Shown: piece after piece, positions 1-64,000 of the stretch | Layout of the letters: each line of letters starts with the position of its first letter | Position numbering within the stretch: the first letter of the stretch is position 1 | Source of the DNA: Chitinivibrio alkaliphilus ACht1 | GTDB lineage: Bacteria > Fibrobacterota > Chitinivibrionia > Chitinivibrionales > Chitinivibrionaceae | Length of the DNA: 64,000 bases | Assembly (NCBI RefSeq): GCF_000474745.1 | Contig: NZ_ASJR01000008.1 | Location: forward strand, 1-64,000 | Reading direction: 5' to 3' | Made by a program: the position numbers and the translations under genes | The notes under the pieces: model-generated | The model's input: the letters and a program-made list of their open reading frames with translations, nothing else | Databases searched by the model: none | What the model was told of the DNA's origin: nothing

Positions 1-3000
1 GTGCCTTCTGCGGGCCGTCTTCAGCGCCCTTGTAGATGTAAAAATAGGTTCCTTCCGAAGAAATATCATCGGCAAGAGCCTCGCTGACATCAAAAAACAG
101 CGTATCGCGATCACGATCTTCATCTTCCTGCAGACACATGACGCCTGTAAGGGCCGGGCCAACACGGTCTTCAATATGAACAGGGAGCTCAAAGAGGGTT
201 CCGTCATTATAGAAACTGATAGATCCCTCTCCAGAAGCGGCACCGTCAAAATCAACTTCATCAATGTGTATCCGAACACGGTAATCAGTACGTGAAATAG
301 CAATGTTGTCCGCGGAAAGGGTTTCATCCGTGCCGTTTACGGAGTAATTGATTTCGGTGATATGACTTTCGGTGAAGGGGTTGTCTCCGCCGCGGGAGAT
401 CTCAAAAAGATAGATGATACCGTCGCCGCGTCCGTCTCCCCGGGTATCCTCAAGATATCCTTCAACAAATTCCGGGTCATTATTTCCCTGCCGCTGGAAG
501 GGGACCCACTGATTGTATTCTGCAGCAGGGTTTGGATTGTTGGCCATATCGCGGAGATCGCTCTCATGGACAATTTTGACCTCGGAGAAATTTTCCAGAG
601 CCCGGGCAGCAAAGAATACCGTAAAGAAATCATCCTCACGGGATATTTCTTCCGCTGCAAGGGCTGTGCTGTCACCGGGATTGCCGCGAAAGGCCAAATA
701 GGTGCCGTTGTTACTGAGGTCGCTTACGGCTTCCGTAAAAGCCACCTGAAAGGTATCCACCTGGTTGTCCTGACGCGGATCGGGAATACGATAGAGGGGT
801 AGCTGATTTTCTTCTTCCACAGCGGGACCCACGGCATCAGTGATATTTGTCGCAAGACGATGCGTTGCGCCGTCGGGTTTTTCAAAATAGATAATTCCCT
901 GGCCCGTGGCATCACCGGGGAAATTATCCACAGGGAGGGAAACCGTTACGGTATCCGCGTCCCGGGTAATCTCCAAATCATCCCAGGGGAGGGTTTCGTC
1001 CACCCCATCAATGGAATAACTCACGGTGGTTACATGCTCCTCCGTGAAGGGATCGTCACCGCCCTGGGAGAGCGCGAATTCTTTTATAATGCGATCTCCC
1101 CGCCCGTCACCGACGTTGTCTTCAAGATATGCTTCAATAAATTCGGGATCGTTATTTCCCTGCCGATCAAAGGCAACCCACTGGTTATACTCCTCTGCAG
1201 GATTGGGGTCTTCCGCCCTGTCGCGGAGGGCGGATTCGCTATTAATTTTTACATGGGTAAAATCACTGAGACTTTCTGCGGGAAAAAGGGCGGTGTATAT
1301 ACCCCCTGTTTCGCTTATTTCAGTGGCTTCAAGGGTGGTGCTGTCTCTGTCGTTCCCGCGAAAAGCCAAGATTGGTTCTCCAGCTGCAAAGCCTGTTATG
1401 GGTTCGGTAAAAGCCAGCTGAAAAGTATCCACCTGATCTTCTTGGGAAAGATCCGGTATACGATAGAGGGGAAGATCATCTCCCTCTTCCACGGCTGGTC
1501 CAACGCGGTCATCCACGGGACCCGTAAGCTCAGTCTTTTCTCCGTCTTTGTTGAAAAACACCGTGGCAATACCCGTGGCATCACCGGAAATATCATCGGT
1601 GTCGATGATAATACGTACTGTGTTGCCTGCTGTCTCAATGGTTACTTCACCATCATCGGGCTGCACAGTTACATCCTGTCCGTCTATTTCGTAGGTGACA
1701 TGGGTGATATGGGTGTGGTTGAAGGGGTCATTTCCGTTGGCAATCTCAAAGAGATAGAATATCTGGTCTCCCATACCATCCCCTTCAGTATCCTGGTGAT
1801 AGGCTTCGTCAAATTCCGGATCGTTGTCACCGATGCTTCGTATGGGTCGCCAGAGATTATACTCTTCGGCACTGTTGGGTTCTTCTGCGCGGTCGCGCAC
1901 GGGACCTGCGGGATTAATACGCACAGAATCGTAGGGCAAAACAGTGTGATGATCAAAGATAAAGGTATACTCGCCGTTTTCTTCGCGTACTTCCCGGGTG
2001 GTGATATTTTCTGTGTTTCCGTCCATATCCTTAAAGGAGAGATGGGCTTCATCACTGTTGAGATCGGCAATGGGTTCGGTAAACTGCAGGAGAAGTGTAT
2101 CCTCTTCGGTATCGTTTGCCGGCATATAATATGTTGGCTGGGGAGTACGGCGGAGGGCAGGACCCACACCATCGAGAACAGAGCCACTGATTTCTCCTGA
2201 CGGGTAGGAAAGAAGAACCCTGCCCACTCCATGTCCATCGCTTAAATCGCTGTCCGTAAGGGTGAGGATATTGTTCGTCAAATCAGCGTTATCAGCGGAG
2301 GTGATAGTAGTAGGTTCCGGCCAGGAATATCGGGGATCATCAAAGGAGTCAAGGGGATCGGCATGGGGAGAGGAGGACTCTTCCAGGGTTACTTCAATAA
2401 CATCAGCCATGCCATCACCGGATATGTCACGGGCCCAGGCTTCCCGTATGTGCGGTTCCGGTGGTGTTTCCCAGTAGAGAGAAAAGGTGTCTATGACGGC
2501 ATTGTAATTTCGATCAAAGCCCCGCACCCATGCCTGTACAACATCGCCACCGGCAATGTCTTCCACTTGTTCACGGGGAATGCGGACCTCATAGGTTGCA
2601 AAGAGGGTATCCCCTGAAACAAGATGGGCGTCATGCCATGAGTCCCAGTTTCTATCGGCTGTCCATTGTACGGTTTCAAGGGAGTCAATATCAATATAGG
2701 TTTTATCCTCTATTTCCATGGTTATGATGAGCATGTCATTTTCAACGCGTCTTCCCGCATGGCGAAGATGAGGATATATCGAATCGATAACCGGACCATC
2801 GTAGTCTTCAATCACACTGTATCGAGAAAAACGATCAACCCAGGTGACAAAATCGGAGTTGGTCGGTGTGGGAAAGCGCAGATCAATGTCTCCCTTTACC
2901 ACGCGCATAAGGGCAAGGAAATCATACCGGAAGGATATGGCTCCTTCGTCGCTGAAGGGCCCCTGGTTGTTGAGGATATCATAGGCAGTGGTCACTGTTT

Positions 3001-4513
3001 CCCATATGTCAATGCGTTCCTCATCGTTCAGATCAAAGTGGTGGAGTATTCCCGCTGCGCCAAGCTGACCATTTTCCGGCTCTCCTCCATCTCCAAAGAA
3101 GAACCACTCAACATGTTCCAAGGTGATGGGGTAATCAAAAATCTCCTTGTCTCCTCCATTGGCAACGGAATTTCTACTCCCCTCCTGCAGAGGGTTCACC
3201 GCCCGATAAACAAGCTCAATATAATCATTTCCCAAATCATCTCCGGTGATATTTGGATTGTGCATATGCGTTTCCATGAGGTTGTTCAGAAAGTCATCGA
3301 TGGAATTGCGTCCACCGTTCCACATGGCAAGAAACATCTTGGCAGCCATCTCCCGATCTTCAGCATTGCGAAAGGCATAGTCAGCATAAAACTGGGTTGC
3401 ATTGAAAAAGAGCTCAAAACTGTACCAAAAATATACCGAATTAATGAGTTGTGCATTTACGACCTGCGGAGAATTGCCCACGCAATCATTCGTACCGGGG
3501 GTCGTGGCATATTTTGAAGAATGCGTATAGGTTTCATCAAAGGGAAAGTAGCGACGATATCCTCCCCAAATGACATCCTGATAGGTGGGTTCTTCCCAGT
3601 GATTGGTTCCCATTTCCGTATCGACGTTTGCCGTATGATACGCCGATATTCCCGAGGGAGTTGCTCCGGCACCGGTTTCCCAATCGGTTATGTTTTCTGC
3701 TCTTTCCAGCCCGGCCATACTTTCGTTGGTGGCAGAGGCCAGCATCAGTTGATAATCAAGATTGAAATATTCCGGTACCATGGCCAGCCCCATGGCATAC
3801 ATCGGTCCGGGTCCCCAGTCGGGGTGCTGCTGCCCCATAATAAAGGGGTTGAAAAAGACCCATTCTCCGTTTTGTTGGAACACCTCGGTTTCACACATCT
3901 GAATTTGCCAGAGGGCAGAGTCGGCTTCCTGATCATACCAGGTATTAATTACACCTGCACTCACAGGGCCGCCCCGTTCGCCTAAGAGCGTATCAGGAAT
4001 ATAAATATCAGGGTCATAAAACCAGTCCTGCTGTACCAGTATACGTAAGGAGTCAATACTTAAACTGTCAATGTCAAGAAACCGCCTTTCTCCGGAAAAG
4101 GACCCTATTTTCACCAGCCACTGCTCGTCCCGCGGGTTCCAGTCGGTGTCTGTATCGTCCCATGCGAGATTGGGATTTATGGAGAATGAGCGGGCTTCCC
4201 CAGGATTAATATTGCGGTTATTTGCTGCTCCTGAAAGTTCAATCTCCCAACGGGAATGATTTTCCCTTGTATTACCATCGTCAATTTCTGTGGGCGTACG
4301 CAGGGGATCAAAGGCCACAGGATTTGTGACACGGTCAGTAATATTTGCACGGAACCCACGGACCATCCAGGAATTTATGGTATGATTTTCTATTTGTGCA
4401 GAGCCATTTTCCCGCCCCACCCAATCATTTGTTTGGTGCAACACCAAACCGTTTGAGAAAACGGTACTCACACAGACAAAGAAGCTGAAAAGGAACACCT
4501 GTTTTATAGACAT
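1..4513 (-). CDS. Giant secreted/surface protein with tandem repeat domains (3' end outside window)
   Basis: An uninterrupted frame of 1504 codons runs from an ATG at 4513 (preceded by GGGGAGGT) to the left edge, so the C-terminus is missing. The N-terminus (MSIKQVFLFSFFVCVSTVFS) is a signal peptide. Residues ~20-180 are rich in Asn/Trp and look like a beta-sandwich binding module. Residues ~180-560 form a Trp/Tyr-rich domain containing MLASATNES, which might hold a catalytic Glu (inference). From ~residue 770 on, a unit of about 223 residues recurs, marked by DxVGPA, FTEP/FTEA, LRDxAxxPNPAxEYNQW and acidic GDGxGD loops that resemble calcium-binding turns. I do not recognise a named enzyme family. 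Export to the surface or medium, probably for polysaccharide binding or breakdown, is inferred from the signal peptide and repeats. Confidence 0.85.
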   Translation of the reverse strand, partial: MSIKQVFLFSFFVCVSTVFSNGLVLHQTNDWVGRENGSAQIENHTINSWMVRGFRANITDRVTNPVAFDPLRTPTEIDDGNTRENHSRWEIELSGAANNRNINPGEARSFSINPNLAWDDTDTDWNPRDEQWLVKIGSFSGERRFLDIDSLSIDSLRILVQQDWFYDPDIYIPDTLLGERGGPVSAGVINTWYDQEADSALWQIQMCETEVFQQNGEWVFFNPFIMGQQHPDWGPGPMYAMGLAMVPEYFNLDYQLMLASATNESMAGLERAENITDWETGAGATPSGISAYHTANVDTEMGTNHWEEPTYQDVIWGGYRRYFPFDETYTHSSKYATTPGTNDCVGNSPQVVNAQLINSVYFWYSFELFFNATQFYADYAFRNAEDREMAAKMFLAMWNGGRNSIDDFLNNLMETHMHNPNITGDDLGNDYIELVYRAVNPLQEGSRNSVANGGDKEIFDYPITLEHVEWFFFGDGGEPENGQLGAAGILHHFDLNDEERIDIWETVTTAYDILNNQGPFSDEGAISFRYDFLALMRVVKGDIDLRFPTPTNSDFVTWVDRFSRYSVIEDYDGPVIDSIYPHLRHAGRRVENDMLIITMEIEDKTYIDIDSLETVQWTADRNWDSWHDAHLVSGDTLFATYEVRIPREQVEDIAGGDVVQAWVRGFDRNYNAVIDTFSLYWETPPEPHIREAWARDISGDGMADVIEVTLEESSSPHADPLDSFDDPRYSWPEPTTITSADNADLTNNILTLTDSDLSDGHGVGRVLLSYPSGEISGSVLDGVGPALRRTPQPTYYMPANDTEEDTLLLQFTEPIADLNSDEAHLSFKDMDGNTENITTREVREENGEYTFIFDHHTVLPYDSVRINPAGPVRDRAEEPNSAEEYNLWRPIRSIGDNDPEFDEAYHQDTEGDGMGDQIFYLFEIANGNDPFNHTHITHVTYEIDGQDVTVQPDDGEVTIETAGNTVRIIIDTDDISGDATGIATVFFNKDGEKTELTGPVDDRVGPAVEEGDDLPLYRIPDLSQEDQVDTFQLAFTEPITGFAAGEPILAFRGNDRDSTTLEATEISETGGIYTALFPAESLSDFTHVKINSESALRDRAEDPNPAEEYNQWVAFDRQGNNDPEFIEAYLEDNVGDGRGDRIIKEFALSQGGDDPFTEEHVTTVSYSIDGVDETLPWDDLEITRDADTVTVSLPVDNFPGDATGQGIIYFEKPDGATHRLATNITDAVGPAVEEENQLPLYRIPDPRQDNQVDTFQVAFTEAVSDLSNNGTYLAFRGNPGDSTALAAEEISREDDFFTVFFAARALENFSEVKIVHESDLRDMANNPNPAAEYNQWVPFQRQGNNDPEFVEGYLEDTRGDGRGDGIIYLFEISRGGDNPFTESHITEINYSVNGTDETLSADNIAISRTDYRVRIHIDEVDFDGAASGEGSISFYNDGTLFELPVHIEDRVGPALTGVMCLQEDEDRDRDTLFFDVSEALADDISSEGTYFYIYKGAEDGPQKA
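152..2173 (-). repeat. ~670-bp tandem coding repeats (three full units)
   Basis: The codons for Asp-x-Val-Gly-Pro-Ala recur at 2156-2173, 1493-1510, 821-838 and 152-169, giving periods of 663, 672 and 669 bp. Between these anchors each unit repeats the same order: LPLYRIPD, a FTEP/FTEA strand, AFRGN, EYNQW, NNDPEF, GDGRGD and NPFTE. The two units nearest the left edge are the most alike. Small length differences show divergence at protein level rather than fresh duplication. Confidence 0.8.
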
Positions 4514-4915
4514 ATGGCACCTCCCCTGTGAAGAAGGCTAAGTGGTACCACACGCTCTGCAAACAGAACGGCCGTGCTTTCAGAAATATGCGAACAAATG
4601 ACGTAAGTGTCCCCACCACAAGAGGGCACTCCCCATGGAGCGTTCAGAAACATAAATGTTCTCCTTGTTAATACATACCCGGTCCCCACCAGTATGTACA
4701 TAATATACCTTATTTTTATGAAAAAACTGCACATTTCAAGTCACCAGTTTCTAAAAAAAGCTCTTTTTTTCCTCTGCGAGACCTGTATGGGAAGATCTCT
4801 GCGTGCATACTGCCCTTCCGAGTATCACCAACAAAGAAGGATGGGAGGGAAGAGCCCATTTCAAACCGGGGCACAACATATTTTGATATGTATGCTCAAT
4901 ATGAAGGGATATTGC
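4514..4915. other. Intergenic region between divergent genes
   Basis: About 400 bases without a convincing gene. It must carry promoters for the giant surface gene (minus) and the gene at 4916 (plus). Visible signals are the perfect palindrome TATGTACATA at 4693-4702 and, overlapping it, TATATT on the minus strand at 4702-4707, a possible -10. No matching -35 is clear. A plus-strand frame stays open through this region but lacks a ribosome site and family-like sequence. Confidence 0.5.
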
Positions 4916-5263
4916 ATGACCATACTACGCGGCTTGAAAGACACCGCCCTTGCCCTGGGCATAAAGGGCATGGGCAAGAAGTATCTTGCCCATATAGGCC
5001 ATATTACCACCTGTGAGGTTACAACCGCTGAAAAAAGATGTGCCCTCCAGATTGCCCTTGCTGGAGAACCACACCCTATACGCCTCTCTCTTTCCTATGA
5101 TCTCCGGGAACACCGCGGATCCTCAAGGGCTGAAGACACGCTTATTCTTACTCAGTGCACCGCATCAAAAGAGTGGATGGAAACAGTAGCACAGAACTAC
5201 CTCTGTAATCGCTCCATTCCACTCACCGGATCCCTTCGTCATCTATCGGTGCTGTTGCGATGA
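4916..5263 (+). CDS. Hypothetical protein, 115 aa, coupled to nudC
   Basis: The chosen ATG at 4916 follows AAGGGA with a 6-base gap; the frame is open further upstream but without a ribosome site. The product begins MTILRGLKDTALALGIKG and is a small soluble protein with no signal peptide or membrane segment. It contains three cysteines and no motif I recognise. Its stop overlaps the nudC start (ATGA at 5260-5263), so the two are translationally coupled. The link to nudC suggests a role in nucleotide or cofactor housekeeping, but this is only context. Confidence 0.6.
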   Translation: MTILRGLKDTALALGIKGMGKKYLAHIGHITTCEVTTAEKRCALQIALAGEPHPIRLSLSYDLREHRGSSRAEDTLILTQCTASKEWMETVAQNYLCNRSIPLTGSLRHLSVLLR

Positions 5264-6081
5264 GTAGCCACGAATCTCCCCCAACCACCTGGTATCTCTT
5301 TCACGAGAACACCCTGTTCCTGACAGAGGAGGGGACCCTCCCCACTACCCGCGATGCACGACCGCCCATTCCGGTGGTGCTCCATGAGCCCGTGGTGTGG
5401 AGTCAAGAGCAGCAGCGATGCGGAGAGATAGCCTCCTCCCTATCAATTCCCTCTGGGTGGACTCCCATATCACTTCGGGCGGTGTATTCACAGTTCTCAC
5501 ACCGGGAGGCGGCCCTTGCAGGACGAGCCTTTCAAATAAAAGAGTGGGCAGTACAACATCAATTTTGTGGGCAGTGCGGGGCCCCCACCAACCGAAGCCG
5601 TACGGAGTATGCCGCCCTCTGTTCACACTGCAATCGCCGCTACTACCCACGAATATCCCCGGCAATCATTGTTGCCATCTCCCGAGAAGATACCATACTT
5701 CTTGCCCATAACGCCCGCTTTCCCCAAAATCGATACAGCCTTATTGCCGGATTTATGGAGCCGGGGGAAACCCCTGAGTTGACCATCCGGCGTGAGGTGC
5801 ATGAAGAAGTGGGAATCACCATTGATTCAATTTGCTATGTTGCAAGCCAATCCCATCCCTTTCCTGACTCCCTCATGCTAGGATTTACCGCTCGGTATGC
5901 AGGTGGGACGATCCGTCCCGACGGAAGGGAGATACTCCATGCCGACTGGTTTGATAGAGAAGACCTTGCCACGGTGGACCTCCCGTCTCGGCGAGCCCTT
6001 TCCCGTGCCTTAATTGAATGGGTGATGTATAGGGATGTAGCAGCTCTCAGCCCGTTTCAACAGAAAAATCGCCCCTTTTAA
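5260..6081 (+). CDS. nudC: NudC-type NADH pyrophosphatase / NAD-RNA decapping Nudix hydrolase
   Basis: 273 residues, the usual size for NudC. A zinc ribbon is visible with Cys103, Cys106, Cys121 and Cys124 (CGQCG...CSHC). The Nudix box lies at about 164-186 (GFMEPGE followed by REVHEEVGI), and the NudC-specific SQxxPFPxS motif is present as SQSHPFPDS at 196-204. The family splits NAD(H) into NMN(H) and AMP and removes NAD caps from RNA 5' ends. The ATG overlaps the stop of the upstream small gene. The first ~95 residues are the variable N-terminal domain. Confidence 0.93.
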   Translation: MSSHESPPTTWYLFHENTLFLTEEGTLPTTRDARPPIPVVLHEPVVWSQEQQRCGEIASSLSIPSGWTPISLRAVYSQFSHREAALAGRAFQIKEWAVQHQFCGQCGAPTNRSRTEYAALCSHCNRRYYPRISPAIIVAISREDTILLAHNARFPQNRYSLIAGFMEPGETPELTIRREVHEEVGITIDSICYVASQSHPFPDSLMLGFTARYAGGTIRPDGREILHADWFDREDLATVDLPSRRALSRALIEWVMYRDVAALSPFQQKNRPF

Positions 6082-6116
6082 ACAAAAAAAAGCCTTCTTC
6101 CCGGAGGAAGAAGGCT
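6082..6116 (-). terminator. Rho-independent terminator of the 6140-6610 lipoprotein gene
   Basis: An 11-bp perfect stem (6091-6101 with 6106-6116) with a four-base loop is followed on the minus strand by a T run (complement of 6084-6090). On the plus strand there is no T run, so it mainly serves the minus-strand genes, although it also lies just past nudC. Confidence 0.85.
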
Positions 6117-6139
6117 CAGAGTAAGGTAAAACGGAGCAA

Positions 6140-6610
6140 TTACTGCACGTTTTCAATTTTCCATGTATCACCTTCAAGAACCATGGTAACATTGTGGGTT
6201 TCCCCATCGTCACCTGCTACAGCAAGCACAGCAGAATCTTCATCCACCTCTTCTGAAATCACCTCTCCTTGAATAAAGGAGGCGGCATTTTCTTCCGGAG
6301 TCCCCTGACTCATGAGGGTAATAAAAATCTCCCGACCATCCTTGCCCTCTAAGCTCTCAAAAAGCTCGGCATTCTCATCATCTTCTTCCATCATGGCGCT
6401 CATCTGCACCATCATCTCAAAGATCTCGCTCATTTCTTCCTGAGATTTCTCCGAATACGCATCAAAGACCTCACCATACTCCCCCTCTTCAAGAGAGCGC
6501 AAGAGCTGATTAAAACTACCTGTCGGGGTAGAGGTGTCAACATCGGTGGACTCTGTACATGCAACAAAGAGAAACATACACGAGAACACGAGGGCCATAC
6601 ACAATTTCAT
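6140..6610 (-). CDS. Small lipoprotein, NTF2/DUF4878-like
   Basis: 156 residues with a lipoprotein signal: a hydrophobic stretch ending in FVAC, the Cys at residue 18 being the predicted lipid-modified one. The mature part is very acidic (EEDDENAELFESLEG) with repeated Met. Its layout (helical 'FNQLLRSLEEGEYGEVFDAY' start, C-terminal strands ending GDTWKIENVQ) is like the DUF4878/NTF2-like lipoproteins often found in Gram-negative bacteria. AAGGAGATAGT precedes the ATG. It sits 15 bases after the MscS gene and is the last gene before the terminator. Its function is unknown. Confidence 0.75.
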   Translation of the reverse strand: MKLCMALVFSCMFLFVACTESTDVDTSTPTGSFNQLLRSLEEGEYGEVFDAYSEKSQEEMSEIFEMMVQMSAMMEEDDENAELFESLEGKDGREIFITLMSQGTPEENAASFIQGEVISEEVDEDSAVLAVAGDDGETHNVTMVLEGDTWKIENVQ

Positions 6611-6625
6611 ACTATCTCCTTATAA

Positions 6626-7531
6626 TTACGACTCATTGGCTATTTTTAAACTTTCAATCTCACTCCCCCAGTATACCGTGCGATGCGGAAAGGGAATTTC
6701 AATATTATGCTCATCGAAGGCCCGTTTCAACCGACGACGATATTCACGGGCAGTCTTCCACTGTTCAATAGGACGGGTTTTAATACGTAAACGAATATCT
6801 ATAGCACTATCTCCAAAATTATCAACCCCCATAATTTCTATGGGTTCTAATATGGCTGGTCCAAACTCCTCATCTTCGGCAAGTTCTTCTCCCACGGTCC
6901 GCATTACATCCATGACCGCATCAAGATCTTCCTTATACGCAACCCCAATAGTTAACACCGCCGCAGACCACTCCTTTGTAAGATTGGAAAAAGAGTTGAT
7001 CTTCCCATTTTGAAACACATGGACAACCCCAGACACATCTCGTAGGACAATGGTACGCAGGCCAACCTGTTGCACCAACCCACCCGTGCCGTTGATATTC
7101 ACCACATCGCCCTTGCGAATGTGATTTTCCATAAGAATAAAGAAACCGGAGATAAAATCACGAACCAACTCTTGCGAACCAAAACCAAGACCCAACCCGA
7201 TAATCCCCGCCCCGGCAATGAGGGGGGCAATATCAACCCCAACTTCTTTGAGAATTAACATGCCCGCAATGGCAAAAATCCCAACCTTTACGAGGGATTT
7301 TAGGATACCCAGCAGGGTTTCAAGGCGTTTTTCCTCTTCTCCCTCGTTGCTCGATGATCCGTGGGTCATATTTTTTAACACAATCGGATAGAGACGACTA
7401 ATTACGCTCCGACTCAGGCGAATAGCCACCCAGCTGATAATACAAATGAGAATAATCATTGGAAGGGTACTGATACTCCACTGCACAATTATATCAGAAT
7501 ACTCCCGTACCATTTCCTGGTATGATTCCAT
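6626..7531 (-). CDS. mscS: MscS-family mechanosensitive channel
   Basis: 301 residues. Three hydrophobic segments come first: ~18-40, ~78-100, and the pore helix ~105-130 with the glycine/alanine-rich pattern GAGIIGLGLGFGSQ. The MscS beta domain follows (GDVVNINGTGGLVQQVGLRTIVLRD), then an alpha/beta C-terminal cage. The family opens on membrane tension to release solutes on hypo-osmotic shock. I place the start at ATG 7531 because GGAGGA lies 6 bases upstream; the in-frame TTG at 7537 touches that ribosome site. A hydrophilic linker near residue 60 (HGSSSNEGEEEKR) is unusually acidic. Confidence 0.92.
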   Translation of the reverse strand: MESYQEMVREYSDIIVQWSISTLPMIILICIISWVAIRLSRSVISRLYPIVLKNMTHGSSSNEGEEEKRLETLLGILKSLVKVGIFAIAGMLILKEVGVDIAPLIAGAGIIGLGLGFGSQELVRDFISGFFILMENHIRKGDVVNINGTGGLVQQVGLRTIVLRDVSGVVHVFQNGKINSFSNLTKEWSAAVLTIGVAYKEDLDAVMDVMRTVGEELAEDEEFGPAILEPIEIMGVDNFGDSAIDIRLRIKTRPIEQWKTAREYRRRLKRAFDEHNIEIPFPHRTVYWGSEIESLKIANES

Positions 7532-7594
7532 GGTCAATCCTCCATTCTCACACTTTCCTAGTAAAGTACGTTACGTACACATGCATGTACAAGA

Positions 7595-9595
7595 TTATTT
7601 TAATCCCTCCAGGATATACTGAAATATGGGATTGTTTTCTTTCTCTCGCGGTTCCTGAAGCCAGAAAGGGAGATATTCCGGTTGTTGCAGCATTTTCCGG
7701 TCGAGTAACTCAGCCGTGGTCTTATAGTATTGTCGGGAACATTTTCCTACAAAAAGCGGGGTCAAATCTACCCCATCCTTCCACAGGGAGTAGAGCTGGG
7801 TAAACCCGGAAAGATAAAGAAAATCCTTGGTGAGCCCTCCACCGCGAAAGACCCGGGTGGTTGTGGTAAAAGCATCCTTGGGGGCTACATTGTATTGGTC
7901 CACAAGATGTTCAAAGGTGGTCTTAAAATCAGCGCCATTACAAATATCATATACGGCGATCACCCTCAGAGCTAACTTTTTTAATCGTCTCATGGTGAGA
8001 TTACCCGAAAGATACTCCCCCAATACAGCAAGCCCCTCCTGCGTCTTTGTGTTGACAGGCAGGCCGAGACGGAAGAGGTGCAGGGGCTGCACCGCGGCAT
8101 TGATGGTGGTTACCATATGTACCCCAATTTCATGGTGCACCAGATACCGAAGCTCACGACGGGTAAAACGGGCGTCCTGTTTCACCACCACCTTTTTGTC
8201 ACGATTAATTACCATTACATCGGACACCACATTTTTTTGAATATCACACACCCCACGAAATCCATAGCGATCAAACTCTTCTTCAAAAACCCGTTTTGCC
8301 TCGGCGCTATCAAAGGATGGTTCAGGCCGTTCTTCCTCTGCAATGGGCGGCAACATAAGAAGATACCGGGCATTTTCCAAATCTCGCTCCGTGGGTTCTC
8401 CAAAATACCGAAGAGAATTGTAGAGAAAATCATCCTGATCCCGCGTTGCAATCATATCTATCTGATCATTAAACCCTTGTATCGAAGCGGCATAGAGCTC
8501 TTGCAAAGCAAGGTCAGTCAGTTTTTCCACGGGAAGATTCAACAACTCCCGTTTTAAGAGGAACGCATCAATCTGTATTTTTCGATACCGAAAGGAGGGG
8601 TTGTTTCGATAGCCACTCCGGAAAAAGGCACTTCGTTCACTGCGCATATTCACTGGATTCAGAAGGGAGAGCAGCTCAAAACGGCGAAGAGCAGAAAAGA
8701 GCCGTCGGTCAATCTGCACAAGATGCTGTTCCGGTTTCTCAGAGAGAAGGTGGTGCTTCTTTGTTTTGTTCCAGGTTGTCATTGTTTCAGCAAACTCATA
8801 GGCCATATCAATACAGGCTCGATGCAGCTGAAGCTTCAACTCACGTATTACTTCGGGGTAGCTTTCACCGCTTTTTTCATCACAATACACCTTCTTAATT
8901 TCCGTTGCAAGAACCAAGCTGCGAGGAAAATTCTCTCGAATATACCGCAGGGCATACCCACGCCCAAAAAAGACATCGTTTACGGCACACCCCGATTCAT
9001 TGGCGATGCAACATTGAGAAAGGCGGTTTTGCCACGCCGTAACCATGGAACCAAAGGTTTCTGTATCAACGTGTTCACTGCCAATATTGAATAAGGGAAC
9101 AGGCCGATTCCACCGCTCATAGTTGTAGGAGTGGATATCAAAGACAAGGACACGACCGAAGCGCTCTTCCAAGACAGCGAGAATCCCCGAAAGAAGTTGA
9201 TAATACTGTCTGTGTTTTGCCACGGTTTCACGGCGCTCTTTCTCAGTCAGCTCCTGTCTCCACACGTGTTTTCCCCAAGCTACATCGTAAATGCACTCTT
9301 CTGGAGATCTATTTAAGTCATACTCAAAACGGGAATCAAGACCGGTGAGGGTAATGGGAAGAGAGTCGATACAGTCTCCAGTATAGGGGTCTTCTTCATA
9401 CCAGCGCTCATACTCGGAAAGAGCCGTTTTTGCCACAAGAGACGGGCGCATACGGTTGCCGTTATGTATCGCCATGGCGATACAGGGCACATACTTGGTA
9501 ACACGAATACGCACGGATTCATCCAAGGTACAGGCGGAGAAATGTTCCCCCGCACGCACCTTCTGAACTATCTCCGCCACGGAAAGCCTACGCAT
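7595..9595 (-). CDS. Fusion of N-formylglutamate amidohydrolase-like and DUF1704 (QEGLA-motif) metallopeptidase-like domains
   Basis: 666 residues, two domains. Residues ~30-260 match the N-formylglutamate amidohydrolase fold (AIHNGNR, DSRFEYDLNR at 87-96, VFDIHSYN at 151-158, IGSEHVD). Residues ~300-666 are DUF1704: the zinc-peptidase-like HEIGVH is at 488-493 and QEGLA at 519-523. Bacterial DUF1704 proteins are named 'flavohemoglobin expression-modulating QEGLA motif' proteins; eukaryotic relatives (MATCAP) are tyrosine carboxypeptidases that use HExxxH and a downstream Glu. The start overlaps the end of the upstream ATP-grasp gene by 8 bases, with AGGTGA as ribosome site. Natural substrate unknown; a tail-trimming peptidase paired with a ligase is an inference. 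Confidence 0.88.
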   Translation of the reverse strand: MRRLSVAEIVQKVRAGEHFSACTLDESVRIRVTKYVPCIAMAIHNGNRMRPSLVAKTALSEYERWYEEDPYTGDCIDSLPITLTGLDSRFEYDLNRSPEECIYDVAWGKHVWRQELTEKERRETVAKHRQYYQLLSGILAVLEERFGRVLVFDIHSYNYERWNRPVPLFNIGSEHVDTETFGSMVTAWQNRLSQCCIANESGCAVNDVFFGRGYALRYIRENFPRSLVLATEIKKVYCDEKSGESYPEVIRELKLQLHRACIDMAYEFAETMTTWNKTKKHHLLSEKPEQHLVQIDRRLFSALRRFELLSLLNPVNMRSERSAFFRSGYRNNPSFRYRKIQIDAFLLKRELLNLPVEKLTDLALQELYAASIQGFNDQIDMIATRDQDDFLYNSLRYFGEPTERDLENARYLLMLPPIAEEERPEPSFDSAEAKRVFEEEFDRYGFRGVCDIQKNVVSDVMVINRDKKVVVKQDARFTRRELRYLVHHEIGVHMVTTINAAVQPLHLFRLGLPVNTKTQEGLAVLGEYLSGNLTMRRLKKLALRVIAVYDICNGADFKTTFEHLVDQYNVAPKDAFTTTTRVFRGGGLTKDFLYLSGFTQLYSLWKDGVDLTPLFVGKCSRQYYKTTAELLDRKMLQQPEYLPFWLQEPREKENNPIFQYILEGLK

Positions 9596-10622
9596 TTTTC
9601 ACCTGCTCTTTCAGGGCCACCTTTCGCTCAGACAACTTCTTCTCGTAGTTGGTTACATCCTCAATAAAATTGATAATATCTTCCTGCAACTTACACTTAT
9701 TGAGGTGATTAATATTGACAATCCCTCCGGGACTCATCACATTTACTTCAATCAGCTTTTCTCCAATTAAGTCAAGACCAACAAAGTAGAGCCCGTCCTG
9801 TACCAGCTTCTTTCCGATACGCCGACACAACTTCAACTCCCCCTTACCTAAGACATGCTTTTTCACCGATCCCCCCACAGAGAAATTTGACCGGGGGTCA
9901 TTTTTGGGGGGAACACGCCGCATAGCGCCCAAGGGCTCTCCATTTAACATAAGTACCCGAACATCACCGTCTTCAGCCCCCTCAACATACTCCTGCAGTA
10001 TCACATAGTTTGAGGTCCCACCGGAAATACCGTCGATGTAGAAATCTAAGAGGGAGTTGATATTTTGCCGCGCACTTTTCTCAATGACAATAACCCCGCT
10101 TCCCCCAAACCCGTCCAGGGGCTTCATAATCATCTTTTCCCCGTCATGCTCATCAATAACCTTCTTCAAATACTCCTTGTTTTTTGACACATAGGTGGCA
10201 GGAATCAAGTTGTAGTCTGGGTCGTAATACGATGCCGTGTACACCTTATTATTTGCCTCCCGGAGGCCTTCAACGCTATTCAGAATGAAGACATTATTTT
10301 TTACAGAGTCAAGGAAATTAAGGATGAAGGAATCCATGGGAGGATTATCCCGCATAAATATGGTATCAAACCCTTCAAGGGGAAGCATGTGTTTTTTAAA
10401 TTGTGCATGCTTATAAAAGGATACAAAATTTTTTGAAATAGTCTCCGTCTTTTCAAAGGTCTCACAGAACGCCATGGTAATACAATCACGGATTGTTAAA
10501 TTCTTCGGCGTTGTTATAGAAACGGTGTGTCCCCGCTTTACAGCTTCATGAATAATGCGCAGGGTAGAGTCTTTCTTTGGATCCACCGCGTCCCAGGGAT
10601 ACATTATGAAACAAATATCCAT
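9588..10622 (-). CDS. ATP-grasp ligase, glutathione synthetase/RimK-like
   Basis: 344 residues. The N-terminal third resembles the GshB substrate domain (MDICFIMYPWDAVDP, DTIFMRDNPPMD). The ATP-grasp part is clear: EKMIMKPLDGFGGSGVIVI (lysine and glycine-rich loop), QEYVEGAEDGDVRVL, and the metal-binding end LIGEKLIEVNVMSPGG. GshB-type enzymes join an amino acid to a peptide carboxylate using ATP. No gshA is seen nearby, so glutathione need not be the product. The next gene overlaps by 8 bases, and pairing with the DUF1704 fusion points to a shared substrate (inference). GAGAGG precedes the ATG. Confidence 0.85.
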   Translation of the reverse strand: MDICFIMYPWDAVDPKKDSTLRIIHEAVKRGHTVSITTPKNLTIRDCITMAFCETFEKTETISKNFVSFYKHAQFKKHMLPLEGFDTIFMRDNPPMDSFILNFLDSVKNNVFILNSVEGLREANNKVYTASYYDPDYNLIPATYVSKNKEYLKKVIDEHDGEKMIMKPLDGFGGSGVIVIEKSARQNINSLLDFYIDGISGGTSNYVILQEYVEGAEDGDVRVLMLNGEPLGAMRRVPPKNDPRSNFSVGGSVKKHVLGKGELKLCRRIGKKLVQDGLYFVGLDLIGEKLIEVNVMSPGGIVNINHLNKCKLQEDIINFIEDVTNYEKKLSERKVALKEQVKNA

Positions 10623-10786
10623 ACAAAACCTCTCAGATATTGGTATTTGTGCCGCTTAGTATAGTATATGTTTCTGCCCGTGCGCGCGGTATTTTTTTAT
10701 CCTTTCTTTTTTTCAAATAGAAAGGATTTCTGGGAAAAAAACCTCCCTATTCTTTGCGCGCTCCCAATTCCCGAGTATTACCCATA

Positions 10787-10812
10787 AAAAAAAGGCGCCC
10801 CACGGGGACGCC
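10787..10812 (-). terminator. Terminator downstream of rng
   Basis: A GC-rich stem (10794-10801 with 10804-10812, one bulged base) is followed on the minus strand by a run of eight T (complement of the A run at 10786-10793). It lies 25 bases past the rng stop and isolates rng from the ATP-grasp gene. Confidence 0.8.
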
Positions 10813-10836
10813 GAAAAGACACCTCTATGAACGAGG

Positions 10837-12387
10837 TTAAATATGTTTTTCCGTAATGGGATCTGTTTTCCCCAGAGGGTATACCTCAAACTCATCTTGA
10901 TCAAGATTATAGTCGGCCACAATACGTAGTCGGAACCCGTGTTGTGACTCCAGATCTTCTATCATGGTTTTTTCCTTATCCAGAAGGTAGTCCGAGGCAC
11001 CCAGGGGAACATTGATAGAGAGACGACGGGCAATTGTGTCATCGGCGGCAGCCCTATGAAGCCATCGTTCAATGCGTGTTGCTAAGGTGGCCGGAGAAAA
11101 GACACGCCCAAGACCGGAACAGGCAGGACACACATCGGTGAGAAGCTCCTGTAGCTCTGGACGAACCCGTTTCCGTGTAATTTCCATGAGACCAAATTTT
11201 GACAGACGGGTCAGATTCGTTGTGGTAGTATCCTTATCAAGAACAGCCCGCATCGTTTCTTCTATCTTTTTTCGATTGCGCGGGTTCTTCATATCGATAA
11301 AGTCAACCACAATAATACCGCCGATATCTCGAAGACGAAGCTGCCGACCAATCTCATAACATGCAGCAAGGTTTGTCTCAAAGACAGTGTTTTCAAGATT
11401 GTTGCTCCCCTTATTTCGCCCTGTGTTGACATCAATAGCGATCAGCGCTTCTGTATGGTCAAAATACAAATACCCACCATTGTGCAGCCACACCTTCCGT
11501 TTGATAGACTTATCCAGGTCTCGCTCAATATCAAAGGCATCAAAGAGGGGAATATCACTTTCGTAGTGGGAAATGCGCTCCACCATTTCCGGCGAAACCT
11601 TTTCCAGATAATCCACGACTTCTTCATAATCAGCCGAACTGTCCACGATAATCTCCTGCACATCCCGTGAAAAAAGATCGCGCACAACCTGCGTCACAAC
11701 CCCGCGTTCAGTGTAGAGCTTTTTCGGACCAATTCCCTCCAAGGCAGCTGTTTGAATTGCATGCCAGCTATTCACCAAGGTTTGAAGCTCCTTGCGAATA
11801 TGGTCGGAGGAGACACGTAACCCAATGGTACGAACAATACACCCCAGCCCGGGAGGAAGCATGGACCGAACAATCTTTTTGAGCTTTCTTCTGTGATTTT
11901 CATCCTCTGTCCGTTTTGAGACGCCTATCATGTGTGAATCGGGAACCAGGACGACAAACCGACCGGCAAGGCTGATTTGCGTACTTAATTTCGGGCTCTT
12001 ATCACTAATGGGCTCCTTAATTACCTGCACCAAGATCTGCTGCCCCTCTTCAAGAACATGCTCAATAGGTACAAGGGGAATATTCCGTTTGTTCTTATGG
12101 GATCGATTGAGATACGCATCCACACTTTTTTTTGCTCCCCCACGGCCTTCGGGTAACAGAGTGGGGTCCACGTCGGAAATATGCAGAAACCCGTTCTGCC
12201 CAATCCCGATATCAACAAAGGCAGACTGTATCCCCGGTACGATTTTTGTGACGGTGCCCCGGTAAATATTTCCCAGAATACGTTTGCTGTCTGGCTGTTC
12301 AACCACAAGTTCAACCACACGCCCCTCTTCCAAGAGGGCCGCTCGTTTTTGTGTTGTTGAAGAGCTCAATATGATTTTCTTAGACAT
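10837..12387 (-). CDS. rng: Ribonuclease G/E family endoribonuclease
   Basis: 516 residues, RNase G length, without the long C-terminal scaffold of RNase E. An S1-like RNA-binding domain occupies ~35-130 (GNIYRGTVTKIVPGIQSAFVDIG). The catalytic DNase I-like domain holds the metal-binding aspartates in LIAIDVNTGR and IIVVDFIDM. The zinc-link CPxCxG motif appears as CPACSGLG. The enzyme processes 16S rRNA 5' ends and starts mRNA decay. AAAAGG lies upstream of the ATG at 12387. It is divergent from recA with ~210 bases between. Confidence 0.95.
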   Translation of the reverse strand: MSKKIILSSSTTQKRAALLEEGRVVELVVEQPDSKRILGNIYRGTVTKIVPGIQSAFVDIGIGQNGFLHISDVDPTLLPEGRGGAKKSVDAYLNRSHKNKRNIPLVPIEHVLEEGQQILVQVIKEPISDKSPKLSTQISLAGRFVVLVPDSHMIGVSKRTEDENHRRKLKKIVRSMLPPGLGCIVRTIGLRVSSDHIRKELQTLVNSWHAIQTAALEGIGPKKLYTERGVVTQVVRDLFSRDVQEIIVDSSADYEEVVDYLEKVSPEMVERISHYESDIPLFDAFDIERDLDKSIKRKVWLHNGGYLYFDHTEALIAIDVNTGRNKGSNNLENTVFETNLAACYEIGRQLRLRDIGGIIVVDFIDMKNPRNRKKIEETMRAVLDKDTTTTNLTRLSKFGLMEITRKRVRPELQELLTDVCPACSGLGRVFSPATLATRIERWLHRAAADDTIARRLSINVPLGASDYLLDKEKTMIEDLESQHGFRLRIVADYNLDQDEFEVYPLGKTDPITEKHI

Positions 12388-12601
12388 ATATACCTTTTGA
12401 TTAATTTATATGCATTTATTGTTCGATAAAAATATATTCACAGAAGAGAAAATATGCGATTATTTTACAGAATCGCCGGGATGGTCCTTGGCCATGGGAA
12501 GAGCAACGGGGACAGGGAAAAATGACCTCACGCCATGAAGAGACACCACAAGTCACTCAGTAAAGCTATATTACAATAGATACAACATGAAAGGGGTGAA
12601 T

Positions 12602-13668
12602 ATGGCACCACGAAAGAAAAAAACGGGGCAGTAAACCCCGATAAGGCCGCAGCAATTACTGCAGCCATGAGTCAGATAGAAAAAGAGTATGGCAAGGGAG
12701 CAATCATGCGTCTTGGCGATGACGGGATGGAGCGGAAAAGTATCTCCACCATCTCTACGGGGTCTCTCTCCCTGGATATCGCCCTTGGTGTTGGCGGCAT
12801 ACCTCGGGGACGAGTTGTGGAGGTATACGGGCCTGAATCATCCGGTAAAACAACCCTCTGTCTTCATGCCATTGCCAATGCGCAGAAGCAGGGAGGAACG
12901 GCCGTACTGATTGATGCGGAGTATGCCTTTGACGCAGACTATGCGCAAAATCTGGGCGTTGATGTGGATAACCTTCTTGTATCCCAACCAGACACGGGGG
13001 AACAGGCCTTGGAAATTGCCGACACCCTGGCCCGAAGCGGGGCCGTTGATATCATCGTCATCGACTCTGTGGCAGCCCTGGTTCCACAGGCTGAAATTGA
13101 AGGCGAAATGGGTGATTCCCACGTGGGGCTGCAAGCACGTCTGATGTCTCAGGCCCTGCGAAAAATAACCAGTGTTGCCTCAAAATCAAACACCACGGTT
13201 GTGTTTATTAATCAGCTTCGCATGAAAATCGGCGTCATGTTTGGAAATCCCGAGACCACCACTGGGGGAAATGCCTTAAAATTCTATTCTTCCGTGCGTA
13301 TTGATATCAGACGAATTGGGGCAATAAAACAGGACACGGATGTAACCGGAAACCGAACCCGTGCCAAGGTGGTGAAAAACAAAACGGCTCCCCCCTTTAA
13401 GCAGGCTGAATTTGATATTATGTATGGACAGGGAATTTCCTATGAAGGCGATGTCCTTGACCTTGCCACAGAATCAAACATTGTTGACAAGAGTGGCGCA
13501 TGGTACTCATATAACACTGAACGTATTGGTCAGGGGCGAGAAAAGGCCAAGCAATTCCTTTTGGAAAACCCGGATATGCTCGCAGAAATTTCCAAGAAGG
13601 TGAAAGAGGAGTTTGGTCTTCGTGAAGAAGATGCCCCCACCTCCTCGGAGAACTCCGCCGAAGCATAA
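12602..13668 (+). CDS. recA: RecA recombinase, with apparent -1 frameshift in its first codons
   Basis: Walker [37 protein letters not shown] and the acidic tail identify RecA. An ATG at 12667 would drop the N-terminal helix, has no ribosome site, and the sequence before it already reads as RecA ([19 protein letters not shown]). The proper start is ATG 12602, five bases after AAAGGGGTG, reading MAPRKKK, but that frame meets a stop at 12632-12634. The shift falls in A7 at 12617-12623: one more A joins [19 protein letters not shown] to the rest, giving ~356 residues. This may be an assembly error or transcript slippage. The in-frame part is intact and surely encodes functional RecA. Confidence 0.93.
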
Positions 13669-13681
13669 TTCATCATGACAG

Positions 13682-13712
13682 GCCGGTTCTATCTCTCAAC
13701 GACAGAACCGGC
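13682..13712. terminator. Hairpin between convergent recA and lipoprotein gene
   Basis: A perfect 9-bp stem (13682-13690 with 13704-13712) with a 13-base loop lies between the convergent ends. Neither strand has a strong T run after it, so termination strength is doubtful. Confidence 0.5.
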
Positions 13713-13727
13713 TCTCCCAAAAAGAAC

Positions 13728-15071
13728 CTATTCCCTGGGTCGAAATGGTTGTGTTGCTGCTGTACGCGTGCGTAAATCACCCCGTACGTAGGTTTCAACT
13801 GTATGCACCCGCTCCTTTTCAAACAAGGTTTCATTCATATACACCTTGTTTGTCATGGTTCGCGTAATAGAGAGCTCCTCATTTTCAATGGTATAGCGCG
13901 TTTCCAATAACAGCTCTATGGAAAAAAACTCCTCGGAGAAAGTACTGTCGATGCTCCAGCCGGGGCCATATATATGCGTAGTACTAACACTGTCAACATA
14001 CGCTTCTTCTATGGTAAAAGCGGGGCCGGTGCGAGGATCCTCAATGACCCGCTCATTCTCTTCAACCGTATCCTCGTCAACAATGAGAAGATCGTACTCG
14101 TGGGAAAGATGCCACTCATAGGAAAACAGCTGACTTCGCGGGGTATCTCCATGGTCATCATCTCCATGGTCATCATCTCCATGGTCATCATCTCCATGGT
14201 CATCGTCCCCATGGTCATCGTCCCCATGGTCATCATCTCCATGGTCATCGTCCCCATGGTCATCGTCTCCAAAGGGGAAATCTCCTTCATAGAGCTCTAA
14301 CACAAGGGTATCCGGTAACGGAATATCTCCGACCTGATCCAAACCCAAGGTGAGGTGGTCACCCTGGCGAGCGTAGGAAAGAGCGAGAGAATCCCCTCGG
14401 ATTTGCGTGGCAGAAACCGTGGAGATAGAAAATGTCTCCCACTCAGGATCATCAGTATGCAACTGGTGAATTCGCACCCACTCTTGCGAAAACTCCAAGC
14501 CAATTCGCGGTTCATCGATATGCATGGTATCACCGTGCTGAATCTCCTTTCGGGGAAGCCAATTTCCTACAAAAGAGAAGGAGTCCTCGTGGCCATGGTC
14601 ATCATCAATCCAGTTATCCGGTGGCACAGGCCCATCATAAGGAAGCAGATGCACCGTACGAGAGAGTTCACCATCATCGGTGTGAGCAACTTGATGGAGG
14701 ATTAGCTTATCACCGCGAAAGGAAAACTCCGTCACGTCCCCCGCTCCCTCGGGAAGCGTAAACAAGGCTTCTCCATACAATGCATCTTCGCTAATGCTAT
14801 CAAGGGCAATACTCTCAGATCGATACTCACCGCCTTCCAGGACATGCACTACCACCTTCGATTCAGAGATCTGAAGTATCTCCGTGGTATCTTCTATATG
14901 GATGGTGTCTGAAAGAGTACCATACTCCTCCACGATTGAAACAGTATACCAATCTGAGTCAAGCAGATCCGACCGTGCAGAATCATCCCCCTGCGGCCCC
15001 GTGGGATCACTATCGCTGGAACAGCCAAAGAGCACAACAAAAAAGAAAATATACCAAATATACGTTTTCAT
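13728..15071 (-). CDS. Lipoprotein with a (DDHGD)n metal-binding-like tract
   Basis: 447 residues from ATG 15071. The frame is open further upstream through the tRNA-Asn gene, which cannot be coding, and the signal peptide MKTYIWYIFFFVVLFGC starts here with Cys17 as lipobox cysteine. The mature protein has two similar beta-rich halves (each with 'G..L.....R.V' strands and a 'GDxLxL' turn). They are joined by about 43 residues of Asp/His/Gly in which DDHGD repeats eight times. Such His/Asp tracts bind Zn, Ni or Ca in other proteins; here that is inference. It probably sits on the periplasmic or outer face. No family recognised. Confidence 0.8.
   Translation of the reverse strand: MKTYIWYIFFFVVLFGCSSDSDPTGPQGDDSARSDLLDSDWYTVSIVEEYGTLSDTIHIEDTTEILQISESKVVVHVLEGGEYRSESIALDSISEDALYGEALFTLPEGAGDVTEFSFRGDKLILHQVAHTDDGELSRTVHLLPYDGPVPPDNWIDDDHGHEDSFSFVGNWLPRKEIQHGDTMHIDEPRIGLEFSQEWVRIHQLHTDDPEWETFSISTVSATQIRGDSLALSYARQGDHLTLGLDQVGDIPLPDTLVLELYEGDFPFGDDDHGDDDHGDDDHGDDDHGDDDHGDDDHGDDDHGDDDHGDTPRSQLFSYEWHLSHEYDLLIVDEDTVEENERVIEDPRTGPAFTIEEAYVDSVSTTHIYGPGWSIDSTFSEEFFSIELLLETRYTIENEELSITRTMTNKVYMNETLFEKERVHTVETYVRGDLRTRTAATQPFRPRE
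14146..14265 (-). repeat. Eight 15-bp tandem repeats encoding DDHGD
   Basis: Eight head-to-tail copies of a 15-bp unit (plus strand TCTCCATGGTCATCA and close variants, with C/T at position 3 and A/G at position 15). The unit is five codons long, so copy-number change would keep the frame. A further partial unit is seen towards 14280. The near identity of copies suggests recent expansion by slippage. Confidence 0.92.
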
Positions 15072-15175
15072 AGAACCCCCAAAATAAACATTGTTTATAC
15101 ATATAGTATACATTCGACACAGGGCGCAGTCAAGGAACGGAGATAAAAAACAGAGCAGACGTATAAAAGGGGTAT

Positions 15176-15202
15176 AAAAAAAGGCCCCGCTGATGCGGGG
15201 CC
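15176..15202 (-). terminator. Terminator of tRNA-Asn
   Basis: Perfect 8-bp GC stem (15183-15190 with 15195-15202), four-base loop, then seven T on the minus strand (complement of 15176-15182). It lies immediately past the tRNA 3' end. Confidence 0.9.
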
Positions 15203-15205
15203 ATA

Positions 15206-15281
15206 TGGCTGGAGTGGAGGGACTTGAACCCCCGACCCAGTGGTTAACAGCCACTTGCTCTGCCGACTGAGCTACACTCCA
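15206..15281 (-). tRNA. tRNA-Asn (anticodon GTT)
   Basis: A full cloverleaf reads on the minus strand: acceptor TGGAGTG/CACTCCA, D-arm GCTC...GAGC, anticodon stem AGTGG/CCACT around loop CTGTTAA (GTT), T-loop TTCAAGT, discriminator G and an encoded CCA at 15206-15208. It is a stand-alone gene with its own promoter and terminator. Confidence 0.95.
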
Positions 15282-15300
15282 GTATCGAAATAACGCCCAT

Positions 15301-15329
15301 AATATACGTGAGGAAAATGGAGGAGTCAA
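15301..15329 (-). promoter_or_regulatory. Sigma-70 promoter of tRNA-Asn
   Basis: On the minus strand TTGACT (15324-15329) and TATATT (15301-15306) are separated by exactly 17 bases, placing transcription start about a dozen bases before the tRNA. Confidence 0.75.
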
Positions 15330-15394
15330 GTTTTTTTACGTTTTATTTATCCCCGTCAAAATTGCGCGCAGAAACTCTTTTTTGTGCAACTGTG

Positions 15395-15423
15395 TTGACA
15401 GGAGACTATTTTATATGTATACT
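15395..15423 (+). promoter_or_regulatory. Strong sigma-70 promoter for the 15457 lipoprotein
   Basis: Consensus TTGACA at 15395-15400, a 17-base spacer, and TATACT at 15418-15423. The next gene starts 34 bases downstream. This is the best match to a housekeeping promoter in the window. Confidence 0.85.
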
Positions 15424-15456
15424 ATTGTTTTGTGACCCGTGAGGAGTAACTGTATC

Positions 15457-15858
15457 ATGAAGTCTTTCTCTCTAAAATGTGTCCTGCTGTGTTCATTACT
15501 GTTACTATTCTTTGGCTGTGATGAAGTGGGCTTTACCCGCAACGAAGTAACCTTCGTGAATAAATCAAATTCTCCCAATATCACGGTGCTCTTTCGTGCA
15601 GAAGAGTATTCCCTTTCTCCTGGTGAAGAAGTAACCATTGAGGGAGTACCACGTGGCTCATACAGTTTCTCCACGGAATATGTTGTTCCTGCAGATGAGG
15701 TGGGCGATGCAGATATTGATGGCACCGTAAGCTTTGAAACAAACACCACAAAGGTACGCGTCACGTACAACTCAAATACGGAAATGGAAACCGATGATGA
15801 TGGAAATACCACTTCAACCTTTCATATCTGGGCTCTAACCAGTAGTACGGACGGCTAA
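15457..15858 (+). CDS. Small lipoprotein, 133 aa
   Basis: Start at ATG 15457, about nine bases after GAGGAGT; an in-frame codon further upstream would add only six residues and spoil the signal. MKSFSLKCVLLCSLLLLFFGC is a lipoprotein signal ending at Cys21. The mature part is a single beta-rich domain (VTFVNKSNSPNITVLFRAEEYSLSPGEEVTIEGV) resembling small Ig-like or peptidyl-Asp-type extracellular domains, with an acidic DDDGN turn. Single gene with its own strong promoter and terminator, so probably well expressed. Function unknown. Confidence 0.75.
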   Translation: MKSFSLKCVLLCSLLLLFFGCDEVGFTRNEVTFVNKSNSPNITVLFRAEEYSLSPGEEVTIEGVPRGSYSFSTEYVVPADEVGDADIDGTVSFETNTTKVRVTYNSNTEMETDDDGNTTSTFHIWALTSSTDG

Positions 15859-15880
15859 CAAGACCGATACATAAAAAATT

Positions 15881-15918
15881 CAACAGGGGAGCCGTTGCGG
15901 CTCCCCTGTTGTTTCTCC
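15881..15918 (+). terminator. Terminator of the 15457 lipoprotein gene
   Basis: A perfect 14-bp stem (15881-15894 with 15898-15911) and three-base loop, followed by TTTCTCC. Confidence 0.85.
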
Positions 15919-15968
15919 GTGAAAACTGACGGGGCATAAGATATATTTCCCTTCAACGAGGAGGATAC

Positions 15969-16799
15969 ATGATTGTAATGGTAAACGGCCTACCCGGCAA
16001 TATGGCAAAGACCGTCATCACCGCTGCAGTGCAGCGGGGAATTGAAGTACTCCCCTACTCCCTAACAGGGGCAGATGTACGGGAAGACACAATTACCCAT
16101 GAAGGAATACACTTTTCCCTCTTACACCCCGATACGCGGGATACTGCCATGGAGGAAATTCTTAAAGATACCCCGGAGTTTATCTCCGTTGACTACACCC
16201 ACCCCACTGCGGTAAATGACAATGCCACATTCTATATCCGCCATTCTCGCCCGTTCGTCATGGGCACCACCGGTGGAGATCGAGAAAAACTCCATAAAGA
16301 TGTCTCTGCGGCGGGACTATCTGCGGTTATCGCCCCCAATATGGCAAAACAAATCGTGGCGCTTCAATATATGCTTCAAACCATGGCAAAAACCTTTCCC
16401 GATCTGTATAAAGACTACACCCTCTCGGTGGTAGAAAGCCATCAGAAAACCAAGGCAGACACGTCGGGTACTGCCAAGGCAATTGTAGACAGTTTTAATA
16501 AAATGGGAATTCACCCCATTACCCCCGAGGCAATTGAAAAGATTCGTGAGGATGCTCCCGCACAGGAACGCCTCGGCGTGCCCGCAGAGTACCTATCAGG
16601 CCACGCCTTCCACACCTATCGCGTGGTCTCCCCCGATGACACCGTGGCCTTTTCCTTTTCCCACAATGTTTGTGGGCGCTCTATCTACGGGGAAGGCACC
16701 ATGGATGCTGCCGTGTTCCTTCAAAAACAGATAGAGGCCGGCACCGCTGAGCGAGTGTTTTCCATGATCGACGTACTCCAATCAGGTACCATGCAATAA
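15969..16799 (+). CDS. dapB: 4-hydroxy-tetrahydrodipicolinate reductase (plant-type DapB)
   Basis: 276 residues. The N-terminal Rossmann motif reads VNGLPGNMAK; the active-site region is VVESHQKTKADTSGTAKAI, matching the DapB E(S)HxxxKxDxSGTA pattern; MGTTGG and IAPNMAKQI are further family marks. DapB reduces hydroxytetrahydrodipicolinate with NAD(P)H in lysine and diaminopimelate synthesis. The divergent start and the ESHQ form resemble the plant-like DapB branch rather than the E. coli type. GAGGAGG precedes the ATG. rpiB follows 10 bases later, likely one operon. Confidence 0.9.
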   Translation: MIVMVNGLPGNMAKTVITAAVQRGIEVLPYSLTGADVREDTITHEGIHFSLLHPDTRDTAMEEILKDTPEFISVDYTHPTAVNDNATFYIRHSRPFVMGTTGGDREKLHKDVSAAGLSAVIAPNMAKQIVALQYMLQTMAKTFPDLYKDYTLSVVESHQKTKADTSGTAKAIVDSFNKMGIHPITPEAIEKIREDAPAQERLGVPAEYLSGHAFHTYRVVSPDDTVAFSFSHNVCGRSIYGEGTMDAAVFLQKQIEAGTAERVFSMIDVLQSGTMQ

Positions 16800-16809
16800 G
16801 GAGCAACAG

Positions 16810-17265
16810 ATGTTTACCCAAAGTATAATTATTGGATCAGATCACGGCGGATACACCTTAAAGGAATCCGTAAAAGACCATCTCCTCCAAAAGGGGCTCA
16901 CCGTAACCGACGCGGGCACACACTCAGAAGCATCTGTGGATTACCCCGTATATGCACAAAAGGTGGCACGTGCGGTAGCCGCAGGTGAATATGGCGCAGG
17001 AATTGTAATCTGCGGAACAGGCATTGGGGTATCCATTGCGGCAAATCGATTTGCGGGAATACGTGCCTCACTCTGTCATTCCACGGAGTATGCCCGCCTC
17101 ACTCGCCTCCATAATAACAGCAATATCCTTGCTCTTGGTGGGCGATTTCTCACAGAAGAAGAAGGACGGGCCATTGTGGACACATGGCTTGAAACCTCCT
17201 ATGAAGGGGGCCGCCATGACCAACGACTTGCCTATCTTGATCGAGATTGCACAGATACGGAGTAG
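16810..17265 (+). CDS. rpiB: Ribose-5-phosphate isomerase B
   Basis: 151 residues, normal RpiB size. SDHGGYTLKE at the N-terminus, the catalytic-cysteine region ICGTGIGVSIAANRFAGIRASLCH, and HNNSNILALGGR are diagnostic. It interconverts ribose-5-phosphate and ribulose-5-phosphate in the pentose phosphate pathway. AAGGAG lies upstream of the ATG and the gap to dapB is 10 bases. Its end is separated by one base from the end of the convergent PHP-ACT gene. Confidence 0.95.
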   Translation: MFTQSIIIGSDHGGYTLKESVKDHLLQKGLTVTDAGTHSEASVDYPVYAQKVARAVAAGEYGAGIVICGTGIGVSIAANRFAGIRASLCHSTEYARLTRLHNNSNILALGGRFLTEEEGRAIVDTWLETSYEGGRHDQRLAYLDRDCTDTE

Positions 17266-17266
17266 C

Positions 17267-18966
17267 CTACTCCGTATCTACCTCTGGCGCAAGGGAGAGC
17301 AGACGCGCTTCATAATATGTTGGCCCCAAGGTCTTTAACAGGGCCGGAAGATCAGAGGGAGCTGAATCAATACCAAGCAGAGCATAGCCCGTGGTACCGC
17401 GTTTTGCCAGCTGAAGATCTGTAATATTTACCCCCTTGCTAAACAAGGCACTGAGCAGTATCAGCAGCACACCGGGTGCATCAAGGTGGCGGGAGACAAT
17501 CATATGTCGTGACAAAGGAATGGGGAGTTCAACTCCATCGAGCTCGGTAATATAGGTATTGCTTGCACGCATGGAAGCCCCGTCATGCACACCGTATGTC
17601 ACTGTTTCAAAATGCTCTTTCCCTGTACCCCGCACAAAATGCACAGCCTCATAAATGGCTCGACGATCTCCCTCAAGAGTAAGCTGTGCCGTGGCGCACC
17701 CTTCTGAAAGAGGCGCTAAATGGGCACGGGAAATATTAATCCCCTCCGAGGCTAAAATACTAAAGAGAATTGACAGAATGCCCGGACGATCTGCATGGAC
17801 CGAATAGAGACTTTCCCCCCTTCGGTAGGGTCTTCAGGGCAACGACGGCTTACGGCGATACTTTTTTTCCCACAAAGCACCTTCACCCCTTCCTCGCAAC
17901 CTAAGGAGAGCGCATCGGGATAATACGATGTAAGGGCTGCAAAATCTTCACCCAAGGCAACACGGGGAATACGTTGCTTCCCCTGACCAGAAAAGCGCGA
18001 GTTCAACAAGGCCATAGCCCTGTTAACGTAGGAAAGAGCGGTATGCTCATCTCCATGAGCTGCCAAAAGCCGTTTTTCAGGAACCCTGTGGGAGAAACTG
18101 AGATACTTTGTGTATCCACACTGCCTTACATAGGAAATACCGAGGTCGTAATTATGCCCTAAATCTGCCACGGCATGGGTGTCTGTGCCAATACACACCG
18201 GGATAGAGAGAGCCCGCGCACGCTGAAGCAGTTCTGGGACGGGATACACCCCAACCCCTTTCTTTTCACCGGCCAAGTTTACATCGAGGGCAAGGTTATG
18301 CCCACGAATACAGTCAAGAAGCGTGCGCATTCGCCGTGCAAGGGGAGCGTCACTTCTCTCAATATCTTGTAGCTCCGGCGGGAGGGGCACACGAAGTTTG
18401 GGAAGATCAAGATGTCCCACCACCTGAATCATATCACTAAAATTCTCCACCATTTCAATCATCTCTTCAATATACCCGGCCCAATACGCATGCACCCCAC
18501 CACGCATTTCTACCAAGGCATCGGCCTCTTCTTGACTCCCATCATAGGGAAGGCCCTCAGGGGAAAAGTGTACAGAACCAATGAAAAAATCGGCATTTTT
18601 AGCTTGAAACGCCTTGGCACGATTCCACTGAAGCCCAATGCCACTTCCCATCCAGTCAAGCTCCACGCCATATCGAATAGCAATTTGATCTCCATATTTT
18701 TTGCGAAGACGTTCTACACGATCTGCATAGCGCATATAGGCAAGATCGCCGCGGATAAATTTGATATCCGTATCAACCTCCGCCTGATACCGAAACCCCG
18801 TCAGTCGGGGCGCATGAATCACAAAGGTAATGCCAGGATACTCTGCGGCAATGGCCTTTTCAACAATCTCATCAACGGCGTCAACACCGTGTTTTACATG
18901 GTCATTATCGGTTCCCATGTGAATACCGTGGGTTTCCCAAATAAAGGGACGTGCTTTTTCTTCCAT
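17267..18966 (-). CDS. PHP-domain phosphoesterase with C-terminal ACT domain, frameshifted
   Basis: From ATG 18966 (ribosome site AAAGGAT) a PHP domain reads through HAPRLTGFRYQAEVD, GVELDW, GSVHFSPEGLPYDG, VVGHLDLPKL and IGTDTHAVADLG, close to the HisK-type histidinol-phosphate phosphatases. The frame then runs out at 17752. In the next frame an ACT domain follows (YSVHADRPGILSILFSILAS..., then a second ACT-like segment SRHLDAPGVLLILLSALFSKG) ending at 17267. One more G in the G6 run at 17815-17820 joins both, giving about 566 residues. ACT domains bind amino acids, so feedback control is likely (inference). Without correction the PHP part ends in a random tail. Confidence 0.85.
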
Positions 18967-18995
18967 ATTTCCAATCCTTTTTTTCTTCAGCGATA

Positions 18996-19026
18996 CAAAA
19001 ATATACCCCCTCCGCACAGGGAGGGG
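18996..19026 (-). terminator. Terminator of the chitobiase-repeat protein gene
   Basis: An 8-bp stem (19006-19013 with 19019-19026) with a five-base loop, followed on the minus strand by TATATTTTTG. It lies between the stop at 19057 and the PHP gene start. Confidence 0.75.
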
Positions 19027-19056
19027 GGAAGAGGGGTAAAAAAAGACGCAGTCGCC

Positions 19057-21453
19057 TTATTGTGCTGCCGGGGCATAGACCGGAACAGTGACAGACCGAG
19101 AGTCCCCCCGATGATTTTGAAACACCACGTGAGCAGAGTATGCACTGCTTCCCACGCGCCGTCCCTGCCGGTTAGCTCCATTCCAAAACACTCCAAGGGT
19201 GTAACGACCATTTGTATTCAGTAGGGTGCCACGAAGGTTCTCACCGTGATCGTGGATACTGTCCATGGACTCCACCACATTACCTAAGGCGTCAAGAATC
19301 ACCACACGACAATCCATTTTCTCTGCCTCTTGGGCATGGAGAAGAGCCCGTGGGTCGATATGTAGAAAGCCTCCTTCTTCAAAGGGAAGCACGTCACTAT
19401 GCACGGCGTGTTCCTGGATGATCTCTCCCGGAGAGAGCTGATCATCACGATCTATCCAAGTGTAACGAACCTGTAGAGAGATGGGTTGCGGTAAGACCCG
19501 AAGAAAGGCGTAGGGATTTACCACCCCATCTTGATACACCCCATCCTCTGAATAGAGTCGCTCTTCTTCATTAACCCGAATACTGTCCTTCATACTGCGG
19601 GGAAGATAGGTTGCAGGCTTAGACGAAAAACCGCGCACCGTAAAGGCGGCACGGCGATCCGGAAGAGTTCGCAAGGATTCTCCCAGCTCCATCTGGTATG
19701 CCTGCCCCGCCTCGTCTATAAAATTGAAGGGACGGGGAAGCTCTACGGTCGATACGGGAGTGTCAAAAAACACATGGAGCGTGTCTTCTGCCCGTTCAAA
19801 GGTGTGAAAATCCATGATCTCTCCCGGAAAAAAGTGAGCACTGTCAATGACCGGGCCCTGCACATGGGGATATACCACTACAAGGGTATCACTGTTATGC
19901 CACTCCGTATGATCATGGGAGCGTGCATAGGCACGCAAGACAACATCATCCCGAGCATCGCGGGGAAAGGTAATGGGCCCCGTATACCCCCTTTTCTCAG
20001 TGGAACCCTCTTCATCAAGAGAGTAATACAGCGTATAGAGTGCCGGATCTTCGGGATAGGCCACATCAAGGCCGATGGTCTCCACAGACTGGGTCGTTCC
20101 TTCATCGGGAGTGGCCGTGGGGGTGGCAATCTGCGGAATAACACTTCCGTAGGCGACCACAAGAATTTCACTGTCCAGCCAATACTCCTGGCTGTGAGAA
20201 AAGGCTTTCGCCTTGAGGGTCACCCCCACTTCAGTACGCGGTAGTGAGATCGGCCCGGTATAGAGCGGGCTTTCTTCCGTAGGGTCGGTTCCATCAAGGG
20301 TGTAGCGAATCTCATAGAGCTCTTCGTTTCGAGGATACGCCACGGAAAGTTCTACCTGATCCACCTCTTGCACAGTTCCCGAAGAAGGATCTGCTTCGGG
20401 AGTGGCAATTTGGGTGGGTTCATTTGCCCGTGATACCCAATACAGAGAGTTGTAAATAATCTGTGCCGCCGCATCGTGATCGGCAAGATACTGCGGCTGA
20501 TAGCACATAAGAACAAGGCGGTTATTTTCAAACTGCATTCCCGCAAGTACGGTGTAGATGTAAGAATACCCCTCAGCGCCCTGGTCATACAGAGTTCGTG
20601 TTCCCAGGGGGGCTATGGTATCAAAAGGAGTGCTTCCCACCACAGTATGATTTCGCATTCCTCCGCCATCCATGGAGAGATACTCAAATCGTGCATCCTC
20701 CGTAGCCTTTTGTTGAAAGCCGGAGAAGAAAAAATGATCCACATCCTCTGCACGAATATCCCAGATATCCGCATCAAGCTGTCCCCGACCGCCCCATTCA
20801 AAATCCCTAAAATGAAGCGTATCCTGTGATACCCCCCACAAGAGGTGGTCATCACGGTGGTCGGGAATAATCCACACATCCGTATCCCTCCCCGCAGCAC
20901 CATGCATGGCAGGACGTATACCACTGTCATACTGCACAGGTATCCCCTCATGCCCCGGACCGGTCAAGGGAAAAATATATTGTGCATCGTACGCGGCATC
21001 GTCACCGATGGAGACAATACCCACGCCGGAATCAGCTGCTTCTTCTAAGATATGATAGGGTTCTTCCGGCGCGCCCCACCAGCTTTCTTGATACCACAAC
21101 CACCCGGCACCTACGTAGATAATCGCATTGGGTGGCGTACCGCCAAAATCCTCCGTGATGGAGGAAAAGGTTACCTGATCCCATCCCGTCATCTGACCAT
21201 GATACTCACGAATATTTTCAGGAGAAAGGTGGTAAAGAGCATCACGAACAAAGTCCCTGGTGTGTTCCCCAATGTCACCGGTACCGCCCAACCACCCGCC
21301 GGGCATTTCGGCAGAACCAGTGCCATCATTCCAAATAATGGCAACACGCGTATTGGCGTTCCATGCAGCATCTCCCCGGGGATTCACCGTAACCGCCCAC
21401 AGAGGAAAGGTACAACACAAAAAGAGCAGGGTCGTTCGCAGGCCTGTTGTCAC
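19057..21453 (-). CDS. Secreted protein with two chitobiase C-terminal-type domains and a FlgD-like Ig end
   Basis: I place the start at GTG 21453, eight bases after GGAGG, which leaves a clean signal peptide (TTGLRTTLLFLCCTFPLWA); ATG 21468 lacks a ribosome site. Residues ~25-320 form an alpha/beta domain (AIIWNDG, NAIIYVGAGWLWY, GVGIVSIGDDAAYD) resembling a class I glutamine-amidotransferase-like or ThuA-like fold without a clear catalytic Cys. Two CHB_HEX_C-type domains follow (YTLDGTDPTEESPLYTGPI and YYSLDEEGSTEKRGYTGPI). The end (LDALGNVVES...GVFWNGANRQGRRVGSSAY) is a FlgD-like Ig domain typical of exported proteins. Probably acts on or binds polysaccharide outside the cell. Confidence 0.8.
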   Translation of the reverse strand: MTTGLRTTLLFLCCTFPLWAVTVNPRGDAAWNANTRVAIIWNDGTGSAEMPGGWLGGTGDIGEHTRDFVRDALYHLSPENIREYHGQMTGWDQVTFSSITEDFGGTPPNAIIYVGAGWLWYQESWWGAPEEPYHILEEAADSGVGIVSIGDDAAYDAQYIFPLTGPGHEGIPVQYDSGIRPAMHGAAGRDTDVWIIPDHRDDHLLWGVSQDTLHFRDFEWGGRGQLDADIWDIRAEDVDHFFFSGFQQKATEDARFEYLSMDGGGMRNHTVVGSTPFDTIAPLGTRTLYDQGAEGYSYIYTVLAGMQFENNRLVLMCYQPQYLADHDAAAQIIYNSLYWVSRANEPTQIATPEADPSSGTVQEVDQVELSVAYPRNEELYEIRYTLDGTDPTEESPLYTGPISLPRTEVGVTLKAKAFSHSQEYWLDSEILVVAYGSVIPQIATPTATPDEGTTQSVETIGLDVAYPEDPALYTLYYSLDEEGSTEKRGYTGPITFPRDARDDVVLRAYARSHDHTEWHNSDTLVVVYPHVQGPVIDSAHFFPGEIMDFHTFERAEDTLHVFFDTPVSTVELPRPFNFIDEAGQAYQMELGESLRTLPDRRAAFTVRGFSSKPATYLPRSMKDSIRVNEEERLYSEDGVYQDGVVNPYAFLRVLPQPISLQVRYTWIDRDDQLSPGEIIQEHAVHSDVLPFEEGGFLHIDPRALLHAQEAEKMDCRVVILDALGNVVESMDSIHDHGENLRGTLLNTNGRYTLGVFWNGANRQGRRVGSSAYSAHVVFQNHRGDSRSVTVPVYAPAAQ

Positions 21454-21595
21454 AACTACATCCTCCATATGATTTTCTTCTCTGTATACATAGCAAAAAG
21501 AGTAAGAAACGACCCATATATATAGAAGATAGGTTACTTTGTAAAAAAAGAGCCCTGTAAAGGTAAATCGTGATTGGGTTTTTGCAAAGTCTGCT

Positions 21596-22009
21596 CTACC
21601 ACAAGAGCTTTGAAAGATCCTGTTGATTTTCGCCGTTCCATACCCCGAGCCAACACTCCGCAGCAGAGACTGAAGGAAACACACAGGCATGAAAATCGCT
21701 TCGGTGCTGCCCCATAATTGTACAGAGAACAGAGGCTGCAAGCTCTTCGTCCGGGTGAGCTACGTGGGCATGACGAATATGACGCTCTCCTTCTCTTCTC
21801 CCCACAATACGCCATATTTTCCCAATCTCCTTGGGAGAAATATCCATGGTGGCACTGCTGAAATCCGTCAGAAAGGATACATGGGTATGCCATGGGGGAA
21901 AACAACGACCAATCTCCAGAAGAACCCCATAAATATCCCGGAGCGACACCTTCTCAGAGGCGGTGATACGCACCATCCCCTGGGGTTCATCAACAGTATA
22001 CTCAATCAC
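21596..22009 (-). CDS. STAS/SpoIIAA-like small cytosolic protein
   Basis: 137 residues from GTG 22009, which overlaps the stop of the SpmAB gene as GTGA and follows GGGAGG. Sequence YTVDEPQGMVRITASEKVSLRDIYGVLLEIG and HVSFLTDFSSATMDISPKEI is like the SpoIIAA/STAS-related family that uses a beta strand-turn-Asp layout. No membrane segment or signal. Coupling to the transporter-like SpmAB gene suggests a regulatory partner (inference). Confidence 0.6.
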   Translation of the reverse strand: MIEYTVDEPQGMVRITASEKVSLRDIYGVLLEIGRCFPPWHTHVSFLTDFSSATMDISPKEIGKIWRIVGRREGERHIRHAHVAHPDEELAASVLCTIMGQHRSDFHACVFPSVSAAECWLGVWNGENQQDLSKLLW

Positions 22010-23430
22010 ACACCCTCCCGTGGTGAACAGTCTTTTCTGAGACCATAGCATAGATACAGAAGAAATGCACGGGAAAAGTTAAAAAGAAAAAACCGCACCG
22101 CCAGAAAGGCTGCCACCGCTCCGGTGATATCTGCACACAGAGCTGCGGGAAGGGCGTGACGAGTCCGGCTAATCCCAACAGAGCCAAAATAAACTGCGAG
22201 AACATAAAAGGTGGTTTCCGTAGAACCTTGCATTGCTGAAACAAGATCGGCAAGAAAGGAGTTGGGCTCCCGCGTAACAACCTCTGCCATGAGGGCAAAG
22301 GAACCACTTCCCGAAAGGGGGCGCAAAAGAGCAAGGCTCATGGCTTCCACGGGAATACCCCCGCCTGTTAATGGGGCAATCCCCCGGGAGAGAAGGTCCA
22401 ACATACCGCTTGCACGCACCATACCAATAGCCACCATAATAGCCACCATGAAGGGAATGATCCGCACAGCCGTAGAGAAGCCTTCCTTCGCTCCTTCCGT
22501 GAGAGTTTCGTACACGGCAACACCACGAAAATAGCCAAAGCCAATGAGGAAAAGAAGTATCACTGGAATAAGAATTGTACTCAGGGAGAGAAAAAACTCC
22601 CGAAGGCCCACAGAAAGAATCTGCCCTGCCGAGAGGGTGGAAAAAAAGAGCTGCTCTACCACCACCGCCGAGGCAACATCCCGCAGCAAAAGCAGAAACA
22701 TCACAGCGGGGGTAAGACAAAGTACTGCCAAGACAAGGCGCGGGGCAATTCCCGTAGGAGGCTGTAAGGGTGCATCATCCCTGTCTGGCTCATCCTGCTT
22801 CGCAGAAGCAGCAGAGGAGTCGACTACCGCAGAGAGAGGGCTTTTCTTTTCCATAAGCTTACAGGCCGTAATAGCCACCACGGTGGAACAGGTCGTGGCA
22901 AAGAGTGAGGGCAGAAGAATTGCCCCGGGGTCGGCACTTCCCGCCGCGGCACGCACCGTTATCACCCCCAGGGGAAGCAGGGTCACACTGGAGGTGTTAA
23001 TCGCAAGAAAGAGAGCCATGGAGTTTGTTGCCTCACCTTTCACAGGGTTGAGACGATCCATCTCCTGCATTGCCTTTATCCCCATGGGGGTTGCGGCATT
23101 TCCCAAGCCGAGCATATTGGCAGACATATTCATAATAATGGCAGACATGGCAGGATGATCCGTGGGGATCTCCGGAAACAGCCGGGACATAAGCGGACGA
23201 AGAGCGCGGGAGATCAGCTGCATAAGCCCCCCGGCCTCAGCCACTTTCATGACACCAAGCCAGAGAGCCATGGGCCCGATAAGGGCGATTGCCAAGGTAA
23301 CCGCAGATTCGGCAGACTCAAAAAGTGCCTGGTTGATCTCATCTAAGGTGCCTCGGAGAGTACCGACAAGAATTGCCAGAAGAATCATCCAGAGCCAGAT
23401 TCCGTTAATGGGAGACATCTTACGGTTCAT
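22006..23430 (-). CDS. spmAB: SpmA-SpmB fused nucleoside-recognition (Gate) membrane protein
   Basis: About 474 residues from ATG 23430, six bases after GGGAG. The first half is SpmA-like (MALWLGVMKVAEAGGLM, NMSANMLGLGNAATPMGIKAM, LFLAINTSSVTLLP). The second half is SpmB-like (FSTAVRIIPFMVAIMVAIGMVRASG, LLRPLSGSGSFALMAEV, QGSTETTFYVLAVYFGSVGI). About ten membrane segments. In Bacillus the two are separate spore maturation proteins; fused forms occur in many non-sporing Gram-negatives with unknown transport role. Overlaps the upstream lipoprotein gene by 11 bases and the downstream STAS-like gene by 4. Confidence 0.9.
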   Translation of the reverse strand: MNRKMSPINGIWLWMILLAILVGTLRGTLDEINQALFESAESAVTLAIALIGPMALWLGVMKVAEAGGLMQLISRALRPLMSRLFPEIPTDHPAMSAIIMNMSANMLGLGNAATPMGIKAMQEMDRLNPVKGEATNSMALFLAINTSSVTLLPLGVITVRAAAGSADPGAILLPSLFATTCSTVVAITACKLMEKKSPLSAVVDSSAASAKQDEPDRDDAPLQPPTGIAPRLVLAVLCLTPAVMFLLLLRDVASAVVVEQLFFSTLSAGQILSVGLREFFLSLSTILIPVILLFLIGFGYFRGVAVYETLTEGAKEGFSTAVRIIPFMVAIMVAIGMVRASGMLDLLSRGIAPLTGGGIPVEAMSLALLRPLSGSGSFALMAEVVTREPNSFLADLVSAMQGSTETTFYVLAVYFGSVGISRTRHALPAALCADITGAVAAFLAVRFFLFNFSRAFLLYLCYGLRKDCSPREGV

Positions 23431-23857
23431 CCACAGCTCCCGCCGGTTCTTTCTCCGTGGTATCATCCCTCGACGTATCACTGCTGTCATGCTGCTGCAT
23501 TCGACGGAGCCGTTCCTGGCGACGCCGGTCATATCCGGCGGTTCGCTTCTCTGTAAATATACCATGACTCCGCTCAATATAGCGTATCAACTCTACATCC
23601 TGATGGGCCTGCTCTGCCAGGGTTCCCTTTTCGCCATAGTGGGTATGAAGAATGCGATTAAGCTCATCTGAAGAGGTGACCTGACTGGGTAAGAGGGAAC
23701 GAACCCGCTCTGCGGGGGGAGCCAATTCTCCCGTGTCAGAGGTGGCAACACGCTCCTGGGCAGATTCTGTGTCCTGTACTTCTGAGGCTTTTTCCGTGCA
23801 GGCTCCCAGAAAAACAAGTATACTGAAAGAGAGTACGAACAACGAAGCGGCGCGCAT
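23420..23857 (-). CDS. Small lipoprotein, 145 aa
   Basis: Signal MRAASLFVLSFSILVFLGAC with lipobox LGAC and acylated Cys20. The mature part is hydrophilic: a Ser/Thr/Glu-rich linker, then a helical region (SDELNRILHTHYGEKGTLAEQAHQ, DVELIRYIERSHGIF) and a highly charged Arg/Asp end. No family recognised. Its 3' end overlaps the spmAB start by 11 bases, so the two are co-transcribed. Upstream is the divergent GH5 gene, 57 bases away. Confidence 0.7.
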   Translation of the reverse strand: MRAASLFVLSFSILVFLGACTEKASEVQDTESAQERVATSDTGELAPPAERVRSLLPSQVTSSDELNRILHTHYGEKGTLAEQAHQDVELIRYIERSHGIFTEKRTAGYDRRRQERLRRMQQHDSSDTSRDDTTEKEPAGAVDEP

Positions 23858-23914
23858 AGATCCTCCGAAAAAGGTGTCGTTTCTACTAAAAATATAGCTT
23901 TTTAAGGAGAAATT

Positions 23915-25633
23915 ATGGTAAAAAAGTACACCCTCATGGCTCTTTTATTCCTCTGTATCCCCCTTCTGTCAGCCCCCTTGAGCGATCTCATGGAGGAAAT
24001 GCAGCGGGGAATTAATCTGGGAAATGCCCTGGAATCACCCCGGTTTGAAGGTGAGTGGGGGTATACCATTGAGGATGCGCACCTCGACTCCATGGCACAG
24101 GCAGGCTTTACCTCCGTGCGCATCCCCGTGCGTTGGGATACCCGTCTCTCCCGCGATACGGCGGGAAATCTTCACGTGGACAGCGCGTTCATGGCCCGGG
24201 TCGATCATGTCGTACGGGCAGTTCTTGAACGGGATATGTATCCCGTTTTAAATGTGCATCATTATGAGCCTCTCTTTGAAGCCCCCCGCGACCACGAGGA
24301 AGATTTTTTCGATCTCTGGAGCCACATCGCCCAACACTTCAGCAGCTTCAGCGATAGCCTTATTCTCGAGCCGCTCAATGAGCCCCACCAAAACCTCACA
24401 CCGGATATCTGGAACGAATATATTCACCGGGTGGTCGATACGATCCGTCGCTATAATGCCGATAAACCAATCATGATCGGTACAGCGGAATTTGGCGGGC
24501 TAAGCGGGTTGGCTCATCTAGATCTTCCCCCAGATGAAAAGCTCATTGTATCGGTGCACTACTACGAACCGTTCCAGTTTACCCACCAGGGGGCAGAATG
24601 GGTGGAAGACACCGACACCGACGCATGGCTGGGCACCACCTGGGACGGACGCCATGCGGAAAAGGCCGCCATTTATAATAATGTCCGGGAGATTGTTCGC
24701 TTTGGAAAAGAACATTCCGTGGCCATGCACGTGGGAGAATTTGGCGCCTATGGCACGGCAGATATGGAAAGCCGTGCCCGGTGGACCGCCTTCTGTGCAC
24801 GCCTCTTTGAACGATACGGCATCCCCTGGGCATACTGGGAATTTGGCGCAGGGTTCGGCGTATACGACCCCGATGAAGAGGCGTGGCGGTCGGAGCTCCG
24901 CACGGCCCTCTTTTCTACGGACACCACCATTCTTGACATGGATGAAGATGCGTACGGAGAGTCAATTCTCCACAACGGGGATTTTTCTGAGGGAGAATCG
25001 TCGTGGATTTTCGGCGTATGGAATGACGAAGAGGGCGAGGCGGACTTTAGCCCCCACGATGACGGCGCAACAATCACCGTGACGGAACAAACCCCCAATT
25101 CATGGGAAATACAGCTCTTACAGGAAGATCTTGCTGTTACTGCAGAAAAAGAGTACGTACTCTCCTTTACAACAAGTGCCCCGGAAGCCGGACGCATTGA
25201 GGCGGCCATTATGGAAGATGAAAGCCATGAGACCTTTGCCTCCGTGAGCCACTCCCTGACAGAACATGAAGAGACCATCTACCTCGCCTTTTCTTTGCCC
25301 CCGGACAGAGGCCCCTTTCGCCTGGTCTTCAGTGTGGGCCACGGAGCAGAGACCATCCACCTCTCTTCCGTGGCAATTCGCCCCTACGCAGAGGATGTCT
25401 CCCTCCTTACAACCTCCCCCGGCTCATCCGCAGCGCGCCTTGAGCTCTCCGGGCGACAGATAACCCTTCCCGAGGGAGCAGAAATGCTCTCTCTCTACTC
25501 CCTCCAGGGCAAACGGATTCTCCATACCTCGCAAAACCATTCGCGAAAATACACAATCCCCGAAGCAGTAGCTCCGGGGATCTATATTCTTGCCGTGGAA
25601 GATCTGGTTCACCCTATTCGTCTGCAGCGCTGA
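23915..25633 (+). CDS. Secreted GH5 endoglucanase-type glycanase with CBM and C-terminal sorting-like domain
   Basis: 572 residues. Signal peptide ~1-20 (TLMALLFLCIPLLSA). GH5 catalytic domain ~25-340: RGINLGNALE, VRIPVRW, HHY, acid/base Glu156 in LEPLNEP, VHYYEP, and nucleophile Glu275 in HVGEFGAYG; WAYWEF closes the barrel. A carbohydrate-binding module of CBM4/9 type spans ~350-490 (NGDFSEGESSWIF). The last ~70 residues (LYSLQGKRIL...APGIYILAV) look like the Por/T9SS-type C-terminal sorting domain. Cleaves beta-1,4-glucan or related chains outside the cell (inferred). AAGGAG precedes the ATG. Its 3' end overlaps the convergent alaS end by 20 bases. Confidence 0.92.
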   Translation: MVKKYTLMALLFLCIPLLSAPLSDLMEEMQRGINLGNALESPRFEGEWGYTIEDAHLDSMAQAGFTSVRIPVRWDTRLSRDTAGNLHVDSAFMARVDHVVRAVLERDMYPVLNVHHYEPLFEAPRDHEEDFFDLWSHIAQHFSSFSDSLILEPLNEPHQNLTPDIWNEYIHRVVDTIRRYNADKPIMIGTAEFGGLSGLAHLDLPPDEKLIVSVHYYEPFQFTHQGAEWVEDTDTDAWLGTTWDGRHAEKAAIYNNVREIVRFGKEHSVAMHVGEFGAYGTADMESRARWTAFCARLFERYGIPWAYWEFGAGFGVYDPDEEAWRSELRTALFSTDTTILDMDEDAYGESILHNGDFSEGESSWIFGVWNDEEGEADFSPHDDGATITVTEQTPNSWEIQLLQEDLAVTAEKEYVLSFTTSAPEAGRIEAAIMEDESHETFASVSHSLTEHEETIYLAFSLPPDRGPFRLVFSVGHGAETIHLSSVAIRPYAEDVSLLTTSPGSSAARLELSGRQITLPEGAEMLSLYSLQGKRILHTSQNHSRKYTIPEAVAPGIYILAVEDLVHPIRLQR

Positions 25634-28283
25634 AACGCTCCTGCATAAGGGTTACTGCTGCCTCCATGGCTGCATCAAGCCCGGCGGGATCTTTCCCCCC
25701 TGCCTGAGCACGAACGGGGCTTCCCCCGCCGCCCCCTTGTACCTTGGATGCCGCGGCTTTCACCACCTCTCCGGCGGGAAGAATCTTGGCCGCCGCAGCA
25801 CCGGCCAAGGCGGCCACCATGGCTTTTCCCTGCACGGCAGCACCAAGTACCACCGCCACAGATTCATGGGTAGGCTGTTTGAGACGATCACTCACCTCAT
25901 CCACCATGGCGGTAAACTGATCTTTTTCCAGTTCTCCCACGTTTCGAGCAAGGCAGGCCACACCGCCGTGACGATTTTTTTCAGCCGCAGCGAGGATCTC
26001 CCCCGCCTCTTTTCCCGCCGATTGCGCGGTATACTCCTTGAGTTCCCGTTCCAGCTGGCGAATTGTTTTTATCAGCTCCGCACCCTTGGCAGGAAGGGCC
26101 TCACGGGGCACCTTTAAGAGTGTCGCCGTTTCTTTGAGCAAGGCATCCGTCTGCTGAAACAGCTCTACCGCCGCAGCACCGCTCACTGCTTCCACCCGAC
26201 GCACTCCCGCCGAAACAGAAGATTCTCCCGTTATTTTAAAGGGGCCGATTTTTCCCAATCGATCAATATGGGTTCCCCCGCACAGCTCCTTGGAAAACTC
26301 GCCCATGGAAACCACCCGAACCGTATCACCGTACTTCTCACCAAAGAGGGCCTTGGCCCCTTCTTTCTTGGCAGCGTCAATGGATTTTTCCTCCGCAGCC
26401 ACGGGGGTATCTTCCATAATCCACCGATGTACCAACCGCTCTACCTGCACAATCTCATCGGAAGAAAGAGCGGAAAAGTGGGTGAAGTCAAACCGAAGGG
26501 ACTCCGCATCAACCCGTGAACCGGCCTGATCAACATGGTCTCCCAACACCTCCGTAAGCGCAGCCTGCAACAGATGCGTCGCACTGTGATTTCGCCGAAT
26601 TGCCTCACGACGCTCCGTGTCTATGACAGCCGTACCAGCCTGGGTAAACCAAGACTCCTGGAGAGGAACATCACTCACCAGTTTATGGACAATCATATCA
26701 TTCCATACAATGGTATCAACCACGGACAGGGTGATGTCGCCAAAGGAAATCTCACCACGATCTCCACACTGCCCCCCCTTTTCGGCATAGAAAGGGGTTT
26801 TATCAAGCACAGCAAGGCCCGTGTGGTCATCCACACACTTATACCGCTTTACCTGCACCGTATCACGGGCCGTATCATAGCCCGTAAAGACAGTTCCGCC
26901 TTCATGAGAAAGAATTGTCCAGCCATCGGGTGAAAGCCCCTGATCATCTCCGCCAGCGCGAAGAGATCGGTCATGCGCCTTCTGCTTGCGCATCTCCTCG
27001 GCAAAGCCCTCCTCATCTGCCTCAAGGCCATATTCCCGGGCAATCAAAGCGGTGAGATCTGCGGGAAAGCCGTAGGTGCCGTACAGAAGAAACACATCGG
27101 CACCGGAAATAACCCCTTTTCCCGCCGCGCGATACGCCTCGGCAAGCTCTTCAAGACGGGTAAGGCCCGTTTCAAGGGTTTTATCAAAGCGCGCTTCTTC
27201 CCCCTCAATCACCGATGCCACATAGTCGGCACGTTCTGCAACCTCAGGAAAGGCCTCTCCCATACTGGACACCACCACGGGCACTAAACGATGCATGAAG
27301 GGTTCGGTGAAACCAAGCTTTCGCCCATAGCGATAGGCACGACGGAGAATACGGCGAATCACATAGCCCTGCCCATCATTTGAAGGGCTTACTCCATCGG
27401 TAATAGAAAACACGAGGGCGCGCATATGGTCGGCAATAACCCGAAAGGGAATGCCTGCTTCGCCAAACTCATAGGTTTTTCCCGAGAGGGCTTCCATTTT
27501 TTCTATGAGGGGCATAAAAAGGTCTGTTTCGTAGTTGGAACGCACCCCTTGAATCACCCGGACAATGCGCTCAAAGCCCATGCCCGTGTCGATATGTTTT
27601 GCCGAAAGCTCCGTAAGGGTCCCATCTTTCTGGCGGTTATACTGCATAAACACAAGATTCCAGATTTCCACATACCGCCCACACCCTTCCACATTCACCC
27701 CACAGGTGTGGTTTGGGTCGTTTTCATAAATACAGGTTCCTTCACCCGTATCAAAATGAATCTCCGAGCAGGGGCCGCAGGGGCCGGTCTCGCCCATTTC
27801 CCAAAAATTATCCTCCGCGCCATGGCGGCCAATACGCGCAGGGTCAATATCGGTCTCACTGTTCCAAATCTCATAGGCATCATCATCATCGGTGTACACC
27901 GTGGCATAGACCTTCTCCTTGGGCAGGCCCCACACATCGGTGATAAGCTCCCACGCCCACTTAATGGCCTCTTTTTTATAGTAGTCACCAAAGGACCAGT
28001 TCCCCAGCATCTCAAAAAAGGTATGGTGATGGTGATCCACCCCCACCTCTTCTAGGTCGTTATGTTTCCCCGACACACGCATACATTTTTGCGAATTAAC
28101 CGCCCGGGAGAGGTTCTTCGGGTTATCTCCGAGAAAAATAGATTTAAACTGATTCATTCCCGCATTGGTAAACAGCAGGGTTGGGTCGTCCTGCGGAGCA
28201 ACGGGAGAGCTTTTTACAAAGGTGTGCGCACGCTCTGTGAAAAAACGAATATAACTGTCACGAATATCCTTGGCCTGTTTCAT
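25614..28283 (-). CDS. alaS: Alanyl-tRNA synthetase
   Basis: 889 residues, full length for AlaS. The class II catalytic core is at the N-terminus (FVKSSPVAPQDDPTLLFTNAGMNQFK). The editing domain shows HSATH and CGGTH metal-binding motifs. The C-Ala region (IRQLERELKEY, GGSPVRAQAGGKDPAGLDAA) ends the protein. Attaches alanine to tRNA-Ala and clears mischarged serine/glycine. GAAGGG precedes the ATG at 28283. Single gene; the next upstream gene is the divergent pilin. Confidence 0.98.
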   Translation of the reverse strand: MKQAKDIRDSYIRFFTERAHTFVKSSPVAPQDDPTLLFTNAGMNQFKSIFLGDNPKNLSRAVNSQKCMRVSGKHNDLEEVGVDHHHHTFFEMLGNWSFGDYYKKEAIKWAWELITDVWGLPKEKVYATVYTDDDDAYEIWNSETDIDPARIGRHGAEDNFWEMGETGPCGPCSEIHFDTGEGTCIYENDPNHTCGVNVEGCGRYVEIWNLVFMQYNRQKDGTLTELSAKHIDTGMGFERIVRVIQGVRSNYETDLFMPLIEKMEALSGKTYEFGEAGIPFRVIADHMRALVFSITDGVSPSNDGQGYVIRRILRRAYRYGRKLGFTEPFMHRLVPVVVSSMGEAFPEVAERADYVASVIEGEEARFDKTLETGLTRLEELAEAYRAAGKGVISGADVFLLYGTYGFPADLTALIAREYGLEADEEGFAEEMRKQKAHDRSLRAGGDDQGLSPDGWTILSHEGGTVFTGYDTARDTVQVKRYKCVDDHTGLAVLDKTPFYAEKGGQCGDRGEISFGDITLSVVDTIVWNDMIVHKLVSDVPLQESWFTQAGTAVIDTERREAIRRNHSATHLLQAALTEVLGDHVDQAGSRVDAESLRFDFTHFSALSSDEIVQVERLVHRWIMEDTPVAAEEKSIDAAKKEGAKALFGEKYGDTVRVVSMGEFSKELCGGTHIDRLGKIGPFKITGESSVSAGVRRVEAVSGAAAVELFQQTDALLKETATLLKVPREALPAKGAELIKTIRQLERELKEYTAQSAGKEAGEILAAAEKNRHGGVACLARNVGELEKDQFTAMVDEVSDRLKQPTHESVAVVLGAAVQGKAMVAALAGAAAAKILPAGEVVKAAASKVQGGGGGSPVRAQAGGKDPAGLDAAMEAAVTLMQERFSAADE

Positions 28284-28506
28284 AGGAACCCTTCTCTAAT
28301 GTTTTTTCTAAAATACGTTCCGCAAAGAAGCCGGGGCAAGAGCCATTTACACCACCACGGAGAGACCGGTTTTTCATACATTTTTACATAAATACTCCAC
28401 CTTTTTGTCCGGTGGAACAAAACACCCCGCATAGGGTACCACCGCGCATATTTCCGTGAAAGCCCTGTGCAGGGGAATCTTTTTTTACTTTTTTTGCTTT
28501 TTTTCT

Positions 28507-28534
28507 TTGCAATGCGCTGTAAAGGTGTTATAAT
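28507..28534 (+). promoter_or_regulatory. Promoter of the first pilin gene
   Basis: TTGCAA at 28507-28512 and consensus TATAAT at 28529-28534 with a 16-base spacer, 43 bases before the ATG. The stretch before it (28480-28506) is an unusual run of T tracts, which may act as an UP-like element. The rest of 28284-28506 holds nothing I can name. Confidence 0.75.
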
Positions 28535-28576
28535 TTAGGATGTGAACAAAATTAGTTTCTTTTTTTGGAGGTTCTT

Positions 28577-29035
28577 ATGAACAGAAAAGGTTTTACCTTA
28601 GTAGAGTTGATGGTTGTAATTGTAATTATCGGTATCCTTGCGGCAGTAGCCCTGCCTCAGATGATGGGTGCCACGGACAGAGCGCGGGCATCGGAAGTTC
28701 CCACAATGCTTCGCACCATCCAGAATGCCCAAAACGCCTATTACGCAGCAACCGGCGAATACGGCGACTGGGATGCTATTGGAGTTGAAGATCCCTCAAA
28801 GGACAGTGATTTCTTTGATTATGAGCTGACACTCTCAGGTGATGATGATGATGATGATGATGGTTACGATAATTACAAAGCAGAAGCTAAGGCAACTATG
28901 ACTATGGGCGACATCACTTCAGGAGACGTTGTTGCAAGTGTAAATAATGATAACGAAAGAAAATCCCATGATGATTTTCATACCTTGGCGCCCAACTGGA
29001 GAAACGCTACCGGTAATTCGGATGACGATGACTAA
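28577..29035 (+). CDS. Type IV pilin-like protein with Asp-rich insert
   Basis: 152 residues from ATG 28577, five bases after GGAGG. Class III signal: MNRKG then cleavage before Phe, Glu5 of the mature form present (FTLVELMVVIVIIGILAAV). The conserved N-terminal helix runs on to 'RASEVPTMLRTIQNAQNAYY'. The C-terminal domain contains seven Asp in a row encoded by pure GAT repeats (~28841-28862) and ends in NSDDDD. Acidic surface may bind calcium (inference). Probably a major pilin or pseudopilin. It has its own promoter and terminator. Confidence 0.9.
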   Translation: MNRKGFTLVELMVVIVIIGILAAVALPQMMGATDRARASEVPTMLRTIQNAQNAYYAATGEYGDWDAIGVEDPSKDSDFFDYELTLSGDDDDDDDGYDNYKAEAKATMTMGDITSGDVVASVNNDNERKSHDDFHTLAPNWRNATGNSDDDD

Positions 29036-29084
29036 GAATCATAGAAGAGATCAAAACCTTCGCCATCAAGTGATGATCCAACAA

Positions 29085-29112
29085 AAGAGGGAGTAACCAG
29101 CTCCCTCTTTTT
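29085..29112 (+). terminator. Terminator after first pilin
   Basis: 8-bp stem (29086-29093 with 29101-29108), seven-base loop, followed by TTTT. Separates the two pilin genes. Confidence 0.8.
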
Positions 29113-29174
29113 ACTACCTGACCACATACATATATCCAGGGGAGGATATGTCTTTAATGTAAAGGGGGACAGAT

Positions 29175-29594
29175 ATGAAACAGAAGGGCTTTACCTTAGT
29201 GGAACTCATGGTAGTCATTGTGATCATTGGTATTATCGCCATGCTTGCCATACCAAATTATCTGCGCTATGCAGACCGGGCACGTACCTCAGAAATAGCA
29301 CCCACCCTGCGCACCATAAACAATGCCATCTGGCTGGATTACTCAGAAACGGGTGAATGGATTACCTCTGCAGAGGAGAGCGATCTGCAAACTCTCTCCA
29401 TAACTATCCCGGAAAGTAAGTTTTTTGAGTATAACATCTCCCCCGGAGGTGGCCAGAACTATCGTGTCTATGCCGTCCCTAAAAGCGGAGTATCCCTGTA
29501 CGGAGTGAACGAAGATGACACAGTGTATATAGAAGACGGTGTACGAGGATTTGCAGGTACGGGGTTTCAACCCTATATACCCGGATGGGAATAG
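29175..29594 (+). CDS. Type IV pilin-like protein 2
   Basis: 139 residues. MKQKG then FTLVELMVVIVIIGIIAML is a class III prepilin signal with Glu5. The helix continues RARTSEIAPTLRTINNAIW, clearly paralogous to the first pilin. The C-terminal domain is distinct (FFEYNISPGGGQNYRVYAVP, GFAGTGFQPYIPGWE). AAAGGGGGA lies before the ATG. It likely arose by duplication of the first gene. The 69-bp repeat with a terminator-like hairpin lies about 100 bases past its stop. Confidence 0.88.
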   Translation: MKQKGFTLVELMVVIVIIGIIAMLAIPNYLRYADRARTSEIAPTLRTINNAIWLDYSETGEWITSAEESDLQTLSITIPESKFFEYNISPGGGQNYRVYAVPKSGVSLYGVNEDDTVYIEDGVRGFAGTGFQPYIPGWE

Positions 29595-29698
29595 CCTCAC
29601 TGTTGCAATCACGCACTTTTCCCACAAAATCATAATATCCCCACGCGGTGCGCCGTACTCCCTGTATGATACAGAGAGCTCGAGGATTCGCTCCTGTT

Positions 29699-29767
29699 TC
29701 TCATAGAACCTCCTTGGAGCAGGACACCCGCCGGGTGTCCTGTTTTATTGTATTGCAAGTACGTCCC
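29699..29767. repeat. 69-bp direct repeat, copy A, with terminator-like hairpin
   Basis: Nearly identical to 30525-30593 (same length, about three mismatches, all near the 3' end of the unit). It contains a perfect palindrome AGGACACCCG/CGGGTGTCCT followed by GTTTTATT on the plus strand, which is a good intrinsic terminator. On the minus strand the unit ends in AAGGAGGTTCTATG, a ribosome-site-plus-ATG, but only a 24-codon frame follows. Confidence 0.9.
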
Positions 29768-29793
29768 CATAAAAACGAGAGAAAACACAATCT

Positions 29794-29819
29794 CGTTCCC
29801 AGTCTTCTGACTGGGAACG
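29794..29819. repeat. REP-like hairpin, left side of RAYT gene
   Basis: Perfect 11-bp inverted repeat (29794-29804 with 29809-29819) around loop TTCT. The core CCAGTC/GACTGG is shared with the hairpin at 30456-30481, but there the loop is AGAA, so the two are in opposite orientation and flank the transposase gene. Confidence 0.8.
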
Positions 29820-29843
29820 CCAATACCGAGCCTTCCGGCTCCA

Positions 29844-30377
29844 CTACCACCCAGTAACAACTGTAATAAGCCCTGTCCCACCGGAATAATCCCGTGCTGA
29901 AGAATACCTCCACTGATCGGGAAAATCTACAAAACCACGTTGTACAGGGGTATTATGAATATATTCAACCTTCTGCGTCATCACCGAACGGTCAAAAATA
30001 CCTTCCCGATGGCATCCCTCTTGCCATACCTGAAAATTCTGCTTTGTCTTGTGAGGTTTCTTTCCAAATGAGAGTTCTTGCAATAGGCCATAGTTCTTTT
30101 TCTCTTCCAGAGATTCAACAACCCTTTTACCACTGTATGATTTAAGAATCGCCACGGTCTTTGGCAAATCAGAAGATCGGGCGATCATGTGAAAGTGATT
30201 TTCCATCATGACCCATGCGAAGATCTGCAGTGACTGTGATTCCTGCAGATATCTTATAGTATTCATAAATATGGATGCGTTGTCAGGATTTGAAAAGAGC
30301 GGAAGCCACCGAATACATGTTCCGGTGATAAAACAGGGGTATCTCGTATCATAAATTTTGTATCTACTTCGTCCCAT
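29844..30377 (-). mobile_element. REP-associated tyrosine transposase (RAYT, Y1/IS200-like)
   Basis: 177 residues from ATG 30377 behind GGGAGG. The HUH motif is present in AWVMMENHFHMIARS (His-hydrophobic-His), and YIHNTPVQRGFVDFPDQWRYSSARDY is the conserved C-terminal end with the catalytic-Tyr region of the Y1 RAYT family. It starts MGRSRYKIYDTRYPCFITG. RAYTs are single-copy domesticated transposases that move REP palindromes. Flanking hairpins at 29794 and 30456 and 69-bp repeats at 29699 and 30525 fit a REPtron-like arrangement. The reading frame is intact. Confidence 0.9.
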
Positions 30378-30455
30378 AGATCCTCCCTTGCACTACCTTA
30401 AAGTATACAATTGCGGCTGTAGATACAGCAATATTATTGTAGAGAGACTGCTCTG

Positions 30456-30481
30456 CGTACCCAGTCAGAAGACTGGGTACG
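30456..30481. repeat. REP-like hairpin, right side of RAYT gene
   Basis: Perfect 11-bp inverted repeat (30456-30466 with 30471-30481) around loop AGAA. Core CCAGTC/GACTGG as in the left hairpin, in inverted orientation. Confidence 0.8.
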
Positions 30482-30524
30482 AGATAAGGAGATAAGCCGC
30501 CAATCTTATTCAAACGCTCGTATA

Positions 30525-30593
30525 TCTCATAGAACCTCCTTGGAGCAGGACACCCGCCGGGTGTCCTGTTTTATTTTATCTCAAGTACGTCCC
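30525..30593. repeat. 69-bp direct repeat, copy B, with terminator-like hairpin
   Basis: Same orientation as copy A at 29699-29767. The hairpin AGGACACCCG/CGGGTGTCCT followed by GTTTTATTTT is retained. It ends about 47 bases before the small gene at 30641. Confidence 0.9.
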
Positions 30594-30640
30594 TGCACCA
30601 TCCGATATACAGACAAGGGCGTTTTAACAAGGAGGTTGAA

Positions 30641-30946
30641 ATGAAAATCCCTGAACAATCCTACCAACAACACAGCTACCCCCGTGGAGACACTGCGGCA
30701 CCAAAGGCGCAGCACAACAAACCACTCACGCCAACTCCACCCCGTGACACCGTGGAAACCCATCTTCCCACACGGGACGACCGAGGAATTCCCGAGCTTT
30801 CCCTTGCGGATAAACTCTCCATAGAACGGCTGGAAGAGTATCTCACCGCCGTATCGGGCGATGCGGTGCGCTTGAGCCGCTCTCAGATAGAACAGCGTAT
30901 TGGCACCACCACGAGCACCCCGCCCACCTTAGACTTTCAGGCCTAA
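30641..30946 (+). CDS. Hypothetical protein, 101 aa
   Basis: Strong ribosome site AAGGAGG eight bases before the ATG supports translation. The N-terminal half is low-complexity and proline/histidine-rich with no fixed structure expected. The C-terminal half (LSLADKLSIERLEEYLTAVSGDAVRLSRSQIEQRIG) looks helical. No signal peptide or membrane segment. I do not recognise a family. It lies immediately past repeat copy B and is convergent with the prenyl reductase gene, seven bases away. Confidence 0.6.
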   Translation: MKIPEQSYQQHSYPRGDTAAPKAQHNKPLTPTPPRDTVETHLPTRDDRGIPELSLADKLSIERLEEYLTAVSGDAVRLSRSQIEQRIGTTTSTPPTLDFQA

Positions 30947-30952
30947 AGGGGC

Positions 30953-32128
30953 TTAGCGAAAGAGGAGGAAGGTTTTGAGTAAAAGAGAGGGATGTTTTGA
31001 AAACACCCGCAGGAACACAGAGAGATAGCTCAGTTTTTGCGGGTCCTGTTCTGCCAGAGACGCTGCAAGATCATTAAAAAAGGCATCCCGGCGCGACTTC
31101 TTCATGAGTGCTGTTTTTAGCACATAGGAACGCTGCTGATTTTTTCCGCATTTTTTCTTCCACGCCGCTTCATATTGCCGCAGAGCTCCATAGGACACCT
31201 CTTGGGGGCTAAAGGCTTGCGCCACGGCATCTCCCGCAGCACGCCCCGCAAAAAGAGCATAGGCAATACCACCACCGTTCAGAGCATTTACCTGCCCCGC
31301 GCTATCCCCTGCCAAAAGCACGCCATCGCGCACCAAGGGGCGAGTCCAGGCTCCAACGGGCACGCCACCGCAATGTCTGTGAGTTACCTCTGCCCCGGGA
31401 AAATGCTGCGCAATAAAGGCGTCCAGTTTTTCCTGAGCCAAACCGGGACGCGACCGCGACCCCAATACCCCTAAGCCCACATTGGCCACACCGGCCCCAC
31501 GGGGAAACACCCAGACATATCCGCCCGGGGCTCGTTCTTCTCCCACATAAAAAGAGAGGTTTGACGCACGAATTGACTCATGATGTACCCGTGCAAAGGC
31601 ACAGCTTTCCATATCTTCCATGGCAACAGGAGTATCCCAGCCGACAAAACGCTTCAGCCGAGATTCAACCCCATCGGCAAGAACCACCACGGAGGCGGTA
31701 TAGGAGCGCTCTTTGCTATGGAGAGTATAGATCCGTCGTCCCGGATCCCCCGCCACGGAAATGCGATCAATGGAAGTGTTGTTTATATAGGTGGCCCCGG
31801 CAGCACGAGCATCCTCCATGAGGTCACGATCCATGCGGGAGCGGTCTATGCAGTAACTTTCTGGGCCCAAATTCTCCAGAAGTACCTCCCGCCCATTTGG
31901 GGCAATGAAGGTCACGGAGGTAATGGTGGTCAGCACCCATTCGGGACGAATACCGATGGAGGCCTGCATCCCCTTTATGCCAACCCCTTCACCACAGCGA
32001 ACCGGGGCTCCAGGATAGGCCAAGCGTTCAATAAGCCCCACACGCACACCACCTTCAGCAGCGCGCCGTGCGGCCAGTGATCCCGCGGGGCCAGCCCCAA
32101 CAACAATACAATCAAAATCAGTCTTCAT
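30953..32128 (-). CDS. Geranylgeranyl reductase-family FAD oxidoreductase
   Basis: 391 residues from ATG 32128. FAD-binding GxGxxG is CIVVGAGPAGSLAARRAA; the family marks PVRCGEG, RSRMDRDLMEDARAAG and VLLAGDSAGQVNALNGGGIAYALFAG are all present. Family members reduce double bonds in prenyl chains (chlorophyll and quinone side chains, archaeal lipids). The start overlaps the nfnB end by 11 bases, forming the order nfnA-nfnB-reductase. A bacterial substrate such as menaquinone side chain or carotenoid is an inference; electron delivery through ferredoxin from Nfn is plausible. Confidence 0.85.
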   Translation of the reverse strand: MKTDFDCIVVGAGPAGSLAARRAAEGGVRVGLIERLAYPGAPVRCGEGVGIKGMQASIGIRPEWVLTTITSVTFIAPNGREVLLENLGPESYCIDRSRMDRDLMEDARAAGATYINNTSIDRISVAGDPGRRIYTLHSKERSYTASVVVLADGVESRLKRFVGWDTPVAMEDMESCAFARVHHESIRASNLSFYVGEERAPGGYVWVFPRGAGVANVGLGVLGSRSRPGLAQEKLDAFIAQHFPGAEVTHRHCGGVPVGAWTRPLVRDGVLLAGDSAGQVNALNGGGIAYALFAGRAAGDAVAQAFSPQEVSYGALRQYEAAWKKKCGKNQQRSYVLKTALMKKSRRDAFFNDLAASLAEQDPQKLSYLSVFLRVFSKHPSLLLKTFLLFR

Positions 32129-33503
32129 TAAGCCCCAAATCGTGGAGTATCGCCTTGGCAGCGTCTTTTCCCGCGCCCATGGCAAGAATTACCGTGGCAG
32201 CTCCCGTCACGATATCTCCCCCGGCATACACCTTATCACGGGTCGTGCGTCCCCAGTCATCAATAATGGTCACATTTCCCTTTTTATTTGTTTCAAGCCC
32301 CTTCGTAGAACGGGACACAATGGGGTTTGCCTTCGTACCAATAGCCACAATAAAAACATCACAAGGCAAGGTAAACTCACTGCCTTCCACAGGCTCTGGA
32401 CGACGCCGACCGGAAGCATCAGCCTCTCCCAGACGCATTTTAATACAACGCACCTCTTTTACAAAGCCCTCATCGTCCAGGAGTAGCTCCAGGGGGTTGG
32501 CAAGAAGTTCAAAATCAACCCCTTCTTCCCGTGCGTGGTGAATCTCCTCAACCCGGGCAGGCATTTCATGCTCCGTGCGACGATACACAATGGTTGCATC
32601 CTGTGCGCCAAGGCGAAAGCCTGTCCGCACGGCATCCATGGCAACGTTTCCACCCCCCATAACAACCACATGCTGTCCCTTCAGAACGGGGGTCTTACTT
32701 CCCTCTTTCCACGCTTGCATAAGGTTTACCCGAGTAAGATACTCATTGGCCGAATATACCCCGTTCGCATTAATACCGGGAATATCGGGGAATCGCGGAA
32801 ACCCAGCGCCGGCACCAACAAAGATTGCATCAAAGCCGTCTTCATCAAGGAGCTCACTGATACTGGCTGTTTTTCCCACAATAAAGTTTGTTTCAAAAAC
32901 AACACCCATGCGTTTCAGCTCATCAATTTCTGCTTGCACCACCGCATTGGGCAGACGAAATTCGGGAATCCCGTAAATTAACACCCCACCAATCTCATGA
33001 AGCGCCTCAAACACCGTAACAGCAACGCCACGTTTTGCCAGATATCCAGCGCAGGCAAGACCCGCCGGACCGGAACCGGCAATGGCGACTTTTCGCCCCA
33101 CCGATGGCATCTTCGTATCTTCATGTCCTCCCATATTCCGATCTGAAACATAGCGCTCCAGATTTCCCACGGCAATGGGATCGCCCTTATGACCGAGAAT
33201 ACAGAGACTTTCACACTGCTCCTCCTGCGGACACACCCGTCCACACACCCCGGGAAGGGAATTAGTGTTTTTAATAATATCGTGCGCTCGTTCAAAGTTT
33301 CGCTCAGAAAGCTCCTTAATAAAGGCGGGAATATCTATGGAGACAGGGCAGCCCTTCATGCAGAGCGGTTTTTTACACTGTAAACATCGTTTTGCTTCGC
33401 CTACGGCCTCTTCTTCAGTATACCCCTTTTTCACCTCATCAAAGGTGCGTGCTCGTTCACGGGGGTTTCGTTCGGGCATAGGTATTCGCGGACTATTTTT
33501 CAT
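32118..33503 (-). CDS. nfnB: NfnB-type large subunit (glutamate synthase small-chain homologue)
   Basis: 461 residues from ATG 33503. N-terminal cysteine clusters for [4Fe-4S] centres: AKRCLQCKKPLCMKGCPV and GVCGRVCPQEEQCESLC. Then two nucleotide-binding folds: VAIAGSGPAGLACAGYLAKRG (FAD) and VVVMGGGNVAMDAVR (NADPH). Alone it would be called GltA-like glutamate synthase small chain, but the adjacent NfnA-type gene, overlapping by 11 bases, identifies the NADH-dependent reduced ferredoxin:NADP+ oxidoreductase. That enzyme balances NADH, NADPH and ferredoxin by electron bifurcation in anaerobes. Confidence 0.88.
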   Translation of the reverse strand: MKNSPRIPMPERNPRERARTFDEVKKGYTEEEAVGEAKRCLQCKKPLCMKGCPVSIDIPAFIKELSERNFERAHDIIKNTNSLPGVCGRVCPQEEQCESLCILGHKGDPIAVGNLERYVSDRNMGGHEDTKMPSVGRKVAIAGSGPAGLACAGYLAKRGVAVTVFEALHEIGGVLIYGIPEFRLPNAVVQAEIDELKRMGVVFETNFIVGKTASISELLDEDGFDAIFVGAGAGFPRFPDIPGINANGVYSANEYLTRVNLMQAWKEGSKTPVLKGQHVVVMGGGNVAMDAVRTGFRLGAQDATIVYRRTEHEMPARVEEIHHAREEGVDFELLANPLELLLDDEGFVKEVRCIKMRLGEADASGRRRPEPVEGSEFTLPCDVFIVAIGTKANPIVSRSTKGLETNKKGNVTIIDDWGRTTRDKVYAGGDIVTGAATVILAMGAGKDAAKAILHDLGLNED

Positions 33504-34326
33504 CGGTACCAATCCTGCATGTATGGTTTCGTTCTGCAATTTTATCATATCCTGAAAGACGGTTTAACAGGTCGTCCCATTCCACCGACGCCGCATCAAA
33601 CTCCGGGCCATCAACACAGGCAAAGCGGGGCTCCCCTGCCACAGTTACACGGCAGCCGCCACACATGCCCGTCCCATCAATCATAATGGGGTTCAGAGAG
33701 CACATGGTGGGCACGCCGGCATCAAGGGTTTTGAGAGAGGTAAACTTCATCATTACGGGCGGGCCCACCACCACCGCTTCATCGTAGGTATTTCCTGTAT
33801 CTAAGAGCCGGGCAAAAATATCCGTGGGAAACCCCTTCTCTCCGGCACTTCCGTCATCCGTGGCAATATAGAGCTCATCACTAATCTGGTCCATATCATC
33901 GCGGAGAATAATCAAATCACTGGTGCGCGCCCCCAGTATGGTAGTCACATGATTACCTGCCGCCTTAAAGGCTTCTGCAATGGGACGAAGGGGAGCAATA
34001 CCAACCCCACCACCAATACAGAGCACCCGTCCAACCTTCTCCACCTTGGTGGCACGGCCCAAAGGGCCTGCTAAATCTTCGAGATGATCTCCAACCTGCA
34101 TATCACGCAGCACCCGGGTCGATTCACCCACCGCTTGAATAATGAGCTCAATCCACCCCTCTTCTGCAGAGGCATTGGCAATGGTTAAGGGAATTCGTTC
34201 TCCGTCGGGGGTAACCCGCACAATAACAAACTGTCCTGCCTTTCGCCGCTTCGCAATGCGCGGTGCCACAAGACGCACACGATAAATATGTTCAGAGAGA
34301 TTTGAAATTTGTAAAATTTCTGCCAT
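33493..34326 (-). CDS. nfnA: NfnA-type small subunit (ferredoxin-NADP reductase-like)
   Basis: 277 residues. FAD-binding beta barrel in the first 95 residues (RRKAGQFVIVRV, RIPLTIANAS), NAD-binding fold VLCIGGGVGIAPLRPI, and near the end a [2Fe-2S] motif: Cys in MCSLNPIM, then GTGMCGGCRV and a final RFACVDGPEFD. This is the NfnA/sulfide dehydrogenase beta pattern. Partner of the overlapping nfnB. First gene of the minus-strand operon; ~160 bases to the divergent FMN reductase gene hold the promoters. Confidence 0.9.
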   Translation of the reverse strand: MAEILQISNLSEHIYRVRLVAPRIAKRRKAGQFVIVRVTPDGERIPLTIANASAEEGWIELIIQAVGESTRVLRDMQVGDHLEDLAGPLGRATKVEKVGRVLCIGGGVGIAPLRPIAEAFKAAGNHVTTILGARTSDLIILRDDMDQISDELYIATDDGSAGEKGFPTDIFARLLDTGNTYDEAVVVGPPVMMKFTSLKTLDAGVPTMCSLNPIMIDGTGMCGGCRVTVAGEPRFACVDGPEFDAASVEWDDLLNRLSGYDKIAERNHTCRIGTDEK

Positions 34327-34502
34327 GAAGTACTCTTTCGGTTATTTTCCTTGACTTTTCGACATCGTAATATATACCATTTTACGGGCTGAATAAAGGG
34401 GTTTCCAAAATTAGATCGAGGGCGCCACGGAAAAAAAAGTCCTTTTCCGGCACGGAGACACCATATACATTTACCCTCTATCCACACGTGTCAGGAGAGA
34501 CC

Positions 34503-35063
34503 ATGGCCATACAAATTATCTCAGGAAGTATCCGAAGAAAATCACTGCATCAAGCCCTTGCCACAGTGGTTGCAGAAGCGGTTGCACAACGGGGCACCCC
34601 CATCATCCCCTGTCCTCTGGCCGCGCATCCACTCCCTCTCTACAATCAGGAGCTGGAAGAACAGGAGGGAATGCCCGAAGGGCTCCACACCCTGCGTACC
34701 AAGATCATCCTCGCTGAAGGGCTCATCATGGCCAGCCCCGAATATAACGGTTCCGTGACACCACTGCTGAAAAACACTATCGACTGGCTGTCGCGCCCCT
34801 TCGGGGACAGCCCCTACGGAGCAGTGTTTCGACATAAACCCATACTCTGCCTGGCCGCTTCTCCCGGTCCCGGAGGTGGAAAAAAAAGCCTGAGCCACCT
34901 ACAAGAGATTCTCTCTATTTTCTCCCCCCGCATCTGCCCAACCACAATCTCCCTCCCCCAAGCAGAATGGCCCTGCACCGGAGAAACGCTGCCCGAAGAG
35001 GTGCAAAAAACCATAGAACAGGGCGTCACAGAGTTGCTTCAGCGGTGTTCCACAACAGAATAA
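34503..35063 (+). CDS. NADPH-dependent FMN reductase-like flavoprotein
   Basis: 186 residues from ATG 34503, five bases after CAGGAG; an in-frame GTG 15 bases upstream lies over the ribosome site. Flavodoxin-like fold with IISGSIRRKSLHQALA (FMN phosphate loop), YNQELEEQEGMPEG and the signature ASPEYNGSVTPLLKNTIDWLSR. These small enzymes reduce FMN, quinones or chromate with NAD(P)H. The insert PGPGGGKKSL is usual. Divergent from nfnA; the third pilin gene follows 63 bases later. Confidence 0.9.
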   Translation: MAIQIISGSIRRKSLHQALATVVAEAVAQRGTPIIPCPLAAHPLPLYNQELEEQEGMPEGLHTLRTKIILAEGLIMASPEYNGSVTPLLKNTIDWLSRPFGDSPYGAVFRHKPILCLAASPGPGGGKKSLSHLQEILSIFSPRICPTTISLPQAEWPCTGETLPEEVQKTIEQGVTELLQRCSTTE

Positions 35064-35126
35064 TTCTTCTGCACACCCGGGGTGACTGTTGTATATTACA
35101 GGTGACGGGCTTTCAAAGGAGTAACC

Positions 35127-35495
35127 ATGAAAAACACACGGGGCTTTACCCTTACCGAACTCATGATCGTCATTGCCGTTACGGGCATTCTTGCGGCTAT
35201 CGCCACGCCAATCTACACAAATGTCACGAATAAGGCACGAGCCCGAGAGTTCATGGGGGTTCTCTCTGAACTCCAGATACGACAACGGCAATACTTCCGG
35301 GAAAACCGAGAGTTTCTTTCCATCTCAAAAGGCGATTTTTCCAGTACTGCCGCACAGAAATTAGGCCTTACCGCCGAAACGCACTTTTTTGACTACGAGG
35401 TGACTACCACATCAGATGGGTATACTGCCACGGCAACCCTCAAGGAAAATTTAGGCCGTGCAAAACAAGGCGCACAGGGCACAGGTAACTCATGA
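35127..35495 (+). CDS. Type IV pilin-like protein 3, C-terminus probably frameshifted
   Basis: 122 residues as read. MKNTRG then FTLTELMIVIAVTGILAAI is a class III signal with Glu5; AAAGGAG precedes the ATG. The C-terminal domain includes THFFDYEVTTTSDGYTATATL. The frame stops at 35495 with QGTGNS. In the +1 frame a pilin-like end follows without break (VTHEGEKSYHNDPQDGLQSY then TQDWK, stop at 35562), comparable to the ends of the other pilins. Removing one base near the GGG at 35478-35480 would join them. So the gene may be a frameshift mutant, or the base may be an assembly error. Confidence 0.8.
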   Translation: MKNTRGFTLTELMIVIAVTGILAAIATPIYTNVTNKARAREFMGVLSELQIRQRQYFRENREFLSISKGDFSSTAAQKLGLTAETHFFDYEVTTTSDGYTATATLKENLGRAKQGAQGTGNS

Positions 35496-35580
35496 GGGAG
35501 AGAAATCATACCATAATGACCCCCAGGATGGATTGCAAAGCTATACCCAAGACTGGAAGTAGAAAGTTCTCTTTTTCTTT

Positions 35581-35609
35581 TTGTGTTTTTCTCAGAAATC
35601 ATATATATT
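35581..35609 (+). promoter_or_regulatory. Probable promoter of tRNA-Val
   Basis: TTGTGT at 35581-35586 and TATATT at 35604-35609 with a 17-base spacer, 18 bases before the tRNA. The -35 matches only half the consensus. Confidence 0.5.
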
Positions 35610-35627
35610 AGGCCAGTCTGTACATGT

Positions 35628-35704
<77 letters not shown>

Positions 35705-35818
35705 TATTTGCCTCAAGCTTCCATGGTTATCCTCACCTATGAAGCACCCATGCGGTAGGCCTTGAAAAAGAAGGAAACGACCAATGTGTCGAAGTGTTTT
35801 TTTAATAACGAGTGTGCT

Positions 35819-37723
35819 ATGAATATTTTTCTTCCTGATGGAAGCGCCGTGGAGGTAAGCTCCAACGCAACCATATATGATTGTGCCAATGCCGTAAGTC
35901 GTGGTCTTGCCAAAAAAGCCATGGCAGGTACGGTAAATGGAACCCCGCGCGACCTCTATTCCCGTGTTTCGGAGGGTGACACCGTCACCATTCTCACCTT
36001 TGACTCTCCCGAGGGCAAAGAGATTTTTTGGCACTCCTCTGCACATATTCTTGCCGAAGCAGTGCAGCAGCTCTATCCCGAGGCAAAACTTGCTATCGGC
36101 CCGGCCATTGAGAGTGGGTTCTACTACGATTTTGACGTGGCAACGCCCTTTACCCCGGAAGACCTTGCCAAAATTGAGAAGGAATGTCTCCGTATTGTCG
36201 GTGAGAAAAAAGAGGTAAAACGGATCTCCATGACACGAAACGAGCTTGAGGCCTACTACGACCGTACGGGAGAAGTGTATAAAAAAGAGATGCTTGCGGA
36301 TATTCCGGGAGAACCCTCGGTATATGCCCAGGGCGACTGGTTTGATATGTGTCGCGGCCCCCATCTGCCCAATACAGGCATGGTAAAGGCCATAAAGCTC
36401 CTTTCCTCATCCGGCGCCTACTGGAAAGGTGATGAGACCCGTCCCATGTTGCAGCGGATCTACGGAATCTCCTTCCCAAAGAAAAAGCTCCTCACGGAGC
36501 ATCTTGAGCTTTTGGAAGAGGCAAAAAAACGGGACCATAAGAAACTCGGCCGACAGCTCGGTCTTTTCTCCTTCCACAAAGAAGGTACGGGCTTCCCCTT
36601 CTGGCATGACAAAGGAATGGTCTTATATAATGAAATAGCTCAATTCAGCCGCGAAGAACACATTAAACGAGGCTACGGCGAAATTAAAACCCCCATTGTC
36701 CTGCATGAAGAGCTGTGGCATCGTTCCGGGCATTGGGATAAATATCGCGATGATATGTACTTTGTGGACATGGATGAAAAACCCCATGCCATAAAACCCA
36801 TGAACTGCCCCGGAGGGCTCCTTGTGTTTAAGGACAGCCAATACTCCTTTCGCGACTTGCCCGTGCGCAATTTCGAACTGGGCCTGGTGCATCGCCATGA
36901 AAAATCATCCGTACTCAACGGCCTCTTCCGTGTCCGTCAGTTTACGCAGGATGATGCGCACATTTTCTGCCGTCCCGATCAGATAGAACAGGAAATCAAC
37001 GATGTGATCGACTTCATCTTTTCTGTCTATAAGACCTTCGGCTTTGAAGAGTTTTTTATCGAGCTTTCCACACGGCCGGAACAATACATTGGTGAAATAG
37101 AAATCTGGGATAAGGCAGAAGAAGCTCTTCGCTCAGTTCTTGAGACAAACCGTATCGACTACCAGCTCAACCCCGGTGACGGTGCCTTTTATGGACCGAA
37201 AATTGATTTTCATATCCGCGACTCTCTCCGAAGAAGCTGGCAGTGTGGCACAATTCAACTTGATTTCAGTATGCCCGAGCGCTTCTGTCTTGAATACACC
37301 GATTCCGACGGATCAAAGCAGCAGCCTGTTATGATTCACCGAGCCATTTTTGGCTCCATGGAACGGTTCATCGGCATTCTCATTGAGAACTACGCTGGCT
37401 TTCTTCCCCTCTGGCTTTCACCAGAGCAGGTGCGGGTTATTTCCGTATCTGATAAATTTGCCGAGTATGGAAAAGGCGTAACCGCCACCTTGAAAAAGGC
37501 AGGTATTCGAGCCTCCTTTGATCGGCGCAATGAGAAAATCGGGTATAAAATTCGCGATGCGGAAGTGCATAAAGTACCCTACATGGTTATTGTGGGCGAA
37601 AAGGAAGAAACAGACAACACCCTTTCTGTGCGACTGCATAAAAAAGGTGATTTAGGAACAGTTACTATCAAACAATTTATAGATACACTTTTAAATGACA
37701 TATCGAGCAAAGCTGGATATTAA
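35819..37723 (+). CDS. thrS: Threonyl-tRNA synthetase
   Basis: 634 residues from ATG 35819, chosen because ThrS begins M-x-I-x-LPDGS (here MNIFLPDGS); the in-frame upstream codons would add 19 unrelated residues. TGS domain ~1-65, editing domain with HSSAHILAEAV and DMCRGPHLPNTG, class II core with KPMNCPGG, RVRQFTQDDAHIFC and MIHRAIFGSMERFIG, then the anticodon domain. Charges tRNA-Thr. The ribosome site is weak (GAG), and no T-box or terminator-like leader is visible. First gene of thrS-infC-rpmI-rplT. Confidence 0.96.
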   Translation: MNIFLPDGSAVEVSSNATIYDCANAVSRGLAKKAMAGTVNGTPRDLYSRVSEGDTVTILTFDSPEGKEIFWHSSAHILAEAVQQLYPEAKLAIGPAIESGFYYDFDVATPFTPEDLAKIEKECLRIVGEKKEVKRISMTRNELEAYYDRTGEVYKKEMLADIPGEPSVYAQGDWFDMCRGPHLPNTGMVKAIKLLSSSGAYWKGDETRPMLQRIYGISFPKKKLLTEHLELLEEAKKRDHKKLGRQLGLFSFHKEGTGFPFWHDKGMVLYNEIAQFSREEHIKRGYGEIKTPIVLHEELWHRSGHWDKYRDDMYFVDMDEKPHAIKPMNCPGGLLVFKDSQYSFRDLPVRNFELGLVHRHEKSSVLNGLFRVRQFTQDDAHIFCRPDQIEQEINDVIDFIFSVYKTFGFEEFFIELSTRPEQYIGEIEIWDKAEEALRSVLETNRIDYQLNPGDGAFYGPKIDFHIRDSLRRSWQCGTIQLDFSMPERFCLEYTDSDGSKQQPVMIHRAIFGSMERFIGILIENYAGFLPLWLSPEQVRVISVSDKFAEYGKGVTATLKKAGIRASFDRRNEKIGYKIRDAEVHKVPYMVIVGEKEETDNTLSVRLHKKGDLGTVTIKQFIDTLLNDISSKAGY

Positions 37724-37743
37724 TTTTAAACTGGAGGCGTACT

Positions 37744-38331
37744 ATCGGAAAGAAATATTCCCGGGGCAATCAACGCTCTGAAGCAGATGACACGAGAATT
37801 AATGACATGATTCGTGTTCCCAAGGTTCGGGCTGTAGACTCAAAGGGTGATGCAATTGGCATTATCCCCGTAGAAGAAGCACGTGCCCTTGCGCGGGAAG
37901 CGGGTATGGACCTTGTGGAAGTGGCTCCCAAAGCAAAGCCCCCTGTCTGCCGTATTATGGACTATGGAAAATACAAATATGAGCAGTCCAAAAAGAAAAA
38001 ATCGTCCAATAAAAAACAGACCAAAGTGCAAAATAAGGAGATAAAACTCCACGTTAAAACAGAAGAGCATGACTATAACTTTAAGCTAAAACATGCTCGT
38101 GAGTTCATTTTAAAGGGAAATCGTGTCAAAATGACCTTGGTCTTCCGTGGTCGTGAGATTATGTATAAAGATATGGCCCGGGAAATGATGGAACGAGTAG
38201 ATCGCGACCTTTCTGATATTGCCACAACAGAACGCAAATGTGTTCTTGAAGGCCGGAACATGCAGTCGCAATACATTCCCGATAAAGCAAAAATAAAAGA
38301 GTACTTAAAACATACCGACGAAACCGAATAA
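37744..38331 (+). CDS. infC: Translation initiation factor IF-3, predicted ATC start
   Basis: 195 residues if started at ATC 37744, six bases after GGAGG. This yields [25 protein letters not shown], the usual IF-3 N-terminus; the first ATG (37807) lies inside the conserved RINDMIR segment and has no ribosome site. IF-3 blocks subunit joining and checks start codons. infC in E. coli uses AUU, and IF-3 represses its own non-AUG start; ATC here fits the same control. [22 protein letters not shown] is a clear family motif. Confidence 0.92.
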
Positions 38332-38353
38332 AACTATTTGTGAGGAGAGATAT

Positions 38354-38551
38354 ATGCCAAAAGCAAAAACCAGGAGTGCCGTAAAAAAACGTTTTAAGGT
38401 TACGGGCTCAGGAAAGGTGAAACGAAATAAGGCTTTCAAGAGTCATATCATGACGAAGAAGAGCAACAAACGGAAACGAAACTTCCGTAAGAGCGGACTG
38501 GTGCATTCTGGTCAGGAACGAACAGTAAAACGAATGATGGGTTTAGCGTAA
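38354..38551 (+). CDS. rpmI: Ribosomal protein L35
   Basis: 65 residues, standard size. [20 protein letters not shown] and [16 protein letters not shown] are typical of bL35. GAGGAGA precedes the ATG. Sits 22 bases after infC and 18 before rplT in the conserved order infC-rpmI-rplT. Component of the 50S subunit. Confidence 0.97.
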
Positions 38552-38569
38552 TAATTTAAGGAGAATCAT

Positions 38570-38914
38570 ATGCCACGGGCAAAGAATAGAGTTGCGTCTC
38601 GCGCAAAAAGAAAAAAAGTATTGTCTGCCAATAAAGGCTATTTCGGAAAACGGAAAAATTGTATTCGCACTGCGAAAGATGCGTTTTATAAGGCTGGTGA
38701 ATATGCCTATCGGGATAGACGTCAAAACAAACGTAATTTCCGTCGTCTTTGGATTACCCGAATTAACGCTGCAGCCCGTTTAAACGGCCTGACCTATTCA
38801 GAACTTATGTGCGGACTGAAAGAAAAGGGTATTGACTTAAATAGAAAAGCCCTTGCACATATGGCGGTCAATGAGCCGGATGCCTTTGCTGAAATCGTAA
38901 ACTCAGTAAAATAA
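38570..38914 (+). CDS. rplT: Ribosomal protein L20
   Basis: 114 residues. [27 protein letters not shown] and [24 protein letters not shown] are diagnostic of bL20, needed early in 50S assembly. In several bacteria L20 represses this operon by binding the infC-rpmI leader; no special leader structure was worked out here. AAGGAG precedes the ATG. Followed by a terminator. Confidence 0.97.
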
Positions 38915-38938
38915 GCATTTCGCCGCAGGTGTGATCAT

Positions 38939-38968
38939 GAGGGAGAGTTCTGCTCTCCCTCTTTTTTT
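38939..38968 (+). terminator. Terminator of thrS-infC-rpmI-rplT
   Basis: Perfect 9-bp stem (38939-38947 with 38953-38961), five-base loop, then seven T. Confidence 0.92.
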
Positions 38969-39036
38969 ACGCCATATCTTCATACATCTATGTAGGAGCT
39001 TTTCCCCTCTGCATCGATCTCCCCGCGAGCATTCAT

Positions 39037-39061
39037 AAAAACGCCCCGTAGAATGAGGGGC
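39037..39061 (-). terminator. Terminator of hisD-rimO
   Basis: Short stem GCCCC/GGGGC (39057-39061 with 39043-39047) with a nine-base loop, followed on the minus strand by GTTTTT. Lies 34 bases after the rimO stop. Confidence 0.65.
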
Positions 39062-39094
39062 ACCCAAAGACGCCCCCTGGGCTGTATGTGTAAC

Positions 39095-40366
39095 TTACAG
39101 CGTGGCAAAGAGATCGTAGTCGTCGCAATCGATGATTGTGGCAGGAACAATCTGGCCGACCTCTCCGTCGCCAGAGAGAATAAACACCCGCCCATCTACC
39201 TCCGGTGCATCGCCCATGGTACGCCCTTCAAAGAGATAATCGGGGCTATCACTGATACGATCAATAAGAACGGGAAGGGTTTTCCCCACACGCTCTTCCT
39301 GTTTTTCTCGACTAATATCACGCTGGATATTCATAAGTATTTCACAGCGCTCTTGGGCCACCTCTACGGGCACTTTCGGCTCTGCCTCGGCAGCCCGGGT
39401 CCCCTCTTCAGGAGAGTAGGGAAATACCCCCACCTTATCCAGGCGTGCCCAGCGAATGAAATCACAGAGCTTTTCAAAATCCTCCTCGGTCTCACCGGGA
39501 TATCCCAAGATAAAGGAACTTCGAATAACCGCATCGGGCACAGTATCCCGAATTTTTTGAATCACCTCATAGATTCCCGCCTCACCGGGACGGCGCCCCA
39601 TCTGGCTGAGAATGGAATCGGAAATATGTTGCAAGGGAATATCAAAGTATGAACAAAGCCGCTCTTCCCGTGCAACAAGGGCAAGAAGATCGGCATCGAC
39701 AAAGGCGGGATGCAGATACATCATGCGAATCATGGGAAAGGACGTTTCACGCACAAGCCGCTCTAAAAACACGGCAAGGGAACTGTGGTGATCACGTCCA
39801 TAAAAAGAGGTATCCTGAGAGACAACAATGCACTCACGAACTCCCTGTGATTCCAGCCACTTGGCCTCTGCAAGGAGATCATCGGGGGAAAAACTGCGAA
39901 AGGAGCCTCGAATATGGGGAATAATACAAAAGGAGCAGCGATGGGAACAGCCTTCGGAGATTTTAAGATATTGGGAATGCAGAGGTTCTTCCAATCGCCG
40001 CGTATATCCAGAAACAGGGCGATGCAGGGAGAAATAGTTCCGCAACCCTTCTTCCCAGTCATCCACCCCAAGCCACAGATCTACTTCGGGAAACTCCTGG
40101 GCAATCTCCTCGCGATAGCGCTGAGAAAAACAGCCTGCCACAATGAGGGTTTTATGCTCCTCGTGGGCAACCCCCGCCGCCGCAAAAATTGTATCAATCG
40201 CCTCTTTTGTAGCGCTTTCAATAAAGGTACAGGTGTTGACTAAGAGAACCTCTGCAGCGGCAGCATCATCCACCACGGTACAACCCTGCTCCTGTAAAAA
40301 CCCGAGCATTTTATTCCCGTCAACAATATTCTTTGAGCAGCCAAGATTAAAGAGGGCTATTTTCAT
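39095..40366 (-). CDS. rimO: Ribosomal protein S12 methylthiotransferase RimO
   Basis: 423 residues. N-terminal MTTase domain with Cys in LGCSKNIVD, NTCTFIESA and VAGCFSQRY; radical SAM motif CSHRCSFC (Cx3Cx2C); C-terminal TRAM-like end. SEGCSHRCSFCIIPHIRG and the NLGCSKN start separate RimO from MiaB. It adds a methylthio group to Asp of S12 using two Fe-S clusters and SAM. The start overlaps the hisD stop by 4 bases. Confidence 0.93.
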   Translation of the reverse strand: MKIALFNLGCSKNIVDGNKMLGFLQEQGCTVVDDAAAAEVLLVNTCTFIESATKEAIDTIFAAAGVAHEEHKTLIVAGCFSQRYREEIAQEFPEVDLWLGVDDWEEGLRNYFSLHRPVSGYTRRLEEPLHSQYLKISEGCSHRCSFCIIPHIRGSFRSFSPDDLLAEAKWLESQGVRECIVVSQDTSFYGRDHHSSLAVFLERLVRETSFPMIRMMYLHPAFVDADLLALVAREERLCSYFDIPLQHISDSILSQMGRRPGEAGIYEVIQKIRDTVPDAVIRSSFILGYPGETEEDFEKLCDFIRWARLDKVGVFPYSPEEGTRAAEAEPKVPVEVAQERCEILMNIQRDISREKQEERVGKTLPVLIDRISDSPDYLFEGRTMGDAPEVDGRVFILSGDGEVGQIVPATIIDCDDYDLFATL

Positions 40367-41682
40367 TCTGACTGCTCCGGAGAATACCCCGTACGCGCTT
40401 CAACGGTCATGGCGTGGTGTATGAATTTTTCTGCTCGAGCAAAACGTGAAACATGGGGGGCACACTGCTTCAGCCCCGCAGCATGTACTTCTGCAACGGA
40501 GATTCGTTTTTGAAAATCCGGCACTCCCAGGGGTGATGCATAGCGTCCTGCTCCTCCCGTGGGAAGCACATGGTTTGTCCCGACAAAATAATCTCCCAGG
40601 GGAACAGGAGTGTATGGCCCCAAAAACACCGCTGCTGCCGTATAGATATGCTCCAGATCGGCGGCAGGATCTTCAGTGACAATCTCCAGATGTTCCGGCC
40701 CGACATTGTTTAGCACCGCGTATGATTCGCTGCGAGATGCGGTATGGACAAGTACGATGGCGTGATCTGAGAGGTTTTCAAATACAGAACGGGTTGGCGA
40801 CTCTTCCATGGCCTTCAATAACGCGGCATGGACGGCTGTTACCAATGCGCGATCTTCCGTTACAAAAAGAGCAGTCTCATCGCCGCTGCCGTGCTCTGCC
40901 TGCGAAAGTAGATCCAAGGCCATCCAGTGCGGGTCTGCGCACGCATCTGCCAAAATAGCAATTTCACTGGGCCCGGCAATGGAGTCGATATCGACCCGTC
41001 CATAGGCTTGTTTTTTAGCGGCGGCCACATAGGCATTTCCCGGGCCGACAATCTTATCCACAGGAGCAACGGACTCCGTACCCAGGGCAAGGGCCGCAAC
41101 GCCATGAGCACCACCCATTTGATACACCGTGGTGATTCCTAAATATTCAAGGACAAAGGCAATTTCCGGGGCCAACTCGCCGTTTCGACACGGCGTAAGG
41201 GCAACAATCTCTTCTACTCCGGCCAAGCGCGCCGGAATACCGTTCATCAGCACCGTGGAAGGATAGACCGTATAGCCGCCGGGTATATAGAGAGCAACCC
41301 GTTTCAAGGGAAGAACCCGTTGAGAGAGAGTTCCTTCGGCAGTCTCCATAGAGAAGGATGTATCCACGACCTGTCGGGCATGATACGCCTCAATGCGCTC
41401 TGCTGCGACACGTATGGTTTCCTGCAGTTTGGGTGCAACCCGTGCCGCCTGTCGGGAAATTTCTTCGCGGGACACACAGAGGGTATCCCCGGTGAGTGTT
41501 CGCTGATCAAAGCGACGACAACACGCAAAGAGCGCCGCATCTTTTTCAGCAGCAATTTCTTCAAAAATACGATTTACCCGCTCTTCTACAACAGTATCAC
41601 GAGCACTTCGCTCTGCCTCAATACGGGCAAAAAGATCTTTTCCCTCCTGCGAGGTATAGGAAATAATCGGTATATCTTTCAT
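40363..41682 (-). CDS. hisD: Histidinol dehydrogenase
   Basis: 439 residues from ATG 41682 behind AAGGAG; in-frame codons further up have no ribosome site. Family marks: ALYIPGGYTVYPSTVLMNGIPA, GGAHGVAALALGTESV, KIVGPGNAYVAAAKK, AGPSEIAILAD, QAEHGSGDETALFVT and NHVLPTGGAGRYASPLGV. Zinc enzyme that oxidises histidinol to histidine in two NAD-dependent steps. No other his genes are adjacent, but the PHP-ACT enzyme at 17.3 kb could be the histidinol phosphatase (inference). Confidence 0.95.
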   Translation of the reverse strand: MKDIPIISYTSQEGKDLFARIEAERSARDTVVEERVNRIFEEIAAEKDAALFACCRRFDQRTLTGDTLCVSREEISRQAARVAPKLQETIRVAAERIEAYHARQVVDTSFSMETAEGTLSQRVLPLKRVALYIPGGYTVYPSTVLMNGIPARLAGVEEIVALTPCRNGELAPEIAFVLEYLGITTVYQMGGAHGVAALALGTESVAPVDKIVGPGNAYVAAAKKQAYGRVDIDSIAGPSEIAILADACADPHWMALDLLSQAEHGSGDETALFVTEDRALVTAVHAALLKAMEESPTRSVFENLSDHAIVLVHTASRSESYAVLNNVGPEHLEIVTEDPAADLEHIYTAAAVFLGPYTPVPLGDYFVGTNHVLPTGGAGRYASPLGVPDFQKRISVAEVHAAGLKQCAPHVSRFARAEKFIHHAMTVEARTGYSPEQSE

Positions 41683-41730
41683 AGGTTCTCCTTTTCTATA
41701 AAATACTACCTCCCCGGACAGGAGGGGATA

Positions 41731-41765
41731 CAAAAAAAGCTGTGTGGAGAAACACACAGCTTTTG
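41731..41765 (-). terminator. Terminator of the S1-domain gene
   Basis: 9-bp stem (41738-41746 with 41753-41761) with a six-base loop; the minus strand continues in TTTTTTT (complement of 41732-41738). A short TTTT also follows on the plus strand. Confidence 0.85.
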
Positions 41766-41785
41766 ACTCTTTCCACTACACAAAA

Positions 41786-43246
41786 CTACTTTTTCTGTTT
41801 GAGAGCATTGCGCAAAGCTGCGGCAAAATCAGTATCTCCGGGAGTTGTCTTCGTAGATGCAGAAGGTGCCGTGGTACCATGGCTACTCTTGCGCGGACGA
41901 CGCTGTGGTTCCTCCGCAGGAACATCTCCGCAGGAAAGGGCAATCCGACACTCTTCCGTATCAACCTCATCAATACGAACCTCCAGGGTATCACCCTTTT
42001 TCAGAGGAGTGGAAATATCCTTTCCAATACGTTTATTCCGAAGAAGTCCCGTAATTTGCTCGTCAAGGTCGACGAAATACCCGTAGTCCTGTACGCCGCT
42101 CACTGTTGCGGTAACACTCTCTCCTACGGTATACTTTTCCGCCACATCTTTCCAGGGATTATCGGCAAACTCTTTCATGGAGCAATCGATCTTATGCTCC
42201 TCTTCATTAATTTCTATAATTTTTGCACGCACCATTTGTCCCCGGGACACTTCTCGAGATGGCTTTCGGATACGGGTCCACCCCATCTCCTCAGTGCGGA
42301 TAAGCGCTTCCACACCGGGCATCAATTTAATAAAGGCCCCAAACCCGACAATACGTGACACCGGCGCTTCCACCACATCACCAAGGGAGTATTTTTGAAG
42401 AGCTTCTTCCCAGGGGTTTGATTCAAGACGCTTCACCGAAAGAGAAATACGCGACTCATGAAGTTCTTCATTACGGGTAACTTCCAGCACCATGACAGAG
42501 ATATTTTCACCCTCTCGTACCACCGACTCCGTCTTCTCTTCACGATCCCACGTCAGCTCTGAAATATGCACGAGACCTTCTACTCCCCCAAGATCTACAA
42601 AGGCACCAAAATTTGTAACACGGGTCACCTTCCCGTTCAAGGGGGTCTTCTGTTCACATGCTGCTTCTATGGTCTCTATGGTTTCACGAATTTCATCCTG
42701 AAGAAGAGGGATGCGCGTTAATACAATATTATCACCCCGATTTTCAATACGGGCAATGACAAAGTCAAGCTCCTTTCCCATGAGTTCCTGGGGAACATCG
42801 GGAAAGGTTACATCCACTGTGGAAAAGGGGCAAAAGGCCTTTCGCCCAAGAAAATTTATATTGTAGCCACCCTTATTCATCCCTGTAATACGACCTTGCA
42901 CAGGAAGAGACTCATCTTTGAGCGTTCGAAGCAACTTCATGCCAGCCTTTTTACGACGCACCATACTCGCAGAAAGAAGGGCTGCTCCCTCTGAAGAAGA
43001 AAGGACTAAGGCCGAAAGGCTGTCCCCCGAGGTAAGCTCTTCCGAATCAATGTCCTTTCGCGGAATACGCCCCTCCGTACCGTCCGGGAGAGTTACGGAT
43101 ACCATTACATCGTCAACCTGCTGTACAACTACCTCCACGGCCGTTTTTGCTTCAGATACTCCTTCAGGAGTTGAAGCTGCATTCGCCGGGGCTGCAGCCC
43201 CGTGAGATTGTGCTAACTCCTTACTCGATTCCATAGAATTGCTCAT
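41786..43246 (-). CDS. rpsA: Ribosomal protein S1-like, S1-repeat RNA-binding protein
   Basis: 486 residues; at least four S1 domains are visible: ~110-180 (VQGRITGMNKGGYNINFLG), ~200-270 (LNGKVTRVTNFGAFVDLGGVEGLVHISEL), ~285-360 (VEAPVSRIVGFGAFIKLMPGVEALI) and ~375-445 (VTATVSGVQDYGYFVDLDEQITGLL). E. coli S1 has six. The N-terminal ~90 residues are Ala/Glu-rich with a degenerate domain, and the basic end (RRPRKSSHG) may bind RNA. It likely brings mRNA to the 30S subunit. AAGGAG lies seven bases before the ATG. Confidence 0.88.
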   Translation of the reverse strand: MSNSMESSKELAQSHGAAAPANAASTPEGVSEAKTAVEVVVQQVDDVMVSVTLPDGTEGRIPRKDIDSEELTSGDSLSALVLSSSEGAALLSASMVRRKKAGMKLLRTLKDESLPVQGRITGMNKGGYNINFLGRKAFCPFSTVDVTFPDVPQELMGKELDFVIARIENRGDNIVLTRIPLLQDEIRETIETIEAACEQKTPLNGKVTRVTNFGAFVDLGGVEGLVHISELTWDREEKTESVVREGENISVMVLEVTRNEELHESRISLSVKRLESNPWEEALQKYSLGDVVEAPVSRIVGFGAFIKLMPGVEALIRTEEMGWTRIRKPSREVSRGQMVRAKIIEINEEEHKIDCSMKEFADNPWKDVAEKYTVGESVTATVSGVQDYGYFVDLDEQITGLLRNKRIGKDISTPLKKGDTLEVRIDEVDTEECRIALSCGDVPAEEPQRRPRKSSHGTTAPSASTKTTPGDTDFAAALRNALKQKK

Positions 43247-43283
43247 CCAATCGCTCCTTATTAAAACGCTATTACCCTTATGC

Positions 43284-44490
43284 CTAAAAGCCTTGCAACC
43301 CGCAACAACGAGTACAGACTGGCATAAGCCCTTTTTTCATTTCGTTTCGAAAACGGGTAAAGGCAGCACCGTTCCAAACATCATAGAATGGAGTGGTACA
43401 GACATTTCCCGCCACATAGTCCTGGTAGTCACGGCACGGCGTCATATCTCCGTTGGGAGAAATCTCTGCCACGTGGTAAATACTCTCGCAGGAAGAATAC
43501 CCCACATCCCAGGTGTGATCATCATAGTATCGTCGAATATCTTTTTCTGTATAAATATCAGGAATAAACTGGGGAACCGACGGGCCTTTGCTCGAAGAGG
43601 TGCGAATGTTGTGCACCTGCTCTGCCACAACCGCCGGATCAACATCATTGAAACATGATTTGAGATACCCCGTATGATTCACCGGTGTATGGCCAAAGCG
43701 ACTGGCAAAGACCTGCTCATGCTCCGTAGCCCGTTCCTGCGTGATAAACCAGCCGTAATAGTAGGGATGAAGCTGTGTCTTATCCCGTACCAAATCATGT
43801 ATTTCTGCAAGATGTTGATAATTGTAGTTAGAGATAACCGTAATAGGCACCACAAAGGGCATGGTCAACCCGTTTCTTTTTTTATGGCATCCACCCGATC
43901 AATCACGTTCATAATTTTCTCAAAATTATGGGAGTTTTTCCCTGTGGCTGGTGAGCGGAGTGTGTTTTGTGATGCACTATCCCATCCGTCAAGGGAGAGG
44001 AAGAGTATATTTAAGGCCCCCGTGTCTATGAGGTCTTCTAAAATAGCATCTATATTCTGCCCATTCGTGACAATGGAACCATAGAGGCGCTGTTTTCCCA
44101 ATTCCGTAAAAAAGGAAGCAGAGGCTTCCAAAGGGTTGGTTCTCCCCCCCAGATATAATACACCGGACGATCGCGCTTTGTTTCCAGAATAATACGCTTC
44201 ACCGTGGTAAGATCAAGCTGCTGCAGAGATTCACCGCGCTCTTGTTTCATGCGCAAATGACCGTTTTCACCCCATTGGCCGCAGGAGTCACACCGCAAAT
44301 TACAGACTTCATTAACCCGCAGTGAAATTTGGCTTACGGGTGCTTTTTTTTCATTCCCGTAGGACCGCACATACCGACGATAGGGGAACCGGAGAAGATT
44401 CAACCGGTGAAGGTCTTCTATCAGAGCAGGAACCATGTGTTGAAATAGAAAACGAGAAGGAATTGTCGCTTTGCCCTTGAATCGTCCCAT
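43284..44490 (-). CDS. Radical SAM/SPASM protein, two apparent frameshifts
   Basis: Three reading-frame pieces make one protein of ~402 residues. Piece 1 (44490 to ~44113): SLRVNEVCNLRCDSCGQWG holds the Cx3Cx2C cluster motif and YYIWGGEPTLW the SAM-binding GGE. Piece 2 (~44113 to ~43883): LYGSIVTNGQNID, LSLDGWDSASQN. Piece 3 (to 43284): ESIYHVAEISPNGDMTPCRDY and PVCTRCCGL, a SPASM-type cysteine domain. One added base in the 6-base run 44108-44113 and one in the 7-base run 43877-43883 join all three. SPASM enzymes modify peptides or proteins; no precursor peptide is seen beside it. 68 bases after the GGDEF gene, so perhaps the last gene of that operon. Confidence 0.82.
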
Positions 44491-44558
44491 TAATCGTGCA
44501 GCCTTTCATGGATGAATCGTATAAAATATATCGTGTCGGTCTGGACGGGGGTGTAAAA

Positions 44559-46361
44559 TCACCGATCTTCTTCACGACCGCTCACACATTCAACGCGATT
44601 GCGCCCGCCATCCTTGGCGCGGTAGAGAGCCTTATCCGCCATACGAATTAAGACCTCCTGCTGCTGTGCATCCGTGTCATACATGGCCAAACCAAAACTC
44701 ATGGTGACTGAAACCGTTTCCTGAGAAAGGGTTTTAAATTCCAGGGAGGCTATCTTCATACGAATACGCTCCGTCGTTTCCATCGCATCAGAGAGAGTAC
44801 TTCCATATAAAATAAGGGCAAACTCTTCTCCCCCATAGCGGGCTGCAAAATCAACCCCTTCCCGAATTCCCTGCTCCAAGGCATGGGCCACCGACACAAG
44901 AACAGTATCACCAAAGGTGTGGCCATAGGTGTCATTGACAGACTTAAAATGATCGATATCACAGATAACCAAAGCTACGGGAACCTTCTCTACGGAAGAA
45001 CTCCCCGAACCAAGGGGCGACGTTAGTCGATGAGAACGAACAATTGCTTCGTGAAGAAGCCGTTCAAAATGGCGATGGTTGTAGAGGCCTGTTAAGCCAT
45101 CTCGAATGGCCAAATTTTCTTGTTGCCGCAAGAGCAGAATTTTTTCCACGGCTAAGCTTGCAGCGCCAATAAGCTGAGTCATGGTGGCAAGATCTTTTTT
45201 CCCAAAGAGAGGTCCCTCTTTTTTTTCTAAGAGTACAAGCCCCCGAGTTGTCTCAAGCCCCAGAGGGAGGGCCGCAAAAAAAGAAAAGCCTGAATGACGC
45301 CCTTCACGAGAGGAATACCGAACTTCGTAAGCATCTCCTGAAAAGGGGCGACACAACACATCCATGGAGGACACATCCATATCTTCACCAAAAAAGAGTG
45401 ATGCGATGGTGTTAGGCTCAACACTGTATTCAAGGGAATCAAAATCGGCAGCGGTATCACCCTGAGCAAGGACCACCCGAGCCACACGGGTTTCCGTGTC
45501 TCGAATTGAGATGGAGAGCCGATCGTACCCAAATATTGTCGTAAGTATTTGAGATAAATCATGAAGCAGAGTGGAAAGATCTTTGCACCGCATGCAGCGC
45601 TGAGACCAGTCATTAATAACCCGAACCTCTTCGTGAAGTAAGGTATTCATTTTGTAGAGATAGGCGTAGTACAGGGACTGTCCCATGAGAGAACCAAAGA
45701 TAACCAACCAGTCCAGATCCTGCTTTTCAAAGGCTGCGGCATCGGTGCTGTCCACCACTATCACCCCGGACGTGTTTACGGCCTTTACCGGAGCCATGAG
45801 CAAAGAGCGAGCTCCGCCGGGTTTTTCATAATAATCAATCTGTTGGGTCGAACGCAGTTCATGCAGACAGGTTTCAAAAACGCCATCCTTAATATATGAA
45901 CCCAGTAACCCATGACCACTCTCGATACGAGCTGAAGGACAAAATGTTCGGGCAGAACTGATATATGATGCCACGACAAACCGACCTTCTGCACGGGGAA
46001 GGAAAACCGCTGCAGTCTGAGGACGAAACCGCTCTTCTACAAAAATAAGGAAAGAGTCAATATGGCGAGCCACATCTTCTTCAAAACGCATCCACTCCTG
46101 TTGTTGGTACGCACCGCCCAAAGCTGCCGGAGAAGGAGTATGTCCGCCTTCACTTTTGAGCCGCGCCTCCTGCTGCACAACCCCGCCGTCACCCGGCCCT
46201 GACTCTTCCCGACAACCGCTCCCGCCCCCCCAAAAAAGAGGGGAAATTCCGAGGAAAAGAAGCATTCCCCCCAGGAGTATAACAGCCAAAGGAGCATAGA
46301 TAAAATACAGCACAAGGGTGAGCGCAAGAAGACTTACCGCGATCGCTCTATTTATGTTCAA
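44559..46361 (-). CDS. GAF-GGDEF membrane diguanylate cyclase
   Basis: 600 residues from TTG 46361, six bases after GGGAGG; the start lies inside the end of the receiver gene. Two membrane helices at ~8-45, a GAF-like domain ~90-220, a second ~245-395, and GGDEF ~415-595 with DGLTGLYNHRHFERLL, ICDIDHFKSVNDTYGHTFGD and active-site RYGGEEF. It should make c-di-GMP from two GTP. The RxxD inhibitory site is absent (EGVD in its place), so product feedback is probably lost. Co-translated with the receiver protein. Confidence 0.92.
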   Translation of the reverse strand: MNINRAIAVSLLALTLVLYFIYAPLAVILLGGMLLFLGISPLFWGGGSGCREESGPGDGGVVQQEARLKSEGGHTPSPAALGGAYQQQEWMRFEEDVARHIDSFLIFVEERFRPQTAAVFLPRAEGRFVVASYISSARTFCPSARIESGHGLLGSYIKDGVFETCLHELRSTQQIDYYEKPGGARSLLMAPVKAVNTSGVIVVDSTDAAAFEKQDLDWLVIFGSLMGQSLYYAYLYKMNTLLHEEVRVINDWSQRCMRCKDLSTLLHDLSQILTTIFGYDRLSISIRDTETRVARVVLAQGDTAADFDSLEYSVEPNTIASLFFGEDMDVSSMDVLCRPFSGDAYEVRYSSREGRHSGFSFFAALPLGLETTRGLVLLEKKEGPLFGKKDLATMTQLIGAASLAVEKILLLRQQENLAIRDGLTGLYNHRHFERLLHEAIVRSHRLTSPLGSGSSSVEKVPVALVICDIDHFKSVNDTYGHTFGDTVLVSVAHALEQGIREGVDFAARYGGEEFALILYGSTLSDAMETTERIRMKIASLEFKTLSQETVSVTMSFGLAMYDTDAQQQEVLIRMADKALYRAKDGGRNRVECVSGREEDR

Positions 46362-46728
46362 GGAGAGCCTCCCGGACAGTGGTTTTTAAAAGTTTTCGTG
46401 AGAGAGGTTTGAGGAGCACTTCATAGAAGCCTATCTTTCGCAGGCTTCTCTCTTGAATTGTGGCAGAGTTAAAGGACGTTGCCACAATAACGGGAATAGA
46501 CGCAGCTTCATCCATGGAACGCACCCGTGACAGAAACTGAATCCCATCCATAACCGGCATCATTAAATCAACAATAATACAATCAACGGACGTATCTTTC
46601 AAGAGAGAGAGCCCTTCAAAGCCATTGCTAGCCGTATGCACCTCGTATTCGTCATATAAGAAGATCTCTAAAAGATCCAGAATATCAGGCTCATCATCTA
46701 TCAGTAAAATCTTTGCCTTTGCCGTCAC
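46348..46728 (-). CDS. Stand-alone response regulator receiver protein
   Basis: 126 residues from GTG 46728, which overlaps the lptFG stop as GTGA with GGAGG nine bases upstream. CheY-like: acidic pair in LLIDDEPD, phospho-acceptor Asp in CIIVDLMMPVMDG, Thr/Ser in VIVATSF and Lys in LLKPLSRKLL. No output domain. The next gene, a diguanylate cyclase, starts inside its last codons, so it may control that enzyme. The kinase is not in the window. Confidence 0.92.
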   Translation of the reverse strand: MTAKAKILLIDDEPDILDLLEIFLYDEYEVHTASNGFEGLSLLKDTSVDCIIVDLMMPVMDGIQFLSRVRSMDEAASIPVIVATSFNSATIQERSLRKIGFYEVLLKPLSRKLLKTTVREALLEHK

Positions 46729-49282
46729 TGTGAAACCCTCCAATACATAGCTATCCCTATGAAGAAAAATAGGATTGTGCCCGCCGAAGCCGCAAAGAAA
46801 GGTGACAGAATACTATTCTCCCCCATCATGAGCATCCCCTGAGCACCCACCCAGTACAGCAGAGCAAAGAGAACCCCCTTGCCAAAATGCACCGCCCGGT
46901 TCTTACTCCCCGAGGAGACAGATACGGCTATGCCCAAAAATACAACAACCAGATTCATCCAGGGAAGAAAAAATTTAAAGTAGAGACGAGCTTCATATTT
47001 TGCCGGATCCCGCCCCTGTATCTCATATCGTTCTATGGCCTCCCGCAACTGAGCAATAGAAGCGTTACTCCCCCCATGTACCGTAGCAACAACATTGTGG
47101 GGCCGCTCAGTAAATCCAGCCAGACTCATTGTATCATCCCGGGCAAAACGGAGCCCCTCTTCATGAGTACTCCACCGTCGAATATCTTTGCCAATCCACC
47201 CCCCATCTTCATACACCACAGAACCCATTTGACCAAATTCTTCTGCCCGAGTATCACCGGGACGTACCCGCGTCACCCCTTGGCCCCGGGGGGGTGAGGT
47301 TTGCAAATGACGGAAGTGATATATATCACCATTCCGCTCAAAATAAAAGAAATCGTGTTTATAGGCACGAGTCTCTTCCGGTATCTCCTCGCCGCGGCGA
47401 CGGGCAGCAAAGGTGCGTAAGAGACGGTCTGTTTCTTGATCACGTTCCGGCAGTGCAAGCTCCGTAATACAAAAGGAAAAAAGAGACAGGAATACCCCCG
47501 TAAAAACAAGGGGCTTTGTCACGGAAACAACGCTTTTTCCGGCCGCACGAATCGCATCTAATTCATGACTTCCTTGAATACTTCCCATGGTAAGCATCGT
47601 AGCAAGAAGAGCCGCGATAGGAAGAAGTATGGAGAAAAACCCCGCCAGAAAATGTACGTAGTACCAAAACAACTCTCCCGCCGTTGCCCCCTGTAAACGA
47701 TACATATCCGTGATGTAATCAATTACGATGGTAAGCCCCGTAAGCCCCAGAAGTATCACCATGAATAACGCGGCAAACACCCCGAGAATATAGGTGGGTA
47801 ATATGCCGAAGATACCACGGGACACCGCGATAGGAAGACGAAACAGGCGGGAAAATTTATACAGAACCCACCCGGAAAACTTTTTCAGCATGGTCTGTTC
47901 TCGGCGTACCAAACGAAACAAAGAGCCAAAACACCAGCGACACCAAGGGATGAGAATACCCATGGAAAGAGTTTTGCCTCGGAGAAGGAGGCTCATTATA
48001 TACAGGGCAATACCGCCAATAAGAACATTTCCCGACCACATAGCCACAGCGGGGGGAATATACCCCTCATCACCGAAATGCTCACCGGCAATAAGAAAGG
48101 CGTAGTATATCACGAAGAAAATAAAACTATAGACCGCTCCAATAACGGGCGAGCCACTTCGCGTAATAATCCCCAAAGGAGGCCCAAGGAGTGCAAACAC
48201 AAGCACCGCAACACCCAGGGCAAATTTTTTATGATATTCCACAAGGTAGGAGTTAATGTTTTTTTCCCGTCGCTCAATCCGATTTACCCGCATGGCCGTT
48301 ACGCTTCTGCTCATACGTACACTACGATGGGGCCGGATACGTGAATCAAGGGCAGAAAGGGCCTCCTGCCACTCTTCATAGGAAGAAAAAGACAGGGTGT
48401 CGTGGGGTTTTTCCGCCTCTGAAACAACACGCCGGAGGTCATCAAGCAACTCTCCATGAGAATGGCGGTAAGTTCGAATATCCTCTTCAAACCCCTCTAT
48501 GGAAGACATGAGTTGCGCCGTACTTTTCTCTCGGTCTCCCCGTGTTCCGCCAGATGAACGCTGAAACGTACCTTCCGAATTCTCGATATATACATGATGA
48601 GATTCAAAATCCATCTGATAGAAGGCATTTTCCTCGGTCACACGGTAAATCCCCCCGTCGTAGAGAGAAAACTCCACGAACTGCTCATCCTTTGTTAAAA
48701 ACACCGTGCCGTGATCGGCATAGGTAAGAGAGTGAATCTGTCCCCGGTCGCGTTCAAAAATGGTAACCCCGAAAATTTCACCACTGGTATGATCAATGGA
48801 GTCTACAAGCAAGGCATATCCGGGAAAATCCTCCAGAAGAGTTCCCGCCTCAATCATTGCCGCCGGTCGTTTTCTGATAATATCACGGAAAAGGGTTGTG
48901 GCATGATGATTTGCATCGGGAAGAACACGGTCAACAAAGAAAAAAAGGAGCACCGCCGTAAGAGCTCCCACCGCAAGAAAGGGGGGAAGCAGGTCGACAA
49001 CGCTCTTTCCAGAGGCCTGTAAAGCAATGATCTCATTGTCAGCAGAAAATTTCCCAAACACCGTTAAGATCGCAACAAGAAATGCCATGGGCATTGAAAG
49101 AACCACAATGGCTGCCATGCGCACAGCGAGAAGTTCTACGATAATTCCCACAGCCACCCCCCGATGCAAAACCTGGGGAAGCACAGAAACCGCAAGCTGC
49201 ATAAAAAAAGTGCGGTTATTACCAAAAAGGAGTAGAGGAATGGACGAATAAAGGCCTTGAGAAAATATCGATACATAATCAT
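46725..49282 (-). CDS. lptFG: Fused LptF-LptG lipopolysaccharide-export permease, frameshifted near start
   Basis: One continuous frame holds two permeases. First half: MAFLVAILTVFGKFSADNEIIALQASG, a periplasmic jellyroll part, and three membrane helices ~365-455. Second half: LPIAALLATMLTMGSIQGSHELDAIRAAGKS, jellyroll, then C-terminal helices. LptF and LptG normally are separate and form LptB2FG, which pulls LPS from the inner membrane. The true N-terminus, MIMYRYFLKAFIRPFLYSFL (ATG 49282), lies in another frame; one more base in the A7 run 49203-49209 (T7 in the gene) restores the first helix. Total ~852 residues. The end is coupled to the receiver gene. Confidence 0.85.
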
Positions 49283-49469
49283 CTATAACACACCAATCCT
49301 CTGTATTTCCGCCGTGACTCTCCATAATATAAATAAGCGGAAAGAAAGAGGAGGGGGCAAAGCGTATTTCCTCTGCCGGCCAATTCTTCCCATATCAGTA
49401 GGTATGCCCGTGAATCACCGAAGAGGGCAAAACCATCTCCCGGCATGTACCGATACCTCAAAGGCAACC

Positions 49470-49967
49470 CTACCCATAAACCACCTGATCCAGATCGGCG
49501 ACAAAACGCTCGTATGCATCTTCAGAAAGAGCTGCGGGGGCAGACATAAGATGCAGTGGAAGAGAACACCCCCCCGGCCGAAGAGGTTTCTGAACATGAC
49601 TGTACGGAAGAAGATGAAACCCGAGCCGCTCATAAAATCCGATACGACGATACTGAATCTCCTCATGGGGAATCTCCACTTCCAAGACCACACACTCCGC
49701 CGCAGAAAGAACCTGTTCCATTATATGCGTACCAAACCGTTTACCGCGAAAGGCGGGGGACACAGCAATATGCTCAATAAACGTGCAGAATGAAAGAGTC
49801 CAGCGTGAAACAAAGCCGGCCAATACCGCTTCGTCATAAAAAAGATCCAGGGCGTACTCTCGCCGTGCAAGAAGTTTTTTCTGATCTTCATAAGTACGTC
49901 GTTCTGTTTCGGGAAAGGCCTCTTTGTAGAGCCCCCAAAAGCAATCAAAATCCTTCGATGAGATCAT
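49470..49967 (-). CDS. GNAT-family acetyltransferase 1
   Basis: 165 residues from ATG 49967, which overlaps the previous stop as ATGA. Acetyl-CoA loop motif A is FIEHIAVSPAFRGKRFGTHIMEQVL (Arg/Gln-x-x-Gly-x-Gly/Ala type, here RGKRFG), followed by CVVLEVEIPHEEIQYRRIGFYERLGF typical of GNAT. A PQ- or Leu-rich tail ends the protein. Substrate unknown. Coupled to a second GNAT gene upstream. Confidence 0.85.
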   Translation of the reverse strand: MISSKDFDCFWGLYKEAFPETERRTYEDQKKLLARREYALDLFYDEAVLAGFVSRWTLSFCTFIEHIAVSPAFRGKRFGTHIMEQVLSAAECVVLEVEIPHEEIQYRRIGFYERLGFHLLPYSHVQKPLRPGGCSLPLHLMSAPAALSEDAYERFVADLDQVVYG

Positions 49968-50485
49968 TGAAAATCCTCGCGAGAAAGAGTATAGACATGG
50001 TGGATAAATCCCCACCGATCAACCGCCTTTTCAAAAGAAAGGCCATTATGTTCTGCCACACGAATGGAGGGCGTGTTTTCCGGGCGAATAAGGGAGATAC
50101 ATCGCGATGCCCCGAGGCTGCGAAAAACATACTCCAAAGCAGCCCGAGCTGTTTCACGGGCATACCCATTCCCCCAAAATTCCGGAATCAATGCATAACC
50201 AAACTCAATCTCATCAACCCCGTCAACATCTTTCTGAAGAATGGGACCACAATAGCCTAAAAGTTGCTGGTCATCATGGCGAATAATCTTATAAAACCCA
50301 AAGCCGTCACGATCATAACAGCCACGTACCATATCAACCCACTCTTGCACCTGTTTTCGATCCATCACCGACGGAAACCACCGCATTGCTTCTGGGTTGG
50401 TAAAGAGAGGGAGAAAGAGATCAACATCATTCTCACAAAGATGAAACAAGGCTGTTCTTTCTGTGGTAATCACTGCATTTTTCAT
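49964..50485 (-). CDS. GNAT-family acetyltransferase 2 (RimJ/RimL-like)
   Basis: 173 residues, ATG 50485 after AAGGGG. TERTALFHLCENDVDLFLPLFTN at the start, EIEFGYALIPEFWGNGYARETARAAL (acetyl-CoA loop) and SLIRPENTPSIRVAEHNGL are RimJ/RimL-type marks. Members acetylate protein N-termini, antibiotics or small amines. First gene of a two-gene unit with the 49967 gene; divergent from the acyltransferase at 50597. Confidence 0.88.
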   Translation of the reverse strand: MKNAVITTERTALFHLCENDVDLFLPLFTNPEAMRWFPSVMDRKQVQEWVDMVRGCYDRDGFGFYKIIRHDDQQLLGYCGPILQKDVDGVDEIEFGYALIPEFWGNGYARETARAALEYVFRSLGASRCISLIRPENTPSIRVAEHNGLSFEKAVDRWGFIHHVYTLSREDFQ

Positions 50486-50596
50486 AAAAAACCCCTTGAA
50501 AACATTGTATAACTCCTTAGAATTATATACACAAACCTTCCTTTAAAACAAAAATATTTGTATTTTTGTATTTTACCACAGAGAAAGGCATCCATC

Positions 50597-51475
50597 ATGA
50601 GCTTAAGCAAACATCTGCAATCACCCGAGATTCTCTCCGATATTACAGGAAAAAGCTTCGCCGATATAAAAAAACGAATTATCGCTGCAGGAAATGAGTG
50701 GTACAAAACCCACCCAGAGGAAGAATCCCTCATTCGTAAAAACCTTACCTCCTTGGGAAAAGAAGACTCGGACCAGCTTGTGGCAGCAATCCAGGAAGGA
50801 ATCCTTGTTCACTATGCAGAAAAAATAACGGCCCTCTCCCTTTCTCCAGAAGAATTTTCACAATTTTTAAATACCCATATTGACTACACCGATGCATCCA
50901 AAATCTTACAGGAAAACAGTCAGGATACGGGAATCCTCATGGCAACCCCCCATTTTGGCGGAGTGGAGTTTGTAACCCCAACACTGTCACGCATGGGGCA
51001 TACCACAAACGTGGTGCTCAAATTCTCAACCCCGGAACTCTCCGCAAAAATACGGAAATACTCCCAAAATATGGAAGACCAGGGCGATTTTGCCCCCATC
51101 CACTTTATCGAATTAGGAAAAAACGCCACGGGCGGTGCCCTGGATATGTACGCAGCCCTTCGGCGACACGAGGTGCTCTTTACGGTGTTTGATGAAGAAA
51201 CGGATCACTCGCAGAAAGTAACCCTTTTTGGAAAAGAAATCCTCGGCGGAGCCGGGCTTGATAAGCTTATCGCTCCCGCAAAGGGGTTTACGAAGGTGTA
51301 CACCGTTTTTATGGTCCGTTTGGACGAAAACTCCTACAAAATGGTCCTTAAAGAGATTCCTGCAGACTCACCAGAGCCGGTACAAGAAATGTACAATGCT
51401 CTGGAAGACATGCTTACACAATATTTAGAACAGTGGTATTTTCTTCATGAAGAGGTTCCCCTTGTTAGACAATAA
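50597..51475 (+). CDS. LpxL/HtrB-related lipid acyltransferase
   Basis: 292 residues from ATG 50597. KTHPEEESLIRKNLTSLG resembles the LpxL N-terminal segment and ILMATPHFGGVEFVTPTLSRMGH holds an H-x4-E-type catalytic pair (HFGGVE). DEETDHSQKVTLFGKEILGGAG and FTKVYTVFMVRLDENSYKM follow the family order. No N-terminal membrane anchor is apparent. It probably transfers an acyl chain to a lipid or pigment head group. The next gene overlaps by 29 bases and is a carotenoid-type oxidoreductase, so the acceptor might be a polyene or isoprenoid (inference). Confidence 0.7.
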   Translation: MSLSKHLQSPEILSDITGKSFADIKKRIIAAGNEWYKTHPEEESLIRKNLTSLGKEDSDQLVAAIQEGILVHYAEKITALSLSPEEFSQFLNTHIDYTDASKILQENSQDTGILMATPHFGGVEFVTPTLSRMGHTTNVVLKFSTPELSAKIRKYSQNMEDQGDFAPIHFIELGKNATGGALDMYAALRRHEVLFTVFDEETDHSQKVTLFGKEILGGAGLDKLIAPAKGFTKVYTVFMVRLDENSYKMVLKEIPADSPEPVQEMYNALEDMLTQYLEQWYFLHEEVPLVRQ

Positions 51476-52982
51476 GAAAACAAATAACTCAACTTGTGAC
51501 GTAATTATTATCGGCGGTGGCTACGGTGGTATTGCAACAGGTATCTACCTCCAGCAATGCGGCTACTCCACACGCATCCTGGAAAGCTCTGCCCTTCCCG
51601 GCGGTGTTTCAACAGTATGGCGCCGTGGAGACTATATTTTTGACGGTGCAACCAACTGGGTCGCTGGCTCATCCCTTTCCAGCTATCTCCACAACATGAT
51701 GTCTGAGGTGATAGATTTTGAAAAACTCACCTTCCTTTATCCTGAAGAGTTTATGCGCATCTACGATGGTGACACGCACTTTACCGTCTATACAGATACG
51801 GAAAAACTCCGGGAAGAGATGCTCCGCATTGCTCCGGAGGACCGTACGGTTATTGATCTTTTTATCAAGGGGATAGAAGATCGCAAGAAGGTGTCCATCC
51901 CCTTTGCGAAACCAATGCAATTAGCATCCCCCCTCGAAAAAATTAAGATCCTTGCAGAGTATGCCCCTTTCTTTTTCAACTTTCTCAAGTGGAAGGGTAC
52001 CTCCATCGAAGCCTTTGTGAAGCAATTTAAGAGCAAAAAAATGCAACGTCTCTTTTTGCGCATGTACCCGCACCATGATTTTTTCTCAATGTTTGCGGTT
52101 ATTTCAACCCTCGCATGGCATAGTCTCAGCGCTGCAGGATACCCCTATGGAGGATCGGAGAAGCTCCTTGCAGTAATGCTGGAAAAATACGAATCCCTCG
52201 GAGGAGAAATATCCTACAAAACCCCTGTGGCAGAGGTACTCATAGAAAAAAACAGAGCACGGGGGGTGAAAACAGCTGCAGGAACAGAGTATCAGGCCAA
52301 CACGGTTATTGCTGCCTGCGACGGAAAACACACCTTGGAAGATCTGCTCCAGGGAAAATACAGAAACCCCTTTCTAGAAAAAAAGATCAACCGTGGTGTG
52401 CAAAAGTATCCGGGGCTATTTCAACTCTCCTTAGGACTGAAGAACAAACTCGATGTACCCTTTCACAAGTACAACGTTGAACTTACATCGCCCATAGCAG
52501 TAACAGACAAAGAAGAGTGTCGAGACATGATGATTCGTGTCTGTCAGGAAGAGAGCGGCCTTTCTCCGGCAGGGACAACAACCCTCATTATTCATCAACG
52601 CATCAGTGATGTAAACTACTGGATTCAGCTGCGCAAAGAAAATCGGGAAAAATATCGTGCAGAAAAACAGCGCGTAGCACGCGAACTGAAACGGGAAGTG
52701 GAACACTTCTTTGGAGAACTATCCATAGCCTGTGAAGACACGGCAAGCCCGGCAACCTATAAGCGGTATACCAATGCGTATAATGCCAGTTATCAAGGAT
52801 GGGCTCCTACACCAAAACAGATTGGAAAAGAGGTACCCATGACATTTCGGGGGTTAAAAAACTTCTACCTTGCGGGACAGTGGGTTTTTCCCGCTGGCGG
52901 AATTACCGGGGTAATTCGTGTGGCACGCCATGTCACTCAAATTATCTGCCACCGTGATAGAAAAAACTTTCCTCATTCCTAA
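51447..52982 (+). CDS. Phytoene desaturase / carotenoid isomerase-type FAD oxidoreductase
   Basis: 511 residues. FAD-binding DVIIIGGGYGGIATGIYLQQCG at ~18-39, followed by ESSALPGGVSTVWRRGDYIFDGATNW, the CrtI/CrtISO pattern. Mid-part AAGYPYGGSEKLLAVMLEKYESLGG and the end FYLAGQWVFPAGGITGVIRVARHV complete the family. Members act on carotenoids, retinol or related polyenes. The ATG at 51447 has no ribosome site; a TTG at 51462 behind GAAGAGG is an alternative start. Overlaps the acyltransferase end, so the two are co-translated. Confidence 0.85.
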   Translation: MKRFPLLDNKKTNNSTCDVIIIGGGYGGIATGIYLQQCGYSTRILESSALPGGVSTVWRRGDYIFDGATNWVAGSSLSSYLHNMMSEVIDFEKLTFLYPEEFMRIYDGDTHFTVYTDTEKLREEMLRIAPEDRTVIDLFIKGIEDRKKVSIPFAKPMQLASPLEKIKILAEYAPFFFNFLKWKGTSIEAFVKQFKSKKMQRLFLRMYPHHDFFSMFAVISTLAWHSLSAAGYPYGGSEKLLAVMLEKYESLGGEISYKTPVAEVLIEKNRARGVKTAAGTEYQANTVIAACDGKHTLEDLLQGKYRNPFLEKKINRGVQKYPGLFQLSLGLKNKLDVPFHKYNVELTSPIAVTDKEECRDMMIRVCQEESGLSPAGTTTLIIHQRISDVNYWIQLRKENREKYRAEKQRVARELKREVEHFFGELSIACEDTASPATYKRYTNAYNASYQGWAPTPKQIGKEVPMTFRGLKNFYLAGQWVFPAGGITGVIRVARHVTQIICHRDRKNFPHS

Positions 52983-53173
52983 CAAACCGACATTTATGAA
53001 GAACGGGGGGCATAAATTACCCCCCGTAACGTCCCAAAGAAAAAAACTGAAAAAAAAACCCGCTGCCGAGGCGAGAGTCTATCTAATTTTAATCAAAAAA
53101 GCATCTCTCATAACATATATTAAAGCGTTTTTGACGGAAAAAGTTATCCAAAATATAAAAAAGGGTTCTGATT

Positions 53174-55270
53174 ATGGCTTTTGACATTAGCAAGTTACGT
53201 AATATCGGTATTTCGGCACATATCGATTCCGGTAAAACAACCACCACGGAGCGCATGCTCTTCTACACCAATCGTATTCACGCGATCCACGATGTTCGCG
53301 GTAAAGACGGGGTTGGGGCAAAAATGGATTCCATGGAGCTGGAGCGTGAACGCGGTATCACAATTCAATCTGCAGCAACCCACGTGGAGTGGAAAGATCA
53401 CCCCATTAATATTGTTGACACCCCTGGACACGTTGACTTCACCGTAGAAGTAGAGCGATCTCTCCGTGTTCTTGATGGAGCCATTCTTGTCCTCTGTGCC
53501 ACCTCTGGTGTACAGTCTCAGTCTATTACGGTTGACCGCCAAATGAAACGGTATGAAGTTCCTCGTATCGCCTTCATCAACAAATGTGACCGTGCCGGTG
53601 CGAACCCACATCGTGTAACGGAGCAGCTCCGTGATAAGCTTGATCTCAATGCGGTTATGTTTGAGCTCCCCATTGGTCTTGAAGACAACTTCGACGGTGT
53701 GGTGGACCTTATCAATATGGAAGCTGTCTACTTTGACGGTGACAACGGTGAGAAAATTCGCCGCGAAGCCATCCCTGCGAATATGCAGGATGAAGCTGAT
53801 GAAAAACGGGAAGAGCTTATAGACGAACTCTCCATGTTCTCAGACGAAATTGCCGAGCTACACCTTGAAGGTGAAGAGGTTCCTGTGGAGCTTCTGATTC
53901 AAGCTGCACGGAAGGGCGTTATTGCCCTTGAGTTAGTTCCCGTATTCATGGGTTCTGCCTTTAAAAACAAGGGTGTTCAACTTGTTCTCGACGCCGTAAT
54001 CGACCTCCTCCCCTCTCCCCTTGATATTACCAATACAGGGATTGATATTGAAAAAGAGGAAGACCTTGTCGTAGAATCTGATCCTGAAAAACCTGTTGTG
54101 CTCTATGCCTTCAAACTTACCGACGATAAGTACGGCCAGCTTACGTACGTACGAATCTATCGAGGTGAACTTGAAAAGGGCGATGAAATTATTAACATGC
54201 GCACGGGAAAGAAATTAAAGGTTGGTCGTCTTATTCGTATGCATGCCGATGAGATGGAGCAAATTGAAAAAGCATACTGTGGTGATGTGGTTGCACTTTT
54301 TGGCGTAGACTGTGCCTCCGGTGATACCTTCTGTGCTCCCGGAACAGAGATTTCCATGACGTCCATGCATATTCCCGAGCCGGTAATTGAATTGGCCATT
54401 GCTCCCACAAGCTCCAAGTCTCAGGATAATCTTTCCAAGGCATTGAACCGATTTACAAAAGAAGATCCCACCTTTCAAACATACGTGGACGATGAGTCAA
54501 ACCAGACAATTATTCGCGGAATGGGTGAGCTTCACCTGCAGGTATATATTGAGCGGATGAAACGTGAGTACAGTGTAGAACTTGAAGTGGGGAAACCACA
54601 GGTTGCCTATCGAGAAGCAGTGGTTGGATCTCAAAACTTCGACTACACCCACAAGAAGCAAACCGGTGGTTCCGGGCAGTATGGTCGTGTTGTCGGCTCT
54701 CTTCGCGCCTTGGATACGGACAGCGAAGAAAACTACGAATTCTCCAATGAAGTTAAGGGTGGAAACATTCCTACAGAGTTTATGAGCGCTGTTGATGCTG
54801 GCTTTCAGGAAGCCATGAAAGAAGGAAGCATGATCGGTGCCCCCGTGGTGAGAATCGGCGTTGCCGTTACCGATGGTGACTCCCACGCCGTTGACTCTTC
54901 CGATATGGCCTTTAAAACTGCTTCCATTGGTGCGTTTAGACAAGCCTATGCGAAAATAAAGAAGCAAATTCTTGAGCCCATCATGAAAGTTTCTGTGGAA
55001 GGTCCCACGGAGTTTCAGGGAACAATTATTGCCACCATTAACCAACGTCGTGGTATGATTAAAAACACCACTGAAGATGGTAACTACTGTGTTGTTGACG
55101 CAGAAGTTCCTCTTGCGGAAATGTTTGGATACTCCACCGATCTTCGCTCTCTTACTCAAGGGAAAGCGGAATTTACCATGGAGTTTGAGAAATATGGTCC
55201 CGTACCTTCACAGGTACAGGACGAGCTTATTGCAGAACACCAGAAAAAGCTGGCTGAAGAACGCAAATAA
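53174..55270 (+). CDS. fusA: Elongation factor G
   Basis: 698 residues. G-domain motifs: [14 protein letters not shown] (P-loop), RGITIQSAA (switch I), DTPGHVDFT and NKCDRAG. Domains II-V follow, with domain IV loop [13 protein letters not shown]. Serine in AHIDSGKTT in place of the usual Ala and the [17 protein letters not shown] stretch resemble mitochondrial EF-G1 and bacterial spdEFG1, which specialise in translocation. AAGGG precedes the ATG. Single gene with its own terminator; no str operon (rpsL, rpsG, tuf) neighbours, which fits a second EF-G lineage. Confidence 0.95.
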
Positions 55271-55283
55271 GTTCCGGCAATTG

Positions 55284-55323
55284 ATCAAAGAAAAAAAGAG
55301 GTATCAACCTCCTTTTTTCTTTG
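55284..55323 (+). terminator. Terminator of fusA
   Basis: Long A/T-rich inverted repeat (about 17 bp, one mismatch, loop ATCA) whose right arm is itself T-rich (CTCCTTTTTTCTTTG). It starts 14 bases past the stop. Confidence 0.75.
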
Positions 55324-55368
55324 TCCTCTCTTATATTATTCACATAATCGGTTTTTCCAGGAGGTTTT

Positions 55369-57219
55369 TTGAAACGACTCCTTTTTCTCTTTGTCCTTCT
55401 GCTTCCTCTTTCGGGAAAGACCATTGCCATAATTGATAACACCCCTGCACGAAACTCGTCCCGTCTCTACACTCTGCTTTCTTCCCTCTATGAGTGTTCA
55501 ATATACCAATCTTCCCGTCCACGTGATCTTTCCACGCTTACCCGAAACGGCTATAGCCACATTATTCTTTATGAGCCATCCGCGGAAGATCTGAAACACC
55601 CCGTTGCAGAAGACACCCTGCCTAGAATTGTGATAAATCCTCCCGCAGATATGAAGGATATACCATGGGTTTCTCTCAGCACCGACCTCTCTTCTGCTGC
55701 AGCGTTTCGCGATGTGGGCCGCCTCTTAGAACGGGATATCCCCCCCATAGTGCTGCTCTACGATTCAACCCATACAGCAGAAGCCATACGGGAAAAGCAC
55801 TCCTTTTGCCATCCTATCTCCCTGATTCCCGTTGAGACTTCTCGGGATCTTCAACGGGAAATCCGTACAGCAGGAGAAGGAGGTTCGTCCATGGTTCGTA
55901 TGCTCCTTCGACCCGAACAAGCCTCCTCCTGGGCTACGAAGACTTCTGTGACACAAACCATCAATCAACATATCTCTCTACTCTGTACCAATGCTCCCTC
56001 ACCGTGGAGAAATGCGCTTCCCGATATTGGGCATATCCAACTTCGAGAAAACACAAACCTTGCAACAACGGCACAGGCCTTTTTTTCCGCCCTATTTATT
56101 GAAGACCTTCTTCCACCCACAGCTGGAAAGATTCATCTTAATTCATCCCTTGCAGCGCTTTCCATGGGATCTATCACTCACTACACCTTGGGAGGTACGG
56201 CGTCACTTCAACAGGGAACCATGCAGCAAAGCCTGTACGATGCAACCCCATTTCCTTCGTGGGGAGAAGTTGAGCAATTATTCGCCGATCGCATGATCGT
56301 CTTCCCCCGTGTAACGACCCCATCCACCCAGAACAATAAAGCCTCCAGACACAAAGAAACATCGGACGATACATGGACACAGCAGGCATATGCCCTTATC
56401 CGAACAATTGTGTTACACCCCTACTACAATGTTGTTGTATCCATTCTCCTCGCCTGTACCCTTATACTATTGGCCCGTATTCTCATCTGTCGCCTGCGAC
56501 GTACCCGACGTCCTGTTGCGCTGATATTTCCCCGTGCACTTCGGTCACAGCGCATGGGAACAAGGAAACATGCCCCCACCATTGTACGCTATTTCCGTCA
56601 ACGAGGCATACATTCCGTCAGCCCTGGATCACTCATCTCACTGGACAAAATGGTACAACATCGCATGCCACAGTTTTTTATTTTGGATGGCCGAAACAAG
56701 GCCGCTCTCACCTATCTACAGAAAAAAATCACCCGGTATCAACTCTCCTCTGCAGAAATTATCCTCATCTTTTACATCCCTCCCCAGTATACACAAACCG
56801 TTTCACACGCCTTTGGAATGGCAACAACCTTGGTATACCCATCCATTCCTGTAGAGGAAGACTTAACGGCTGATCTGAAAAAACTCGACGCACAGGGAGA
56901 GGTTCTTTCAGGGCGCATAAAAGACACGGGGCTTTCTTCTGTTTTACAGATGTTGGAAACACAAAAAGAGAGTGGCTGTCTCGTGATTGAAGACGAATCT
57001 CCCGTATCTATTTTTTATTATGAAACAGGACGAATAGTACATGGGCAGGACCGTCTCGGCAATAGCGGTTTTGAGGCCCTGTTTACGGGGCTATCATGCA
57101 CCTGCGGCACATTCCGATTTATTTCTGGAAAACATGCTCCAGTACATACGGTAAATCTTGGATCTATGGAGTTGCTTCTGGAATACTCACGCAAATATGA
57201 TGAAGAACAGCATGCCTAA
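55369..57219 (+). CDS. Membrane protein: periplasmic-binding-like domain, receiver-like domain, DUF4388
   Basis: 616 residues from TTG 55369, behind CAGGAGG. Signal peptide 1-18. Residues ~18-330 resemble the ABC_sub_bind periplasmic family (KTIAIIDNTPARNSSRLYTLL; near the end LPPTAGKIHLNSSLAALSMG). A membrane helix at ~357-380 (VVVSILLACTLILLARILI). Residues ~390-495 look like a receiver fold with Asp in FFILDGRNKAAL, but no acidic pair. Residues ~505-605 are DUF4388/PATAN (LSGRIKDTGLSSVLQMLE, SGCLVIEDESPVSIFYYETGRIVHG). The layout suggests a sensor passing an outside signal to a PATAN output. recG overlaps its end. Confidence 0.75.
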   Translation: MKRLLFLFVLLLPLSGKTIAIIDNTPARNSSRLYTLLSSLYECSIYQSSRPRDLSTLTRNGYSHIILYEPSAEDLKHPVAEDTLPRIVINPPADMKDIPWVSLSTDLSSAAAFRDVGRLLERDIPPIVLLYDSTHTAEAIREKHSFCHPISLIPVETSRDLQREIRTAGEGGSSMVRMLLRPEQASSWATKTSVTQTINQHISLLCTNAPSPWRNALPDIGHIQLRENTNLATTAQAFFSALFIEDLLPPTAGKIHLNSSLAALSMGSITHYTLGGTASLQQGTMQQSLYDATPFPSWGEVEQLFADRMIVFPRVTTPSTQNNKASRHKETSDDTWTQQAYALIRTIVLHPYYNVVVSILLACTLILLARILICRLRRTRRPVALIFPRALRSQRMGTRKHAPTIVRYFRQRGIHSVSPGSLISLDKMVQHRMPQFFILDGRNKAALTYLQKKITRYQLSSAEIILIFYIPPQYTQTVSHAFGMATTLVYPSIPVEEDLTADLKKLDAQGEVLSGRIKDTGLSSVLQMLETQKESGCLVIEDESPVSIFYYETGRIVHGQDRLGNSGFEALFTGLSCTCGTFRFISGKHAPVHTVNLGSMELLLEYSRKYDEEQHA

Positions 57220-59217
57220 GAAGTCTTCCGGCCCGCCCCGTCTTGATATTCTTTCTCCAATTACGGTGATTCCGGGGCTTGGAGAGAAAAAAAACACGCC
57301 TTTGCCGAAAAGAACATTCACACCCTGCAAGATCTGCTCTACTTTTTTCCCCGAAGATTTCAGAATAAAGGGAGTGTTACTCCCATGGCAGAACTTACGG
57401 CGGGATGTGAAGCCCTTGTACGGGGAGAAATTACCCAAGTCCGCCTCGAACGACGACAACGCACCATGCTTCGTGTGGGCTTACAGGATGCCACGGGCCA
57501 TATGGAGCTTATTTGGTTTTCCCGTGCCGCCTACCTGCAACGAGTTTTATCCCCGGGCAAAATCATCTCATGTTTCGGCACGGTTCAGCTCTACCACACA
57601 GCGCAAATGGTGCATCCTGAATTTGATCTCACCGCCCAAGAAGGATCTAAAGATGAGCCGTACCAGCCCGTATATCCAACAAGTGAAGTCTTTTCTGCCG
57701 CACGAATAACCAGTACGGATATTCGTAAATTTATCCGATGGATATTTAAAAACCTCACACGATATCCTGAAAATATTCCCCGCGAGTTAGAAAAGAAATA
57801 CACCCTTCCTCCCTTGGCCGACGCTCTCTACTTCTCTCATTTTCCAAAAGACCTTGCGGAACGAAAAAACAAATGGTTTTTCCGTATTCAATTTGAAGAA
57901 TTATATCAAACAGCCGTGCAACTGCATTGGAATCGTCGGGAATACACCTTGCCGGGGAGGTCTTTCACAGCGGGGGATGATCTTCAAAAAAGGTTTATCG
58001 ACACACTTCCCTTTGCCCTTACAGCGGGGCAAGGCCATGCGGTGGAAACCTTACGCCGGCTCAGTGCCTCTGAAACAAAAATGCACATTCTTCTACAGGG
58101 AGACGTGGGATGTGGAAAAACAGTGGTCGCCTTTATCGCCGCGTTAAAAGCCCTTGCCGCAGGATTTCAAGTGGCATGGCTTACTCCAACAACCGTCCTT
58201 GCAGATCAATCATACCGCACAATAGCCGCATGGCTCTCCAGTGTGGGATATACAGCCCACTGCCTTACGGCCCATACCCCTGCAACAGAAAAGCGCAACA
58301 TACTCCGCGAAACACGGTTGGGAAACGTTTCATGGCTTGTGGGAACCCATGCACTCCTTAACAACTCCCTCGAATTTTCATCCCTTGGCATGATTATTAT
58401 TGATGAACAGCATCGATTCGGCAGTGCACAACGCCTTACCCTGCAAAATAAAAACCCACAGGCAGATCTTCTCATGATGTCTGCCACACCAATCCCAAAG
58501 AGTCTTGCGGCAACACTCTACAGCGACTTAGAAATTCTTTCCATACCAGATCTTCCTAAACATCGTCGTCCCGTTCAAACCCATCTTGTGCCACCTCAAA
58601 AAGTTCTTCCTATGTATGGATTTCTGGAAGAGCGTATTAGCCAGGGTGAGAAGGTGTTTTGGATTATTCCCCGCATTGATGAAGACATACGCTCTTCACG
58701 CATGGATCTTGAAAAACGCAAGGCAATTCTACAAGAACAGCTTCCTCAGCAAAGGGTATCTTGGCTCCATGGAAAAATGCCGCCCCGTGAAAAGGAGGCC
58801 ATTCTACAGGATTTTGCCACAGGCCCCGCGGGAATACTTCTGGCAACAACAGTCATTGAAGTGGGAGTTGATATTCCAGAAGCAACCGTTATGGTGATTG
58901 AAAATAGTGAATGCTTCGGCCTTGCCCAGCTCCACCAACTTAGGGGACGCGTGGGACGATCTTCACTAAAATCATGGTGCTTTCTCCTCTGCGGTGCAGA
59001 GACTTCTCCCACAAGTGTGGAGCGACTTCACACCTTTTGTTCCACCCATGACGGATTTACCGTGGCAGAGCAAGACCTTATGCTTCGCGGTACCGGTGAG
59101 GTGCTTGGCCACCGACAAAGTGGCTTTTCCGATATTATCTATTCAGATATCCTCACCCAGGCCCCTCTCTTTCAGGCCCTCCAAAAAGATATCGAAACCT
59201 TACTTATTCCTGAATGA
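57212..59217 (+). CDS. recG: ATP-dependent DNA helicase RecG, frameshifted near start
   Basis: Start ATG 57212 overlaps the previous stop. The first piece (MPKKSSGPPRL, SPITVIPGLGEKK) meets a wrong frame after A8 at 57287-57294; with one more A it continues KHAFAEKNIHTLQDLLYFFPRRF, the RecG wedge-domain start, then QNKGSVTPMAEL. ~668 residues. Helicase motifs: LLQGDVGCGKTVVAF (I), DEQHRFGSAQR (II, DEQH), MSATPIPKSLAATLY (III), VIEVGVDIPEATVMVIE (V), QLHQLRGRVGRSS (VI). RecG remodels stalled forks and Holliday junctions. The wedge OB-fold is at ~100-200. Confidence 0.93.
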
Positions 59218-59533
59218 GATCATCCTTCTGCAAGATCCGTACGAACTCATAAGCCGGCTCTTCATAGGGATGGCTCTCAAAAAGCGCCTCCATAACCGTA
59301 GCAACATGCTCTTGAGCAACCAAGGTCTCCACCCGATACTCTTCAACCACTTCCAGACGATCCGTTTCCCCTAAAAAAGGAGCGCTTCCCGAACCAGGAC
59401 GAAACTGACCACATCCCCGTACTTCCCAACTACAACAGTCATAATTTCCCAATACACCGGCACCGGCAGAAAAGAGTGCCTCCTTCACGCGTTCCTTATA
59501 TTCTGTTGGGACATAGACATACAGTTTATACAT
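59204..59533 (-). CDS. Stand-alone NIF3/YqfO PII-like insert domain protein
   Basis: 109 residues, ATG 59533 behind TTGGAG. YKLYVYVPTEYKERVKEALFSAGAGVLGNYDCCSW and FLGETDRLEVVEEYRVETLV match the ferredoxin-like (PII/CutA-type) domain inserted in NIF3-family dinuclear-metal proteins; SHPYEEPAYEFV is the shared ending. As a free domain it may bind metals or small ligands. Its end overlaps the convergent recG end by 14 bases. Function unknown. Confidence 0.85.
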   Translation of the reverse strand: MYKLYVYVPTEYKERVKEALFSAGAGVLGNYDCCSWEVRGCGQFRPGSGSAPFLGETDRLEVVEEYRVETLVAQEHVATVMEALFESHPYEEPAYEFVRILQKDDLIQE

Positions 59534-59611
59534 ACATACTCCAAAAAAAGCGTTTTTTTACGTATGGCATACTCCTTGCTAATAAAATAGTACTTTAAAA
59601 AAGGAGTGTCC

Positions 59612-59971
59612 ATGAAACATATCGTATCTCTACTTTTTCTTCTTCTATTAAGTACAATCACCTTGGGAGAACCCCATGAGCCAAAAGGTGCCCTTCTGTT
59701 TTTTATTAACCCCACGGGCCGTCCCTGTATCATTCAGGATAAGGAGATTCAAGAAAATCTCACCCTCCCGGAGCAATTTGACCTTTCCTATATCAGTACT
59801 GACGTTCCCGCAGATAGATCTTCTTTCATGCAGTATGGCGTGCGCGCCTTGCCACAGCTTATATTAGTAGATTCAGAAGGAGATATCCTGCATCGCTTTC
59901 CACCGGGGATACAATCTGCGGCACAAATAGAAACAGCCCTTGCCAACAGCGCGAAAGGAGATTCCCAATGA
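59612..59971 (+). CDS. Exported thioredoxin-like protein with single active-site Cys
   Basis: 119 residues from ATG 59612, five bases after AAGGAG; an in-frame GTG two codons upstream lies in the spacer. Signal peptide HIVSLLFLLLLSTITLG. Thioredoxin fold: LLFFINPTGRPCIIQ, then a cis-Pro in VRALPQLILVDSEG. The usual CxxC is CIIQ, so only one redox Cys is left. Overlaps ccdA as ATGA. Probably receives electrons from CcdA in the periplasm, but a one-Cys site suggests mixed disulfide or non-catalytic chemistry. Confidence 0.82.
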   Translation: MKHIVSLLFLLLLSTITLGEPHEPKGALLFFINPTGRPCIIQDKEIQENLTLPEQFDLSYISTDVPADRSSFMQYGVRALPQLILVDSEGDILHRFPPGIQSAAQIETALANSAKGDSQ

Positions 59972-60600
59972 CCCCTCTTGATATATCCCTTGTATCCATA
60001 CTCCTTGTTTTTTTTGCAGGCGTTGCAAGTGTTGCGTCTCCCTGTGTGTTTCCCCTACTTCCCATCATTATGACAGGAACTGAGCAAGACAGTAAATACC
60101 GCCCCCTTCTTATTGTCCTTGGTATCACTCTTTCCTTTGTTCTTATGGGGGTGATTACTTCTGCCTTTAGCTCTCTCATACTGGGTCGCATGCGTTACAT
60201 AGAAATTGGCGCTGGCATATTAATAATTATCTTTGGAGCTCTCCTTGCTGCAAATATCAACCTCTTTAAGCATATAACAATTCTACAAAAAATACCCACT
60301 CCAAAAGGAGGGGGCATTTCTGGTTTTTTCCTCGGGGTAACCCTTGGCATTGTATGGATCCCCTGCATTGGTCCAATGCTCTCTGGAGTGCTTGCCATGG
60401 TAGCCACGGAAGGAACCATGGCCGCTGGCATTCTGCTTCTATTCATATACTCCTTTGGACTTGCTATCCCCCTGCTTCTCGCGGGATACGCAACACAGGT
60501 CTTTCGAAAAAAGGTGGGGGCTTTTCAACAGCGCGGCACCATAATTCGAATTATAAGCGCGCTCATACTCATAGGGTTTGGCGTATATATCGCCCTGTAA
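59968..60600 (+). CDS. ccdA: CcdA/DsbD-type transmembrane disulfide carrier
   Basis: 210 residues, six membrane helices. The conserved pair of cysteines lies in ASPCVFPLLPI (helix 1) and IVWIPCIGPML (helix 4). FFLGVTLGIVWIPCIGP is the family hallmark. It moves reducing power from cytosolic thioredoxin to the periplasm for cytochrome c maturation or thiol repair. Overlaps the thioredoxin-like gene by 4 bases, so the two are a functional pair. Confidence 0.93.
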   Translation: MTPLDISLVSILLVFFAGVASVASPCVFPLLPIIMTGTEQDSKYRPLLIVLGITLSFVLMGVITSAFSSLILGRMRYIEIGAGILIIIFGALLAANINLFKHITILQKIPTPKGGGISGFFLGVTLGIVWIPCIGPMLSGVLAMVATEGTMAAGILLLFIYSFGLAIPLLLAGYATQVFRKKVGAFQQRGTIIRIISALILIGFGVYIAL

Positions 60601-60611
60601 ATCAGGGCGAT
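60589..60611. terminator. Hairpin spanning both stop codons of convergent ccdA and the esterase gene
   Basis: Perfect 9-bp inverted repeat ATCGCCCTG/CAGGGCGAT with five-base loop. The ccdA stop (60598-60600) and the opposite-strand stop (60602-60604) lie in or beside the loop. No T run follows on either strand, so it may block readthrough or be a processing end rather than a classic terminator. Confidence 0.5.
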
Positions 60612-61897
60612 CCAAGGGGGGTCAAAGCGGTAGTCCTATGGATGTATATCATGCCATCATATCTATGTGGAACAAGACTGGGAACATAGTTTCCCTGCTC
60701 GTTATGCGGTTGATATACCACCCCAACAGCACGATGATTGATGGGGCTCATGAGGGGGCTCTCCTCGGAGATAGGGTGAGTAAAGTCAAGAAAGAAGAGG
60801 GAGTCTTCCTTCTGAGAAAAGAGGTTTTCAAGGCTTCCTTCCATGGGTTCAGGCATGGTCATCTCTTCCCAGGGAGCACCCCACTGCCTCCCCGCGATAA
60901 CCTCTCCTTCACTGGTGGCAAAACCGAGAATACGAACCGCGGAATCTCCTAAACGCTCCCGGGCAACACTGCCAATATTCACCTGTCCCACCTGCGCCAT
61001 AATAGTCGCTCGGGCATCTCCAACATGCGTATTATGTGCCCAAACAATACCACGAGACTCACTTCCGTGAAAATCTCGTAATTGTTCTGTGGTAGAAAAG
61101 AAGTGTTTTGCCCGACTGTTCCAAGATTCTGGGCCCTGTTTTGTCGAAAGACGGAAAAATCGCTCAGCCCCGTGTATTGCGCGAGCTTTCTGCACCGCTG
61201 AAAAATAGGCGGGATCGCTTTTACCCGCCTCTCTCCGTGCTTTTTTGACACACGCCACAAGGCTATCCATGGCGGAAGCACAGGAAGCACCCTGCTGAAA
61301 AACAGCACGGGCATAGGCTCGCTCATCGCGGTTATAGGGAGCAAAGCACCCCACATATTCAGCAACCTTATCGGATTTATCCGGGATATGTATATCAACA
61401 AAATCTTGCAGAGCATCCATGGCCTCCCACTGCCCGTACACATCTACCCCGTAGAGCCCAACGTGCTCTTGAATAGGGCGAGATTCATTATACTCCCGCA
61501 GCCACTTGACAAAAGAAAGGAATTCTTCATTTGCCCACATCCATTGGGGCCATCGTTCAAAATCAGCTATAATATCCCGGGCTGAACTATCGGTCTTTCC
61601 CCGGACAAATCGATTCAAGCGATGGAGAGGAACCCAATCACCCTCTACAGCTACAAAGGATATATCTCCAGATTCAATCAAACGTTTTGAAATTCCCGCA
61701 CGCATGGTATAAAACTCCGCCGTTCCATGGCTTGCTTCTCCGAGAAGAATGAGTTGCTCATCTTCAAAAAAAGTATCTACAAAGGAAAAATCATCCTCTC
61801 CTTCAAGGGGAACCACGGGAAAAAAGTCTTCTGACTTTCCTAAGGTACAGGAAAGACATACTAAAACGAGAAAAGAAACAAGACAAATACTCTTCAT
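60602..61897 (-). CDS. Erythromycin esterase-family lipoprotein
   Basis: 431 residues from ATG 61897 behind AAGGAT. Lipoprotein signal MKSICLVSFLVLVCLSC (Cys17). Family motifs: LILLGEASHGTAEFY (catalytic His), SFVAVEGDWVPLHRLN (Glu), WPQWMWANEEFLSFVKWLREYN, and GIVWAHNTHVGDAR (second His). EreA-like enzymes hydrolyse macrolide lactones, but the wider family includes polysaccharide and unknown esterases, and a lipid-anchored copy beside a chemoreceptor gives no hint of resistance. It starts 63 bases after the chemoreceptor gene, same strand. Confidence 0.88.
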   Translation of the reverse strand: MKSICLVSFLVLVCLSCTLGKSEDFFPVVPLEGEDDFSFVDTFFEDEQLILLGEASHGTAEFYTMRAGISKRLIESGDISFVAVEGDWVPLHRLNRFVRGKTDSSARDIIADFERWPQWMWANEEFLSFVKWLREYNESRPIQEHVGLYGVDVYGQWEAMDALQDFVDIHIPDKSDKVAEYVGCFAPYNRDERAYARAVFQQGASCASAMDSLVACVKKARREAGKSDPAYFSAVQKARAIHGAERFFRLSTKQGPESWNSRAKHFFSTTEQLRDFHGSESRGIVWAHNTHVGDARATIMAQVGQVNIGSVARERLGDSAVRILGFATSEGEVIAGRQWGAPWEEMTMPEPMEGSLENLFSQKEDSLFFLDFTHPISEESPLMSPINHRAVGVVYQPHNEQGNYVPSLVPHRYDGMIYIHRTTALTPLGSP

Positions 61898-61959
61898 AGG
61901 CCCATCCTTACTAGGGTATACCTGCAAGATATATGGAAAACACCGATGTATGCAAGGGA

Positions 61960-63921
61960 TCACCCCAAACGGAAGTGTTCCACCATCCCCTTCAGAACAT
62001 GCGTTTGCGATGCAAGCTCTTCAGCGGTAGCAGCAGCTTCCTCTGAAGCGGCAGCACTGCTTTGAACAACCTCATCGATAGATTCAATTTCTTCCGAAAT
62101 ATGACGCACCGATTCCACCTGTTTCATACTTTCCGTATCAACCTCAGAGAGTGTGTCAGCAATATCTGATACAGCAGTGGAAATCTTTTGAAACTGTTGT
62201 ACCGTTGTATCGGTAAAGCTCCGCCCCTCATGTACAGAATCGATGGTTGTCTGAATTAGTTCTTCCGTCTGCCCTACTGCTTTTGCACTACGCCGGGCCA
62301 AATTACGAACCTCTTCAGCGACAACGGCAAAGCCTTTTCCATGTTTTCCTGCACGAGCAGCCTCTACACTGGCATTTAAGGCAAGAAGATTTGTCTGAAA
62401 CGCAATATCCTGTATCATTTGAATAACTGACCCAATCCGATTTGAAGCCTCTTCAATTCGCCCCATGGCAGAAACGAGTTCCTCTACCCGCTGTTCTCCC
62501 TGCTCTGCGGTATCAGATGTGGCAAGAGCGCTCTGCGAAGCAGAACGTACCTTTCCCGCAGTGGCATCAGACTGATCACGAAAATCGGTTATATTTTCTG
62601 TAATACGAACAAGAGACTCCGCTTGTTCAGACGACCCTGCTGCTAGGGATTGACTCAGCTCTGAAAGCTGATCTGCACCGGCATGTACCTGCACGGAAGA
62701 GTCGTTGATTCCATGAAGTGTCTCCAAGAGAGATTTCTGCATTTGCTGCAAGGAATTTCCCAGAGCATCCACCTCTGAATCACAGGTAATAGGCTCCGTA
62801 AGATCTCCCTCAGCAATACGCTGCAATGATTCCCCCTTGCCTCGTAAGGAGTCAACCATACGTGAAAGGGCCCGTACCAGCAACCCTATTTCATCTTCAC
62901 TGGTGGCTGTAATTGATACAGATAAATCTCCAGCTGAAACCCCGTCGGCAAGGGTCACCGCAGAGGAAATACTTTTTATGAGAGGACGAAGAAGAAATTG
63001 TGTCAAAAGCAAGGCGACACCAATTGCAATAGCCCCCATCAACAGAGAAATACGAAGCCCTCGTTGTAGGGGAGCCAAAAGCTCTGTTCTACTTGCAGTG
63101 GTAATCAGAATCCAGTCAACCCCGTCTATGGCTTGACTCTGAACATAATACTCATCTTCCTCCGTTGACAAAAGAAAAGAGTGTTGATCTGCAGACAGTA
63201 AAGATGCGAGTTCAGCATCCCACCCAAGGGAATCACGTAATGATCCCTCTTCCAGAAGTTCCGGGTTGGAGTGAACAACAATATCACCGGTACTGTTTAT
63301 CACAAAGGTTTCTCCAGAAGAGCCAATTGTATTGGAGGTCACCCGTTCTACGAGGTCTGCCAAGGGAATACTTACAGAAAAAAGGCCGAGAAATTCTCCA
63401 TCAGCATCAACTCGATAGTTAATAAAGGCAATTTCCCCGTAAAGATGGTGGGTTGTATACACATTAATATTAAAATCATCACCGCTTTCTGCAAACTCAG
63501 TAAACCATTGATCATCCTCTGTAAGACGTCGTAACTCATACTCTCCACCAACAACATTGTAATAGTTTTCCGTGTGTGCTGAAACAAAATTAGCACCACT
63601 GGTGGAAAATTGATTTGATACGCGGGATAATTTGTCAACCAGATCGGGAATACGCTCTTCATTCTCACCACGAAGAATCCACTCTTTGAAAAAGGGGTCT
63701 TCTGCCATCGATCGGAGGCCAATCACGGCATTAAACAGGGATTGATGAATATCGTCTGTAATCGTGGCTACAGTAAGAGGAATCTCCCGCTCAAGGAGAC
63801 TCTCCTCCATACTATGCCATGATGTACGAGTTATTACGGCCGTAACCGCTCCCACAGAAAGAAAAAGAATAGAACCAAAAAGAACCAAAAGTTTTGTTGA
63901 TATACGCGACTGAATACGCAC
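61960..63921 (-). CDS. Methyl-accepting chemotaxis protein with dCache-type sensor
   Basis: 653 residues from GTG 63921, which follows AGGGGGG; upstream in-frame codons have no ribosome site. Membrane helix ~8-30, periplasmic Cache-like domain ~35-280 ([30 protein letters not shown]), second helix ~288-310, HAMP ~310-365, and a long signalling coiled coil whose tip reads [21 protein letters not shown] and [16 protein letters not shown]. Directs the flagellar or twitching apparatus through CheA/CheW. No CheR-binding pentapeptide at the C-terminus (ends MVEHFRLG). Ligand unknown. Confidence 0.94.
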
Positions 63922-64000
63922 AGAACCCCCCTGAATAAAGACATATTTCAGTCTATCTTCATGGACGTATCCCGTCAAGATTTTATTTGTCTAATAGCCC

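Follow-up and report, generated by a model that had tools for sequence, protein, structure and literature searches.

A conserved bacterial cassette of a PRK12458-type ATP-grasp ligase and an FGase-MATCAP fusion, a candidate make-and-trim system for a small peptide-like substrate

Locus and transcription unit

Which substrate might be shared by an ATP-grasp ligase and a two-domain hydrolase whose genes overlap? The question arises from a 64,000-nucleotide stretch of Chitinivibrio alkaliphilus ACht1 (hereafter the window), in which the ligase gene, 9588-10622 on the minus strand, precedes the hydrolase gene, 7595-9595 on the same strand, with an 8-bp overlap at 9588-9595. A sequence-only reading had described the pair as a GshB/RimK-like ligase overlapping an FGase-DUF1704 fusion with HEIGVH and QEGLA motifs, a description with which coordinates, Pfam profiles and structure models agree. 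The features of the region are as follows.

10794..10812, minus: intrinsic terminator of the upstream rng-type gene (RNase E/G-type), 8-pair stem followed by 8 T; start of the transcription unit
9588..10622, minus: ATP-grasp ligase, PRK12458 subfamily (GshB/RimK-like), 344 aa (profiles, tree, AF2/Foldseek)
10260..10622, minus: GSH-S_N (PF02951), N-terminal domain of the ligase, residues 1-121 (Pfam)
9699..10247, minus: GSH-S_ATP (PF02955), ATP-grasp domain of the ligase, residues 126-308 (Pfam)
9723..9734, minus: SPGG, ligase residues 297-300, on its substrate side (alignment with canonical GshB)
7595..9595, minus: FGase-MATCAP fusion protein, 666 aa (profiles, AF2/Foldseek)
8939..9487, minus: N-formylglutamate-amidohydrolase-like domain (PF05013), residues 37-219 (Pfam; Foldseek 2q7s/2odf)
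9458..9466, minus: FGase motif H-N-G (His44, Gly46, both invariant in 32/32), probable metal ligand
9122..9139, minus: FGase motif DIHSYN (Asp153 in 32/32, His155 in 31/32)
7610..8629, minus: MATCAP/DUF1704 (PF08014) metallocarboxypeptidase-like domain, residues 323-662 (Pfam; Foldseek 7z5g/7z6s)
8117..8134, minus: HEIGVH metal-binding/catalytic motif, residues 488-493 (His488, Glu489 and His493 invariant in 32/32; aligned with human HEIGTH)
8027..8041, minus: QEGLA motif, residues 519-523, with Glu520 the probable third metal ligand (invariant in 32/32; aligned with human EEGLA)
6626..7537, minus: MscS-family channel, probable operon mate, 57 bp downstream of the fusion; translation likely begins at the ATG at 7531 (Pfam, terminator scan)
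6140..6610, minus: small predicted lipoprotein of no known family, last gene of the unit (ORF list, Pfam)

The transcription unit probably comprises the ligase, the fusion, the MscS-type channel and the small lipoprotein, since a strong terminator lies ahead of the ligase gene (10812-10794), another closes the unit after the lipoprotein gene (6117-6090) and none was found between the fusion and the MscS-type gene. The channel was considered as a conserved partner of the cassette and rejected: in an HMM scan of 81 other cassette loci (0.9 Mb), just two had such a gene, roughly the chance expectation for a few MscS genes per genome, and the window-type MscS is present without the cassette in relatives of the same order. 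The two are an MscK-like gene beside a lone MATCAP (L117) and an MscS gene after the ligase (L142). A phage or defence role was likewise discarded, the cassette having no PHROGs or PADLOC match.

The cassette was probably inserted here by horizontal transfer. This is suggested by its rarity in the phylum, where of 168 genomes that of the window has both the ligase and the MATCAP gene and all others lack the two; by the tree, in which the window ligase is nested among Bacteroidota sequences; and by gene order in two genomes of the same family, where what comes after the RNase gene are small genes read as those of ribosomal proteins L21 and L27.

The ligase

The ligase carries the GSH-S_N and GSH-S_ATP domains (PF02951, 2.5e-24; PF02955, 1.3e-51) and also matches RimK (1.6e-15). 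It belongs to the PRK12458 subfamily, with 424.7 bits on NF009110/PRK12458 against a cut-off of 408. Of the glutathione-synthase models, NF003573 is passed narrowly (276.6 against 272) while the equivalog TIGR01380 is missed (236.7 against 299), and the RimK models are far from reached (PRK10446, 44.3 against 331; rimK_fam, 78 against 143.4). The AlphaFold2 model is confident over most of its length (mean pLDDT 88.7). Foldseek places 1gsa first and RimK next, the closest solved relative being E. coli GshB (29% identity, TM 0.82).

The cassette ligases nevertheless form one clade and the canonical GshBs another, with support of 99/99 and 100/100. Compared with canonical E. coli GshB, the fold and domain order are common and 32 aligned residues are conserved in both groups, including the ATP/Mg residues, Arg210, Arg225 and Arg233 (E. 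coli numbering). The substrate side differs: where E. coli GshB has Thr288 (of SPT), Tyr221 and Glu124, the cassette ligases invariably have Gly, Gly and Asn, respectively. Gly299 of the window ligase, within SPGG, occupies the position at which canonical GshB always has Thr (Thr288 in E. coli), so that a RimK-like SPG stands in place of the GshB SPT.

Is the product glutathione? The window's genome encodes a separate GshF (762 aa, Glu-Cys ligase plus ATP-grasp; contig positions 64017-66305, just past the window and 55 kb from the cassette). In twenty other hosts the cassette ligase shares the genome with gshA and a canonical GshB, which scores 210-280 bits on PF02955; one further host (G016) has a GshF-sized gshA match and another only a GCS2-type gene. 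In 12 host genomes, nearly all Bacteroidota, gshA was detected with neither PF04262 nor PF04107, these being draft genomes screened with a first-look filter. The cassette ligase is thus not needed to complete the glutathione pathway of its hosts and is not the organism's glutathione synthetase, a point in favour of the sequence-only reading. Glutathione synthesis was rejected as its main function on the pathway survey, the separate clade and the altered substrate-side residues. On these grounds, a compound other than glutathione is the more probable product. A gshB annotation in the PRK12458-type subfamily should not count as evidence of glutathione synthesis.

The FGase-MATCAP fusion

Pfam assigns residues 37-219 of the fusion to FGase (1e-15, 58.9 bits) and residues 323-662 to MATCAP/PF08014 (4.5e-94, 315.9 bits against 27); the protein also passes the 'QEGLA' model TIGR02421 (349.8 against 338.65). 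Its AlphaFold2 model, likewise confident over most of its length (mean pLDDT 92.7), matches N-formylglutamate amidohydrolase 2q7s (E 2.9e-9) and 2odf for one part, and human MATCAP 7z5g/7z6s for the other. The FGase domain scores 15.6 on the HutG equivalog TIGR02017 (cut-off 278.75) and is therefore FGase-like rather than HutG.

In all 32 fusions compared, the MATCAP part has invariant His488, Glu489 and His493 (HExxxH), Glu520, Arg581, Arg584, Lys590, Asp591 and Tyr594, while the FGase part has invariant His44, Gly46, Arg64, Glu68 and Asp153, and His155 in 31. The HExxxH/EG site aligns with that of human MATCAP. The metal site, on whose integrity the sequence-only reading had staked its proposal, is thus intact, ligands and catalytic Glu being invariant and aligned with the human enzyme. 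Evidence on how eukaryotic MATCAP relates to the two bacterial types is mixed: by score the cassette type is nearer to the human protein than is the stand-alone type (39.7 against 18.2 bits), but one loop insertion is like the stand-alone type. The mammalian MATCAP-family members TMCP1/2 are demonstrated carboxypeptidases acting on protein C-termini (PMC10499314). No carboxypeptidase assay of a bacterial MATCAP member was found in the literature.

Conservation and architectures of the cassette

Of 67 ligase relatives in named genomes, 47 are immediately followed by FGase/MATCAP, in most cases encoded by a single fused gene. Eighteen of the others come from one lineage (Rheinheimera/Arsukibacterium and an unclassified MAG), in seven tested genomes of which PF08014 is absent genome-wide while the ligase is kept; like the other gene-absence calls, this one was made on draft genomes with a first-look filter. 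When 274 gammaproteobacterial genomes were drawn evenly, 14 were found to have the ligase and 14 the cassette-type MATCAP; in 12 the two are adjacent, in both gene orders (p 2.8e-17). In 25 other genomes of this draw the QEGLA protein is solely of the stand-alone type (about 430-550 aa, 360-460 bits), and none of these has the PRK12458-type ligase.

Over Bacteroidota, Gammaproteobacteria and Rhizobiaceae, the three parts are arranged in at least three ways. The first is the FGase-MATCAP fusion beside the ligase. The second consists of three separate genes (Flavobacteriaceae, Aquimarina). In the third, an intact FGase gene lies next to a fusion whose own FGase domain has lost its motifs, followed by the ligase; the decayed FGase-like N-domain is recognized by hhalign at 96.7% and the separate intact FGase at 100%, with 34% identity. 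Megaplasmids of Rhizobiaceae also carry this arrangement, among them pSymB of S. meliloti 1021, where the ligase homologue lies at NC_003078 1125697-1126740. Decay of the fused FGase where an intact FGase gene adjoins suggests that FGase activity is required, and all three predicted activities are kept across architectures. The ligase and the fusion also occur on two large Photobacterium replicons. Split genes at one Photobacterium locus (L015) were not retained as a further architecture, as they probably reflect a sequencing frameshift (4-bp overlap; fused ORF in another Photobacterium).

Since the association recurs across phyla and in differing gene orders, the ligase and FGase-MATCAP form a conserved cassette and not a chance pairing; the coupling of the three domains, earlier proposed from the window, holds in this genome survey of co-occurrence and fusions. 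Judged from sequence, the three enzyme domains, with intact active-site motifs, are inherited and transferred as a unit. The parts are separable, because lone ligases exist in Rheinheimera/Arsukibacterium and a Vibrio replicon (HDW18) carries a fusion without an adjacent ligase. No conserved extra neighbour (precursor, exporter or further biosynthetic gene) was found at the cassette loci beyond lineage synteny. An ABC transporter follows the cassette in S. meliloti.

Proposed function and alternatives

We favour, with middling confidence, a system that makes and trims one small, non-glutathione peptide-like substrate, which is probably an acidic, N-capped peptide. By GshB/RimK chemistry, the ligase would use ATP to turn the C-terminal carboxylate of a peptide, either capped or gamma-linked, into an acyl phosphate and would then join an amino acid to it, giving an amide. 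The MATCAP domain, as a metallocarboxypeptidase, would take the C-terminal residue off again and the FGase domain would hydrolyse an acyl amide at the opposite end. Fusion of the two putative zinc hydrolases and co-translation with the ligase would allow the cell to tune how much product is present or how long it is.

The same chemistry might instead be applied to a protein, the ligase adding Glu or Tyr to a C-terminus, MATCAP removing it and FGase trimming a side branch. MATCAP-type enzymes do act on protein C-termini (PMC10499314), RimB undoes RimK on RpsF (PMC11957791), and the ligase fold also matches RimK, down to the SPG that replaces the GshB SPT. However, no conserved neighbour encodes an acidic-tailed target, and the known relatives of the FGase and GSH-S_N domains handle small substrates. 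A small-molecule product is ranked above a protein tail because small substrates are the norm for the FGase and GshB N-terminal domains and because no gene for a partner protein is conserved next to the cassette; we regard the protein-tail cycle as rather unlikely. A role in glutathione or thiol metabolism, with the ligase as a second glutathione synthetase and the fusion degrading glutathione or its conjugates, is improbable. E. coli GshB is its closest solved relative, NF003573 is just exceeded and the name of NF009110 is glutathione synthetase, but the cassette resides with GshF in its own genome, with canonical gshA and gshB in 20 hosts and without detectable gshA in 12, and the ligase falls in a separate clade, below the TIGR01380 cut-off and with altered substrate-side residues.

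ATP-grasp ligases and peptidases also co-occur in peptide natural-product operons. FGase and MATCAP could thus mature a ligase-built peptide intermediate, by unmasking or shortening it, in a one-way biosynthesis with no cycle. The transporter gene beyond the S. meliloti cassette would suit such a pathway, but the surroundings of the cassette hold no conserved gene for further biosynthesis, export or a precursor, and this explanation appears as improbable as the glutathione role. That the genes are mere neighbours of unrelated function is extremely improbable: the lone ligases of the Rheinheimera lineage would fit, but adjacency has p about 3e-17 in one class alone, several architectures exist, and both genes are rare yet co-present in the window's phylum.

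The proposed make-and-trim system gives a testable job to two misleadingly annotated bacterial families ('glutathione synthetase' and 'flavohemoglobin expression-modulating QEGLA motif protein'). Because the laboratory strain S. meliloti 1021 has a copy of the set on pSymB, a search for its substrate and phenotype can start immediately.

Comparison with known systems

TTL/MATCAP, which act on tubulin, RimK/RimB and RloC/RloA serve as models for how a make-and-trim cassette would work. RimB undoes the action of RimK, and a RimB-RimK fusion exists (PMC11957791). The likeness, a functional analogy, is an ATP-grasp ligase paired, and sometimes fused, with a protease that removes the added residues. 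RimB is a retropepsin, unrelated to the cassette MATCAP and FGase, and the cassette ligase is GshB-like with GSH-S_N and not Rimk_N. The rlo operon of P. aeruginosa likewise combines an ATP-grasp protein and a protease, with a link to hypo-osmotic tolerance: strains without the RloA proteases do not grow in no-salt medium, and losing the ATP-grasp protein RloC restores their growth (PMC12239564). RloC is epistatic to RloA, which provides a genetic precedent for ligase/peptidase antagonism (PMC12239564). However, RloA is a secreted retropepsin and RloB a membrane protein, neither of which is seen in the cassette. Human MATCAP/TMCP1 (KIAA0895L) shares the HExxxH and EG metal site and the fold (7z6s, E about 5e-9, TM 0.71 by target length). 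It differs in having about 20% identity and trimming tubulin, whereas the bacterial protein is fused to FGase and implies no bacterial tubulin partner.

The suggestion of an undescribed bacterial tailing cycle goes too far as a category, RimK/RimB (PMC11957791) and RloC/RloA (PMC12239564) being known ATP-grasp/protease pairs. In the literature searched, it is the combination of a PRK12458-type ligase, FGase and MATCAP that appears to be undescribed. An earlier prediction may exist: Iyer et al. 2009 (Mol BioSyst) reportedly surveyed ATP-grasp/peptidase neighbourhoods.

Osmotic response

For the ligase/FGase-MATCAP pair itself, the literature search returned one Photobacterium transcriptome and nothing else. 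In Photobacterium damselae at low salt (1% NaCl), the 'GshB' gene A0J47_RS17020 is up 38.4-fold and the next tag, the 'QEGLA' gene RS17025, 27.5-fold (PMC10308900). The two are apparent cassette orthologues, their tags being adjacent on chromosome II and the cassette being present in other Photobacterium. By analogy with RloA/RloC of P. aeruginosa, this suggests that the cassette product may matter during hypo-osmotic growth; the osmotic link comes from one transcriptome (PMC10308900). The joint induction of ligase and hydrolase is a poor fit to a simple make-or-destroy switch and so counts against the make-and-trim reading. The NAGGN operon (asnO-ngg-peptidase; PMC8070244) also combines a non-ribosomal dipeptide synthetase with a peptidase under osmotic control. 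It differs from the cassette by its induction at high osmolarity, against low salt here, and by an unrelated peptidase; the cassette has no asparagine synthetase-like gene.

With the cassette, the family to which a human tubulin-processing enzyme belongs acquires a bacterial context. A bolder proposal, which we consider unlikely, is that it represents a bacterial ligation/trimming cycle built from the ATP-grasp and MATCAP superfamilies of eukaryotic tubulin tyrosination, with FGase as a third activity. Such a cycle would work at the C-terminus of some peptide or protein when osmotic conditions change, and it may be close to the ancestral setting out of which eukaryotes recruited MATCAP.

Tandem ligase copies

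At locus L139, two ligase genes lie in tandem:

1336-2382 (-), ligase
2435-3481 (-), ligase

In one of the copies the Gly-rich ATP loop is lost (GIDSQ) and DID stands where the EVN/EIN metal motif is expected; this altered copy is probably a dead paralogue adjoining an active one. Two cassette-type ligases are also found in tandem in a Marinilabiliales MAG (G018; L104:654-2733); an FGase comes after them, where the contig ends.

Neighbouring genes

In several gammaproteobacteria (Photobacterium L015, and loci L042, L049, L061, L063, L175 and L176) the cassette, or in Vibrio HDW18 the fusion alone, has as neighbours maoP, a DUF413 gene, and a gene of the LysR type. Orientations vary between these loci. 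An MscK-like channel adjoins a lone cassette-type MATCAP at L117:4676-8943 (-), and L142:4020-8991 (+) shows the order ligase-CorA-MscS-RimK-AstE/AspA. These two neighbourhoods are suggestive of an ion/osmotic context, without statistical support.

A MATCAP-like segment also occurs in a phage record, Pseudomonas phage Y1 (OQ572403.1, 63530-64087; match H28), spanning about 175 aa at 37% identity.

Other genes in and next to the window

13728-15329 (-), ORF predicted to encode a lipoprotein-like protein and containing a long His/Asp tandem repeat made of DDHGD units
28565-29035 (+), type IV pilin-like gene
29175-29594 (+), type IV pilin-like gene
35127-35495 (+), type IV pilin-like gene
64017-66305 (-) of the window's contig (G000:C8; L114:518-2806), GshF-type bifunctional glutathione synthetase, immediately beyond the window

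The His/Asp-repeat ORF, whose listed start seems placed too far upstream, is possibly metal-binding. Two of the three pilin-like genes are in tandem.
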